IMG/VR virus record: IMGVR_UViG_3300050821_004476
Span: 1 to 38,631 of that record
From: a virus
DNA length: 38,631 bases
Strand: one strand, 5' to 3'
Numbering within the stretch: position 1 is the first letter of the stretch; the number at the start of each line of letters is the position of its first letter. Below, piece by piece: positions 1 to 38,631 of the stretch. A program made the position numbers and the translations under genes. The notes beneath the pieces are model-generated. The model saw only the letters and a list, made by a program, of their open reading frames with translations, did no database searches and was not told the origin of the DNA.

Positions 1-2897
1 GCCCAGTTATTATCTACCGATTCATTATGTACGGCTTTATTAGCATACACTAGCTCTTTGATTTGAGCCGGAGACATATGACTAGTTTTACCATTAGGAT
101 GAGTTACATGGTATAGGGTACTAGTAGGACTACTGTTAGCTGGTCCTAGTTTATACCCCATCTCATGAAGAGCCATACCTACCGGAAGTATGTTAGCTTT
201 CTTAGGATTCTTAGGAAGTGCAACAGAGTGAGTTTTTCCTCCATGTTCCGCGTTCCATTTAGCCCAATCATTAGCTACTACTGCATTTTCGTTATGACAA
301 GAACAACTAGTATCTTGATTTTTAGCAAATACACTAGTTCTTTGTCCCGCTGCTTTGCGGATAGTAGCTAGAGCTTCTCCATGTCTATCTGCTTGGTCTT
401 GATGTCTATCGAACTTACGCGGATGAGCCCCCCTATAAGGTATAGAAGCTTCTTCATGGCGCATCTTAGCCGTAGCGTGATCTCTCTCCGTTCCAGACTC
501 GTTAGCTTTCTTAGTAGCTTCCCAAGCTTGTCTAGTATGCTCCTTATGAATACTCTGCTTAGCCTTCTCTAGTCCCGAGAAGAAATGACTAGTAGCTCCG
601 CTTACTGTTTTAAGACTATGACGTCCACTACCCGGTCCTCCGTTGTCTACGTAAGAATATTTATCGTCTTGGAATTCGTTAGTAGTTAGACTGGAGTGAA
701 GCGATGTAGCTTTTTCGTGAGCTTTAGCAGCGTTGATGTGTCCTGTTCGATTTTCTGTGTGGGCTAGGTTATAGTGACTTTGGGCAATATTCCTATGGGT
801 AATTGCTATATCAGAGTGCTTAGATTTTCCCTCTCTTGCCATAGCAATCCCGCTCTTTGCGGCTTGGTGTAGAAAAGGACTTACTTGCTTAGAGGCACTA
901 ATCGCTTTTCGACTAGCTACCATAGCTCCTTCAACACCTACTTTTCTACGCCCAGAGCCCCTACCTCCGTGAGTAATTAGGCTACCCGGACCTCCATTAG
1001 TCTCTAGCTCTTCATTAAGCCCAAATACCTTAAGAGGTAGTTTAGCCTTATGTGATTCAGCAGCTTGTCTATGAGCTATTTCCGCATCTCTATGTGCTTT
1101 TGCAGCGTGACTATTTTCATCCGATGTTCTACCTCCATGGGCAAACGCAGCTTTACCGTGGAAATCCGCTGCATTCATATGATTATTGTAAGCATTATAG
1201 TGAGCTAGTTGAGCATCACTATGCCCAGATAGTTGGGATTTATTACCTTCTACGGTTTTACCTAGTTCATGAGCTTGTGAAGAAAACTCGCTAGCAGATT
1301 CTGATGCAAATTTAGCAGCGGTAGAGATAGTCTTACCCTTACCATACCTTGATTTCAAACTAGCTTGATGAGCAGCTAGAGAAGCTTGATGAGTTTGATT
1401 CCACTTAGTCCAATCATTACCTACTAATTTCTCAAGCCTCTTATACCAATCTTCATATAAGTCTTTATGAGCTATTAAACTACCTGGACTACCATCGTCA
1501 TTAACCGTAAGTTGGTTAAATACTCCGCAACCGTCCGAAAGGCTACAAGCTCCCTTCTTATCGGGGAGAATCGCTAGGTGATCAGGTCGGTAGTTCTTAG
1601 CGATATAGTCATAAGCTTTACCATTGAAGTTAGCTCCATGAGGAGCAGGTTCATTATCGGTAAACAATCCCGTACTCAGCTCAATCTTATTCCCTGCTTC
1701 GAGAGCTTGAAGTACACGGTTATCAACTCGCTTAGTAGCTTCTACGTCAAACCAACCTTCCGCTTGGAGCTTACCGTTATGAACTGTCTTAAAGACTTGA
1801 CCGATTCCTTGACGTTGAAGTACGTCTGGGTCCCTAGCGGATACGTTCCTACCATCTCGACTAGGATGATAGACGGTTATCGGGACTCCGTTCCATACGC
1901 TAGGATCTTTACCAATCTCGGTTGAATCGTAGAAGAGCTTGCCCTTACTTCCATTAAGCACGCCGGGAACTATCATAGTCAAAGGAGCAACTATATAGTT
2001 ACGTCCGTTTAACTTAGCGTATCGAGCGTTACCGGAGAGGTTAGCGGATAGAGACTCAAGATCATTAACAACAAACGAATCTTCTACCTGTTCGTTAGTT
2101 AAATATCCTTTACGAAAACTAGCTATATGGGCTTCCGCTGCACTACTATGTAATTTAGCAGCATTGTTTAAAGAAGCCTTAAGAGTAGCGTTACCAGTAT
2201 GTTGAATAAAGTTTTTGTGAGAGTCGGCAGCTTTGAGATGATTACTAGCTGCTAGAGAATGGTTTCCTAGACTACTAGCTTCTAAAGCTTTTTTAGAAAA
2301 TAGCTTAGCATTCTTTCCCCCAAGAGCTAAAGTTTCCTTGTTAGCTATTTTGGAGAGAGAATGGGCCGATCCTTTACGTCGGCCTGAACCGGGTCCCCCA
2401 TTAGCTACGTATTGGTATTTATCGTCTTGGAACTCATTAGACACTGAACTCTCTCCAAAGGCTTTAGAGAAGTGATGTCCCGCTTTTTGGAGATGATGAC
2501 TCATTTGCTTAAGAGCATCATTTCTATTAGCCCCGTCCGCTAGTCCCTTAACTTGTTCTCCAAAGTGTTTAGCTAATTCCGCGTGCTTATTTCCTAGCTC
2601 AAGATGCTTAGCGTTAGGAGCAGAGCTAGATTTTTTAGAGACTCGCTTAGGAGAAATTTTCTTAGCTTTAGGAGCGGAGGGTTGTTTTTCAAATTGCGGT
2701 TTACCTAGTTTTCTCAACTTAGGTAATTGAGGCTTAATCTCTTGAGACCCAGGATTCTTAAAAACTCCTAGAGCTTTATGAATAGTACCAGCTAGAGTAG
2801 GATGCTTGAGTTTCCACGCTGCCCAATCGTTATCGACTAGGAGCGGGTCATCTTCCTCAATGTACTGGTATTTATCGTCTAAGAAAGGTGTGCTCAT
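1..2897 (-). CDS. Prohead protease-like protein (DUF2213), large and repetitive, partial
   Basis: The reading frame is open from ATG at 2897 to the left edge (at least 965 codons, stop outside the window). Residues about 270-465 resemble the DUF2213 prohead-protease family: a segment with VPGVLNGSKGKLFYDSTEIG and VPITVYHPSRDGR, then IELSTGLF and the signature RPDHLAILPDKKGACSLSDG followed by CG. This family processes phage proheads. The flanks are unusual: long Ala/His/Lys-rich helical stretches (e.g. AAKAHRDAEIAHRQAAESHK), three DDKYxY modules (residues about 7, 150 and 740), NGGPGSGR modules and four N[DN]W modules. The protein is far longer than a bare protease and may also serve as scaffold or packaged protein. 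The ATG has an in-frame upstream stop and only a weak ribosome binding site. It is the first gene after the terminator at 3080-3110. Confidence 0.8.
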   Translation of the reverse strand, partial: MSTPFLDDKYQYIEEDDPLLVDNDWAAWKLKHPTLAGTIHKALGVFKNPGSQEIKPQLPKLRKLGKPQFEKQPSAPKAKKISPKRVSKKSSSAPNAKHLELGNKHAELAKHFGEQVKGLADGANRNDALKQMSHHLQKAGHHFSKAFGESSVSNEFQDDKYQYVANGGPGSGRRKGSAHSLSKIANKETLALGGKNAKLFSKKALEASSLGNHSLAASNHLKAADSHKNFIQHTGNATLKASLNNAAKLHSSAAEAHIASFRKGYLTNEQVEDSFVVNDLESLSANLSGNARYAKLNGRNYIVAPLTMIVPGVLNGSKGKLFYDSTEIGKDPSVWNGVPITVYHPSRDGRNVSARDPDVLQRQGIGQVFKTVHNGKLQAEGWFDVEATKRVDNRVLQALEAGNKIELSTGLFTDNEPAPHGANFNGKAYDYIAKNYRPDHLAILPDKKGACSLSDGCGVFNQLTVNDDGSPGSLIAHKDLYEDWYKRLEKLVGNDWTKWNQTHQASLAAHQASLKSRYGKGKTISTAAKFASESASEFSSQAHELGKTVEGNKSQLSGHSDAQLAHYNAYNNHMNAADFHGKAAFAHGGRTSDENSHAAKAHRDAEIAHRQAAESHKAKLPLKVFGLNEELETNGGPGSLITHGGRGSGRRKVGVEGAMVASRKAISASKQVSPFLHQAAKSGIAMAREGKSKHSDIAITHRNIAQSHYNLAHTENRTGHINAAKAHEKATSLHSSLTTNEFQDDKYSYVDNGGPGSGRHSLKTVSGATSHFFSGLEKAKQSIHKEHTRQAWEATKKANESGTERDHATAKMRHEEASIPYRGAHPRKFDRHQDQADRHGEALATIRKAAGQRTSVFAKNQDTSCSCHNENAVVANDWAKWNAEHGGKTHSVALPKNPKKANILPVGMALHEMGYKLGPANSSPTSTLYHVTHPNGKTSHMSPAQIKELVYANKAVHNESVDNNW

Positions 2898-3079
2898 ACG
2901 AGTTACGATAAAGAGATTGATCCTCTACCGTAAATACGAATTTACAGAAGTCTCGATTAAACTAGATACTCGTAAACGCTCTAGGATAGTCCTAGAAAGC
3001 GATAGAGGAAAAAGACGGGAAACGGAGTGGATTAGAGAACGGGAGAGCATTAGACGCTAAGCGGAGAAGTCTAGAAACG
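2898..3079 (-). promoter_or_regulatory. Non-coding leader of the prohead protease gene with two hairpins
   Basis: This spacer lies between a terminator and the prohead protease ATG, so the promoter or leader of that gene should be here. Two perfect inverted repeats are seen: CTAGGA/TCCTAG at 2981-2995 with a 3-nt loop, and GTAAAT/ATTTAC at 2930-2945 with a 4-nt loop. I see no convincing -35/-10 pair on the minus strand. The plus-strand open frame here looks like chance. Confidence 0.35.
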
Positions 3080-3110
3080 AAAAAACCGGGGATTAGCCCG
3101 GTAGGTTTTT
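3080..3110 (-). terminator. Intrinsic terminator, possibly bidirectional
   Basis: A perfect 6-bp GC-rich stem ACCGGG/CCCGGT (3085-3102) with a 6-nt loop is followed on the minus strand by six U residues (3085-3080). On the plus strand it is followed after three bases by five T residues. It ends the transcript of the DUF6527-like gene before the prohead protease gene. Confidence 0.8.
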
Positions 3111-3177
3111 CTGAGAAAAATTATAAGACTAGTTACCCACTCCGCTCCGTTCCTACAGTGTTCGACATGAGAGATCC

Positions 3178-3606
3178 CTAATTCTTCACTATTCCTGCGG
3201 TAATGAATCCGTGCCAACATTCAGGATTTCCAACGGCAATACTTGGCACGAGCGTCAAGTCATCGAGCTCACTTCCGCTAATTGCCCATCTTGGATGCGT
3301 TTTTCCATCTCGTGACCGTGGACCGAAATCCGGATGTACTAGGATTCCGCAAGGTGGATTACTAAACGGAATAAGTAACCCATGCGGACGTCCGAGATTC
3401 TGTGACAAATCGAGCGGGAAGCGTTCCTTTCCATCCTTGTCTAAAAGCCCAAATCCACAAGGACACCATAAAAATAGTCCCTGCGATTGTGCAAACGAAA
3501 ATCGATCCCCACTTTCAAAGCGAATTCGATAACTGCCGTCATTGCCGACATTAGCGAAAAACTTAGCTTCAAACCAAGGATGAGTAATTGGCGCTGGTAA
3601 TTGCAT
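3178..3606 (-). CDS. DUF6527-like phage protein of unknown function
   Basis: This 142-residue protein has the layout I associate with the DUF6527 family of phage proteins: a central CPCGFG cysteine motif, then HPRWAISGSELDDLTLVPSI, and a C-terminal CWHGFITAGIV. The conserved Cys and His residues suggest a metal site, but no function is established. Base composition differs from the neighbours (fewer CTAG, more GC-ending codons), hinting at a separate origin. Upstream is an (AG)8 dinucleotide tract ending in AGAGG, which overlaps the likely ribosome binding site about 11 nt before ATG. A terminator lies 68 bp after the stop. Confidence 0.65.
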   Translation of the reverse strand: MQLPAPITHPWFEAKFFANVGNDGSYRIRFESGDRFSFAQSQGLFLWCPCGFGLLDKDGKERFPLDLSQNLGRPHGLLIPFSNPPCGILVHPDFGPRSRDGKTHPRWAISGSELDDLTLVPSIAVGNPECWHGFITAGIVKN

Positions 3607-3618
3607 GCTATTATATAC

Positions 3619-3634
3619 CTCTCTCTCTCTCTCT
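3619..3634 (-). repeat. (AG)8 dinucleotide tract at the ribosome binding site
   Basis: Eight CT units on the plus strand (AG in the mRNA) directly precede the last G of a Shine-Dalgarno-like AGAGG, 12 nt before the ATG at 3606. It is the only simple dinucleotide repeat of this length noticed in the window. Confidence 0.7.
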
Positions 3635-3643
3635 TCTGCTAGA

Positions 3644-3991
3644 TCAGTGGCCTGTTCCGTTTCTACGATGTTCCGGATGAGGGAATTGCTCGTTAGCGTC
3701 CGTCATTCGTTGGAATTGGAAATCTATCGGAAGTCCTGTTCTAGCCGTTATCCATTCTGAGATAGCTGTATTAAGAAACAAAAATCGCGGATCTTGACAA
3801 TCAGAGAACATAGCGTCAAATTCCTTATTAGGTAAAATACAACGTAGGTCTACGTCATGATAGTCAGATCGCTCTAGGGATGAACCTACGTGAAACGTAC
3901 CTACACCAAAATCTTTCAATGCTCTACAAGCTACGTTTAGATTAAATATTTGATTCACTGTAAGGAAACTAGCTCTATATTTTTGGTTCAT
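3644..3991 (-). CDS. Nucleotidyltransferase-like phage protein
   Basis: A 115-residue protein. Residues about 33-52 hold FHVGSSLERSDYHDVDLRC, which fits the nucleotidyltransferase active site: a G-S pair followed by D-x-D (here DVD). A later LPIDFQFQ could supply the third carboxylate. Small proteins of this shape, often ending in an H-x-x-N-G-like segment, are common in phages. Substrate and role are unknown; MNT-type antitoxins share the fold, but no HEPN partner is seen next door. It starts 2 bp after the stop of the winged-helix gene, so the two are co-transcribed. Confidence 0.6.
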   Translation of the reverse strand: MNQKYRASFLTVNQIFNLNVACRALKDFGVGTFHVGSSLERSDYHDVDLRCILPNKEFDAMFSDCQDPRFLFLNTAISEWITARTGLPIDFQFQRMTDANEQFPHPEHRRNGTGH

Positions 3992-3993
3992 GG

Positions 3994-4275
3994 TTATTCT
4001 TTGTAAGGACTCGCTAGTAATCGGACATGACGATAGAACAACTCATAGCCCCTCCCTCTCTCAACTACTATAGTCTGGCCTTTTCGTTCTAGTTTTCTTC
4101 GCATATTTTGTATATGGAAGTTTACCGTCATAAACTGGGATAGCTCATCAAATAGACACTTATGTAGTTCCTCCTTCTTATGCCTATCTCCGTCCGAGAG
4201 TACAGCTAACATCCGCTCTTCTGTAGGAGTAAATTCCTTCTTACCATAAGGCTGATTCACTATTTGAGTCTCCAT
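3994..4275 (-). CDS. Winged-helix DNA-binding protein, OmpR/PhoB C-terminal type
   Basis: A 93-residue protein that is essentially one winged-helix domain. TPTEERMLAVLSDGDRHKKE is the first helix pair, VNFHIQNMRRKLERKG the recognition helix region, and VVERGRGYELFY the wing, matching the effector domain of OmpR/PhoB response regulators without a receiver domain. Such stand-alone domains occur in phages as likely transcription regulators. Its target is unknown. It lies 12 bp after the glycosidase-like gene and directly before the nucleotidyltransferase-like gene. Confidence 0.6.
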   Translation of the reverse strand: METQIVNQPYGKKEFTPTEERMLAVLSDGDRHKKEELHKCLFDELSQFMTVNFHIQNMRRKLERKGQTIVVERGRGYELFYRHVRLLASPYKE

Positions 4276-4287
4276 TCTTTCGCCTGT

Positions 4288-6021
4288 CTAATTCTTTTGA
4301 ATAACTACTAAACCGTTACTAGGAACAACTACGGAAATATTGTTCACCCCTACTCCGCTAGCTGTTGCCATATTTCCTAGACTATCAAAATCATATCTAG
4401 TGTATTTAAAGCTCCCGTTCCAACCGTATCTACCCGTAATACAAGTGATTATTCTCTCGACTCCCGTTATGACCCCGGCTTCTATGTACGTAGGAGTAAT
4501 AGGGAATAGCTTAGAAGAGATTCCTAGTTTATCTCCCGGTCCCGTTACTCCATATACCGCTCCTAGCTTCAACCTATCAATTATGTCTTGTACTGTATAA
4601 GTCTGGAACTTAACGTCGAACGCTATCGGAGAGAAGAGATGAGTTAACATCGTACCGGGGAGATACTCTGTCTCGCACATATGGAGTAGAGTACCTTGAT
4701 TATCCTCTATCGTATAAGGTTGTACGTTACCTAGGAAATATTTCATAGGTCCGAACACGGCTTTATCAAATGCCTTACTCAATAACCAGATATAGCCTAC
4801 CTTAGTTTTAATAGTGAACGTAGTAGGATCTAAGATAGCACTAACCCCATCCCACTCACTATACGTAATAGGATCATTGAGGCTTCCGGAGCGGTAATAC
4901 TCATCTACATATACTCCGTCCGATCCTAGCTCTTTAGTTTGAGTAGTTATCATCGCTTCAAAAGCCTTACCGAAACTATTCGTAAGCGTAGGATAGACTC
5001 CATAAGCGTTACTATACATCCCTCCCCAATTCTCGGTAGACTGAGTTCCGTCCGCTAGCTTTATTTGAGAGTCCGGAAAGGTTCCGCTATTTTGAGGGAA
5101 GTTATACCAACGATGATTATAGACTAAGACCTTAACAAATGGGGCTAGCTTCTTAATCCTTTGTATCGTCACTATTACCTTATCTCGCCAATTATCAAAG
5201 TAAGGATCTTGTATTCCTACTCCTAGACCGACCATAGGAGGCTTATCAGGTTTACTAAAATCCAACCAACTCTCAATAACGGCCGCATAAGGTTTAGCCT
5301 TGTTAAGCCAGTTCCCTAGAGTAGCGTCGTCTAGAGCTTCCGCAGTCGCTATAGGTAACCACCAATACGGACCTTGTAGAGTAGGAGATACTTTCCAATC
5401 CTTCCTTACTCGATTTATGAATCCCCAATAGTCCATAGCGGAGAAGTAACAAGACCATTTAAGAGTAACTGAACTCTTAGCCTTAACTACTAGTCTCTCG
5501 GTTCTAATCCCGGCTATTTGATTAAAACAGTAGAGGATATTCTGAGCCCTAAATACATCGTCCTCCGCTACTAAGCCTAAAGAGACTCCTCCCATAGGTA
5601 CAAAGACTGTAGGATGTTCCGGCTGAGTCATTTGGAGTAGGGCAGGAAGGTTGTTACCTCCTATGTATTTCTCGGTAGGATCGGAAGGTAAGCTTACTTC
5701 ATTCCTTACCATAAATCCTAAGTCACTACTAGTCAGATTCGTTATCGTATCGGAGACTTGTATTCTTCCGTTTAATCTCGCTACGGTTCTAGTTGCTATA
5801 AACTGACTATTGACTATTTGCCAATTTAAGAGATTAGCCTTAACCGGGTTAGTTATTGTAGCGAGTATAGGGTTAGATCCTTTACCGAACTTTACCCAGC
5901 CTCCCCCCGGTACACTAATAAAAGTAGTGAGAGGGAATCGATAGCTACCCCAAGAGAGGAGAATACCTCCTTGAGGATCAGTTACACTACTAGGATTGAA
6001 GTTGCCTACTAAGTTTATCAC
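4288..6021 (-). CDS. Glycosidase-like TIM-barrel protein
   Basis: A 577-residue protein. An N-terminal beta-rich region (about 1-200, with PLTTFISVPGGGWVKFGKG) resembles the beta-sandwich that precedes many glycosidase barrels. The middle (about 230-480) looks like a (beta/alpha)8 barrel: VGLGVGIQDPYFDNW, VKVLVYNHRWYNFP, then DGVYVDEYYRSG, which has the layout of a catalytic strand end with D and E. A beta-rich C-terminus closes it. There is no signal peptide, so it may be a virion protein acting on host surface sugars, or a decoration protein; neither is proved. Its ATG overlaps the upstream stop (ATGA), and it sits in the head-gene block rather than with tail fibres. Confidence 0.5.
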   Translation of the reverse strand: MINLVGNFNPSSVTDPQGGILLSWGSYRFPLTTFISVPGGGWVKFGKGSNPILATITNPVKANLLNWQIVNSQFIATRTVARLNGRIQVSDTITNLTSSDLGFMVRNEVSLPSDPTEKYIGGNNLPALLQMTQPEHPTVFVPMGGVSLGLVAEDDVFRAQNILYCFNQIAGIRTERLVVKAKSSVTLKWSCYFSAMDYWGFINRVRKDWKVSPTLQGPYWWLPIATAEALDDATLGNWLNKAKPYAAVIESWLDFSKPDKPPMVGLGVGIQDPYFDNWRDKVIVTIQRIKKLAPFVKVLVYNHRWYNFPQNSGTFPDSQIKLADGTQSTENWGGMYSNAYGVYPTLTNSFGKAFEAMITTQTKELGSDGVYVDEYYRSGSLNDPITYSEWDGVSAILDPTTFTIKTKVGYIWLLSKAFDKAVFGPMKYFLGNVQPYTIEDNQGTLLHMCETEYLPGTMLTHLFSPIAFDVKFQTYTVQDIIDRLKLGAVYGVTGPGDKLGISSKLFPITPTYIEAGVITGVERIITCITGRYGWNGSFKYTRYDFDSLGNMATASGVGVNNISVVVPSNGLVVIQKN

Positions 6022-6323
6022 GCTACCACTCCGTTAGGAATATCGGGCCAAAGAGGTTGTTCCCCTTCTACTAGCTTCATATCCTCTAGAGTATCACTGA
6101 GGAACAACCAAGTACCGAGAGCACTCTTTAGTACGTCTTTACCTCTGAAGAACTTAGTTTGTACGTTACCATAAGTCCCTTGCTCACTAGCTTCTACTAG
6201 ACTCTTTATTAGAATATCATTATACAATAGCTTATTTCCGCTCTTCATCCAAGCTTCTATTTCTCCTGATTCCCACTTTACTTGTACTACTTTACCTTTG
6301 TACCTTCCTAATACTTCAAACAT
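6018..6323 (-). CDS. Hypothetical protein, 101 aa
   Basis: I do not recognise this soluble 101-residue protein. It opens with a short beta-rich part (FEVLGRYKGKVVQVKWESGE) and ends in an acidic tail with PLWPDIPNG. It lies 10 bp after the Mu gpF-like gene and overlaps the glycosidase-like gene by 4 bp, so the three are translated from one message. Confidence 0.65.
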   Translation of the reverse strand: MFEVLGRYKGKVVQVKWESGEIEAWMKSGNKLLYNDILIKSLVEASEQGTYGNVQTKFFRGKDVLKSALGTWLFLSDTLEDMKLVEGEQPLWPDIPNGVVA

Positions 6324-6332
6324 AATCGCCTT

Positions 6333-9300
6333 TCAATTAGGAGAAACGCTAGCCAATATACCATATATAAACTTAGCGTGATCGTCGTCTATACTCCATC
6401 GATGGCCTCCTAATATTCCTTCCATTCCCGTAGAGACTAGTTCAAAGTGAGGATAGTAGTTAGGCTTACCGTCTCCTGTTAGCCCGTTATAGATACGTCC
6501 TGTGTAAGATCGTCTAAACTCATCCTTAATCATCTCTACCTTTCCTCCCCGTATAGTACCTTCTATGATCGGTTTTTCTTCCGGTTTCATACGAGACTCT
6601 AGATACTTTCTCTCTAACAATCCTAGTCTCGGAATAGTATGTTCCGCAGCGTGACCTAGTTCGTGTACCGCTGTAGCAAAAGCTCCTTCCAAAGAGTTTT
6701 TATCTTTATCATGAGCTACGGCTACTACTACCTTACCAGAACTAAATCCGTCAAAGAATCCTCCAGCATCTCCTACATCTTTAGTAGCGTGTATTTTAAG
6801 ATCAGCTATCTTGTTTGCCCATTCTTTAGGATAGGATTGAGCAGCGTTATCTAGTAGTTCCTTAACTTCAGTATGTCCGCTATGTCCTACGGTCTTCTCC
6901 GTCCCAAAGTCTCGAATTTGAGTTAGAGTATTAAAGACCGCTTTCTGTTGTAGTTGTTCTCCGTTATGAGCTTTATTAAAGTTTCTAATAGTCTCATAAG
7001 CTTCTTCCTCTTTTACTTCTAGCTTCTTACGCTTAGCTTCAGACTTAGCGGCATAAAGAGCTTTTGTAGCCTTCTCTACATTATCCTTTAGCTCTGTTTT
7101 CTTTTCTAAGTAGGCTTTTAGTTCCGGATGGTTCATTACCTCTTTATGTATTAATTCTCCTATCTCTTTCATCGCTTCCGGGTCAGTGTGAAACATTCCA
7201 CTCTTATGATGAACTTTGTTTATCTTATCCCAAACAGCGTGAGTAAAAGGAGTAGGAGTCCCGCTAAACGAGATACCTACTGGAGCTTTTCTATCCGAAG
7301 TATGATGAGGAAGGGTAGGATAAGACGGCTTAGATTCTAGCTTAGCCGGAGTAGGAGCGAGAGTAGCGGTATTCGATCCTTTCTCTACTATGTTCTTGAG
7401 CTTAGCGTAGACTCTACTCAAATTACCACTGCCAAATCTTCCTCTCGAATCTCTCGGCTGACCCGGATAATTTTCCACGTACTCATTAAATAGAGGGTTA
7501 GGGTAGTTACCCTTTGTAACTTCTAAATCCCCACCTACCCAACTAGACTCTTTCCTCTGTTCCGCTAGTGATACACCTTCCGGAGCTTCTCTACGTAGTG
7601 ATAGGTCAATAGCTTTTCGGATCTTAGCGGGAGTACGTTTCTGTCCTTCTGTACTCTCACCTAAGTTAGCAGGCACAGGGCAACACATGCACGACGGATG
7701 ACGAGGAAACATTCCTCTAGCTTGAGCTATTGTTAATACTACTCCGTTAAGAGGAGCACATATCTTACAAGGAACCATATAAGGTTTACCCGCCTTAGCT
7801 CTCCTTCGTCCTCTTGCTTTAGCTTGAGATAACCTTTGGTTAGCTCTTGTACTCTTCTTAGCTTTGGGAACTACTAGATGAGGGTAAGTAGTTCTCCACT
7901 CTATCATTACATTAAGTTGATCTACTCCTAGAGCTTCAAGAGAGTCTAGCGTTGCTTCATTATGGGCTCTCGCCGTATTTCCGGTATAATAGTTATCTAT
8001 CGTAAAATACCCGTGAGGAGTTTCGAGGTTATAAACATGCCCAGAATATTGACTAGTGCGGATAGAGACTATATTGCCGAGCTTTACTTGAGTGGACTCA
8101 CTCAGAGACAGATTGTCGATACTCTCGGATTCTATTATGAGGACGGGATTAGAAAGGTTTTGAAGGAAATGGGGATTCTTAGAAGTCGCTCTGAGAGTTT
8201 GTTGCTCTCTAAGAGTAAGGGAAGGAGTAAAATTTTCCGATATGACATTAACGCCGATGAGATTGTCGATAGGTATATCGCAGGCGAATCCCTCACCGCT
8301 TTGGCCTCTAGTCTCAGTATAGATGTCGATGTTATTAAAACTCGGTTGAGAGATAAAGGTGTTCCTTTGCGTACTAGAACAGAGGCAATGTCGTTTGTCG
8401 ATAGAGAGAAGACCGGAACAGGTGCTGCAAAAAGACGAGCGAGAAAGACCGGATGGGGTGAAGACGTTCTCCATAATTGGTTTATTGAGAGGGGAGAAAT
8501 CCCCGATGCTCAATTCCCTGTTGGTACAAAAAATATCGACATTGCTATTCTCCCTTCCGTCGCCGTGGAAGTCTGGACCGCTAACAATTTTCCTTTCAAC
8601 TATGCCGAATGTACTAATAGAATCAAATATCTCGCTAATAGGGGTTGGACATCTATTTATGTTCACGTCTCCGGCAACCCTCGTATCCTTCTTCCCGTTG
8701 TGGCCGATGAGATTGTCTCCTTGCTTGAGAAGACCCGCAGATACCCATCCCTCTTGCGTAAGCATAGGGTGATTAGGGGTTGTGGTGAATACGCTGCCGT
8801 CTCTGACTTTGATCTCAACGACTGGACCGCTATACCACCGTCTAAAAACTGCCCTTATCACCGCCGAATCCACAAGAGTGTCCGGAAGTAAACATTCTGT
8901 TCTAGCTATCGTGTTTGCTCTATTTATTCCTATCCCTAGTTGTTTATTTATTTCATTACCTATATCTTTTGGTCCTAATCCTTGCGCTACTCCATCCATG
9001 AGAGTCCTAGTAAGAACTTGACTCATAGTGTCTGTTACGCCCTGTAGCTCATTAAACGTTCTAGCTGCTAAGAGTTTGATTTTCTCTTTAGTCTCCGGCT
9101 GTCCGAACGAGCTACGTAAGAATTGTTCTCTAGGCTCATTGTAGAAGTCTAGCGACTTACTTAAGTCTTTAGGTCTTTTCTTATCTACTTCATCGAACGC
9201 TCTCCCTTGACCTTTCTTGTAAGCGTCCGCTATGTACTTATCCCACCAACGGTCTTCATCGCCTTTAACTATGTACTTCTTAACTTGAGTTCCTAGCCAT

Positions 9301-9632
9301 TGTCTAAAGGCTTGAAGCTTCTGCTCATCGGTATGAAATGAGAATCTAGTGTTTAGAGTAGTAACACCGCTCAATCCAGGGACATGAATACCTGGTTCGA
9401 TACGTCTCTCTAGTTGTTTTAGGGCTAGGTTTACCACGGTGTTACTGTCGCGAGCAATCTCCGAATAACTCAAAATGCTAGACTTGTTAGGTACTAGTCC
9501 GAAAGCATCTTCCTCTACTATGAGCTTATCTATCTCTTGTTTGAGAAGACTAAACCTCTTAGCAATTTCTTTTATGAAAGCTTGCCTTATAAAACCGGTT
9601 CTCGTTGGGTCTAGTTTAAGAGGATTAGTCAA
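6333..9632 (-). CDS. Mu gpF-like minor head protein with intein and C-terminal zinc metallopeptidase
   Basis: The precursor is 1099 residues. N-extein (1-246) and C-extein (553 on) join as ARTE + TARAHNEAT, the signature motif of Mu gpF/SPP1 gp7 head-morphogenesis proteins. It is followed by CKICAPLNGV and FPRHPSCMCCPVP (about residues 625-650), the usual metal-site Cys/His pattern. An intein occupies 247-552. After a linker VENYPGQPRDSRGRFGSG (719-736) come a charged coiled coil (about 835-885) and a zincin domain: AVHELGHAAEH with HELGH at 990-994, and FELVSTGMEG supplying E1064 as likely third ligand. The spliced product would be 793 residues. Family members are minor capsid proteins; the peptidase may process virion proteins or act in the host cell. 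The start overlaps the upstream gene by 8 bp. Confidence 0.88.
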   Translation of the reverse strand: MTNPLKLDPTRTGFIRQAFIKEIAKRFSLLKQEIDKLIVEEDAFGLVPNKSSILSYSEIARDSNTVVNLALKQLERRIEPGIHVPGLSGVTTLNTRFSFHTDEQKLQAFRQWLGTQVKKYIVKGDEDRWWDKYIADAYKKGQGRAFDEVDKKRPKDLSKSLDFYNEPREQFLRSSFGQPETKEKIKLLAARTFNELQGVTDTMSQVLTRTLMDGVAQGLGPKDIGNEINKQLGIGINRANTIARTECLLPDTLVDSAVIRAVFRRWYSGPVVEIKVRDGSVFTTTPNHPMLTQEGWVSAGLLKQGDNLIGHNGKKDTRVAGDVNINRCPTPISEIFDSISTFGIVERKIVSGPDFHGDGRENSNVDIFCTNRELSIGDFSPLNKPIMENVFTPSGLSRSSFCSTCSGLLSIDKRHCLCSSTQRNTFISQPSFNNIDIYTETRGQSGEGFACDIPIDNLIGVNVISENFTPSLTLREQQTLRATSKNPHFLQNLSNPVLIIESESIDNLSLSESTQVKLGNIVSIRTSQYSGHVYNLETPHGYFTIDNYYTGNTARAHNEATLDSLEALGVDQLNVMIEWRTTYPHLVVPKAKKSTRANQRLSQAKARGRRRAKAGKPYMVPCKICAPLNGVVLTIAQARGMFPRHPSCMCCPVPANLGESTEGQKRTPAKIRKAIDLSLRREAPEGVSLAEQRKESSWVGGDLEVTKGNYPNPLFNEYVENYPGQPRDSRGRFGSGNLSRVYAKLKNIVEKGSNTATLAPTPAKLESKPSYPTLPHHTSDRKAPVGISFSGTPTPFTHAVWDKINKVHHKSGMFHTDPEAMKEIGELIHKEVMNHPELKAYLEKKTELKDNVEKATKALYAAKSEAKRKKLEVKEEEAYETIRNFNKAHNGEQLQQKAVFNTLTQIRDFGTEKTVGHSGHTEVKELLDNAAQSYPKEWANKIADLKIHATKDVGDAGGFFDGFSSGKVVVAVAHDKDKNSLEGAFATAVHELGHAAEHTIPRLGLLERKYLESRMKPEEKPIIEGTIRGGKVEMIKDEFRRSYTGRIYNGLTGDGKPNYYPHFELVSTGMEGILGGHRWSIDDDHAKFIYGILASVSPN
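7985..7990 (+). promoter_or_regulatory. Possible -10 box for the antisense endonuclease gene
   Basis: A perfect TATAAT on the plus strand lies 47 bp before the endonuclease ATG and about 34 bp before its ribosome binding site. On the other strand these bases encode the Tyr-Tyr near the intein C-terminus. No good -35 box is seen at 17 bp spacing. Confidence 0.3.
8037..8891 (+). CDS. Putative homing endonuclease encoded antisense inside the intein
   Basis: This is the only convincing plus-strand gene. From the ATG at 8037 it encodes 284 residues; GAGG sits 9 nt upstream, while the longer frame back to 7962 has no such site. Two helix-turn-helix-like units (5-48 and 70-118) resemble resolvase-type DNA-binding modules. 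A nuclease-like core follows: E142 (GWGEDVLHNWF), D168 (NIDIAI) and E178 (VAVEVW), with GWTSIYVHV after it. This fits a PD-(D/E)xK/Vsr-like fold with W where K is usual. The last 60 residues are basic and oppose the intein N-terminal block. Codons face those of the intein exactly. It uses GTC, GCC and ATC more than the phage genes do, pointing to separate origin. Presumed role: cutting intein-free alleles to spread the intein. Confidence 0.78.
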   Translation: MPRILTSADRDYIAELYLSGLTQRQIVDTLGFYYEDGIRKVLKEMGILRSRSESLLLSKSKGRSKIFRYDINADEIVDRYIAGESLTALASSLSIDVDVIKTRLRDKGVPLRTRTEAMSFVDREKTGTGAAKRRARKTGWGEDVLHNWFIERGEIPDAQFPVGTKNIDIAILPSVAVEVWTANNFPFNYAECTNRIKYLANRGWTSIYVHVSGNPRILLPVVADEIVSLLEKTRRYPSLLRKHRVIRGCGEYAAVSDFDLNDWTAIPPSKNCPYHRRIHKSVRK

Positions 9633-9888
9633 GATTTATCGCCTTAATTCGTCTAGGTTTAGTAGCTCTTGTTCCGTAGAGTCTTGTACCACTAAGATTT
9701 TGAAAGTTATGAGGAGTAGTATATAATGATTCTTCTCTTAGAGAACGAGCACATAAGACTTCATAGCAATCTCTACAATAACCTACGATAGAGGATCTAC
9801 CGCTAGTAGGATCTTTGAAGTAGACCGCATATCTACCACAATTCTCAGAACACTTATTAGGCTTATGGTTTTTTGTATACTCGTCCAT
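9625..9888 (-). CDS. Small Cys-rich protein, 87 aa
   Basis: A basic 87-residue protein with a possible zinc site in the N-terminal half: KCSENCGRYAVYF and VGYCRDCYEVLC. I do not recognise the family. It overlaps the upstream Cys-rich gene by 26 bp and the Mu gpF-like gene by 8 bp, so its translation is coupled to the head genes. Confidence 0.7.
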   Translation of the reverse strand: MDEYTKNHKPNKCSENCGRYAVYFKDPTSGRSSIVGYCRDCYEVLCARSLREESLYTTPHNFQNLSGTRLYGTRATKPRRIKAINLD

Positions 9889-10237
9889 AATCTACACTTC
9901 CTTGCTTATAGACAGTTCGACTATTTAGTTCATGTCTATCCCATTCTCTTTGGATAGCTAGACACTCTTCTCTAATCTGCTCCGGAGTAGGAATGTACGT
10001 AGCGTAGTCTATAGTCTCCTCATCGGGGGTAGGATTCTCTCGTTGCTTATTCCTAAGAGTAGCGGCACAAGAGTTACATCGACATCCTTGACGAAATACT
10101 GTAGCGTTGCAATTCTCCTCTACACATTTATGAGTCTCTCTAACTCTCTTAGCTTTACAACTAGGACAATACGTACCCGGTTTTTCTACCCAATTAGAGC
10201 ATCCGGACTTCATACAAGGGTTATTAAAAACGTCCAT
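9863..10237 (-). CDS. Small zinc-ribbon-like protein, 124 aa
   Basis: The N-terminal 60 residues carry several Cys pairs (CMKSGCSNW, YCPSCKAKR, CVEENCNATVF, CRCNSCAATL), suggesting two zinc ribbons. The rest is polar and helical (TPEQIREECLAIQREWDRHE). The function is unknown; position just before the Mu gpF-like gene suggests an accessory morphogenesis protein. One copy of the CAAGCTAAAGCAAGAGG element lies directly before its ATG. Confidence 0.7.
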   Translation of the reverse strand: MDVFNNPCMKSGCSNWVEKPGTYCPSCKAKRVRETHKCVEENCNATVFRQGCRCNSCAATLRNKQRENPTPDEETIDYATYIPTPEQIREECLAIQREWDRHELNSRTVYKQGSVDYGRVYKKP

Positions 10238-10240
10238 TAT

Positions 10241-10260
10241 TCCTCTTGCTTTAGCTTGAA
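10241..10260 (-). repeat. CAAGCTAAAGCAAGAGG element, copy 1
   Basis: On the minus strand this is TTCAAGCTAAAGCAAGAGGA, ending in the Shine-Dalgarno of the gene starting at 10237. The same 18 bases (CAAGCTAAAGCAAGAGGA) occur as coding sequence in the Mu gpF-like gene at about 7809-7829. Confidence 0.6.
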
Positions 10261-10272
10261 TGAACTTTTAGT

Positions 10273-12129
10273 TTATTCTTCGTTAGGATCTACTAGGGAC
10301 CCATCTTCATTAAGTTCCGGGGGATAGAGTTCCGTACTAGGAATTACATATCCGTCATCGTTCGCTATCTTACCCATCTCGTTCGTTCTTTGGATTTCTT
10401 CGTTCCATTCGTCTAGCCATTGAGCTAGATCATAGTTATAGACAGGTTCAATATCTTCCATAGTAAACGTTCCGTATTCGTTCTCCGTGAGAGGATTACC
10501 CCAAATACGATTACCGATAGTAGCTCCTCTTTTAATATGAGCCGGAACAGTAGGGTCATTCATAACCGTATCAACCGCAAACTTAGCTAGCTGCCTCCGG
10601 TCTAAGCTTCTAGCCTCTACAGGTACTCCCGGAATCTGCTTTACTTCCGCTCCCGATTTAAGGAACATAAATCTAGCGTTAGGATTATCTTTATTAGCTT
10701 GATGGAAAGCGTGATGATTCCTAGCTCCTAGAGCATAGCTATCCGCAAATACGTGAGCGTCTACCATTCTACCGTCTTGAGGATCTTGAGCCCGCTTAAC
10801 TACTCCTCTAGCTGGATCAGCCCATTGAGTATGAGGATCAGCACTAACATAAAGGTAGTTGACTTTTAATCCTCTCTTCTCTGCTTCTTTCTGTATCCAA
10901 GGATTCTCCGTAGCGTTTTGATCTCCAGCACTATCCCAAACTGCTTTAGCTTTCGATTTAAGTTCTAGTGCTTGAGGAATGTTTTTTAACGCATAGCCCT
11001 TTCCGCATCCACAGCCACCTACGGTTACTAGGATCTCATCTCCCTTCTTCAACGTATCTAAGTGATTAACGAAAGCTCTCTTAGTAATCGCGTTCGCTGC
11101 TTGATGAAGAGCGCAATTATAGATAGCTCGGTTAGTAGATCGATCCGCTAGAGAGAGTTCCGGATGAGACCAAGCAGCATGAAGTACTTTAGCATCATCG
11201 GTTCCGAAAGTAGGAGGATCACCCGGCTTAGTAGTTGAGAGAACTATCTCATGAAACTTCTTAGCCATCCCGTTAGGATCTTTATTAACAGCGTTAACAA
11301 ACTCTCCTTCTATTTTACGTTCTTTCCCCGTCAAGTTAGGAAGCCTACCGATAGGAGGGAGCGGAGGGACTTCCATCCCCGGTACTCCGATTCTAGCAGC
11401 TTTAGTCACTCCTTTCCCTTTTCCGCTCTTAGCCGTAATCGTTACGTTAGGCTCGTAGGCCGTCGCTCCTTTCGGGATAGAGGTTTTCCTTTCCCGAGCT
11501 ATCTTATCGCTTCCTAGCCCTAACGTAGGCGTTTTAGGAGCGTGATCCGATATCTTAGCTCCCGTACTTCCGAGAGGGATAGGAATCGGCTTAGGTACTG
11601 CTCCCTTTTTAGCAACGTACTCTTTATGGGCAGGAGATCCTTTAGCTCCGCTTCCGAAACGTCCATGAGAATCGCGGGGTTGTCCGGGATAGTTTTCAAC
11701 TAGTTCTGTATTAGCACTTACACTATGTACGGCTAGTTCACTAGGATAAGTACAACCATTCTCACAAGTATCTGTATGCTCTTTCCTAGTATGTCCTTTA
11801 GCTCCACATACCGGACAATGACCGTAAGGAGGATCGAACTTAAACCCCGTAGGTCCGTGAGTTCCCATGAGCTTAGTATCGGGAATTAAGCTAGTAGGAC
11901 TACTGTCATTAGACTCAAGATCAGATTCATCGCTTTCGTTATCATCGGAGTCGTCTATATCAAACTCAGCCGGATCAAACCCTAACATAGACTTAACATA
12001 CTTCGGAGCTTCTTCATCCTCATCGTTCTCTAGCTCACTATCCGGATCTTCTAAATTTCTCCAGTCGTCTGGATCTCCCTGAGAAAAATCTAAGTCTATA
12101 GGGAGTTCATCGTGAGAGTGTTTAGACAT
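10273..12129 (-). CDS. Acidic protein with C-terminal zeta-toxin-like P-loop kinase domain
   Basis: A 618-residue protein. Residues 1-80 are highly acidic (Asp/Glu/Ser runs). A Cys/His cluster (CPVCGAKGHTRKEHTDTC, 105-122, then C126) could bind zinc. VENYPGQPRDSHGRFGSG (144-161) is nearly identical to the linker in the Mu gpF-like protein and portal. After a Pro-rich disordered part comes a P-loop domain: VTVGGCGCGKGYAL (Walker A, 371-378, with Gly where S/T is usual), VWDSAGDQNATENPW, VNYLYVSADP and GRMVDAHVFADSYALGARNH. This resembles zeta-toxin/polynucleotide-kinase-type domains in phage head-associated proteins. It lies between portal and Mu gpF-like genes, so a virion or packaged role is likely. 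The phosphate acceptor is unknown. Confidence 0.7.
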   Translation of the reverse strand: MSKHSHDELPIDLDFSQGDPDDWRNLEDPDSELENDEDEEAPKYVKSMLGFDPAEFDIDDSDDNESDESDLESNDSSPTSLIPDTKLMGTHGPTGFKFDPPYGHCPVCGAKGHTRKEHTDTCENGCTYPSELAVHSVSANTELVENYPGQPRDSHGRFGSGAKGSPAHKEYVAKKGAVPKPIPIPLGSTGAKISDHAPKTPTLGLGSDKIARERKTSIPKGATAYEPNVTITAKSGKGKGVTKAARIGVPGMEVPPLPPIGRLPNLTGKERKIEGEFVNAVNKDPNGMAKKFHEIVLSTTKPGDPPTFGTDDAKVLHAAWSHPELSLADRSTNRAIYNCALHQAANAITKRAFVNHLDTLKKGDEILVTVGGCGCGKGYALKNIPQALELKSKAKAVWDSAGDQNATENPWIQKEAEKRGLKVNYLYVSADPHTQWADPARGVVKRAQDPQDGRMVDAHVFADSYALGARNHHAFHQANKDNPNARFMFLKSGAEVKQIPGVPVEARSLDRRQLAKFAVDTVMNDPTVPAHIKRGATIGNRIWGNPLTENEYGTFTMEDIEPVYNYDLAQWLDEWNEEIQRTNEMGKIANDDGYVIPSTELYPPELNEDGSLVDPNEE

Positions 12130-12138
12130 TATAGTTCC

Positions 12139-12291
12139 TTAGCTAATGAGAAATCCGATTATCCAACAACCTAGTATAAATGCTATGGTAAGATAAGAGA
12201 GTATTTTACAACTAGGACAATCTTCTCCGCTATCATAATCGTTCTTTATCAACGTAACCGGGTCTGGGGGGAACTTATCAGGATTAGACAT
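12139..12291 (-). CDS. Small membrane protein, 50 aa
   Basis: A 50-residue frame starting at ATG 12291, overlapping the end of the upstream gene by 8 bp. The first 30 residues are polar with a CPSC pair; the last 20 form one hydrophobic segment (YLTIAFILGCWIIGFLI). A single-span membrane protein of unknown role. Confidence 0.6.
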   Translation of the reverse strand: MSNPDKFPPDPVTLIKNDYDSGEDCPSCKILSYLTIAFILGCWIIGFLIS

Positions 12292-12781
12292 TAGATTCTA
12301 TCTCCTTAATCAACGTATCAAAACTAGAGATTTCTCTAGTAGGAATACATACACCTGGAAATACTCCTTTATAGAAGTCTCCTACACCAATTATAGATCT
12401 GTCAAACTTATGTATATCACTAATAAATTTAAGAGTTAGAACAAATCGAAAGCTATCTGACCCGTAACTCTGTCTTTCCCAACTAAAGTGGTTAAACTTC
12501 CAAACATAGTTCATTACCTCTTTGAAAGGTTGACTAGTAAAACTGTTATCATAGTTCTGATAGAACTTGTATACGATGTTTAGAGGAAGTATCTTAGAGT
12601 AGAAGAGTTTGTAAGTTATCTCGTCTCCTGCTTTATTGAGATGCCAATGAGTAACAAATCCCCTACCCTTACTACTCTTAACTTCTCCCGCCTCTTGTTC
12701 TTTTGGTTCTTGAGGTTTATTAGCCCCTAGTCCTAAGAACGGAATCAACCCAAACAGTTTTAACATCTCTCGTCTAAGCAT
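12284..12781 (-). CDS. Exported-type protein with twin-arginine-like N-terminus, 165 aa
   Basis: I start this gene at ATG 12781, which overlaps the upstream stop as TAATG, rather than at 12820. The N-terminus MLRREMLKLFGLIPFLGLG has an RRxxLK-like motif followed by a hydrophobic stretch, as in a twin-arginine signal. The mature part is beta-rich with many aromatic residues (WHLNKAGDEITYKLFYSK, NYVWKFNHFSWERQ). Family and function are not recognised. Its neighbour has a similar N-terminus. Confidence 0.65.
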   Translation of the reverse strand: MLRREMLKLFGLIPFLGLGANKPQEPKEQEAGEVKSSKGRGFVTHWHLNKAGDEITYKLFYSKILPLNIVYKFYQNYDNSFTSQPFKEVMNYVWKFNHFSWERQSYGSDSFRFVLTLKFISDIHKFDRSIIGVGDFYKGVFPGVCIPTREISSFDTLIKEIESNV

Positions 12782-12999
12782 TATGATTTTTCTCCGTAGA
12801 GAGTAGGGGCACCTTGCCAACTTTTAGGGACCATTATACTCATAACCTTAAAATTGACTTCCATTCCTCCTTTAGATTCCCATTCTAGAGTATTGAGGTC
12901 CATCTCTTTAGAGGAGGGAATGGGCTTTAGCTTACTCTTAAACACTAGTCCTAACAATCCACCTAGACACGTTTGAAAGAATGAACGTCTTGCTAACAT
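12781..12999 (-). CDS. Small exported-type protein with twin-arginine-like signal, 72 aa
   Basis: The N-terminus MLARRSFFQTCLGGLLGLVF has RRSFFQ, close to the RRxFLK twin-arginine consensus, then a hydrophobic core. The 50-residue mature part is unrecognised. Its ATG overlaps the upstream stop and its own stop overlaps the next ATG (TAATG), so three genes are translationally coupled. Confidence 0.6.
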   Translation of the reverse strand: MLARRSFFQTCLGGLLGLVFKSKLKPIPSSKEMDLNTLEWESKGGMEVNFKVMSIMVPKSWQGAPTLYGEKS

Positions 13000-13175
13000 A
13001 ATCCTGCTCCTATAGCTGCTTCTTTGAGTAGTTTAGCAGTTTTAGCTAGGTTAGCGAATTCTATATCAAACTCTCTATCTCTAACAAATTGTAACTCTTC
13101 TTCCGATCCTGGTCCATAGGTATTTAACAATTCTGCATAGTTAGCCAGTAGCTCAACTGTAGAAAGTTCTTTCAT
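12993..13175 (-). CDS. Hypothetical helical protein, 60 aa
   Basis: A small, mostly helical, acidic protein (ELSTVELLANYAELLNTYG, FANLAKTAKLLKEAAIGAG). It overlaps the upstream membrane-protein gene as ATGA and the downstream gene by 7 bp. No family recognised. Confidence 0.6.
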   Translation of the reverse strand: MKELSTVELLANYAELLNTYGPGSEEELQFVRDREFDIEFANLAKTAKLLKEAAIGAGLC

Positions 13176-13330
13176 GCTTTATCCTTCCTAAGATTCTCTA
13201 GCGCACGAGCGATACGACAAAGAACTAATCCATTACACCATATCCCTAGAGAGATGCTTACTAACATCCAAAAGTACATAGTAGCGGCTAGGAACTTAAC
13301 TGTAAATTCGTAGTTAGTGAGTTCACCCAT
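13172..13330 (-). CDS. Small membrane protein, 52 aa
   Basis: ATG at 13330 follows the CAAGCTAAAGCAAGGG element and starts 28 bp after the portal stop. The product has one long hydrophobic segment (FLAATMYFWMLVSISLGIW) and a basic tail (RIARALENLRKD). Its stop overlaps the next ATG (ATGA). Confidence 0.6.
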   Translation of the reverse strand: MGELTNYEFTVKFLAATMYFWMLVSISLGIWCNGLVLCRIARALENLRKDKA

Positions 13331-13338
13331 TATGCTTT

Positions 13339-13354
13339 CCCTTGCTTTAGCTTG
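13339..13354 (-). repeat. CAAGCTAAAGCAAGGG element, copy 2
   Basis: Minus-strand CAAGCTAAAGCAAGGG lies between the portal stop and the ATG at 13330 and supplies the ribosome binding site. Confidence 0.55.
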
Positions 13355-13357
13355 TAA

Positions 13358-16132
13358 CTACGCTTTGCTAGTTACTTTCGGAGGTTTCCATCCCGCGAAT
13401 ACCGTAGGATCTATGTAACTAGACAGAGCTACTGTAGGAGTATTACCGAGAGTATTAGCAACTCTCGTAGCGATTGTCTTAACCGCTGCTTTGTACTCTT
13501 TCATAGACTTAAACTCTTGAGTAGGATGTTCTTTAATCGCTTGAATAGCGACTTCCGTACCTAGAGCGGTTCTATGGTCCTTCGTCTTAAATCCTCCTCC
13601 GTCCTTAGTCTTACTATAACCTCTTAATGAGTCTGCGTCGGTATGGAAGAGCTTACCGTCTGGCCCAGCTTCCTTAGATCGCTTAAGGAGCATTTCGCTA
13701 GTTGCTTTATCATGGACTGGGAACTCAACTTCTCTACCTTTGTTTTTACCCGTAGCAAACTTAAGCGTAACAGTCCCATCTCCGTTGTCTTTAACATGCT
13801 TCCCCTCTAGTGTCGTAGCTCCGAAGCTCTTATAGTCTGTATGAGTATCTTTTTCGCTACCCGGTCGAATACCCGTATGTAAGATGGTCTTAAGACACTC
13901 TGCGTTTTCTTTAAGACTAGGTTTCTTAGCATCTCTATCAATCTCTTTAAAGATAGCTTGTCGTTTCTTCCGTAGTTCTTTCACTCTCCCGAATTTAGCC
14001 ATAGCAGCTTGTACGTTATGAGTAGCTCCGTACTTCATCTGTACTCTACCCTTAGCATCCTCTCCTCTCGCTAGTAAATCTCCTTTAGCATTCGCGTTAA
14101 CATGTACCTTAGTCCAAGCCGGAGGGATAGCCATCTTTTGAATATGTTCTGGAGCGTAATTACCTTGTTCGTCAGCCCACTTTCCTCCATGCTTAACTAC
14201 CTTTCCGCTAGGGAGAGTCTTAGTCTTATAGTCTACATAGCTAACCGGATGTAACGTATCTCCGTGCTTAGTAGTTACTCCTCCTCCTGATCCGAATCTC
14301 CCATGACTATCTCTCGCTTGATGAGGATTATAGTTAGCGACTAGACCAAACTTAGTTAGTATCTCGTTTTTCCAACCGTAGAAGTTTTCTTGGTTTTTAG
14401 TAGTCTCTTCTCCGTCCTCTTGTTCTTCATCCGGATTATCTTCCGTCTGTTGATCGCTAGCTTGAGCGTTATTCTCTCCTCCAATATCTGTTCCTTGTTC
14501 TGCGTTAGGATCGGGAGGAGTAGCGAGAGTCTCTAGATTATCTTCGTTAGCGTTATCTACTAGAGCTTGAGCGGCTTCATCGGTAAGTCCCCAACATTGT
14601 ACGTAGAAGTCTTTAAGTCCTAGAGCGTTGAGTAATCCCCCTCCAGTATAGGCTGCCAGAGCTTGAGTACGTTGAAGACCAATAGCGGCTTTCTCCGCAT
14701 CTCCTAGAGCTTCTAGATCAGGCCACTCTACCGTATACCCTTTAGGTTCCGGTAAGACTCCAATAGCAATAAGACGATCAATAAACGGTACGATAACTCT
14801 AGGAGTTAAGTAGCTATTCTGTCGGTCTCTAAGTCTATCGTTCCAAGATGCGTCGTCTTGACTACTCGCTAGCTCTCCTCTCTCACTACCCATAAAGACT
14901 CGTTTAGGGCATCCGAGTTGGATACAAATCGCCTGGAGTTGAGTCTCTATTTGAGCTGTAGGATCTACTACCGTAGGAGCTAGGGTTTTAGCAGTCATCC
15001 CTATCAGACCTAAGAAGCGTTGTAGCCCGTTCTGATAATCTGAGACTTGACTACGTACTTTCTTAAGGTCTACGTTAACCGTTCCCCCTAGTTGCGGATT
15101 CGTCTCTATAGAGAGTCCGGGAAAAGCTCCTCTCCAATACATCTCAGCTGAACCGCCATAGAGCTTGATTAAGTCTAAGATACGGTTCAATACCGCTTTC
15201 ATCCTAGGAGGACCGAACGATTCACTAGAGTTAAGATTATCCGCTAGATGAATAATCCTAGACCAATGAACCCACTTAGTCGCTATCGGCAATCCGATTC
15301 CCGTATGGTTATCTCTAGGATCATTAAACGTAACCATATACATAACCGGCTGACCGAACCTAGGACTCATTGGATTCGATTCGTAGCGTACTGGCTGTAC
15401 CATCGTCTCATCGAATACTCTAATGAAGAGTAAGTTAAGCTTTTGCCCTTTCTTCTTAGGAGGGACAGGAGTATAGCCTAGTTGGACTCCTTGGTATTGA
15501 GAGTCCGTACCTATCGGAGCAGTATCGGCATAGGTTCCGTTAGGCCATAACGGTCCCTCTACCATACTCATAGCTCCAGGTACTGGATCTTGTAATCCAT
15601 TCCCGTCATCGAGTCCTAGTAGCATTATCCCAAACGTTCCGATACCACTCATGATATCAGCCCGTCTTAGATACTCCCAGATGACGCTTCCTTTTTCATC
15701 TTGGTGCCAGGACTTCCCCCGAACGGAACTACTAAGACCATCCCAGGCTTTCTCAAACTTAGTATCCGTCTCCGAGTCTCCAGTCTCATAAACACTAGGT
15801 TGAGACTGCCAAGACTCTTTCGGCATGAGCTGTACGACACGACAAGCTATAGGCTCTCGGTCATACAAGTCTCGATAGAGATCAGCCGGGATATTAGACC
15901 TAGCGGCAGGATAACCGCACTCTTTATCATAATCCCGCCTAGGATCAAAGAACTTCTTTATGAACTCATCGCGAGAGAGGAGTACGTTAGAGACTATTTC
16001 TCCAAACTCATAACTCGCTCGCTTAACCGCTTCTGCGTTCTCGGTAAGTCCTTCCGAGTTATCAAATCCATTATCTATAGGTTGCTTAGAAGATCCGTTT
16101 CTCTTGAAACCTTCGGTTCCGAGAGTTTCCAT
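13358..16132 (-). CDS. Portal protein fused to a topoisomerase IB domain
   Basis: A 924-residue protein. Residues about 60-540 match DUF1073-type portals (Phage_portal_3): REPIACRVVQLMPKESWQ, GIGTFGIMLLGLDDG, VHWSRIIHLADNL, SSQDDASWNDRLRDRQNSYL. An acidic hinge with a TDIGGENNAQASDQQTEDN run precedes NYNPHQARDSHGRFGSG (600-616). Residues about 645-924 match bacterial and poxviral topoisomerase IB: IPPAWTKVHV, GEDAKGRVQMKY, HTGIRPGSE, YKSFGATTLEGKHV, GKNKGREV, FKTKDHRTALGT and ANTLGNTPTVALSSYIDP. The predicted catalytic set is complete: R756, K796, R854, N897 and nucleophile Y906. Portals usually have about 450-600 residues. Known roles are the DNA gate of the capsid and relaxation of DNA torsion; combining them in one chain is the oddity. 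It might relieve packaging torsion or act on ejected DNA (inference). Confidence 0.88.
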   Translation of the reverse strand: METLGTEGFKRNGSSKQPIDNGFDNSEGLTENAEAVKRASYEFGEIVSNVLLSRDEFIKKFFDPRRDYDKECGYPAARSNIPADLYRDLYDREPIACRVVQLMPKESWQSQPSVYETGDSETDTKFEKAWDGLSSSVRGKSWHQDEKGSVIWEYLRRADIMSGIGTFGIMLLGLDDGNGLQDPVPGAMSMVEGPLWPNGTYADTAPIGTDSQYQGVQLGYTPVPPKKKGQKLNLLFIRVFDETMVQPVRYESNPMSPRFGQPVMYMVTFNDPRDNHTGIGLPIATKWVHWSRIIHLADNLNSSESFGPPRMKAVLNRILDLIKLYGGSAEMYWRGAFPGLSIETNPQLGGTVNVDLKKVRSQVSDYQNGLQRFLGLIGMTAKTLAPTVVDPTAQIETQLQAICIQLGCPKRVFMGSERGELASSQDDASWNDRLRDRQNSYLTPRVIVPFIDRLIAIGVLPEPKGYTVEWPDLEALGDAEKAAIGLQRTQALAAYTGGGLLNALGLKDFYVQCWGLTDEAAQALVDNANEDNLETLATPPDPNAEQGTDIGGENNAQASDQQTEDNPDEEQEDGEETTKNQENFYGWKNEILTKFGLVANYNPHQARDSHGRFGSGGGVTTKHGDTLHPVSYVDYKTKTLPSGKVVKHGGKWADEQGNYAPEHIQKMAIPPAWTKVHVNANAKGDLLARGEDAKGRVQMKYGATHNVQAAMAKFGRVKELRKKRQAIFKEIDRDAKKPSLKENAECLKTILHTGIRPGSEKDTHTDYKSFGATTLEGKHVKDNGDGTVTLKFATGKNKGREVEFPVHDKATSEMLLKRSKEAGPDGKLFHTDADSLRGYSKTKDGGGFKTKDHRTALGTEVAIQAIKEHPTQEFKSMKEYKAAVKTIATRVANTLGNTPTVALSSYIDPTVFAGWKPPKVTSKA

Positions 16133-16177
16133 TAGCCATTGTTCTTTCTACGCCTACCGTAGTGTTAGTAATCCTTT

Positions 16178-16381
16178 TTATTCCGCCGGTTTTTCCTCAC
16201 TCATCATCACTAGTATCCTACCACGTTCTACATAAGCTTCCCATAGAGATTCATAAGCACTCATAAGACGATAAAAGTTACATAGTACATTACAATGACT
16301 GAGATGACCGGGAGGACTCTTTACTGCTAGCTCATAGTCTCTCTTAAACTGGTCTAGAGTAGCTTGAGAAAGTACAGTCAA
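16178..16381 (-). CDS. Hypothetical helical protein, 67 aa
   Basis: A 67-residue, all-helical protein (TLDQFKRDYELAVKS, FYRLMSAYESLWEAYVERGR). It is the gene directly before the portal (45 bp gap). Family not recognised; possibly a portal-associated accessory protein by position only. Confidence 0.6.
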   Translation of the reverse strand: MTVLSQATLDQFKRDYELAVKSPPGHLSHCNVLCNFYRLMSAYESLWEAYVERGRILVMMSEEKPAE

Positions 16382-16409
16382 TTATCTCTTTCTTTAGGTT
16401 GGGATAACT

Positions 16410-16673
16410 TTAGTTATCTCTCCAGTTCTGAGTAGGTAACTCTTCATCATCGTCTTCTGATTCTTCACTACTAGGGAGATGTTCGTGTATATCCGAAATG
16501 ATCTTCATAAACTGGACTATCTTATCCGCGTACTCTCCCGTACAGGTATAAGACTCCCCTCCGTAGCAGAGAATAGTCCATAAGTCTCCTTCCGGAATTA
16601 CTTGAAGTACTCCCTTTATACTAGATTCGTCTAGATAAATCGAGCGACCTAATACGTCTGTAAATCCGATCAT
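16410..16673 (-). CDS. Hypothetical acidic protein, 87 aa
   Basis: A beta-rich N-terminal half (DVLGRSIYLDESSIKGVLQV) and an acidic C-terminus with an SSEESEDDDEE run. It overlaps the upstream gene by 4 bp. No family recognised. Confidence 0.6.
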   Translation of the reverse strand: MIGFTDVLGRSIYLDESSIKGVLQVIPEGDLWTILCYGGESYTCTGEYADKIVQFMKIISDIHEHLPSSEESEDDDEELPTQNWRDN

Positions 16674-16888
16674 GGGAAGATGTCTCCTACTATAACGTTG
16701 ACTATATCTCCGGAATCTAAGTCAATCCATTGAGTATGATTACTTCCTAGGCTGTTTAATCTCCTCCCATTATAGCGAATTTCATAGACGTGATAGTGAT
16801 GATCTCTCTCGAATCCTCTAGGATGTTCGTGTACTACTCTCGCGTAAGTGAAGTTAATCTCTTGGTCTACTAGGTTTAATGTCTCCAT
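16670..16888 (-). CDS. Hypothetical protein, 72 aa
   Basis: A small beta-rich protein with several His residues (VVHEHPRGFERDHHYHVYEI). The ATG at 16888 follows the CAAGCTAAAGCAAAAGG element. No family recognised. Confidence 0.6.
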   Translation of the reverse strand: METLNLVDQEINFTYARVVHEHPRGFERDHHYHVYEIRYNGRRLNSLGSNHTQWIDLDSGDIVNVIVGDIFP

Positions 16889-16895
16889 ACTTTAG

Positions 16896-16914
16896 CCTTT
16901 TGCTTTAGCTTGAA
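16896..16914 (-). repeat. CAAGCTAAAGCAAAAGG element, copy 3
   Basis: Minus-strand TTCAAGCTAAAGCAAAAGG lies 7 nt before the ATG at 16888, the third intergenic copy of this element. Confidence 0.55.
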
Positions 16915-16931
16915 TAATCTTTAGATTAGTC

Positions 16932-17150
16932 TTATCCGTTTTGATCTAAAGCTTTTCCTCTCCGTCCGCTACTAGTCTTTTGAATAAGTCTCCCCCTTAG
17001 CTTAGAGTTCTCGGATTGACAATGATCGCATACAAAGGCGTTATGAATCGTAGTAAACTCTCTACTACACTTGAGACAGTTCCGAGTCTTAGGAGGAAAC
17101 GTAACAGGACCAGGAGTAGGCTTCTTGTATTTGTAATCTCGATTAGTCAC
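16932..17150 (-). CDS. Small zinc-ribbon protein, 72 aa
   Basis: A basic 72-residue protein with a classic CxxC...CxxC ribbon (RNCLKCSREFTTIHNAFVCD followed by HC). The C-terminal tail is basic (RGRLIQKTSSGRRGK), so nucleic-acid binding is plausible but unproved. A degenerate CAAGCTAAGCAAG element (17168-17180) lies upstream. Confidence 0.65.
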   Translation of the reverse strand: MTNRDYKYKKPTPGPVTFPPKTRNCLKCSREFTTIHNAFVCDHCQSENSKLRGRLIQKTSSGRRGKALDQNG

Positions 17151-17186
17151 GGTTCTTCTCCTAAATCTTGCTTAGCTTGGTATTTC

Positions 17187-17447
17187 TTAAATATCTTTCC
17201 ACTCGTCTCCCGGAAGCCTAGGAGGATCGGTTACTTTGATCTTCTCCTCTAGCTTAGTGAAGAAAGATCCCATTATGTCTATTTGCTTTTGGTTAGTAGA
17301 ATTAAGCTTCTCACAGTTACCTATCAAAAGTTTTTGATTCTCTATTACTAGGTTGTATAGCTTATCATTCATATTCTGAACGCTACAAAAGCTCATAAAG
17401 AGAAGTAGTTGAAATACTAAGATACCTAACATAATCCCCGTAATCAT
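17187..17447 (-). CDS. Small membrane-anchored coiled-coil protein, 86 aa
   Basis: An N-terminal hydrophobic segment (ITGIMLGILVFQLLLFMSF) is followed by a helical, coiled-coil-like region (NMNDKLYNLVIENQKLLI, NQKQIDIMGSFFTKLEEKI). This shape fits spanin- or holin-accessory-like proteins, but no lysis genes are seen nearby, so the function stays open. The start overlaps the stop of the 39-residue gene (ATGA). Confidence 0.6.
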   Translation of the reverse strand: MITGIMLGILVFQLLLFMSFCSVQNMNDKLYNLVIENQKLLIGNCEKLNSTNQKQIDIMGSFFTKLEEKIKVTDPPRLPGDEWKDI

Positions 17448-17563
17448 AGTTTATCTCCTCGGTTATACTTATCCATTTCCTCTAGTATCTGTTTCCATAT
17501 TCCTATAGAGATCATTAACCCTACGAGAAGACCTAGAGGAGAATTCCATTCTATAGCTAACAT
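17444..17563 (-). CDS. Membrane peptide, 39 aa
   Basis: ATG at 17563 overlaps the upstream stop (TAATG) and the stop overlaps the next ATG (ATGA), so the frame is locked between two genes. One hydrophobic span (PLGLLVGLMISIGIW) plus a charged tail (EEMDKYNRGDK). Unknown role. Confidence 0.55.
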   Translation of the reverse strand: MLAIEWNSPLGLLVGLMISIGIWKQILEEMDKYNRGDKL

Positions 17564-17805
17564 TATCGCCTCCCTAGACGTTTCATCATACTCGCCCAAC
17601 GCTCTCGTCCGAAAGCATCGTCTCCTCCTTCAGCTAGCTCCGTCATCTCTTGTTGGTAGTCTAAGTTATTCTCTTCATGCTCTTTCATTAACCTCTCTAG
17701 AGCGGAACTAGCTTCATACTCTTGTTGCTCGTCCATAGCTCGTTGTATACCTTCTTGGTATTGTTCTTGCCATTGAGAAGGATCTATGTCAAAACCGTTA
17801 CTCAT
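17563..17805 (-). CDS. Hypothetical acidic helical protein, 80 aa
   Basis: Glu/Gln-rich helices (WQEQYQEGIQRAMDEQQEYE, LERLMKEHEENNLDYQQEMT) and a short basic end (ASMMKRLGRR). It overlaps both neighbours and belongs to the chain of small genes after the large terminase. No family recognised. Confidence 0.6.
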   Translation of the reverse strand: MSNGFDIDPSQWQEQYQEGIQRAMDEQQEYEASSALERLMKEHEENNLDYQQEMTELAEGGDDAFGRERWASMMKRLGRR

Positions 17806-18119
17806 TTCTTTCTCCCTTTGTACTTCTTAACACTAGGAATTACTCTACCCTTTATTCCAGCTGTAAGATAAGTAGCTGATCTCTTCTTTCGGTCTACTAG
17901 GTTCTCACACATCTCCTTACCTAGCAGCATCTCTCCTATTTGTTTATTGTATCGCTTTTGGATTCTCTCTAGGAGTTCCTTACCCACTTCCGGAGAGATA
18001 CCTAGTACGTGTTGTAAGTCTTCTATAGCAGCTTGTTCGTTCTTAATCAGAGCTTCTTTCATCTCATCACTAATCTCTAGTTGTAATCTGTCTTCGATTC
18101 TTTCTAGCTCCGTACCCAT
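17802..18119 (-). CDS. Hypothetical helical protein, 105 aa
   Basis: Helical, with an acidic first half (LERIEDRLQLEISDEMKEAL) and a very basic tail (VKKYKGRKK). Position between terminase and portal suggests an accessory packaging or head role, but no motif supports it. It overlaps neighbours by 1 and 4 bp. Confidence 0.6.
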   Translation of the reverse strand: MGTELERIEDRLQLEISDEMKEALIKNEQAAIEDLQHVLGISPEVGKELLERIQKRYNKQIGEMLLGKEMCENLVDRKKRSATYLTAGIKGRVIPSVKKYKGRKK

Positions 18120-18340
18120 TAGAATATCCTTCTACGTCTATACTGTCGTTGATTATAGTTGAATTGGTCTAGATGGGCTTGAGCTAAGTTAGACCCACCT
18201 AATATGCTCTCTCCTTGTCCTTTAAAGATATGAGCCGGAACACCTAACCTAGTATAAGAATCGTATTCATTTTTCATCATAAATAATCGTTCAACAAACT
18301 CTACATCATCTTTAGTTGGCTCTAGAGATTTGTATTCCAT
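18119..18340 (-). CDS. Hypothetical protein, 73 aa
   Basis: It starts on the last base of the terminase stop (TAATG-type overlap). The end is Gln- and Arg-rich (NYNQRQYRRRRIF). No family recognised. Confidence 0.6.
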   Translation of the reverse strand: MEYKSLEPTKDDVEFVERLFMMKNEYDSYTRLGVPAHIFKGQGESILGGSNLAQAHLDQFNYNQRQYRRRRIF

Positions 18341-19926
18341 TAGAACACTCCCGCTGTAGGAATAGTAGGTTTGACTAACATACCGAAAGTAGCGAGTACA
18401 AGACTATCTGCTTCATCGGGAGAACAGCCAAGAAGATCGAATATTGTTTGTTCTTTTGACTTTGAGCCGGGAGGCCGATTCTTAGGAGGTAAAAACAATC
18501 TCCCATCTTCTGTATATCTTAGAGGCATAGCGGCTAGCTGTCTCCTTAGCTCTTGATACTCTGGACCTATAGCGAAGTTAGAGACTAGGTTTCCATTCTC
18601 ATCTTCTACAGGTTCTAGTAGTTGTCTAAGGATTCCATACATCTCCGCTCTTCTGTTCTTGTAAGCGTATCGATTCTCTTTCTCTTGAATCCTAGATGCT
18701 AAGGATTTTATTCTCCCTCTAGCGAATACATCTATGCTCGATGCGGCTTCTCCAAACGCTACGGTACGAACGTTATAGCCCATAGCTCTAAGTCGATCGG
18801 CGTGCTCTAAGCCTCCTCCTCCTTGATCAAACACTACGTTTTCCGCGTCTATCTTAAACTCTCTCATTAACGCTAGGGTCTGACCTATTATATCGTTCGT
18901 ATTAGGAGTTTTCTTAGATACCTGCTTAATCACGCCTAAATCGTCTACGATAGACCATACGGAGTCATCCCCCCCTTCGGCGGTATCTATCCCCATAGCC
19001 TTACCGCGTCGTCTAGGAGAGAGTTTAAACGCTGCTTTATGCGCCAAATCTAACCACTTGCTAGGATACAAATATATTTCAGCACCCTTATAAAACTCCG
19101 CTTCTAAGGATACCGATTTTTGATAGTCATCCCAGAGTTCTATGTTCTTGGTATACTCCTCGTAAGACTTTACACCAGGTACCAAAATTTCTCCGGTTGG
19201 CTTTTCTCCTCTCTCTATCTGTAGTAAAGCTAATCGAACATTAGGGGAATCAGTGGCTTTAATTTTGATAATCTTACGGTAGTAACTACCTTCTTTGTTC
19301 TTATTTTCCTTATCCCCTTCTTCTACATGCCTGAAAAAGAAGTTAGTACAAGGCCAAGGATTCCCTATGATCAACATGCGATTTGCCCAAGTTGAGGACA
19401 TACGATAATACTCATCAGGTACTGCACTCGCTTCATCCGCAATAAAAAGGGTCCGTGGGCATCCATCACCCATATTAGCAATATGGTACCCCTGGAGCGC
19501 AGCCATATTATCACTAGCCGCTACTATACCTTTGAGCTGACTTAGATCGCACTTAGATCCACAAACTATTTTTCTTATATGTCGATGGTTAACTATTAAT
19601 GGTCCTCCCTCTTTATATTCTAGAGGAATTTTTGAACTAGTAATAAACCTTCCAATCTCTCCCCAAAGTACATCAAGATGTGAATCTGTGGCTGACGTAG
19701 TCATTATCCGAACTGGGTGTCGTGTCATAAAAAACCATAAGGCCACAAAACCCGCTGTAAAATCTTTCCCAAGCATATTTCCTGCGGGAACTAGGGTCTC
19801 ATCGTTCTCTACTAATGACTGTAGTACCTTTCTTTGTTCCTTATAAAAAGTAACATGAGGCCAAAAGAACTTTTGAAAGGCGATAGGATCTTTTTGGAAA
19901 ATTAAAGGGTTAAACTTAGAAGGCAT
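18340..19926 (-). CDS. Terminase large subunit
   Basis: A 528-residue DNA-packaging motor. The ATPase half has a variant Walker A VPAGNMLGKD (46-55), Walker B LFIADEAS (160-167) with the catalytic Glu, and a TTSATDS segment after the first strand as in other terminases. The nuclease half has an RNase H-like start MGIDTAEGGDDSVWSIVDD and ENVVFDQGGGGLEHADRLRA, carrying the metal-binding Asp residues. Length and domain order are normal. It acts with the portal some 2 kb downstream and with the small subunit about 11 kb upstream. The GIY-YIG gene overlaps its start by 11 bp. Confidence 0.93.
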   Translation of the reverse strand: MPSKFNPLIFQKDPIAFQKFFWPHVTFYKEQRKVLQSLVENDETLVPAGNMLGKDFTAGFVALWFFMTRHPVRIMTTSATDSHLDVLWGEIGRFITSSKIPLEYKEGGPLIVNHRHIRKIVCGSKCDLSQLKGIVAASDNMAALQGYHIANMGDGCPRTLFIADEASAVPDEYYRMSSTWANRMLIIGNPWPCTNFFFRHVEEGDKENKNKEGSYYRKIIKIKATDSPNVRLALLQIERGEKPTGEILVPGVKSYEEYTKNIELWDDYQKSVSLEAEFYKGAEIYLYPSKWLDLAHKAAFKLSPRRRGKAMGIDTAEGGDDSVWSIVDDLGVIKQVSKKTPNTNDIIGQTLALMREFKIDAENVVFDQGGGGLEHADRLRAMGYNVRTVAFGEAASSIDVFARGRIKSLASRIQEKENRYAYKNRRAEMYGILRQLLEPVEDENGNLVSNFAIGPEYQELRRQLAAMPLRYTEDGRLFLPPKNRPPGSKSKEQTIFDLLGCSPDEADSLVLATFGMLVKPTIPTAGVF

Positions 19927-20596
19927 TTTTCTGTTCTGCCCTCCTAGCTGCCCAATATCTGCGGAGAGATAGTGACCTTTTCTTTTTAGTCTCTTCGCTA
20001 TTTGGTCCTCTTTTTCTACCGCTCTGAAACTTAGAAAGTTTCATTTTGTGTTCTTCGCTAAGTTTCTTACCTCTATGAGACTCTGTCATCTTTCTTTTAG
20101 TCTCTTCACTATGTCTTTTACCTGTAGATGCCTTGCGTATCTTCTCTTTGGTCTCTTCCGATACTTTAAATCCTTTAAGAGCTTTTGAAATTTTAGTCCT
20201 TACTTCCTCTGTCCGTGGAATTCCTCGGCGAGCATTTCCCATTTTAGCCTTAGTTTCTTTAGACAGCTTATTACCTAAAGGACTTCCTGCAATAGGGTAG
20301 ATATTATATCCAAATTTACGATTAGCGGTTTTGTATTTATCTATGAATTTCTGTTCCCATAGTATACAATCTTTAGGATTACAACAACCTAGTATTTCAA
20401 ACTCAAAATTCTCTTCCCCATACCTATTCCAAGCTCTTTGCAAATGCTTACTATGATGTTTATTCTTTTTTAAAGACCATTTATGGTCTCTCCAACGTTT
20501 TACAAATGATATAGCAGCCGACCCTACGTACCTTTTTCCATTTACAAGGTTAAGAATCTGGTACACGCCCGTATCTAGTTTTTTAGCTATTGGCAT
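19916..20596 (-). CDS. GIY-YIG homing endonuclease with NUMOD3 repeats
   Basis: A 226-residue protein. The GIY-YIG domain opens with TGVYQILNLVNGKRYVGSA (residues 9-27), followed by KRWRDHK and a catalytic-type Glu in ILWEQKFIDKY. The rest (about 110-210) is a row of NUMOD3-like DNA-binding repeats (LSKETKAKMGNARRG, SEETKEKIRKASTGK, SEETKRKMTESHRGKK, SEEHKMKLSK). Free-standing enzymes of this kind spread by cutting a site near their own gene. This one sits directly before the large terminase gene, overlapping it by 11 bp, and its stop is immediately after the terminase ATG, so it leaves the terminase frame intact. Confidence 0.9.
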   Translation of the reverse strand: MPIAKKLDTGVYQILNLVNGKRYVGSAAISFVKRWRDHKWSLKKNKHHSKHLQRAWNRYGEENFEFEILGCCNPKDCILWEQKFIDKYKTANRKFGYNIYPIAGSPLGNKLSKETKAKMGNARRGIPRTEEVRTKISKALKGFKVSEETKEKIRKASTGKRHSEETKRKMTESHRGKKLSEEHKMKLSKFQSGRKRGPNSEETKKKRSLSLRRYWAARRAEQKNAF

Positions 20597-20991
20597 TATT
20601 GTCTAGTTATCAACCTCTGGTATTTCTCTGGAAGCTTCTCCATAGCTACAGTATGTTCCCATTCATAAACTACACTACCCGTCCTAGTACAATCTTTGAG
20701 CCTATAGAAAGCTGAGTTCCAACATTGGTTAGCTAGGGGAGGATTTCCTACCACAAAGCTATCGTAGTTTTCAACTAGAATCTCTTTTTCCGAAATATAC
20801 GGGACTTGGATTAAACTCTCTAGAGGAGTTCTTAGCTTCATAGACTTTCCCGCTATTGGACCCCCTATGAACATAACGTTCAATTCTTCTCCGTCAGGTA
20901 CTCTAGGCGTAGGAGCGTAGTTAAAGAACATCTTTATGTTTCCTTTCCCTATGTACTTACCTCCTATCCAAATATCCGCATTATACTTCAT
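20596..20991 (-). CDS. Hypothetical protein, 131 aa
   Basis: A soluble beta-rich protein (NADIWIGGKYIGKGNIKMFF; ELNVMFIGGPIAGKSMKL). The GGPIAGKS stretch looks like a P-loop, but there is no Walker B or kinase context, so it may be chance. It overlaps the endonuclease gene by 1 bp and the upstream membrane-protein gene by 11 bp. Confidence 0.6.
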   Translation of the reverse strand: MKYNADIWIGGKYIGKGNIKMFFNYAPTPRVPDGEELNVMFIGGPIAGKSMKLRTPLESLIQVPYISEKEILVENYDSFVVGNPPLANQCWNSAFYRLKDCTRTGSVVYEWEHTVAMEKLPEKYQRLITRQ

Positions 20992-21151
20992 GTTTCTTCT
21001 CCCAATCTTCTATATTATCAAATACCGTTCTTATAACCGCATAGAAAGTATAGCAGATACAACCGAATCCCATATCTCCTATCATAACAGCCACCATTCC
21101 TACAGTAATGAGTAAAAACCCAAAATACCTCCAACTACTTTTCCTATACAT
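20981..21151 (-). CDS. Small membrane protein, 56 aa
   Basis: Start at ATG 21151, 8 bp after the upstream stop. Two hydrophobic stretches (YFGFLLITVGMVAVMIGDMG, CICYTFYAVI) and a charged tail (NIEDWEKKHEV). A two-span membrane protein of unknown role. Confidence 0.6.
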   Translation of the reverse strand: MYRKSSWRYFGFLLITVGMVAVMIGDMGFGCICYTFYAVIRTVFDNIEDWEKKHEV

Positions 21152-21158
21152 AGCTATC

Positions 21159-21824
21159 TCACTTGTATCTAATAGTTACATGACCGTGTTTGTCTAGCTT
21201 CTCTACGATGTCTTTGAGCAGAGGAGTTCTATTTACAAGTATATCATTCTCCTCTCGCTCGCTAGCTAGTTGTTCTTTGAGTCTATCTCTCTCCCCCTTA
21301 AGTCTAATACAGTCTTTCTCAAACGCTTCCGCTCTACCTTTCCATTGCTCTAAGTTTTGTCTAACTTCTGTCTTCTCATCTATAAGACGAACATTAATTT
21401 TATAGTCATGAGCCACTTTATTCTGTAGCTCTGTAATTCTAGCTTTAAGATTCTCAATCAACTCTAAGTTATTGTCTACGGGTCGTTTGTTCCTATCCTC
21501 CTCTAGAGCTTCTTTGATTCCCGCGTCGATAGCTTGAGCTATATATTGTCTAGCTTTTATCAAAGAATCAAAGCTAATATGTCTCACTAATCTTAAAACA
21601 TAGCCTTGATCTCGATTCCCGCTAAGAGGGCAGATAAGAACAGTAGCACAACTCTCTCCGCTTACTTCATTTCCTTGAAATACTAGATGAGCTATCCTCC
21701 CTCCAATAGTCTGTTGCTTAGCAGTTTGACCTAGATACGTAGGTGCTCTATCTAAAATAGCTTGGGCTTCTTGTTCCGAGTATCCTAGCTCTTCAGTAAG
21801 TATCTCCTTTAGAGAGTTAGGCAT
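21159..21824 (-). CDS. Coiled-coil protein, 221 aa
   Basis: The N-terminal 100 residues look globular (LTEELGYSEQEAQAILDRAP resembles a helical phage module; IGGRIAHLVFQGNEVSG). Residues about 115-205 form a long coiled coil (NLELIENLKARITELQNKVA, RLKGERDRLKEQLASEREE). No enzyme motif is seen. It overlaps the upstream gene by 8 bp. Confidence 0.65.
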   Translation of the reverse strand: MPNSLKEILTEELGYSEQEAQAILDRAPTYLGQTAKQQTIGGRIAHLVFQGNEVSGESCATVLICPLSGNRDQGYVLRLVRHISFDSLIKARQYIAQAIDAGIKEALEEDRNKRPVDNNLELIENLKARITELQNKVAHDYKINVRLIDEKTEVRQNLEQWKGRAEAFEKDCIRLKGERDRLKEQLASEREENDILVNRTPLLKDIVEKLDKHGHVTIRYK

Positions 21825-22116
21825 TAGCTATCTCCTTGCAAGCTACTTCAACTACATCAGAGCTAGTGTTGAAAGTTATTCCGTCTACAAAGTACGTTTT
21901 ACCGTTATGTCGAATATGATCTCCCTTAGTAGGGCAATAGACTTCAAAGATATTCCAATACACTAAGACTTCGTTTTGTAGGGTAGTAAACTCGTATCTT
22001 ACATTACTCCCTACTGCTAATGGAGGCTTCGGTTTCCTAGGGTATTTCTTACGTGGCTTCTTTTCCGGTTTAATCTCAGATACTGTTTCATATCGCTCGT
22101 TCTCTTCACCCATCAT
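21817..22116 (-). CDS. Hypothetical protein with basic linker, 99 aa
   Basis: An acidic start is followed by a Lys/Pro/Arg stretch (KPEKKPRKKYPRKPKPP), then a beta-rich domain (GSNVRYEFTTLQNEVLVYW, HIRHNGKTYFVDGITFN). The basic linker suggests nucleic-acid contact, without proof. It overlaps both neighbours. Confidence 0.6.
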   Translation of the reverse strand: MMGEENERYETVSEIKPEKKPRKKYPRKPKPPLAVGSNVRYEFTTLQNEVLVYWNIFEVYCPTKGDHIRHNGKTYFVDGITFNTSSDVVEVACKEIANA

Positions 22117-22565
22117 TCTTTCTCCTTGAAAGCTTTATCAATCATCTCTTTCAAAACTTCCTTAGCTTGCCATTTGATCGATTTGTCTATCTCTTCTTTA
22201 GCGATTACGTTCCTAATGATTTGATAGATAGCTTCTCGGTTAGTTTCTATGTAACTACTAACTAGTGTCTCCGTTTCCTTCTTGACTAACTTATTCAAAA
22301 CATCTTTAAGCTTGTCTGAGAGTACATAGTCAGGAACGTATCTATTCTCATCTACTACTCTAATTAGAATCTCGTCACTAGCTCTCTTGACCGCTTCTGT
22401 TACATACTTTTGTACTATCTCCATCCTCTTAGATACTACGGTATCTACAGCTACTTGAGAGAGGATCATTTCCATCTCCCGCTCTCCTCCAATAAGTCTC
22501 TCTAGAGCAGGTACATTAAGTTGTATCTTAAGAACGTCCGGAGGTCTTTGCTTCTCTTCTACCAT
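22113..22565 (-). CDS. Hypothetical helical protein, 150 aa
   Basis: All-helical and charged (LNVPALERLIGGEREMEMIL, KDVLNKLVKKETETLVSSYI, IDKSIKWQAKEVLKEMIDKA). Family unknown. The ATG follows AAGGAGATAGGTA, and an intrinsic terminator ends only about 20 nt upstream. Confidence 0.6.
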   Translation of the reverse strand: MVEEKQRPPDVLKIQLNVPALERLIGGEREMEMILSQVAVDTVVSKRMEIVQKYVTEAVKRASDEILIRVVDENRYVPDYVLSDKLKDVLNKLVKKETETLVSSYIETNREAIYQIIRNVIAKEEIDKSIKWQAKEVLKEMIDKAFKEKE

Positions 22566-22582
22566 TACCTATCTCCTTATCT

Positions 22583-22627
22583 AAAGAAAAATAGCCCGAC
22601 AAAGCTATTATACTCTGCCGAGCTATT
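22583..22627 (-). terminator. Intrinsic terminator before the 150-aa gene
   Basis: On the minus strand the arms AATAGCTCGGCA (22627-22616) and TGTCGGGCTATT (22601-22590) form a 12-bp stem with two G-U pairs, followed by five U residues. It ends the transcript of the secreted-protein gene; the next ribosome binding site follows at once. Confidence 0.8.
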
Positions 22628-22632
22628 CCGCC

Positions 22633-22791
22633 CTATCTCTCCAATTCTATTCTCATCCTAATCCAAAATACTAAGAACAATCCAAAAGAAGCTAATGGAC
22701 TAATCGTAGATAGCATTAAGGCTAAGATAGTGACTAACTCTATCAAGTTAAGGTCCCATAAAGGAAGGATATTCAAATGAGTCGGAACCAT
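22633..22791 (-). CDS. Small membrane protein overlapping the secreted-protein gene, 52 aa
   Basis: ATG at 22791 lies inside the end of the upstream secreted-protein gene in another frame, with GGAG 11 nt upstream. The product has one or two hydrophobic stretches (LIELVTILALMLSTIS, LASFGLFLVFWI) and a basic end. It runs up to the terminator, which supports it as the last gene of the unit. An embedded pair of secreted and membrane proteins recalls lysis pairs, but nothing proves it. Confidence 0.5.
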   Translation of the reverse strand: MVPTHLNILPLWDLNLIELVTILALMLSTISPLASFGLFLVFWIRMRIELER

Positions 22792-23164
22792 AGTACATAC
22801 AACTCCAGTCAGTAGCTTGAAGAACTACTAATTCTCCAATAAGATGGGCATCGAATGGAAACCAGAATTGAAAGTTACCGCTAGAATCGCAATCCTCTGT
22901 ATAAGCTCCTAGATAACTATCATCCTCATCCACTACGTTTACGGGAATTCCGTCTGCTCCCTCATCGGGATCATCTATCACATAACCGCTCACAACTATC
23001 CAGATACTAAGATCCTCTACTTGAGTAACAACTACAGAAGAAATAATCACCCCAAATTCTGGATCTGCTTTAGCTTCCGTATTAAAAGCTATCATACTCA
23101 ACAACGCTACTACCCCTAAAAGTTTCTTGACTCTGTCTTGTACTAAACTTGTTTTGTACTTCAT
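22748..23164 (-). CDS. Secreted beta-sandwich-like protein, 138 aa
   Basis: A basic n-region and hydrophobic core (VKKLLGVVALLSMIAFN) end in EAKA, a good signal peptidase I site near residue 32. The mature part resembles small Ig-like or carboxypeptidase-regulatory-like beta-sandwiches (SIWIVVSGYVIDDPD, GIPVNVVDEDDSYLGAYTED, GNFQFWFPF). It is very acidic and carries two or more Cys. A phage gene for an exported protein suggests alteration of the host envelope, an inference only. Confidence 0.65.
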   Translation of the reverse strand: MKYKTSLVQDRVKKLLGVVALLSMIAFNTEAKADPEFGVIISSVVVTQVEDLSIWIVVSGYVIDDPDEGADGIPVNVVDEDDSYLGAYTEDCDSSGNFQFWFPFDAHLIGELVVLQATDWSCMYYGSDSFEYPSFMGP

Positions 23165-23234
23165 TTGCCTATCCTTTCAAAACAGTAACACTAGTCCCTC
23201 TTGCCTATGTAGAAGTAATAACTAGCGGTTAAAC

Positions 23235-23564
23235 TTAAAGCACTTTACCATCTTTCAGATTCGGCATTCTAATAAACCTTTCATCTATAGTAGTCCAACC
23301 TCTTTCCCAAAGGTCATGATTACGCTGGTATAGTTCCTTCCCATCCGGAAAAGGGTTATCTGATTTAGGTTTTTGATCTAGAGCAGCCTTAACTCCAGAG
23401 AATATTGCTTCTTCATTACTCTCCCAATCGAGAGCGTATTGCTTATTCCTAGCTACGATCCGTCTTCGTAAAGAGATGTCATAGCCCAGCCAAATAATCT
23501 GAATGGGAATTAGTACAACTAAGATAGCTTGAAATATCTCTCCTCTCGAAAGTTCTTTATTCAC
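23235..23564 (-). CDS. Membrane-anchored protein with RMF/CrpP-like module, 109 aa
   Basis: One hydrophobic segment (IFQAILVVLIPIQIIWLGYDI, about 9-30) is followed by a basic stretch and a module at 54-90: GVKAALDQKPKSDNPFPDG then LWERGW. The pattern A-x(n)-G/K-x(n)-NPFP-x(n)-W-x-x-GW resembles the ribosome modulation factor/CrpP-like family, small basic proteins that bind ribosomes or have been linked to antibiotic modification. A membrane-anchored version is unusual. The match is by eye and moderate. Confidence 0.5.
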   Translation of the reverse strand: MNKELSRGEIFQAILVVLIPIQIIWLGYDISLRRRIVARNKQYALDWESNEEAIFSGVKAALDQKPKSDNPFPDGKELYQRNHDLWERGWTTIDERFIRMPNLKDGKVL

Positions 23565-23698
23565 TAGCTCGCTCCTTAAAGTTCTCTCGGAACCTACGCT
23601 AAATCGTTCCTAAACGCCCTAGGAACGCTTATCTCACCCTAAGACGATAGATCGGTCGTCTTTCTCTCGTAACGCTTAGAAGGGCTATTATATCGCGT
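23565..23698 (-). promoter_or_regulatory. Spacer with a -10-like box and two hairpins
   Basis: The minus strand carries TATAAT in GCGATATAATAGCC just after the upstream stop. Downstream are two inverted repeats: AAGACGA/TCGTCTT (7 bp) and CGTTCCT/AGGAACG (7 bp). Then comes the ribosome binding site AAGGAGCG of the RMF-like gene. A good -35 box is not evident. Confidence 0.4.
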
Positions 23699-24256
23699 TT
23701 ACGGGACGGGTAGTAATCCTTTCGTTTCGGTAGTCATAAGCTTAGAGATGTACTCTCTCGCCTTATCGTAGCCATAAGCGTGTATCATTTTATCTCCTCT
23801 CGTAACATCTTCCTGAGAGAATAGACTATCAGCTGAATTCTCTATATCAGATCCGCTCCAATCTATAACTATGACTCGCTTTCTCCAACCGATAGTAATT
23901 GGTCCTCTAGTAGTTGTTACTATCAGCCAAGGAGTAGTAAACCCATAGTGACTTTCTCCCCAATACTTGTTAGAAATGACTTTGTAGTAGATAGGACTAG
24001 GGAAACAAGCCTTAAGATCCTCAATTGTCTTTTGTCTCTCTTTGATATTATCAGGATGGTTTTCTTCTTTAGATTTGAATATGTCCCGTTGTATAGCTTC
24101 TACGTACTTATTAACTGTCCCCTGCTCTTCTTCAGTTAGCTCTACTCCCGCTACTAAGATTTTGATACCTAAGTACGTGAACCCCGAAAAGTTTCCCCAA
24201 GTCTCGTACTTCGCTACTTCTTTGAATAGAACTTCCTTAGTTTGTGGCTCGCTCAT
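23699..24256 (-). CDS. Hypothetical protein, 185 aa
   Basis: A soluble alpha/beta protein with no motif I can name. The middle is helical (NKYVEAIQRDIFKSKEE) and the second half beta-rich and aromatic (YWGESHYGFTTPWLIVTTTR, ITIGWRKRVIVIDWSGSDIE). It overlaps the stop of the glycosyltransferase-like gene by 1 bp, so it may work with it. Confidence 0.6.
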   Translation of the reverse strand: MSEPQTKEVLFKEVAKYETWGNFSGFTYLGIKILVAGVELTEEEQGTVNKYVEAIQRDIFKSKEENHPDNIKERQKTIEDLKACFPSPIYYKVISNKYWGESHYGFTTPWLIVTTTRGPITIGWRKRVIVIDWSGSDIENSADSLFSQEDVTRGDKMIHAYGYDKAREYISKLMTTETKGLLPVP

Positions 24257-25542
24257 TACTTCCTCTTGTAAATAGAGAACTGTTTAGTCTCAGACACTAA
24301 CTCATAGTCATTCTTAAGCTCTTCTACGTACTCCGAAAACTTTCCGCAGCCTTGCATACTAAACCAACTATGTACTTCTACGATAACTTCCGGTGTCTCT
24401 AGATTCTCAATCGCTTCTATTTGATATTTCTCCTTAAGATTCGTATCGAGAAATAGAGGATACATTATATCAAATCTCGTAGCACTAAATCTTCCTGAGT
24501 AATAGAGTATCTCCGGTTCCGATCCCATAATGAGAATCTTGTCGTTAGGACTCGTTAAGCTCTTGACCTTAAAGGCTACTTCTTTAGCTTCGATGAACGG
24601 CTGGTCTCCATAAAGCTTAGGAGCTACGTTAGGCTCTATGAGTAAGTCCCAAGATTGATAGAGACTTCCGATGACTAGCACAAGAGTTATTAGAGGTCTA
24701 GTGTACTTTGACTTCTCAAGTCCTCTATGCTCTAGATAGGCTAAGAACTTCTCTACCCCATTACCAGCCGAGATAGCGATGAACGGAATCGCTAAGAGAT
24801 AGTAGTGAGAGTAAGGAGAAGCAGCGGTACAGAACAGAGCTACTAGAATGAGATAAGACGGGGAGAGACAGCCGAATAGTACAGCCATCCAATACGTGAA
24901 TAGGATAGCCTCTACGTTCTGTTCAAAGTACACGAACTTAAGATGATGAGAAGCTACGTAAGCTTGATTGAAGTAGTAAGTACAGTCGAGTAGCTTATCG
25001 TCTCCTAGAAATGGTCTAAGAATCGCGAACGATGTTATTGAGAAGCTAGAAGATAGTTCTAAGAATTCCTTCCAACTGTAACGTCGTTGTAAGAGGATAC
25101 AGAACACTATCGGGATGGCCGTGTACTTATACAAGATAGTAATCGCTGCTAATCCTCCTAGCATTAACGTAGTATCTCTTCTCTTAACAAGTACGTACAT
25201 TAGGACTATCGGGAGTATCATAAACTGCTCTACGTTAGCCGAACATTGCCCTAATCTCGGCATTAAGAGTAGAGTAGGAAGTAAGAACATAGAGCAAGTG
25301 TTAGACATGAGTAGAGCAGCTAAGAAGTGAGAGATTATCATAACGATTCTAGCGTCACCTAGACAGTACGTGTAGATAATCATTGGAGGCTTTTGTAAGA
25401 AGCTCTCAGTATAGGGAGTATGGCCCGAGAGTAAGAGTTGAGCCGAGTAAGCGTACTCTCCTTCATCTCGCATTAGAGGGATAAAGAGAGTGTTCCAATG
25501 AATAGCGACGATGTAGAGAGCGAGTAGAATGGGACGTTTCAT
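24256..25542 (-). CDS. Membrane glycosyltransferase-like protein, GT39/ArnT (GT-C) type
   Basis: A 428-residue polytopic membrane protein with about ten hydrophobic segments. The first loop has PLMRDEGEYAYSAQLLLSG (22-40) and then QKPPMIIYTY, the GT-C pattern in which the Asp-Glu pair after the first span is catalytic and the KPP motif binds the lipid-phosphate donor (PMT/ArnT family). A soluble C-terminal part follows (PNDKILIMGSEPEILYYSG). It would transfer a sugar from a polyprenyl-phosphate donor to an envelope target. In phages such genes usually change host surface sugars, blocking superinfection. The donor cannot be told from sequence. Confidence 0.72.
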   Translation of the reverse strand: MKRPILLALYIVAIHWNTLFIPLMRDEGEYAYSAQLLLSGHTPYTESFLQKPPMIIYTYCLGDARIVMIISHFLAALLMSNTCSMFLLPTLLLMPRLGQCSANVEQFMILPIVLMYVLVKRRDTTLMLGGLAAITILYKYTAIPIVFCILLQRRYSWKEFLELSSSFSITSFAILRPFLGDDKLLDCTYYFNQAYVASHHLKFVYFEQNVEAILFTYWMAVLFGCLSPSYLILVALFCTAASPYSHYYLLAIPFIAISAGNGVEKFLAYLEHRGLEKSKYTRPLITLVLVIGSLYQSWDLLIEPNVAPKLYGDQPFIEAKEVAFKVKSLTSPNDKILIMGSEPEILYYSGRFSATRFDIMYPLFLDTNLKEKYQIEAIENLETPEVIVEVHSWFSMQGCGKFSEYVEELKNDYELVSETKQFSIYKRK

Positions 25543-25648
25543 AATTACCTTTCTCAGTTCCGTTAAACGAAGGTATACGACAAGTCTTATAGAGCTAACG
25601 GAATCCGTCCCTATTCGGATCTTTCGCCTAGATTACTTTTCCTTAAGA
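25543..25648 (-). promoter_or_regulatory. Structured leader of the glycosyltransferase-like gene
   Basis: Two neighbouring inverted repeats lie directly before the ribosome binding site (AAGG) of the gene starting at 25542: TTCCGTTA/TAACGGAA (25558-25565 and 25596-25603, 8 bp perfect) and ATCCG/CGGAT (25603-25607 and 25616-25620). No U-run follows, so these are not simple terminators. Confidence 0.4.
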
Positions 25649-25828
25649 TTAGATAGCCGGTCCTAAACACTTACACTCTAAGATTACCCCTCTTGGCCAG
25701 CCATTATAAATAGCCATTTGTACTTTCCCTAAGTCTGAAGCCGTAATAAACACTTGTTCCTTTCCGTCGTCTAAGTTCCCTTCACTTCCTCTATTCATGG
25801 GATCAAATGTCACTAAGTAGATATTCAT
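25649..25828 (-). CDS. Small protein, 59 aa
   Basis: ATG 25828 overlaps the upstream stop (ATGA). A small alpha/beta protein (NIYLVTFDPMNRGSEGN, VFITASDLGKVQMAIYNGWP) with a C-terminal ILECKCLGP. Unknown function. Confidence 0.6.
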   Translation of the reverse strand: MNIYLVTFDPMNRGSEGNLDDGKEQVFITASDLGKVQMAIYNGWPRGVILECKCLGPAI

Positions 25829-26202
25829 TGATAGTTCCTACCCTCATCTAACTGTTGTTGAAGTAACTTAGCAATACTAGGATTCTTCAAGTACCTACGA
25901 AATGGAGTTAAATTATCCGGCTGTCCTATCAAATAATCAAGATAGTCTAGAGGTACATTTTCAACTAACTCTCCTGTGCACTTACCGAAAGGCATTGTCT
26001 CTCCTCTAAAGAACGTAACCTCCTTATCCGTCATAGGGACTAGTTCAGTAGACTTCTCTTGTTTAGGAACCTTAGATTGAACTAGCTCTAACAGACTCTT
26101 CCAGAAGTGTTCATGATTTTGGTATTGAGACTCGTTACATAAGGAGAATAGATACTCGGCTTCTTTCCTTGCTTTTATTCTAGTCTCTAGTTGATTAGTC
26201 AT
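25825..26202 (-). CDS. DUF3820-like protein, 125 aa
   Basis: A helical N-terminal half precedes a C-terminal module at about 70-110: MPFGKCTGELVENVPLDYLD then YLIGQP. This matches the DUF3820-type signature (MPFGKYKGK...P.DYL.WL), found alone in phages and fused to exonucleases. Molecular function is not known. It is coupled to both neighbours by ATGA overlaps. Confidence 0.6.
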   Translation of the reverse strand: MTNQLETRIKARKEAEYLFSLCNESQYQNHEHFWKSLLELVQSKVPKQEKSTELVPMTDKEVTFFRGETMPFGKCTGELVENVPLDYLDYLIGQPDNLTPFRRYLKNPSIAKLLQQQLDEGRNYQ

Positions 26203-26354
26203 TTCTTACTTTCTAACAAATCTAACTTACGTTGAGTTTCTTCTTTAATCCATTGAGAGTTAGAAGCATCCCAACTAGGATTACTATTTGGATTCTTAGG
26301 ACTCACGATGATCTCTTCAAGTTCTTGCTTATTCATATCGGCTAGTTCTTTCAT
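26199..26354 (-). CDS. Hypothetical protein, 51 aa
   Basis: A polar 51-residue protein (ELADMNKQELEEIIVSPKNP, QWIKEETQRKLDLLESKK) locked between two genes by TAATG at its start and ATGA at its stop. No family recognised. Confidence 0.6.
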   Translation of the reverse strand: MKELADMNKQELEEIIVSPKNPNSNPSWDASNSQWIKEETQRKLDLLESKK

Positions 26355-26569
26355 TAGATAATCTCCTGATATTCTATATAAGGGTATCTCTTTCCGCTAA
26401 CCGCTGCAGTATTCCCACAAGCATTATTACTACACTTATGAGGATAACCTTGAGGCCAAGTATCATAGGTTATATCGCCATAAGGTTCTAAGAATCCTAT
26501 ATCGCAGTTAGGACATTTGAGCTTTACTTGAACTACTTGTACTTTGACTCTTACTTCTTCTATCTTCAT
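26354..26569 (-). CDS. Small zinc-ribbon protein, 71 aa
   Basis: A ribbon with KCPNCDIGFLEPYGD and HKCSNNACGNTAAVSGKRYP gives CxxC and CxxxxC pairs. Such one-ribbon proteins are common in phages; the binding partner is unknown. Confidence 0.65.
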   Translation of the reverse strand: MKIEEVRVKVQVVQVKLKCPNCDIGFLEPYGDITYDTWPQGYPHKCSNNACGNTAAVSGKRYPYIEYQEII

Positions 26570-26578
26570 AACTATCTC

Positions 26579-27070
26579 CTAAAGAAGTTCAACAGTATTT
26601 TCAAAGATACGAACTAGATCAGCGGACATATTAAATCTTCCAGCATTAGCTTCAATACTCTTTCTAATGTTCCCGTCGTTATGTCTCTCGCTAGCAGCTT
26701 TCCAATCGCAAAACATCTCTAATAGATCAACTAGGTTCATATCTCGAATACCATCCTTAAAATGTTCTGGATGATGTCGATTATTTGCATAGTGGTGTTT
26801 AAGGGCTACGTCTAACTCCTTCTTCATCTCGTTGTACTCTGGACTATTATAAGTACAAGCAGCGAGTCTAGGAGTAAGCTCTGTAAATAACTCTACCTCC
26901 GGAGAACGTAGCTTAGATTGATCGTGTAGCTCTCCTCTCCTTAAGAGTTCTTTTACCATTACGTTGAGTAAGTTCCTAACTCGTTCAATATGTCTCATTG
27001 TAACGTAGTTAGTAGCATGTTGGACTGTAAACCTAACCGCTTCATTTAATTCCATATCACTATCACTCAT
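26579..27070 (-). CDS. DUF5662 family protein, 163 aa
   Basis: It matches the DUF5662 pattern along its length: LHDQSKLRSPEVELF, then YNSPEYNEMKKELDVALKHH followed by YANNRHHPEHF, then MNLVDLLEMFCDWKAASERH and IEANAGRF. Conserved His/Asp positions (HD, HH, HHPEH, DW) suggest a metal-dependent HD-like fold, possibly a phosphohydrolase, but no substrate is known. Common in phages and bacteria. It sits in the accessory block. Confidence 0.75.
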   Translation of the reverse strand: MSDSDMELNEAVRFTVQHATNYVTMRHIERVRNLLNVMVKELLRRGELHDQSKLRSPEVELFTELTPRLAACTYNSPEYNEMKKELDVALKHHYANNRHHPEHFKDGIRDMNLVDLLEMFCDWKAASERHNDGNIRKSIEANAGRFNMSADLVRIFENTVELL

Positions 27071-27073
27071 TTA

Positions 27074-27325
27074 CTACTCCTTGTCTAGTATTTTGTTAAG
27101 CCCATCTAACAACCTATCTAAGTACATAGCATAACTTCTGTCTATGTCTCCCGCTCCTACATGCTTAGTGTTTCGGTAGAAATCATCTCTAAGAGATTGT
27201 ATAGATTTAAGCATCTCACCATCTAGTCTACACTTCAATTCTCGTACATAAAGATCATAGGAACATTCTTTACAAAAAGCAGGCCCACCGCACCTTACTC
27301 TAGCTTTGTCCGGTCTAGCCCACAT
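27074..27325 (-). CDS. Small Cys-containing protein, probably with a longer N-terminus
   Basis: Listed from the first standard start codon at 27325. The frame is open further upstream and reads SVIGTNSGHGH directly before MWARPDKARVRCGGPAFCKE. GHGHxWxRPDG...RCGG-type sequences are familiar from other phage proteins, so the true start is probably upstream. No ATG, GTG or TTG exists there; an ATA at 27376 lies 4 nt after a strong AAGGAG. The protein would then be about 100 residues. Function unknown. Confidence 0.6.
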   Translation of the reverse strand: MWARPDKARVRCGGPAFCKECSYDLYVRELKCRLDGEMLKSIQSLRDDFYRNTKHVGAGDIDRSYAMYLDRLLDGLNKILDKE

Positions 27326-27377
27326 ATGTCCGTGTCCACTGTTAGTTCCGATAACTGAAAAGTCTGGCTTTTCTATT

Positions 27378-27644
27378 TTACTCCTTATCTAGAGCATCTA
27401 ACCTATCACTACTATCTCGTTCTGCTTTAATACACTTGTCTAGTAGGGGTATATAGAGAGCTTTGATACTCTCTTCATAACCAATCCTTATTGTTACTCC
27501 GCTTACCATCCTAAGATTTACGTCACATTGCTCTTTCATACATAGCTCAATAGCATCGGCTAGAGCAGATCTTGGAGCATCATGAACTGCGTCTACAGAG
27601 ATAATTGGACCTGAGAGATTCTGTCCTACTTTCTTATAGCTCAT
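27378..27644 (-). CDS. Hypothetical protein, 88 aa
   Basis: A mixed alpha/beta protein (PIISVDAVHDAPRSALADAI, VNLRMVSGVTIRIGYEESI) with a charged end. It overlaps the upstream gene by 4 bp. No family recognised. Confidence 0.6.
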   Translation of the reverse strand: MSYKKVGQNLSGPIISVDAVHDAPRSALADAIELCMKEQCDVNLRMVSGVTIRIGYEESIKALYIPLLDKCIKAERDSSDRLDALDKE

Positions 27645-27823
27645 TTATCATACCCTTCTCTCGTTTCTAGTCCTTGAATTATTCTAGAAGCTCCTCCCGG
27701 ATTAAACACCTTACGAGTGTAAGCTACTTTGACTATCTCAATAATCAAATGAGGAAGCCTAGAGATAGCTACTGAGTTAGCATACTTCATAACGTCCTCA
27801 TGCTCTATCTCTCGTTCTTTCAT
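27641..27823 (-). CDS. Hypothetical protein, 60 aa
   Basis: A small helical protein (DVMKYANSVAISRLPHLIIE). It overlaps the upstream stop by one base and the downstream ATG by 4 bp. No family recognised. Confidence 0.55.
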   Translation of the reverse strand: MKEREIEHEDVMKYANSVAISRLPHLIIEIVKVAYTRKVFNPGGASRIIQGLETREGYDK

Positions 27824-28188
27824 TATTGATCTCTATATCCCCATAATAGAAGACTACGCACTTTGTTAGCTAACCAATCTTGTCCGTGCTTCTCCCAGTA
27901 GCGTACTTGGTACTCTCGTTTTTGGTTCCAGAGCTTAACAGCTATCTCCATAACGTCCTCTCCGAACTGGATAGAGTATTCAAGAGTCTTATTTTGTCTT
28001 AGAGCGGTAGTAACCCCTCTCAGTCCTTCACTCTTAAAGAAAGCATCCATATGATTTCCGCCTACTGGGATCCTGTTACCTATTGCTCGGAGTTCTTTAG
28101 AGTAAGCTTCACACCAATAGTCATACTCTTTTCCTACGTCTCTAAGCAATTGCATCCTATCGGGAATCTTTGTAGCTATTCTAACCAT
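27823..28188 (-). CDS. Hypothetical protein, 121 aa
   Basis: A soluble, Trp/Tyr-rich helical protein (VGKEYDYWCEAYSKELRAIG, LWNQKREYQVRYWEKHGQDW). Function unknown. It heads a run of coupled genes going down to the DUF5662 gene. Confidence 0.6.
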   Translation of the reverse strand: MVRIATKIPDRMQLLRDVGKEYDYWCEAYSKELRAIGNRIPVGGNHMDAFFKSEGLRGVTTALRQNKTLEYSIQFGEDVMEIAVKLWNQKREYQVRYWEKHGQDWLANKVRSLLLWGYRDQ

Positions 28189-28242
28189 CGTTATTCGCTC
28201 GCTCCTTTCTACCCTCTCTAGTATAACTAAAATTTAAGGAAG

Positions 28243-28296
28243 TTAAACCGCTTCCGCTTTGAACTTCTTAATTTGAGCCTTAGTAACAGCAGCCAT
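28243..28296 (-). CDS. Possible 17-residue peptide
   Basis: ATG 28296 follows AAGGA at a workable distance and encodes MAAVTKAQIKKFKAEAV. It could be a tiny peptide or the remnant of a longer gene. Weak support only. Confidence 0.2.
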   Translation of the reverse strand: MAAVTKAQIKKFKAEAV

Positions 28297-28299
28297 TAT

Positions 28300-28710
28300 T
28301 TATTTTCCTTTGATAAATCCGGGTTCATAAATAGTGATGCGATAACTATGAGGAGGATTCCACTCGCTTTCTCTAACAATAGAGTAGTAGCATCCTATCC
28401 TCTTACAAAAAGCTTGTATCTCTTTTTCAAAATCTTTAACGTTACCATATGGCTCACTTATAAAGTGGCTGTACCTACTTACTTTAACAAGTCCCCAATG
28501 ATCCATCCAAGTTCGTGTAGGGCCATGTTGAGAAATCGATAGAGACTTTCTTACAATTCTCACAGAGCTTTCTAGGGCATCTATAATTTCATACTTTTTT
28601 ATAAGCTCCATAAATTCTTTTTCAAAATGCTTGTTTAATAGGGAAGTGAACCATTTAGGGGCATCACCCCTTAAAACCGAGTCTACTTTTTTCTTAGATA
28701 CTGTAACCAT
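28300..28710 (-). CDS. Hypothetical protein, 136 aa
   Basis: A basic N-terminal helical part (SKKKVDSVLRGDAPKWFTSL) and a mixed C-terminal half (IGCYYSIVRESEWNPPHSYR). No known motif. It starts 9 bp after the upstream stop. Codons are more AT-rich than in the terminase-portal block. Confidence 0.6.
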   Translation of the reverse strand: MVTVSKKKVDSVLRGDAPKWFTSLLNKHFEKEFMELIKKYEIIDALESSVRIVRKSLSISQHGPTRTWMDHWGLVKVSRYSHFISEPYGNVKDFEKEIQAFCKRIGCYYSIVRESEWNPPHSYRITIYEPGFIKGK

Positions 28711-28719
28711 TTTGGTTCC

Positions 28720-29013
28720 TTATAGCAGTTTGTATAGTTGTTTACTAATGCCCAAAAACTCTTCTAAAACTTTCATAGTTTCTTTGTCAGAACTAGTCAT
28801 GGAAAAACTACCCGCTATTTCCAATTCTTCTATAGCTCTACATATTTCTCTAATTCTCTCCCGATCTGCTATTGGAGCATTTTCTAAAGACCAAGATAAA
28901 GCTCTACCTAACTGTATTCCCGTTCTAGTAGTTACTGAGTCACTAATACCAGACTCTTCAAAAGTTTCTTTGGGATCTCCTTCATATTCTTCTAGCGTTA
29001 CTTTCCAAACCAT
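28720..29013 (-). CDS. Hypothetical acidic protein, 97 aa
   Basis: A small acidic protein (WKVTLEEYEGDPKETFEESG, REICRAIEELEIAG). It is the first gene after the repeat-rich non-coding region, so its message may start there. AGAAAGGAACAG provides the ribosome binding site. Confidence 0.6.
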   Translation of the reverse strand: MVWKVTLEEYEGDPKETFEESGISDSVTTRTGIQLGRALSWSLENAPIADRERIREICRAIEELEIAGSFSMTSSDKETMKVLEEFLGISKQLYKLL

Positions 29014-29337
29014 TTTCTGTTCCTTTCTAGAGCAAAATTAGCGTAACCTAGCGTTCCTCCGCGTAACTTTACGAAAAGGTTACGCTAAATATACGGTTTC
29101 TCCGCGTAAATAACCCCTTTTTAAGATTTGCGTAACCGCGTAACCCTAGATAGCGGGCGAGCGTTCCGAGCGTAACGGGGTATAATAATTTTTTAGTACA
29201 AAAATATATTATACGCGGTAACGGTCCTCTCGCTCCTTACCTCCCTTCGCTTCTCTCCGGTTACGCGGTTACGCTAAGTCCGAAAACCTAGTTTCTCCAC
29301 GTAAATAATAGGGATTTTCCGTAACCTTTCTCGAAAG
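29014..29337 (-). repeat. Iteron-like region with AT-rich core; candidate replication origin or operator array
   Basis: About 320 bp without a gene. I count ten exact GCGTAAC/GTTACGC heptamers between 29041 and 29363, in both orientations, plus near copies (GCGTAAATAA, CCGTAACC, GCGGTAAC). A very AT-rich stretch with TATAATAATTTTTT and AAAATATATTATA (about 29180-29213) lies in the middle. Inverted pairs occur, e.g. 29061-29067 with 29079-29085. Two of the heptamers overlap the end of the ATPase gene. Iterons next to an AT-rich stretch and replication-type genes is a classic origin layout; repressor operators are the alternative. Confidence 0.55.
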
Positions 29338-30522
29338 TTACGCTAAGTAACGGGAGGTTACGCTAACTAGCTTCCCGTTTTCTACCGTTGGAAGTAACTG
29401 TACCGATTCGAGTTTCCCGATAATCCTCCAAATCGCCGGAGAAGATCCTACGCTAGCCTTAACGAGTTCTACGACTTTAAGGGATCGAAGCTCTTTGAGA
29501 AGTTTACTAGGCGTTTTCCTATTCGAGAGATTTCCTTTCTCTTGAGCTTGGTGAGTATTAAAAGGCGTATCTTTAAACTCTTCTAACGCTTCATAGAGAC
29601 TTCTCGCCCCCTTACTCACCGCGTCTATTCTCTGAAGAGAAGGTAAGAGAGCTTTACGAGCTAGCATATAGTCATCGAGAGTTGCTACCAGATTCTCCCT
29701 TTTGTCTCGTTTCCTAGTATGTTGGTGTAATAAGGTAATTGCTTTAATAGTAGATTCTATTTGAGTAAATGTTCTACGAATCGTCACGTTACCTTTATGG
29801 ACTAGTTTAGCTAACTCTCCAGAGAATGGTACTATAACTCGATAAGGCTTAAGACTCCTTTGAAATCTCTTATGATTAGTTATGATCTCTTTTATAATTT
29901 CGTCATCAGAAGTCTCAGCCATATCCCTCCTAGCTATCTCTTCAATAATTCTCTCTGATTGCTCTATACTATCATCCATGAAGATATGAATCATACGATT
30001 AGAGTCCTCTTCAAATATGTCCTTGTCTTCTAGGGTAGTAGTTTCACAAAACGCTACCGGACCCTCTTGTACTATGTATTTACCTTTGGGTCCTCCCTCT
30101 GCCTTATTGTCTGTAGATAACTTAGATATTTTATTTTCACTAAGTAGTTGTCTTAAAGCAGCAGAAGCGTCTTGAGCCTTTTCGTCTTTCTGTCTACTCC
30201 GCTCCCCCTTTACTATCCACATGTTTTTTAGAGAACCTACTTGATTGTAGTATAGGGACTCAGGAGTCATAGTAGTTACTCGGAGTATAGCTTCTTCAGG
30301 AAATAGATCAGATACACATTTTTGTACCCAACTCTTACCTGAACTAGAGTTTCCCCTTATTATGACTTTCAAAGGGTTATCTAGAATACGACTAGTTCCA
30401 CAGAGATAGAGGAAAAGAGCAGCTTCTTGCTCTCCTACAACTCCAATAGTTTGAATGTCAGCTAGGATCACAGCTATTAGATCTGGTTCACGAGCTAACT
30501 TAGGAAGGGTGATAGTAACCAT
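29338..30522 (-). CDS. P-loop ATPase, replication-helicase-like
   Basis: A 394-residue protein. Walker A is VIIRGNSSSGKSW (54-65). It is followed by EAILRVTTMTPESLYYNQVG and LKNMWIVKGERSRQKDEKAQ, probably Walker B. EGPVAFCETTTLEDKDIFEE carries a sensor-1-like site, and EEDSNRMIHIFMDDS an arginine that could act as finger. The C-terminal part resembles a winged helix (GNLSNRKTPSKLLKELRSLK). The layout fits phage or plasmid primase-associated helicases that lack the primase part. It is preceded by a structured leader and followed by the repeat region, so a replication role is likely. Confidence 0.65.
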   Translation of the reverse strand: MVTITLPKLAREPDLIAVILADIQTIGVVGEQEAALFLYLCGTSRILDNPLKVIIRGNSSSGKSWVQKCVSDLFPEEAILRVTTMTPESLYYNQVGSLKNMWIVKGERSRQKDEKAQDASAALRQLLSENKISKLSTDNKAEGGPKGKYIVQEGPVAFCETTTLEDKDIFEEDSNRMIHIFMDDSIEQSERIIEEIARRDMAETSDDEIIKEIITNHKRFQRSLKPYRVIVPFSGELAKLVHKGNVTIRRTFTQIESTIKAITLLHQHTRKRDKRENLVATLDDYMLARKALLPSLQRIDAVSKGARSLYEALEEFKDTPFNTHQAQEKGNLSNRKTPSKLLKELRSLKVVELVKASVGSSPAIWRIIGKLESVQLLPTVENGKLVSVTSRYLA

Positions 30523-30525
30523 AAT

Positions 30526-30644
30526 ACTCGTCCTTTGGTTTCTCGTCCTAGTAAATAAGGGAATGGCGGCTGGTCTACCCAGGACGAGTAAAGTTGACCC
30601 TCTCTAGGGGATCAATCCTAGAGAGTGCCGCCGAGTTCCCTTAT
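30526..30644 (-). promoter_or_regulatory. Structured RNA leader with anti-Shine-Dalgarno loop
   Basis: The leader of the ATPase gene folds by perfect complementarity. P1 is ATAAGGGAA/TTCCCTTAT (9 bp, 30644-30636 with 30563-30555) extended by GGCGGC/GCCGCC (6 bp). P2 inside is CTCTCTAGG/CCTAGAGAG (9 bp, 30625-30617 with 30608-30600). P3 is a weak GGTC/GACC closing a 20-nt loop. That loop contains ACTCGTCCT (30589-30581), exactly complementary to AGGACGAGT (30534-30526), the ribosome binding site 3 nt before the ATG. AGGACGAG occurs a second time at 30549-30542. This looks like a translational switch; the signal is unknown. Confidence 0.65.
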
Positions 30645-30672
30645 AGCTGACTAGTCTAGATCCGTAAAGAGA

Positions 30673-30882
30673 CTAGGATGTTGTTTTGTTTCTTCCTCTA
30701 AGTTCTAGCCAGAATCCTAAACCAAATATAGCAACGCTCCCAAGTCCACCGATAGCTGTCCCTTGAGCGTGTTTACCTAGAGTTTCCCAACTGTCTCCGA
30801 ATATACTATGAATTATAATCAGAATGCTAGGTAGAGCTATTCCCATTAGGAATCCTATTAGCCAATGATTGTAATGAGCCAT
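30673..30882 (-). CDS. Small two-span membrane protein, 69 aa
   Basis: Two hydrophobic segments (WLIGFLMGIALPSILIII and AIGGLGSVAIFGLGFWLEL) separated by a polar loop, with a basic C-terminus. The topology is holin-like, but no endolysin is seen nearby, so the role is open. Confidence 0.6.
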   Translation of the reverse strand: MAHYNHWLIGFLMGIALPSILIIIHSIFGDSWETLGKHAQGTAIGGLGSVAIFGLGFWLELRGRNKTTS

Positions 30883-30912
30883 AGTTTGAATTTCCTTTAG
30901 GTTGTTTAAGTG

Positions 30913-31137
30913 TTATACCTTAAACTCCACTTCCGTAGTCTTACCTTCACTATCTACTATAGCGAAGTTCTTTCCCTCTTGTCCGGCTTTAACGAATAGA
31001 GCGAGTAGTTCTATACCTTTAGAGATAGTAGATACGCTAGAGATTCCCAAAGTCTCTCTAATGTTCCAGTACTTCTTAAATACGCTCTCATTTAACCGAA
31101 CCGAAATCTGAGTATGTTCGCTAGCTTTAGATACCAT
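30913..31137 (-). CDS. Ribbon-helix-helix regulator, 74 aa
   Basis: QISVRLNESVFKKYWNIRET is a typical MetJ/Arc-type start: a short strand with alternating residues, then helix A. SSVSTISKGIELLALFVKA gives the second helix. Such dimers bind operators. It lies one base after the small terminase stop; its target may be a phage promoter nearby, perhaps the repeat region or the leader. Confidence 0.65.
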   Translation of the reverse strand: MVSKASEHTQISVRLNESVFKKYWNIRETLGISSVSTISKGIELLALFVKAGQEGKNFAIVDSEGKTTEVEFKV

Positions 31138-31138
31138 T

Positions 31139-31828
31139 CTATTCGTCTCCTTGTTCGTTAAAGTCCTCTACTATATCATAACTAGTCTCGATTATCTCAG
31201 GCTCTACTCTAGTCTGTTTCTTAGATTCCTCTATGAGTCTTTGCTCTACAAGATCCTCATTTGATCCTTCGTTAGCGGCTTGCCATAGAGCGTCAAAGTT
31301 AAATCCTGCCCCTACGTTTATATTCACGTCGGGATTAAGCGTCATGCCTGTATGAGCAGCTAGTAACTTAAGAGCATCTAGCTTATTCCATAGCTCAAAC
31401 TCTACTATCTCAGTAGTATCTTCTTCATCTACCTTATGACTAATCTTTATAGTCTTTATAGCTCTAGCGACATGATCTGGTAAGTCTTGTAAAGCTAGAT
31501 AGTTCCCATTCTCATCTACGAAATCTTGAGGACTAATAAATCCAATAGCCATTAGCTCATAGATGACTCTTTCCTTAGTTAAACCCATAACCATCATACG
31601 TTGATACAGAGCATTATTAAGAGCTTTCATTACTCCTTTGTTCTGTTGTAACTTCTGTACTGCACTACTAGGATTCTTGTATCCTGCTTGTTTAGCAGCA
31701 CTAAGCATATTCATAGCTTTATCAGCCATCATAGCTTCTATGAATTGCATCTGTTGAGGATTCAAACCTTCATACAACTTATACATGGGTGTCTTTGTTG
31801 ACTTCGGTTTTATCTTGATTGCTCTCAT
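31139..31828 (-). CDS. Terminase small subunit
   Basis: A 229-residue protein. The N-terminal DNA-binding part fits Terminase_2-type small subunits: LNPQQMQFIEAMMADKAMNM, LSAAKQAGYKNPSSAVQKLQ and KGVMKALNNAL. The middle has MGLTKERVIYELMAIGFISP, then IKTIKISHKVDEED and ELWNKLDALKLLAAHTGM as in the family. It recognises phage DNA and hands it to the large subunit. The two subunits lie about 11 kb apart, unlike the usual adjacent pair. Confidence 0.8.
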   Translation of the reverse strand: MRAIKIKPKSTKTPMYKLYEGLNPQQMQFIEAMMADKAMNMLSAAKQAGYKNPSSAVQKLQQNKGVMKALNNALYQRMMVMGLTKERVIYELMAIGFISPQDFVDENGNYLALQDLPDHVARAIKTIKISHKVDEEDTTEIVEFELWNKLDALKLLAAHTGMTLNPDVNINVGAGFNFDALWQAANEGSNEDLVEQRLIEESKKQTRVEPEIIETSYDIVEDFNEQGDE

Positions 31829-31905
31829 TTTACATTGAGTCCCTATACAACCGTTTTCTCACTACTACTATCCTAAATCCTGTTTTGATCTTATTACCCC
31901 GGTAA

Positions 31906-31980
31906 TTATTTATACTCGTCCATTCCCCAACAGAGAACTTTTTCCATTAACTTACAAAACCTAGCCCAAATAGCTTTCAT
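31906..31980 (-). CDS. Possible 24-residue peptide
   Basis: ATG 31980 is preceded by AGAGGAGAACAA, a strong ribosome binding site, and encodes MKAIWARFCKLMEKVLCWGM then DEYK. The signal comes from the ribosome binding site, not the protein. Confidence 0.4.
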   Translation of the reverse strand: MKAIWARFCKLMEKVLCWGMDEYK

Positions 31981-32008
31981 TTGTTCTCCTCTCGCTCTAA
32001 TAGTTTTC

Positions 32009-32188
32009 TCAGATAACTTCCTTCAGGAAAGTCTTTCGCGGTCTTTCCTTTTTCTTACATAGCTCTACTAGCTTATACTCATCTTGAGCGATGTATTCTT
32101 CATAAGACATAGGAAGTAGGAATCGTTGATTCCTACAAGCTAAAGCAAGTCCAAATAGCTCACTAGGATGTCCTCTAAGTATTATCAT
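32009..32188 (-). CDS. Hypothetical protein, 59 aa
   Basis: I start at ATG 32188, which overlaps the upstream stop as TAATG; an in-frame ATG at 32200 is also possible. The product (MIILRGHPSELFGLALACRN, SYEEYIAQDEYKLVELCKKK) is small and basic at the end. Unknown function. Confidence 0.55.
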   Translation of the reverse strand: MIILRGHPSELFGLALACRNQRFLLPMSYEEYIAQDEYKLVELCKKKERPRKTFLKEVI

Positions 32189-32598
32189 TATAACTCCCAC
32201 TTTCTTTTCTTAGCTTCTTCAAACCAAGCTCTATGATCTTTTCCGATCTTATAGAGTTCATCCTCACAAGGTAATCCTTCTACCGCTTGAGCGTAACAAG
32301 CATAAGCCGTTATCATAGTCTCTCCGCACATCCCTACTTGACTACAAAGGTACTTAGCGAAGTGGAGAGCTATAAACGGTACTTGCCACATAGGAAGCGT
32401 AGCGAGTTCCATCCCTCTAGACAACGCTGGATCTTTTTGTTCTTCTATCTTTCTTATTCGATAATTATCCTCTAGCAATTTAAGCACTAGCTGTAAAACT
32501 TCTTCTGCTTGTTCCGTAGTAAGTTGAGTCCCATAAACACTTAAGAGTTCTATAATACTCGCTTCATTAGATTGATTACGTAAAGCTTGTTGAGCCAT
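32188..32598 (-). CDS. Hypothetical helical protein, 136 aa
   Basis: All-helical (LTTEQAEEVLQLVLKLLEDN, VPFIALHFAKYLCSQVG, ITAYACYAQAVEGLP). It resembles no family I can name. Translation is coupled to the next gene. Confidence 0.6.
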   Translation of the reverse strand: MAQQALRNQSNEASIIELLSVYGTQLTTEQAEEVLQLVLKLLEDNYRIRKIEEQKDPALSRGMELATLPMWQVPFIALHFAKYLCSQVGMCGETMITAYACYAQAVEGLPCEDELYKIGKDHRAWFEEAKKRKWEL

Positions 32599-32635
32599 TT
32601 TACTTCTCCTATCTAAAGAATAGACTAAAGTATAT

Positions 32636-32977
32636 TCAATCTGAAGAAATATCCATTAAACGATCTACACCGAACGCGATTTGCTTCCCATTTTTATTTG
32701 CTTGATTACCTGCTACAAGTTTACCAAGAATATCCTTCGGACATTCAAGCTCCGCAAGATTCTCTTCAGCTAGTTTCCTTGATTGTCTATATAGCTCATA
32801 GAACGGATCGGAGGGTCTAATTATTCGTACACTATCCATAATAGTCCAAACTCCCCCTCTTGACACATAGCTCCTAGTTTTTAGTCTCCAAGGATATTCC
32901 CAATAGATCACCGTTCGATAGACTAACAGAAGAGTTCCTAAGCAAAGCGAGAGTACAAGAATATCTTGATTAGTCAT
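32636..32977 (-). CDS. Membrane-anchored hypothetical protein, 113 aa
   Basis: One N-terminal span (ILVLSLCLGTLLLVYRTVIY) and a soluble, basic remainder (SDPFYELYRQSRKLAEENLA). It overlaps the upstream gene by 4 bp. Confidence 0.6.
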   Translation of the reverse strand: MTNQDILVLSLCLGTLLLVYRTVIYWEYPWRLKTRSYVSRGGVWTIMDSVRIIRPSDPFYELYRQSRKLAEENLAELECPKDILGKLVAGNQANKNGKQIAFGVDRLMDISSD

Positions 32978-33180
32978 TTTCCTATCTCTGTATCGAAGTA
33001 AGGCACTCCATATGAGTTAATCCTATAGCACCTAGTTCTTACATCATTTCCTAACTGGTTAACCGCAGCGTTTCTAGCTCCTTGGAATGACGTAAACGTT
33101 CTTATCTGTTTACAACAAGTACAAGTTAGCCACTTCCATCCGCCTCTAGGAGTTTTGTACTTAACTTGTACTATCATCAT
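32974..33180 (-). CDS. Hypothetical protein, 68 aa
   Basis: A basic beta-rich protein (VQVKYKTPRGGWKWLTCTCC) with a CTCC cluster that may bind metal with a later Cys. The start lies inside the end of the upstream gene (20-bp overlap). Unknown function. Confidence 0.55.
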   Translation of the reverse strand: MMIVQVKYKTPRGGWKWLTCTCCKQIRTFTSFQGARNAAVNQLGNDVRTRCYRINSYGVPYFDTEIGK

Positions 33181-33418
33181 ACTTCTCCCTATACCTATTT
33201 ACAGCTAGATCAATAGTGTCACTGGTATCTAGTCCAAGAGCATTGATCTTTTCTTCTCGATTGTCTATTGAACTAAACTCCACTAGTATCCCTTCCGGAG
33301 TGTTTGTTACTTCTAACCTATCAAACCTAGTATTGAGAGCCTTCTTTAGACTCTCATACCGTTTCTCAATCTCTTGGAGTCTTTCGAGTTCTTTAGAGAG
33401 CACTGGAATCATAGTCAT
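33161..33418 (-). CDS. Hypothetical coiled-coil protein, 85 aa
   Basis: A helical, coiled-coil-like first half (LSKELERLQEIEKRYESLKK) followed by a beta-rich end. It overlaps the upstream gene as ATGA. An AGCTAAAGCAAGG match (about 33426-33442) directly before it forms its ribosome binding site while coding for the end of the upstream gene. Confidence 0.6.
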   Translation of the reverse strand: MTMIPVLSKELERLQEIEKRYESLKKALNTRFDRLEVTNTPEGILVEFSSIDNREEKINALGLDTSDTIDLAVNRYREKYDDSTS

Positions 33419-33663
33419 TTACTTATTCCTTGCTTTAGCTCAGGAACCTCTAATGGAATTATCTTAGAACCGGGAGGAACTATCTTAAACTCAAACCGCT
33501 TATCCCCCGTCTTAGGATCAATAGTCCATTGGGCCATACCGGAATCTATAGCAGCTTGTCTAGTTCTCTCGGTTCCGATATTCACTCCAAATTGATACCC
33601 ACCGAGAGCTAAGACTACCGCTCCTCCTACTAGCAATAATAGATCAGTCATAATTTTTCTCAT
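33415..33663 (-). CDS. Membrane-anchored hypothetical protein, 82 aa
   Basis: An N-terminal hydrophobic segment (MTDLLLLVGGAVVLALGGYQ) and a soluble Pro-rich end (IVPPGSKIIPLEVPELKQG). The ATG overlaps the stop of the 32-residue membrane peptide (ATGA), so the two form a coupled membrane pair. Confidence 0.6.
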   Translation of the reverse strand: MRKIMTDLLLLVGGAVVLALGGYQFGVNIGTERTRQAAIDSGMAQWTIDPKTGDKRFEFKIVPPGSKIIPLEVPELKQGISK

Positions 33664-33758
33664 GGTTTCTCTTCTACGAAATACAAGAGTAATCCGTCAA
33701 CTACTACTATCGCGACTATACCTATCATAGCCCAAGCTTGTTGACTAATCGCTAGCAT
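33660..33758 (-). CDS. Membrane peptide, 32 aa
   Basis: ATG 33758 follows AGGAGGAGAAAG, a very strong ribosome binding site. The product has one long hydrophobic span (AWAMIGIVAIVVVDGLLLYF) and an acidic end. Coupled to the next membrane protein. Confidence 0.6.
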   Translation of the reverse strand: MLAISQQAWAMIGIVAIVVVDGLLLYFVEEKP

Positions 33759-33780
33759 CTTTCTCCTCCTTACTCTCAAA

Positions 33781-33981
33781 TCAATAAGTTAGTTCCCAGT
33801 AGCTAGGATTCCCTGTAATCCAACTCAACCAAGTCTTATAGATCGGTCTACTCTTCATAGCCTTTAAGATGTATCCCATATCGATAGTCTTATCTACCCA
33901 AGGAGCATTAATATAAGGAAACCCTCCGTGATCTTTTCTTTCTATCATCTCTATACAGTTAGGCTCAAACGTTCTACTCAT
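33781..33981 (-). CDS. Hypothetical protein, 66 aa
   Basis: A small aromatic protein (IERKDHGGFPYINAPWVDK, KTWLSWITGNPSYWELTY). It overlaps the upstream gene by 8 bp. No family recognised. Confidence 0.55.
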   Translation of the reverse strand: MSRTFEPNCIEMIERKDHGGFPYINAPWVDKTIDMGYILKAMKSRPIYKTWLSWITGNPSYWELTY

Positions 33982-34171
33982 ATCGTACCTTTTCTACAAG
34001 AGCATCAACTAATCTAACTCGTTCTCTTTTATCGGGATCTATGTAACGTAGTTTCATCTTACGTTCCGCCATATCTTTTTCGGATAGTACCGGATTCCCC
34101 GTCTCTACCCAATTACGGTAACAGTTCAAAGCTATTAAAAGCAACTCATTCTCTTGTTGAGACAGTTCCAT
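33974..34171 (-). CDS. Hypothetical helical protein, 65 aa
   Basis: Helical and charged (QQENELLLIALNCYRNWVE, KDMAERKMKLRYIDPDKRER). It overlaps its neighbours by 26 and 8 bp. Confidence 0.55.
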   Translation of the reverse strand: MELSQQENELLLIALNCYRNWVETGNPVLSEKDMAERKMKLRYIDPDKRERVRLVDALVEKVRYE

Positions 34172-34502
34172 TCTCCCCTCCCATTTCTATTACACAAACT
34201 TTCTTACCTTCAGCCCTAAGTACGATAGACCTAGCTAGTACATGGTCTTCGTCCGGCCAAGTCTCAAAAGGTATACCAAACATTATCGAGTCGCTAAGCT
34301 TAATAACTTCACTAGAGACTCCGTGAGCTTCTATCGCTGCTTTAACAAATTGATAGTCTTTGTTAGTAAGCAAATAAACGTCAGGGATGTTAAGATCATT
34401 TATCTTCTCACTAGCTTCTTGCATAGCCTTTTTGAGATCCTCTATCTCCATAGGCTTATCGGGCCAAGCAGACTTATCGCTATTTGAAGTTCCGTAGCTC
34501 AT
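34146..34502 (-). CDS. Hypothetical protein, 118 aa
   Basis: An alpha/beta protein (PDVYLLTNKDYQFVKAAIEA, KVCVIEMGGENGTVSTRE) of unknown function. The VYLLTNKDY segment recalls phage capsid-like N-terminal arm segments only loosely. It heads a coupled run and is preceded by a terminator-like hairpin directly before its ribosome binding site. Confidence 0.6.
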   Translation of the reverse strand: MSYGTSNSDKSAWPDKPMEIEDLKKAMQEASEKINDLNIPDVYLLTNKDYQFVKAAIEAHGVSSEVIKLSDSIMFGIPFETWPDEDHVLARSIVLRAEGKKVCVIEMGGENGTVSTRE

Positions 34503-34519
34503 AATACCCCTTTTCTAGG

Positions 34520-34590
34520 AAAAATCCCTACCCTTCCGTAAACCGCTCTAGCATCGCTTAGGATCGATTCTAAAGAAAGTACGGAGGGTA
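34520..34590 (-). terminator. Terminator-like hairpin just before the 34502 start (possible attenuator)
   Basis: On the minus strand TACCCTCCGTA (34590-34580) pairs with TACGGAAGGGTA (34540-34529), an 11-bp stem with one bulge and a 39-nt loop. GGGATTTTT follows, and the ribosome binding site AAAAGGGG and ATG come within 20 nt. CGATTCTA occurs at 34565, 34613 and 34634 in and upstream of it. Confidence 0.5.
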
Positions 34591-34647
34591 AGACGTTTTT
34601 AGCCCTTTGCGTCGATTCTAGCCCTATCCTAGACGATTCTAGCGGTA

Positions 34648-34875
34648 CTAGAAAATAACCCCTTCCGCTCCGTATTGCTTACCCGCTAATCCTTTGTAAA
34701 CGATAATACAACTCTCGTCATCCGCATCGTACTTAGGAGCTAGTTGAGAGAAAGCTTGAACCGTTTCGGAGTCTCCTATGTATTTCCATCCTATTCCGTA
34801 TCCAGTTCTCTCCGCTCTAAAATTCTGCTCTGGATATTTATTTCGTAGTTGTTTAAGGATAGAGAGTTTCTTCAT
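34648..34875 (-). CDS. Hypothetical protein, 75 aa
   Basis: Started at ATG 34875 (AGGTGGG 5-8 nt upstream) rather than the GTG at 34884. A small mixed protein (LSILKQLRNKYPEQNFRAER, ESCIIVYKGLAGKQYG). It overlaps the upstream gene by 23 bp. Confidence 0.55.
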   Translation of the reverse strand: MKKLSILKQLRNKYPEQNFRAERTGYGIGWKYIGDSETVQAFSQLAPKYDADDESCIIVYKGLAGKQYGAEGVIF

Positions 34876-34972
34876 TATTCCCACCTAAAGAACAATCTCC
34901 AGCTTTACTCTGTAAGAACTGTTTCTTACCGCAGTGAGGACAATCTAGAGTTAATACATTATAACTTCCCAT
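34853..34972 (-). CDS. Small zinc-binding-like protein, 39 aa
   Basis: I choose ATG 34972 because AAAGGAG lies 6 nt upstream and the product MGSYNVLTLDCPHCGKKQFL then QSKAGDCSL matches a familiar small phage protein. The longer frame up to 35083 runs through a terminator-like hairpin and is unlikely to be translated. CPHC plus the later Cys may bind zinc. Confidence 0.6.
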   Translation of the reverse strand: MGSYNVLTLDCPHCGKKQFLQSKAGDCSLGGNNEETLYP

Positions 34973-35046
34973 TCTCTCTCCTTTTGCTCGCTCTTGAGAA
35001 AAATACTTCCGATCCTCTAGTATAACTACCGTCCGAAGGAATAGAA

Positions 35047-35101
35047 AGAGCCTCCGACCTACGTGGAGCGAGCAAAGCGACACTAATAAACCGGAGGCTC
35101 T
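35047..35101 (-). terminator. Hairpin after the coiled-coil gene
   Basis: AGAGCCTCCG (35101-35092) and CGGAGGCTCT (35056-35047) form a perfect 10-bp stem with a 35-nt loop, followed by TTCTATT on the minus strand. It sits 8 bp after the coiled-coil stop at 35109. The U-run is weak, so terminator is likely but not certain. Confidence 0.5.
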
Positions 35102-35108
35102 CGAATGT

Positions 35109-35237
35109 TTAATGTACGGGATTGTCTAGAACTTTTACTCTCGTCTCTAAGTCCTCTAATCGCTTTTCTAAGAGATGATAGTGCTCTACCGTTTTGAGTA
35201 AGAGAGCTACTGTCTCTTGTAGATGATCCTGAAGAAT
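35109..35237 (-). CDS. Small coiled-coil protein, possibly with an ATT start
   Basis: This frame reads ILQDHLQETVALLLKTVEHY and then HLLEKRLEDLETRVKVLDNP, a convincing coiled coil, and stops just before the hairpin at 35101. The overlapping frame ending at 35083 is Ser/Arg-rich and looks spurious in its last 50 codons. No ATG, GTG or TTG starts the coiled-coil frame. AGGAG lies 8 nt before an ATT codon at 35237, the best-placed start. The alternative is that it belongs to the broken methyltransferase region. Confidence 0.45.
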   Translation of the reverse strand: MLQDHLQETVALLLKTVEHYHLLEKRLEDLETRVKVLDNPVH

Positions 35238-35250
35238 CTTTATAGCTCCT

Positions 35251-36193
35251 CTTTCCCGTTAGATGAGCGGTAGAAGGTCTATCTAATAACGCTCCTTCGA
35301 TTCTCGGGATAGCGTTCTCCCGTAAGTAGACCTCACTCAAATCTATTCCAATTGATTTACGATTATGAGTAATCGCTAACGGAACAAGTAGTTCCTGAAC
35401 CTATAAACGGATCTAAGATAGTATCCCCTTCCTTACTTCCGGATAATATACAAGGTTCTACTAACTTAGTAGGAAATGTAGCAAAGTGTGCTCCTCCATA
35501 ATTTTCTGAAGAAATATTCCATACGTCTCGCTTGTTTCTAGTATCTCCCGTTTCCCAAATTGTACCAGGTTTTCCATTTCCTGACGGATTTACCCCTTTA
35601 GCAACTGCTTGACCAAAACTTCCCATCTTACTATCAGAGGTTATATAAACCCCTGGAGTTGCTTTTTCTTTTATTGCTTCATGGTTAAAATAGTATCCCA
35701 TCTTCTTAACAAACATAAACAGATACTCGTGCGATTTAGTACATCGATTCTTAATACTCTCCGGCATAGGAGCGGGCTTAGCCCAAATAATATCACTACG
35801 GAGTACCCAACCGAAGTCTCGTAAAGCTAGTGCTGTTCTCCAAGGAATTCCGACTAGGTTCCCCGGTTTAAGTCCGCTAGAGGTTTTAATTAAATGCCTA
35901 CTTCCGGCATTACTAAGTTGTTTATCAGAGGGACCGCCGGTCCCTCCTCCATTGTAACTATCCCCTAAGTTGAGCCAAAGAGTTCCATCGTCTTTTAAGA
36001 CTCGATAGACTTCGCTAAATACTTCTACCATTTTATCTATGAATTCTTCTGGGATTTTTTCCAATCCTATTTGTCCCTCAACTCCATAGTCTCTCAAACC
36101 CCTTAGTTACCAGTAGGGTGGTGAAGTAACACAGCACTGCACTACCCTACTAGGGAGTCTCCTTAATACGTCTACTACATCGCCATGATAGAG
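35251..36193 (-). pseudogene. Broken DNA methyltransferase (N4-cytosine/N6-adenine type)
   Basis: The gene can be read in three pieces. Piece 1, from 36193: LYHGDVVDVLRRLPSRVVQ, then CCVTSPPYW (catalytic motif IV), with no start codon and beginning right after the primase stop. An extra TAACTAAGG then puts a stop between SPPYW and GLRDYG. Piece 2 (TTG 36097 to 35363): LRDYGVEGQIGLEKIPEEF, GTLWLNLGDSYNGGG, GWVLRSDIIWAKPAPMPESI and DPFIGSGTTCSV (SAM site). A +1 shift follows. Piece 3: AITHNRKSIGIDLSEVYLRE and NAIPRIEGALLDRP. Intact relatives have SPPYWGLRDYG and GIDLxxxYL in one frame. Three lesions in one gene while neighbours are clean point to decay rather than sequencing error. Confidence 0.75.
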
Positions 36194-38422
36194 TTAGTAT
36201 TCCTTATTCGAGAATTCTGAATGAACTTCAGTATAGAGTTTCAAAAAGCTTTTAGTCAACTTCCATTTCACTCCCAGCTTCACTCCGGCTGTCTTTAAGC
36301 TTAGACTCTCAACCATCCCAATTTTTCTCATGAACCTTAGAAACTCTCTAATAATGTAATCAGATTTATGAGAGTAAGCCGCTATGGTTTTGATCTCAAT
36401 CCCCTCTTCAGGAGCTTCATAAAGATACTTAGCTATATCGTAGATTGGTCCTCTACCAGTATCTAGACATACCTTAGTAGCTCTCCTCATTACTTCTTCG
36501 TTTACTTCTTTACAATTGAGCACGGCTGCTAAACATTTAGCAAGTCTAACGAATTGAGATACTAGTCTGGCCGCAAACTCTCGCTCTGAATGCTCCTCTT
36601 GCCTACTACTAGGTCTAGCTCTAAGAAAAGCTGTTATCTTACCAAGTCTAGTGCAACGACGTAAAGCCGAGTCAGACATCTCAATACTACTCAATATCGT
36701 TACGGCATTCTCTCGAAGGTACTCTACGTAGCCTCCTGTTAGCTGCATCGCTAGCGTCATCTCTGGTTCTTGATGAGTCTCCGGCTTACCATCTGCTTCA
36801 ATACTCATATTCCGGTTAGCCCGGTTAGCTACTCTCCAAGTAATCTCATCCTCTAAGTCATCATCTATCCCGTCCATAATAATACAAGTAAGAAACCGTT
36901 CCCCTAATTCACTTTGATCAAGAGCAATAAGAGAGCTAGTACCACAGAGTATCCAAGTCATACGGATACCCGCATAGTCTCGACTCGCTTTGTTACGGTA
37001 GCTAGTACGAGATACTGTATCATAAACGTCTCGTGCTTCCGATAGAATCTGCTCAATATTCGGAGCTTTCATAAGAGTATCACCGTCCTTAGTCACTAGA
37101 GTCTTACCGTTGACTAAAGAGATAAGAGAATGATCTTCATCCCCACTACCGTATCCTGAATGAAATCCGCGAATAGTAGACTTAGCTAGGACATACTTTT
37201 TACTAGCCGAAAGAAGTTCACAGAGCGTACTTTTTCCGCAACTAGCTGGTCCAATGATTTTCACCCATGATTGATCTCCAATAGACTTCGTAGAGATAAC
37301 AGAAGAGAGCATAACGGAGAGAGCTATGTCTAATCCTTCGGTCCATCGCATAGCTTTACGGAGAGCACTAACAATATCTTTATAAGAAGTACAAGGAAGT
37401 AAGCCGAGAGTAGTAGCAGCCGTAGAAGGGTTTAAACGTGCCGTAAACCAAGCGTCTGGGCAAGGATAGATCCTTCCTTCTATCTCCTTCGATAAGGCGT
37501 CTATACGCTCTCCTAGTGTGTTTCCGGACGCCTTAAGAATATCCCTCAAGTCGAATCCGCTAGGTATCTCTAAGTCATAACCGTTCTCTCCCCAAGCTAG
37601 CCAATTAACGTCTGTAGGAGGGTGTTCCGAGCTACTTAACATCTCCACGATTCTCTTCACTCCGGTAAACGCTGCGGGAGGAATATCTGCTCCCGTTCTT
37701 GGATGTCTTCTTGGGTGATCATTATCAAAGAGGATGTAGGTAGACTTACCATCGCAAACAGGCAACCATTTCTCAAAAAAGGTAGTACACCCTGGAGTCG
37801 CTAGGATATTAGTATCCTTGAGTAAACTACTCCCGATACTCGATGTAGGTACTAAAGACTCTCCCGATACTTTACATCGACTCATAACCTCATAGATCGC
37901 AAGAGCATCCCATGGACCCTCGGTGAAATACACATTTGGTTTCTTAGAGTCGTAGAGGTTCATACCGTGTAGTTGATGTCCTAATGTCGGAACAGGGAGT
38001 AACTTGTATTTCTCATCGATCTTCCGATAACTGTAGAGTTGATTAAGCTCTCCTTTAACCCCATAGCCCGGTACAAGATAATCACCGGTGAGAATAGACT
38101 TAGCTAACTGCCAGACTATAAGACAATCTATCTCTAAGAGTCCTCTATGCTCTCTCAGCCATTCGTAGTCTTGAGGAGTAGTCTCTTTTAAAGACATCTC
38201 ATGAAGCTTACGAATGAATACGTAGCTATTACCTAGCTCATTACAAACAAAACACTTGAACTGTCCTGTCTTGATGTTTACCGAGAACTTACTTTCGCGT
38301 CCGCAATGAGGACAGTCTCCTACTGCTTCTTTACTACTCGGATTCCAATTTAGATCAACTCCTAAGAAGATGTACGGACGGAGGCTTTCTGGCGTCTCAT
38401 CCTTAGCTTTCAACTGAGGCAT
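36194..38422 (-). CDS. Primase-helicase (CHC2 zinc finger, Toprim-like, P-loop helicase)
   Basis: A 742-residue protein. The zinc finger at 37-60 has CPHC and CFVC pairs, as in DnaG/T7-type primases. The Toprim-like part holds VYFTEGPWDALAIYEVM (E168), a conserved Gly-turn in ILATPGCTTFF, and YILFDNDHP (D233 and D235). The helicase part has Walker A KIIGPASCGKSTL (388-400), a Walker-B-like GKTLVTKDGDTLM, WILCGTSSLI (sensor 1) and LGERFL with a possible arginine finger (R509). A winged-helix-like end follows. It would synthesise primers and unwind DNA at the phage fork. A second P-loop ATPase lies at 29.3-30.5 kb. Confidence 0.82.
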   Translation of the reverse strand: MPQLKAKDETPESLRPYIFLGVDLNWNPSSKEAVGDCPHCGRESKFSVNIKTGQFKCFVCNELGNSYVFIRKLHEMSLKETTPQDYEWLREHRGLLEIDCLIVWQLAKSILTGDYLVPGYGVKGELNQLYSYRKIDEKYKLLPVPTLGHQLHGMNLYDSKKPNVYFTEGPWDALAIYEVMSRCKVSGESLVPTSSIGSSLLKDTNILATPGCTTFFEKWLPVCDGKSTYILFDNDHPRRHPRTGADIPPAAFTGVKRIVEMLSSSEHPPTDVNWLAWGENGYDLEIPSGFDLRDILKASGNTLGERIDALSKEIEGRIYPCPDAWFTARLNPSTAATTLGLLPCTSYKDIVSALRKAMRWTEGLDIALSVMLSSVISTKSIGDQSWVKIIGPASCGKSTLCELLSASKKYVLAKSTIRGFHSGYGSGDEDHSLISLVNGKTLVTKDGDTLMKAPNIEQILSEARDVYDTVSRTSYRNKASRDYAGIRMTWILCGTSSLIALDQSELGERFLTCIIMDGIDDDLEDEITWRVANRANRNMSIEADGKPETHQEPEMTLAMQLTGGYVEYLRENAVTILSSIEMSDSALRRCTRLGKITAFLRARPSSRQEEHSEREFAARLVSQFVRLAKCLAAVLNCKEVNEEVMRRATKVCLDTGRGPIYDIAKYLYEAPEEGIEIKTIAAYSHKSDYIIREFLRFMRKIGMVESLSLKTAGVKLGVKWKLTKSFLKLYTEVHSEFSNKEY

Positions 38423-38485
38423 TATTACAAGCTTTCTAAGCCTATCAATTATTTGATAATCGTTCCGTGATTCTCCTCTACATTC

Positions 38486-38631
38486 CTACGGCTTCCAATT
38501 AAGTATTCTATTGATCTTTTGTCTAGGATTCTTTAGCTTCTTGACTTCTATTTCTAGTTTTAGTGCTTTGCTCTTAATCATATGAGAAGTAGCTACTTGT
38601 AGGACTACTGGTAATCTCCCCCTAGTATATT
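38486..38631 (-). CDS. GIY-YIG nuclease-domain protein, C-terminal part
   Basis: The stop TAG is at 38488-38486; the start lies beyond the right edge. The visible residues read YTRGRLPVVLQVATSHMIKS and KALKLEIEVKKLKNPRQKIN, which match the end of single-domain GIY-YIG proteins of the YhbQ/UPF0213 or SLX1-like type (YTRxRxPV...sKxxALxxExxIKxL). The catalytic Tyr and Arg are outside the window. It may be a mobile endonuclease or a repair-type nuclease. Confidence 0.55.
   Translation of the reverse strand, partial: YTRGRLPVVLQVATSHMIKSKALKLEIEVKKLKNPRQKINRILNWKP

Follow-up and report, generated by a model that had tools for sequence, protein, structure and literature searches.

How an intein that carries no endonuclease in its own frame could nonetheless have moved, and what is encoded on the strand opposite to it, is the question raised by this locus. 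The window analysed is the whole of an IMG/VR virus record of 38,631 bases. On its minus strand, a Mu gpF-like head morphogenesis gene (6333-9632; PHROG 758 head morphogenesis, 3.7e-34) forms an ORF of 1099 codons that stays open through an intein of 306 residues (7977-8894), which separates the N-extein (8895-9632) from the C-extein (6333-7976). The intein is inserted at IARTE/TARAHN and its splicing blocks A, B, F and G are complete, as it displays the first residue Cys of block A (8892-8894), TPNHP of block B (8766-8780), GHVYNLE of block F (8022-8042), a final Asn at residue 306 (codon 7977-7979) and Thr at the +1 position. It is matched by the Pfam family Intein_splicing (PF14890, 5.6e-8) and by the NCBIfam intein N-terminal model (TIGR01445, 8.6e-6). 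The gpF of the Halorubrum phage Hardycor1, uninterrupted at the junction (IARTETIRAHNEA), aligns without a break to the joined exteins across IARTE/TARAHNEA, showing that the host protein is continuous once the intein is removed. The host gene is not split: in the window, and likewise in relatives, one sense ORF runs through it. Additionally, the GC skew is positive over the intein and negative in its flanks.

Entirely within the intein DNA, a gene of 284 codons lies on the plus strand (8037-8891), from an ATG at 8037-8039 to a TAA at 8889-8891, and is predicted to encode a homing endonuclease. The original prediction had described such a gene opposite the intein, with both frames staying open, and had placed it at 7962-8894. 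The 284-codon gene and the two uninterrupted frames were borne out, while the start at 7962 proved to be an upstream in-frame ATG. The frames are codon-opposed, such that sense position 1 faces antisense position 3 and position 2 faces position 2. The antisense stop codon lies opposite intein residue 2 (Leu, TTA), block B faces the antisense RVIRG, and the His codon of block F faces the antisense ATG.

AlphaFold2, run with an alignment of 43 sequences, modelled the plus-strand product (pLDDT 81.6) as two helix-turn-helix (HTH) domains joined to a nuclease core of alpha-beta type. The first HTH (8055-8168, plus strand; model residues 6-43) resembles the DNA-binding domain of GcrA in VIA-align (Z 7.3), with Pfam HTH_38 detected in homologs, and the second (8253-8354; residues 72-105) corresponds to Pfam HTH_58. 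The core (8448-8777), supported by conservation, is of predicted Vsr/EDxHD type. Its top ranks in VIA-align were Vsr (Z 11.5 and 11.0), I-Bth0305I (3r3p, Z 10.9) and 3hrl (Z 10.4), and the nuclease profile matched the catalytic domain of I-Bth0305I with an E value of 3.8e-6. The nuclease assignment is owed to VIA-align and the profile search, since Foldseek alone returned nothing below E 0.001 against the PDB; the window protein by itself gave weak matches, to HTH families only. A full-length structural match was obtained in BFVD (A0A3G3BXE8, 297 aa, E 5.5e-12). An alignment of 12 sequences displays a constant order of a starting Met-Pro, one or two HTH units, a linker, E...NxD...VAVE...R and Y-x-V-I-R-G. 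In the nuclease alignment D167 and E177 are invariant and E141 and R194 exceed 90%, the conserved core residues of the window being encoded at 8460-8462 (E), 8538-8540 (D), 8568-8570 (E) and 8619-8621 (R). A GGxWH motif follows E141, D167 and E177 in many members, not in all, and the window is without it. The model and the profile thus agree with the HTH units and the Vsr-like core that had been proposed from the letters, and the plus-strand product is predicted to combine two HTH domains with a Vsr/EDxHD nuclease.

It may be argued that the antisense frame is a shadow, kept open by codon usage and by constraint on the sense amino acids, with nothing made from it. The codon-opposed frame is the easiest one for long antisense ORFs, above all at high GC, and in some GC-rich loci other parts of the gene are open antisense over long stretches as well; however, the frames are open at 34-46% GC too. 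We collected 104 loci by the nuclease protein, a few of them by the sense intein, and in all 104 the nuclease is faced by a host frame that stays open for 415 codons or more. Antisense stops within the profile match were found at its C-terminal end, save a few outside the gene proper. Blocks were mapped in 66 loci; from block B to block F, these contain no antisense stop in 14,387 codons, where a shadow frame would be expected to have about 289, against 387 in 19,256 codons of the exteins. The middle of the window intein has none against 14.9 expected from how codons are used in the exteins of this gene, which excludes chance openness (P about 2e-7; p-values in this study are nominal, as loci were treated as independent though related phages are not).

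Codon-position differences also speak against a shadow. They were counted in six close pairs of relatives' loci, the window itself having no close relative for such pairing, by nuclease or by N-extein, in the viral contigs. In the middle, differences at sense positions 1, 2 and 3 numbered 325, 83 and 183 (1265 codons), compared with 245, 148 and 559 in the N-exteins of the same pairs (1318 codons), 18, 7 and 47 in blocks A-B, and 4, 7 and 27 in blocks F-G. The most variable sense position in the middle is therefore the first, which is the wobble position of the antisense strand, whereas the exteins and the splicing blocks behave normally. Read antisense, the middle has wobble-to-first and wobble-to-second ratios of 1.8 and 3.9, and the N-exteins read in sense have 2.3 and 3.8; moreover, antisense amino-acid identity in the middle exceeded sense identity in every pair tested. 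These position-wise differences indicate that selection acts on the antisense gene in the middle and on the sense protein in the blocks.

A further alternative is that the sense middle is itself functional, as a reduced endonuclease or a linker domain, with both proteins equally selected. The middle was first suggested to be a real domain by a match to PHROG 15127 (5.8e-30), and the FHGD and VDVV motifs that produce this match are conserved. Nevertheless, FHGD faces the catalytic VAVE of the antisense protein and VD(I/V) faces its NxD motif (NxDxA), so that the conserved pair is best explained as a shadow of the antisense core, and we rejected it as a sense domain. AlphaFold2, run on 26 sense inteins, folded residues 1-66 and 270-306 into the two HINT halves, mostly with pLDDT above 90, and Foldseek found the Mtu RecA inteins as best matches of the model; residues 126-264 remained below 50 nearly throughout, mostly at 25-45. 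No nuclease family was matched in the sense middle by Pfam, PHROG or NCBIfam, and there is no in-frame endonuclease domain, in keeping with the initial reading of intact splicing blocks with no endonuclease motif. With sense identity always the lower there, with ratios that resemble those of a coding strand when read antisense, and with this low model confidence, a selected sense domain is very improbable; the codon-position test and the model speak against the domain suggested by PHROG. The sense middle is best explained as a read-through spacer.

To what extent this layout is shared was examined from both strands. A tblastn search with the antisense protein matched 41 phage records, with identities of about 27%; where genes are annotated, the matches coincide with head or MuF-type genes, to which they run antisense in the loci fetched. 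An unbiased set was assembled from viral contigs by the sense block-F pattern GHVY[DN]LQT, which is blind to the antisense strand, and gave at least 120 loci. Among the matches listed, 94 distinct loci extended far enough upstream to be examined, and all of them had the antisense nuclease; an antisense run of at least 200 codons was present in 90 of 91, with a median of 255 codons. Comparatively, canonical phage inteins from the same collection, found by the pattern VYDLTV[DE]..HNF (GHVYDLTV, tried as a control pattern, had no match), displayed the nuclease in 0 of 78 and antisense runs with a median of 21 codons, at least 200 codons long in 0 of 72. Jerseyvirus inteins, considered as nuclease-free negative controls, were rejected on account of their antisense gene, which had gone unmatched at first because the window protein is too distant. 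Neither the 104 loci found by the nuclease nor the 94 found by block F included a related middle with a broken plus frame. In the phage records, in the viral contigs and in some 790 genomes of bacteria, full-length homologs were found only antisense within inteins; in the bacterial genomes, no free-standing full-length homolog was found and the matches were single-domain, Vsr/DUF559-like. The layout is, with high probability, a widespread and unannotated form of mobile intein.

The expression signals of the antisense gene are written into blocks F and G. For example, sense CAT GTT TAT AAC CTC GAA (HVYNLE) reads antisense as TTC GAG GTT ATA AAC ATG, which provides a Shine-Dalgarno sequence, a spacer and a start; in the window, the GAGGT (8025-8029, plus strand), recognised from 71 aligned initiation regions, is opposite the Asn-Leu-Glu of block F. 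Across loci, the block-F His faces the start codon and Asp/Asn-Leu-Gln faces the Shine-Dalgarno sequence. The codon facing this His is ATG, GTG or TTG in 63 of 71 loci; in the block-F set, ATG or GTG faces it in 104 of 104 among the matches listed, the pattern itself requiring the His. For the block-F Leu, CTC is used in 59 of 67 loci, compared with 26% in the same genes (nominal p 1e-26), and in 90 of 99 among the matches listed of the second set, against 6 of 96 control inteins.

A comparison of offsets relative to the antisense start across loci brought out conserved -10 and -35 sites as well. Of 70 loci, 23 had a perfect TATAAT at one of two offsets, 12 at -51 and 11 at -32, whereas the mean over offsets is about 0.1. 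Loci of the -32 class also have TTGACA at -55, separated by a spacer of 17 nt and perfect in nine cases; those of the -51 class mostly have an extended -10 (TGn). The codons chosen at these sites are unusual, with Leu as TTA in 12 of 16 (against 12%), Ser as TCA in 12 of 13 (against 17%) and Ile as ATA in 15 of 23 (against 19%). In 95 further loci outside the first set, perfect hexamers were again found, 20 at -51 and 9 at -32, and the control inteins had none at these offsets. The window harbors a perfect, predicted -10 hexamer at 7985-7990 (plus strand), in the same offset class as in relatives, with a weak -35 (3/6); a scan of the window for consensus promoters and terminators found nothing. 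No recognisable -10 was seen in 34 of 70 loci, many of them from GC-rich contigs. Judged by sequence, a sigma-70 -10 is present in the synonymous sites of blocks F and G in about half of the loci, with a -35 also in a subset. Such signals placed in synonymous sites, the antisense wobble position, the predicted nuclease fold and the lack of an antisense gene in every control intein leave the shadow reading exceedingly improbable.

Evidence for mobility comes from the comparison of related phages. Between the E. coli phage Snoke and the Salmonella phage BPS11Q3, identity is 69.9% in the N-extein, 95.2% in the intein and 83.5% in the C-extein, changing abruptly at the N junction, and intein-free sisters of the two exist in SZH-1 and SS7. 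By these identities, the element is one that was recently transferred between phage genera. Most members are inserted at HPN/CRC of gpF, and the window at IARTE/T; by eye, the host of one locus (L005) looks like a dCMP deaminase and that of another (L095) like a prohead protease. It could still be that the antisense protein functions in another role than homing, for instance in regulating the head gene, harming competitor phages or excluding superinfection. Two HTH domains could serve the DNA binding of a regulator, and free-standing phage nucleases do act in the exclusion of competitors. However, the near invariance of the catalytic E-D-E, together with the patchy presence in close relatives, the several host genes and the recent transfer between genera, fits a homing element better, and such another role appears unlikely.

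The reading that we consider highly probable is that of a mobile mini-intein with its homing endonuclease gene on the opposite strand of the same DNA, and with expression signals for that gene. Computation supports it through the two open frames, the selection pattern of each, the fold prediction, the signals conserved across loci, the transfer between genera and the intein-free sister alleles; that the gene is transcribed, the intein spliced out and the empty site cut, and that the element homes, we infer. The termini (blocks A-B and F-G) would form the sense splicing domain, and the middle would be the nuclease gene, through which ribosomes on the sense transcript read as through a stop-free spacer. 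From the precursor so made, the intein would fold from both ends and splice out; the penultimate residue of the window intein is Gly rather than His, which counts against this explanation by putting the efficiency of its splicing in doubt. Blocks F and G would perform double duty, their synonymous codons supplying the Shine-Dalgarno sequence and the start of the nuclease, and in about half of the loci a -10 too, so that the nuclease could be translated from a putative antisense transcript. The HTH domains would then bind and the nuclease cut the intein-free allele, with repair copying the whole element in; cleavage and copying are suggested by the family membership and the transfer pattern. 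More speculatively, and with the odds somewhat against it, the host sigma-70 promoter, Shine-Dalgarno sequence and start embedded in blocks F and G might let the nuclease be made before or without head-gene transcription and be switched off by the late sense transcript, giving a large class of phage inteins in which one stretch of DNA serves as two genes timed apart.

With reference to known systems, canonical mobile inteins with in-frame LAGLIDADG or HNH endonucleases likewise have HINT blocks A, B, F and G, a nuclease nested between the halves and homing mobility (which is inferred here), but here the nuclease is a separate protein on the opposite strand, with its own start, stop, promoter and Shine-Dalgarno signals. 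Split inteins with free-standing endonucleases ('fractured genes'), which are Vsr-like enzymes, also associate a separate endonuclease gene with an intein; in those, the host gene is divided into two ORFs, whereas the present intein is uninterrupted and has the endonuclease gene on its opposite strand. The Vsr mismatch-repair endonuclease is a stand-alone gene without an HTH array, unlike the present one with its two HTH domains nested in an intein. I-Bth0305I, the EDxHD enzyme of phage 0305phi8-36, shares the catalytic fold (predicted here) coupled to DNA-binding modules, but it is a group I intron enzyme, and here the gene is antisense in an intein with two HTH domains first. The ShiLan-type insertion, an out-of-frame HNH in a phage DNA methylase that spreads horizontally, likewise hides an endonuclease in an open host frame of a phage gene, yet it is read from the methylase transcript, with no splicing domain and no detectable Shine-Dalgarno sequence (PMC11855218). 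In the Didymium L2066 group I intron, an antisense His-Cys homing endonuclease gene, I-DsqI, has been shown to be expressed and active; as here, the gene is antisense in a self-splicing element, but that element is an RNA in eukaryotic rDNA and its opposite strand needs no open protein frame (PMC9548176).

The remark that no standard example of this layout is known holds for inteins and not for homing genes at large: no earlier description of an antisense endonuclease in an intein was found in the literature searched, which included no preprints and few subscription journals, and as far as it shows the architecture is new for mobile inteins, antisense homing genes as such being known from group I introns (PMC9548176). 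The standard picture, in which the endonuclease of an intein is an in-frame domain or the neighbour of a split intein, is changed, and phage inteins that moved without an in-frame endonuclease are accounted for. Moreover, the locus is a strong example from nature of two proteins that overlap fully in antisense; each strand has separate tests, the control group is clean, and expression signals are carried by synonymous codon positions of catalytic motifs. The finding also points to a new source of predicted EDxHD-like site-specific nucleases, and implies that a gene is missing from the annotation of in the order of 130 deposited phage records.

Several minor observations were made along the way. 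The locus with the dCMP deaminase-like host (L005; 616-1968 of KX853510.1) is annotated 'putative head morphogenesis protein' though its exteins read dCMP deaminase-like (PCVA/CAKR), and the annotation seems to derive from the intein. In L095, the same intein class sits in what by eye resembles an HK97-type prohead protease (SLVDRPANSD/C...HN/CRID), a third kind of host gene. Two loci from Gordonia phages (L071 and L080) have near-identical exteins, with 17 third-position changes in 220 codons, and clearly more diverged inteins, which suggests that one intein may have been replaced by another at the same site. In the window, the gpF-like C-extein (6333-7976, minus strand) contains a HELGH motif (AVHELGHAAEHT), which suggests a zincin-type metallopeptidase-like domain fused to gpF; the Pfam search gave no family for this C-extein. 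Lastly, the ORF at 24256-25542 (minus strand), whose product is by appearance a multi-pass membrane protein, has a positive GC skew despite being on the minus strand like its neighbours.
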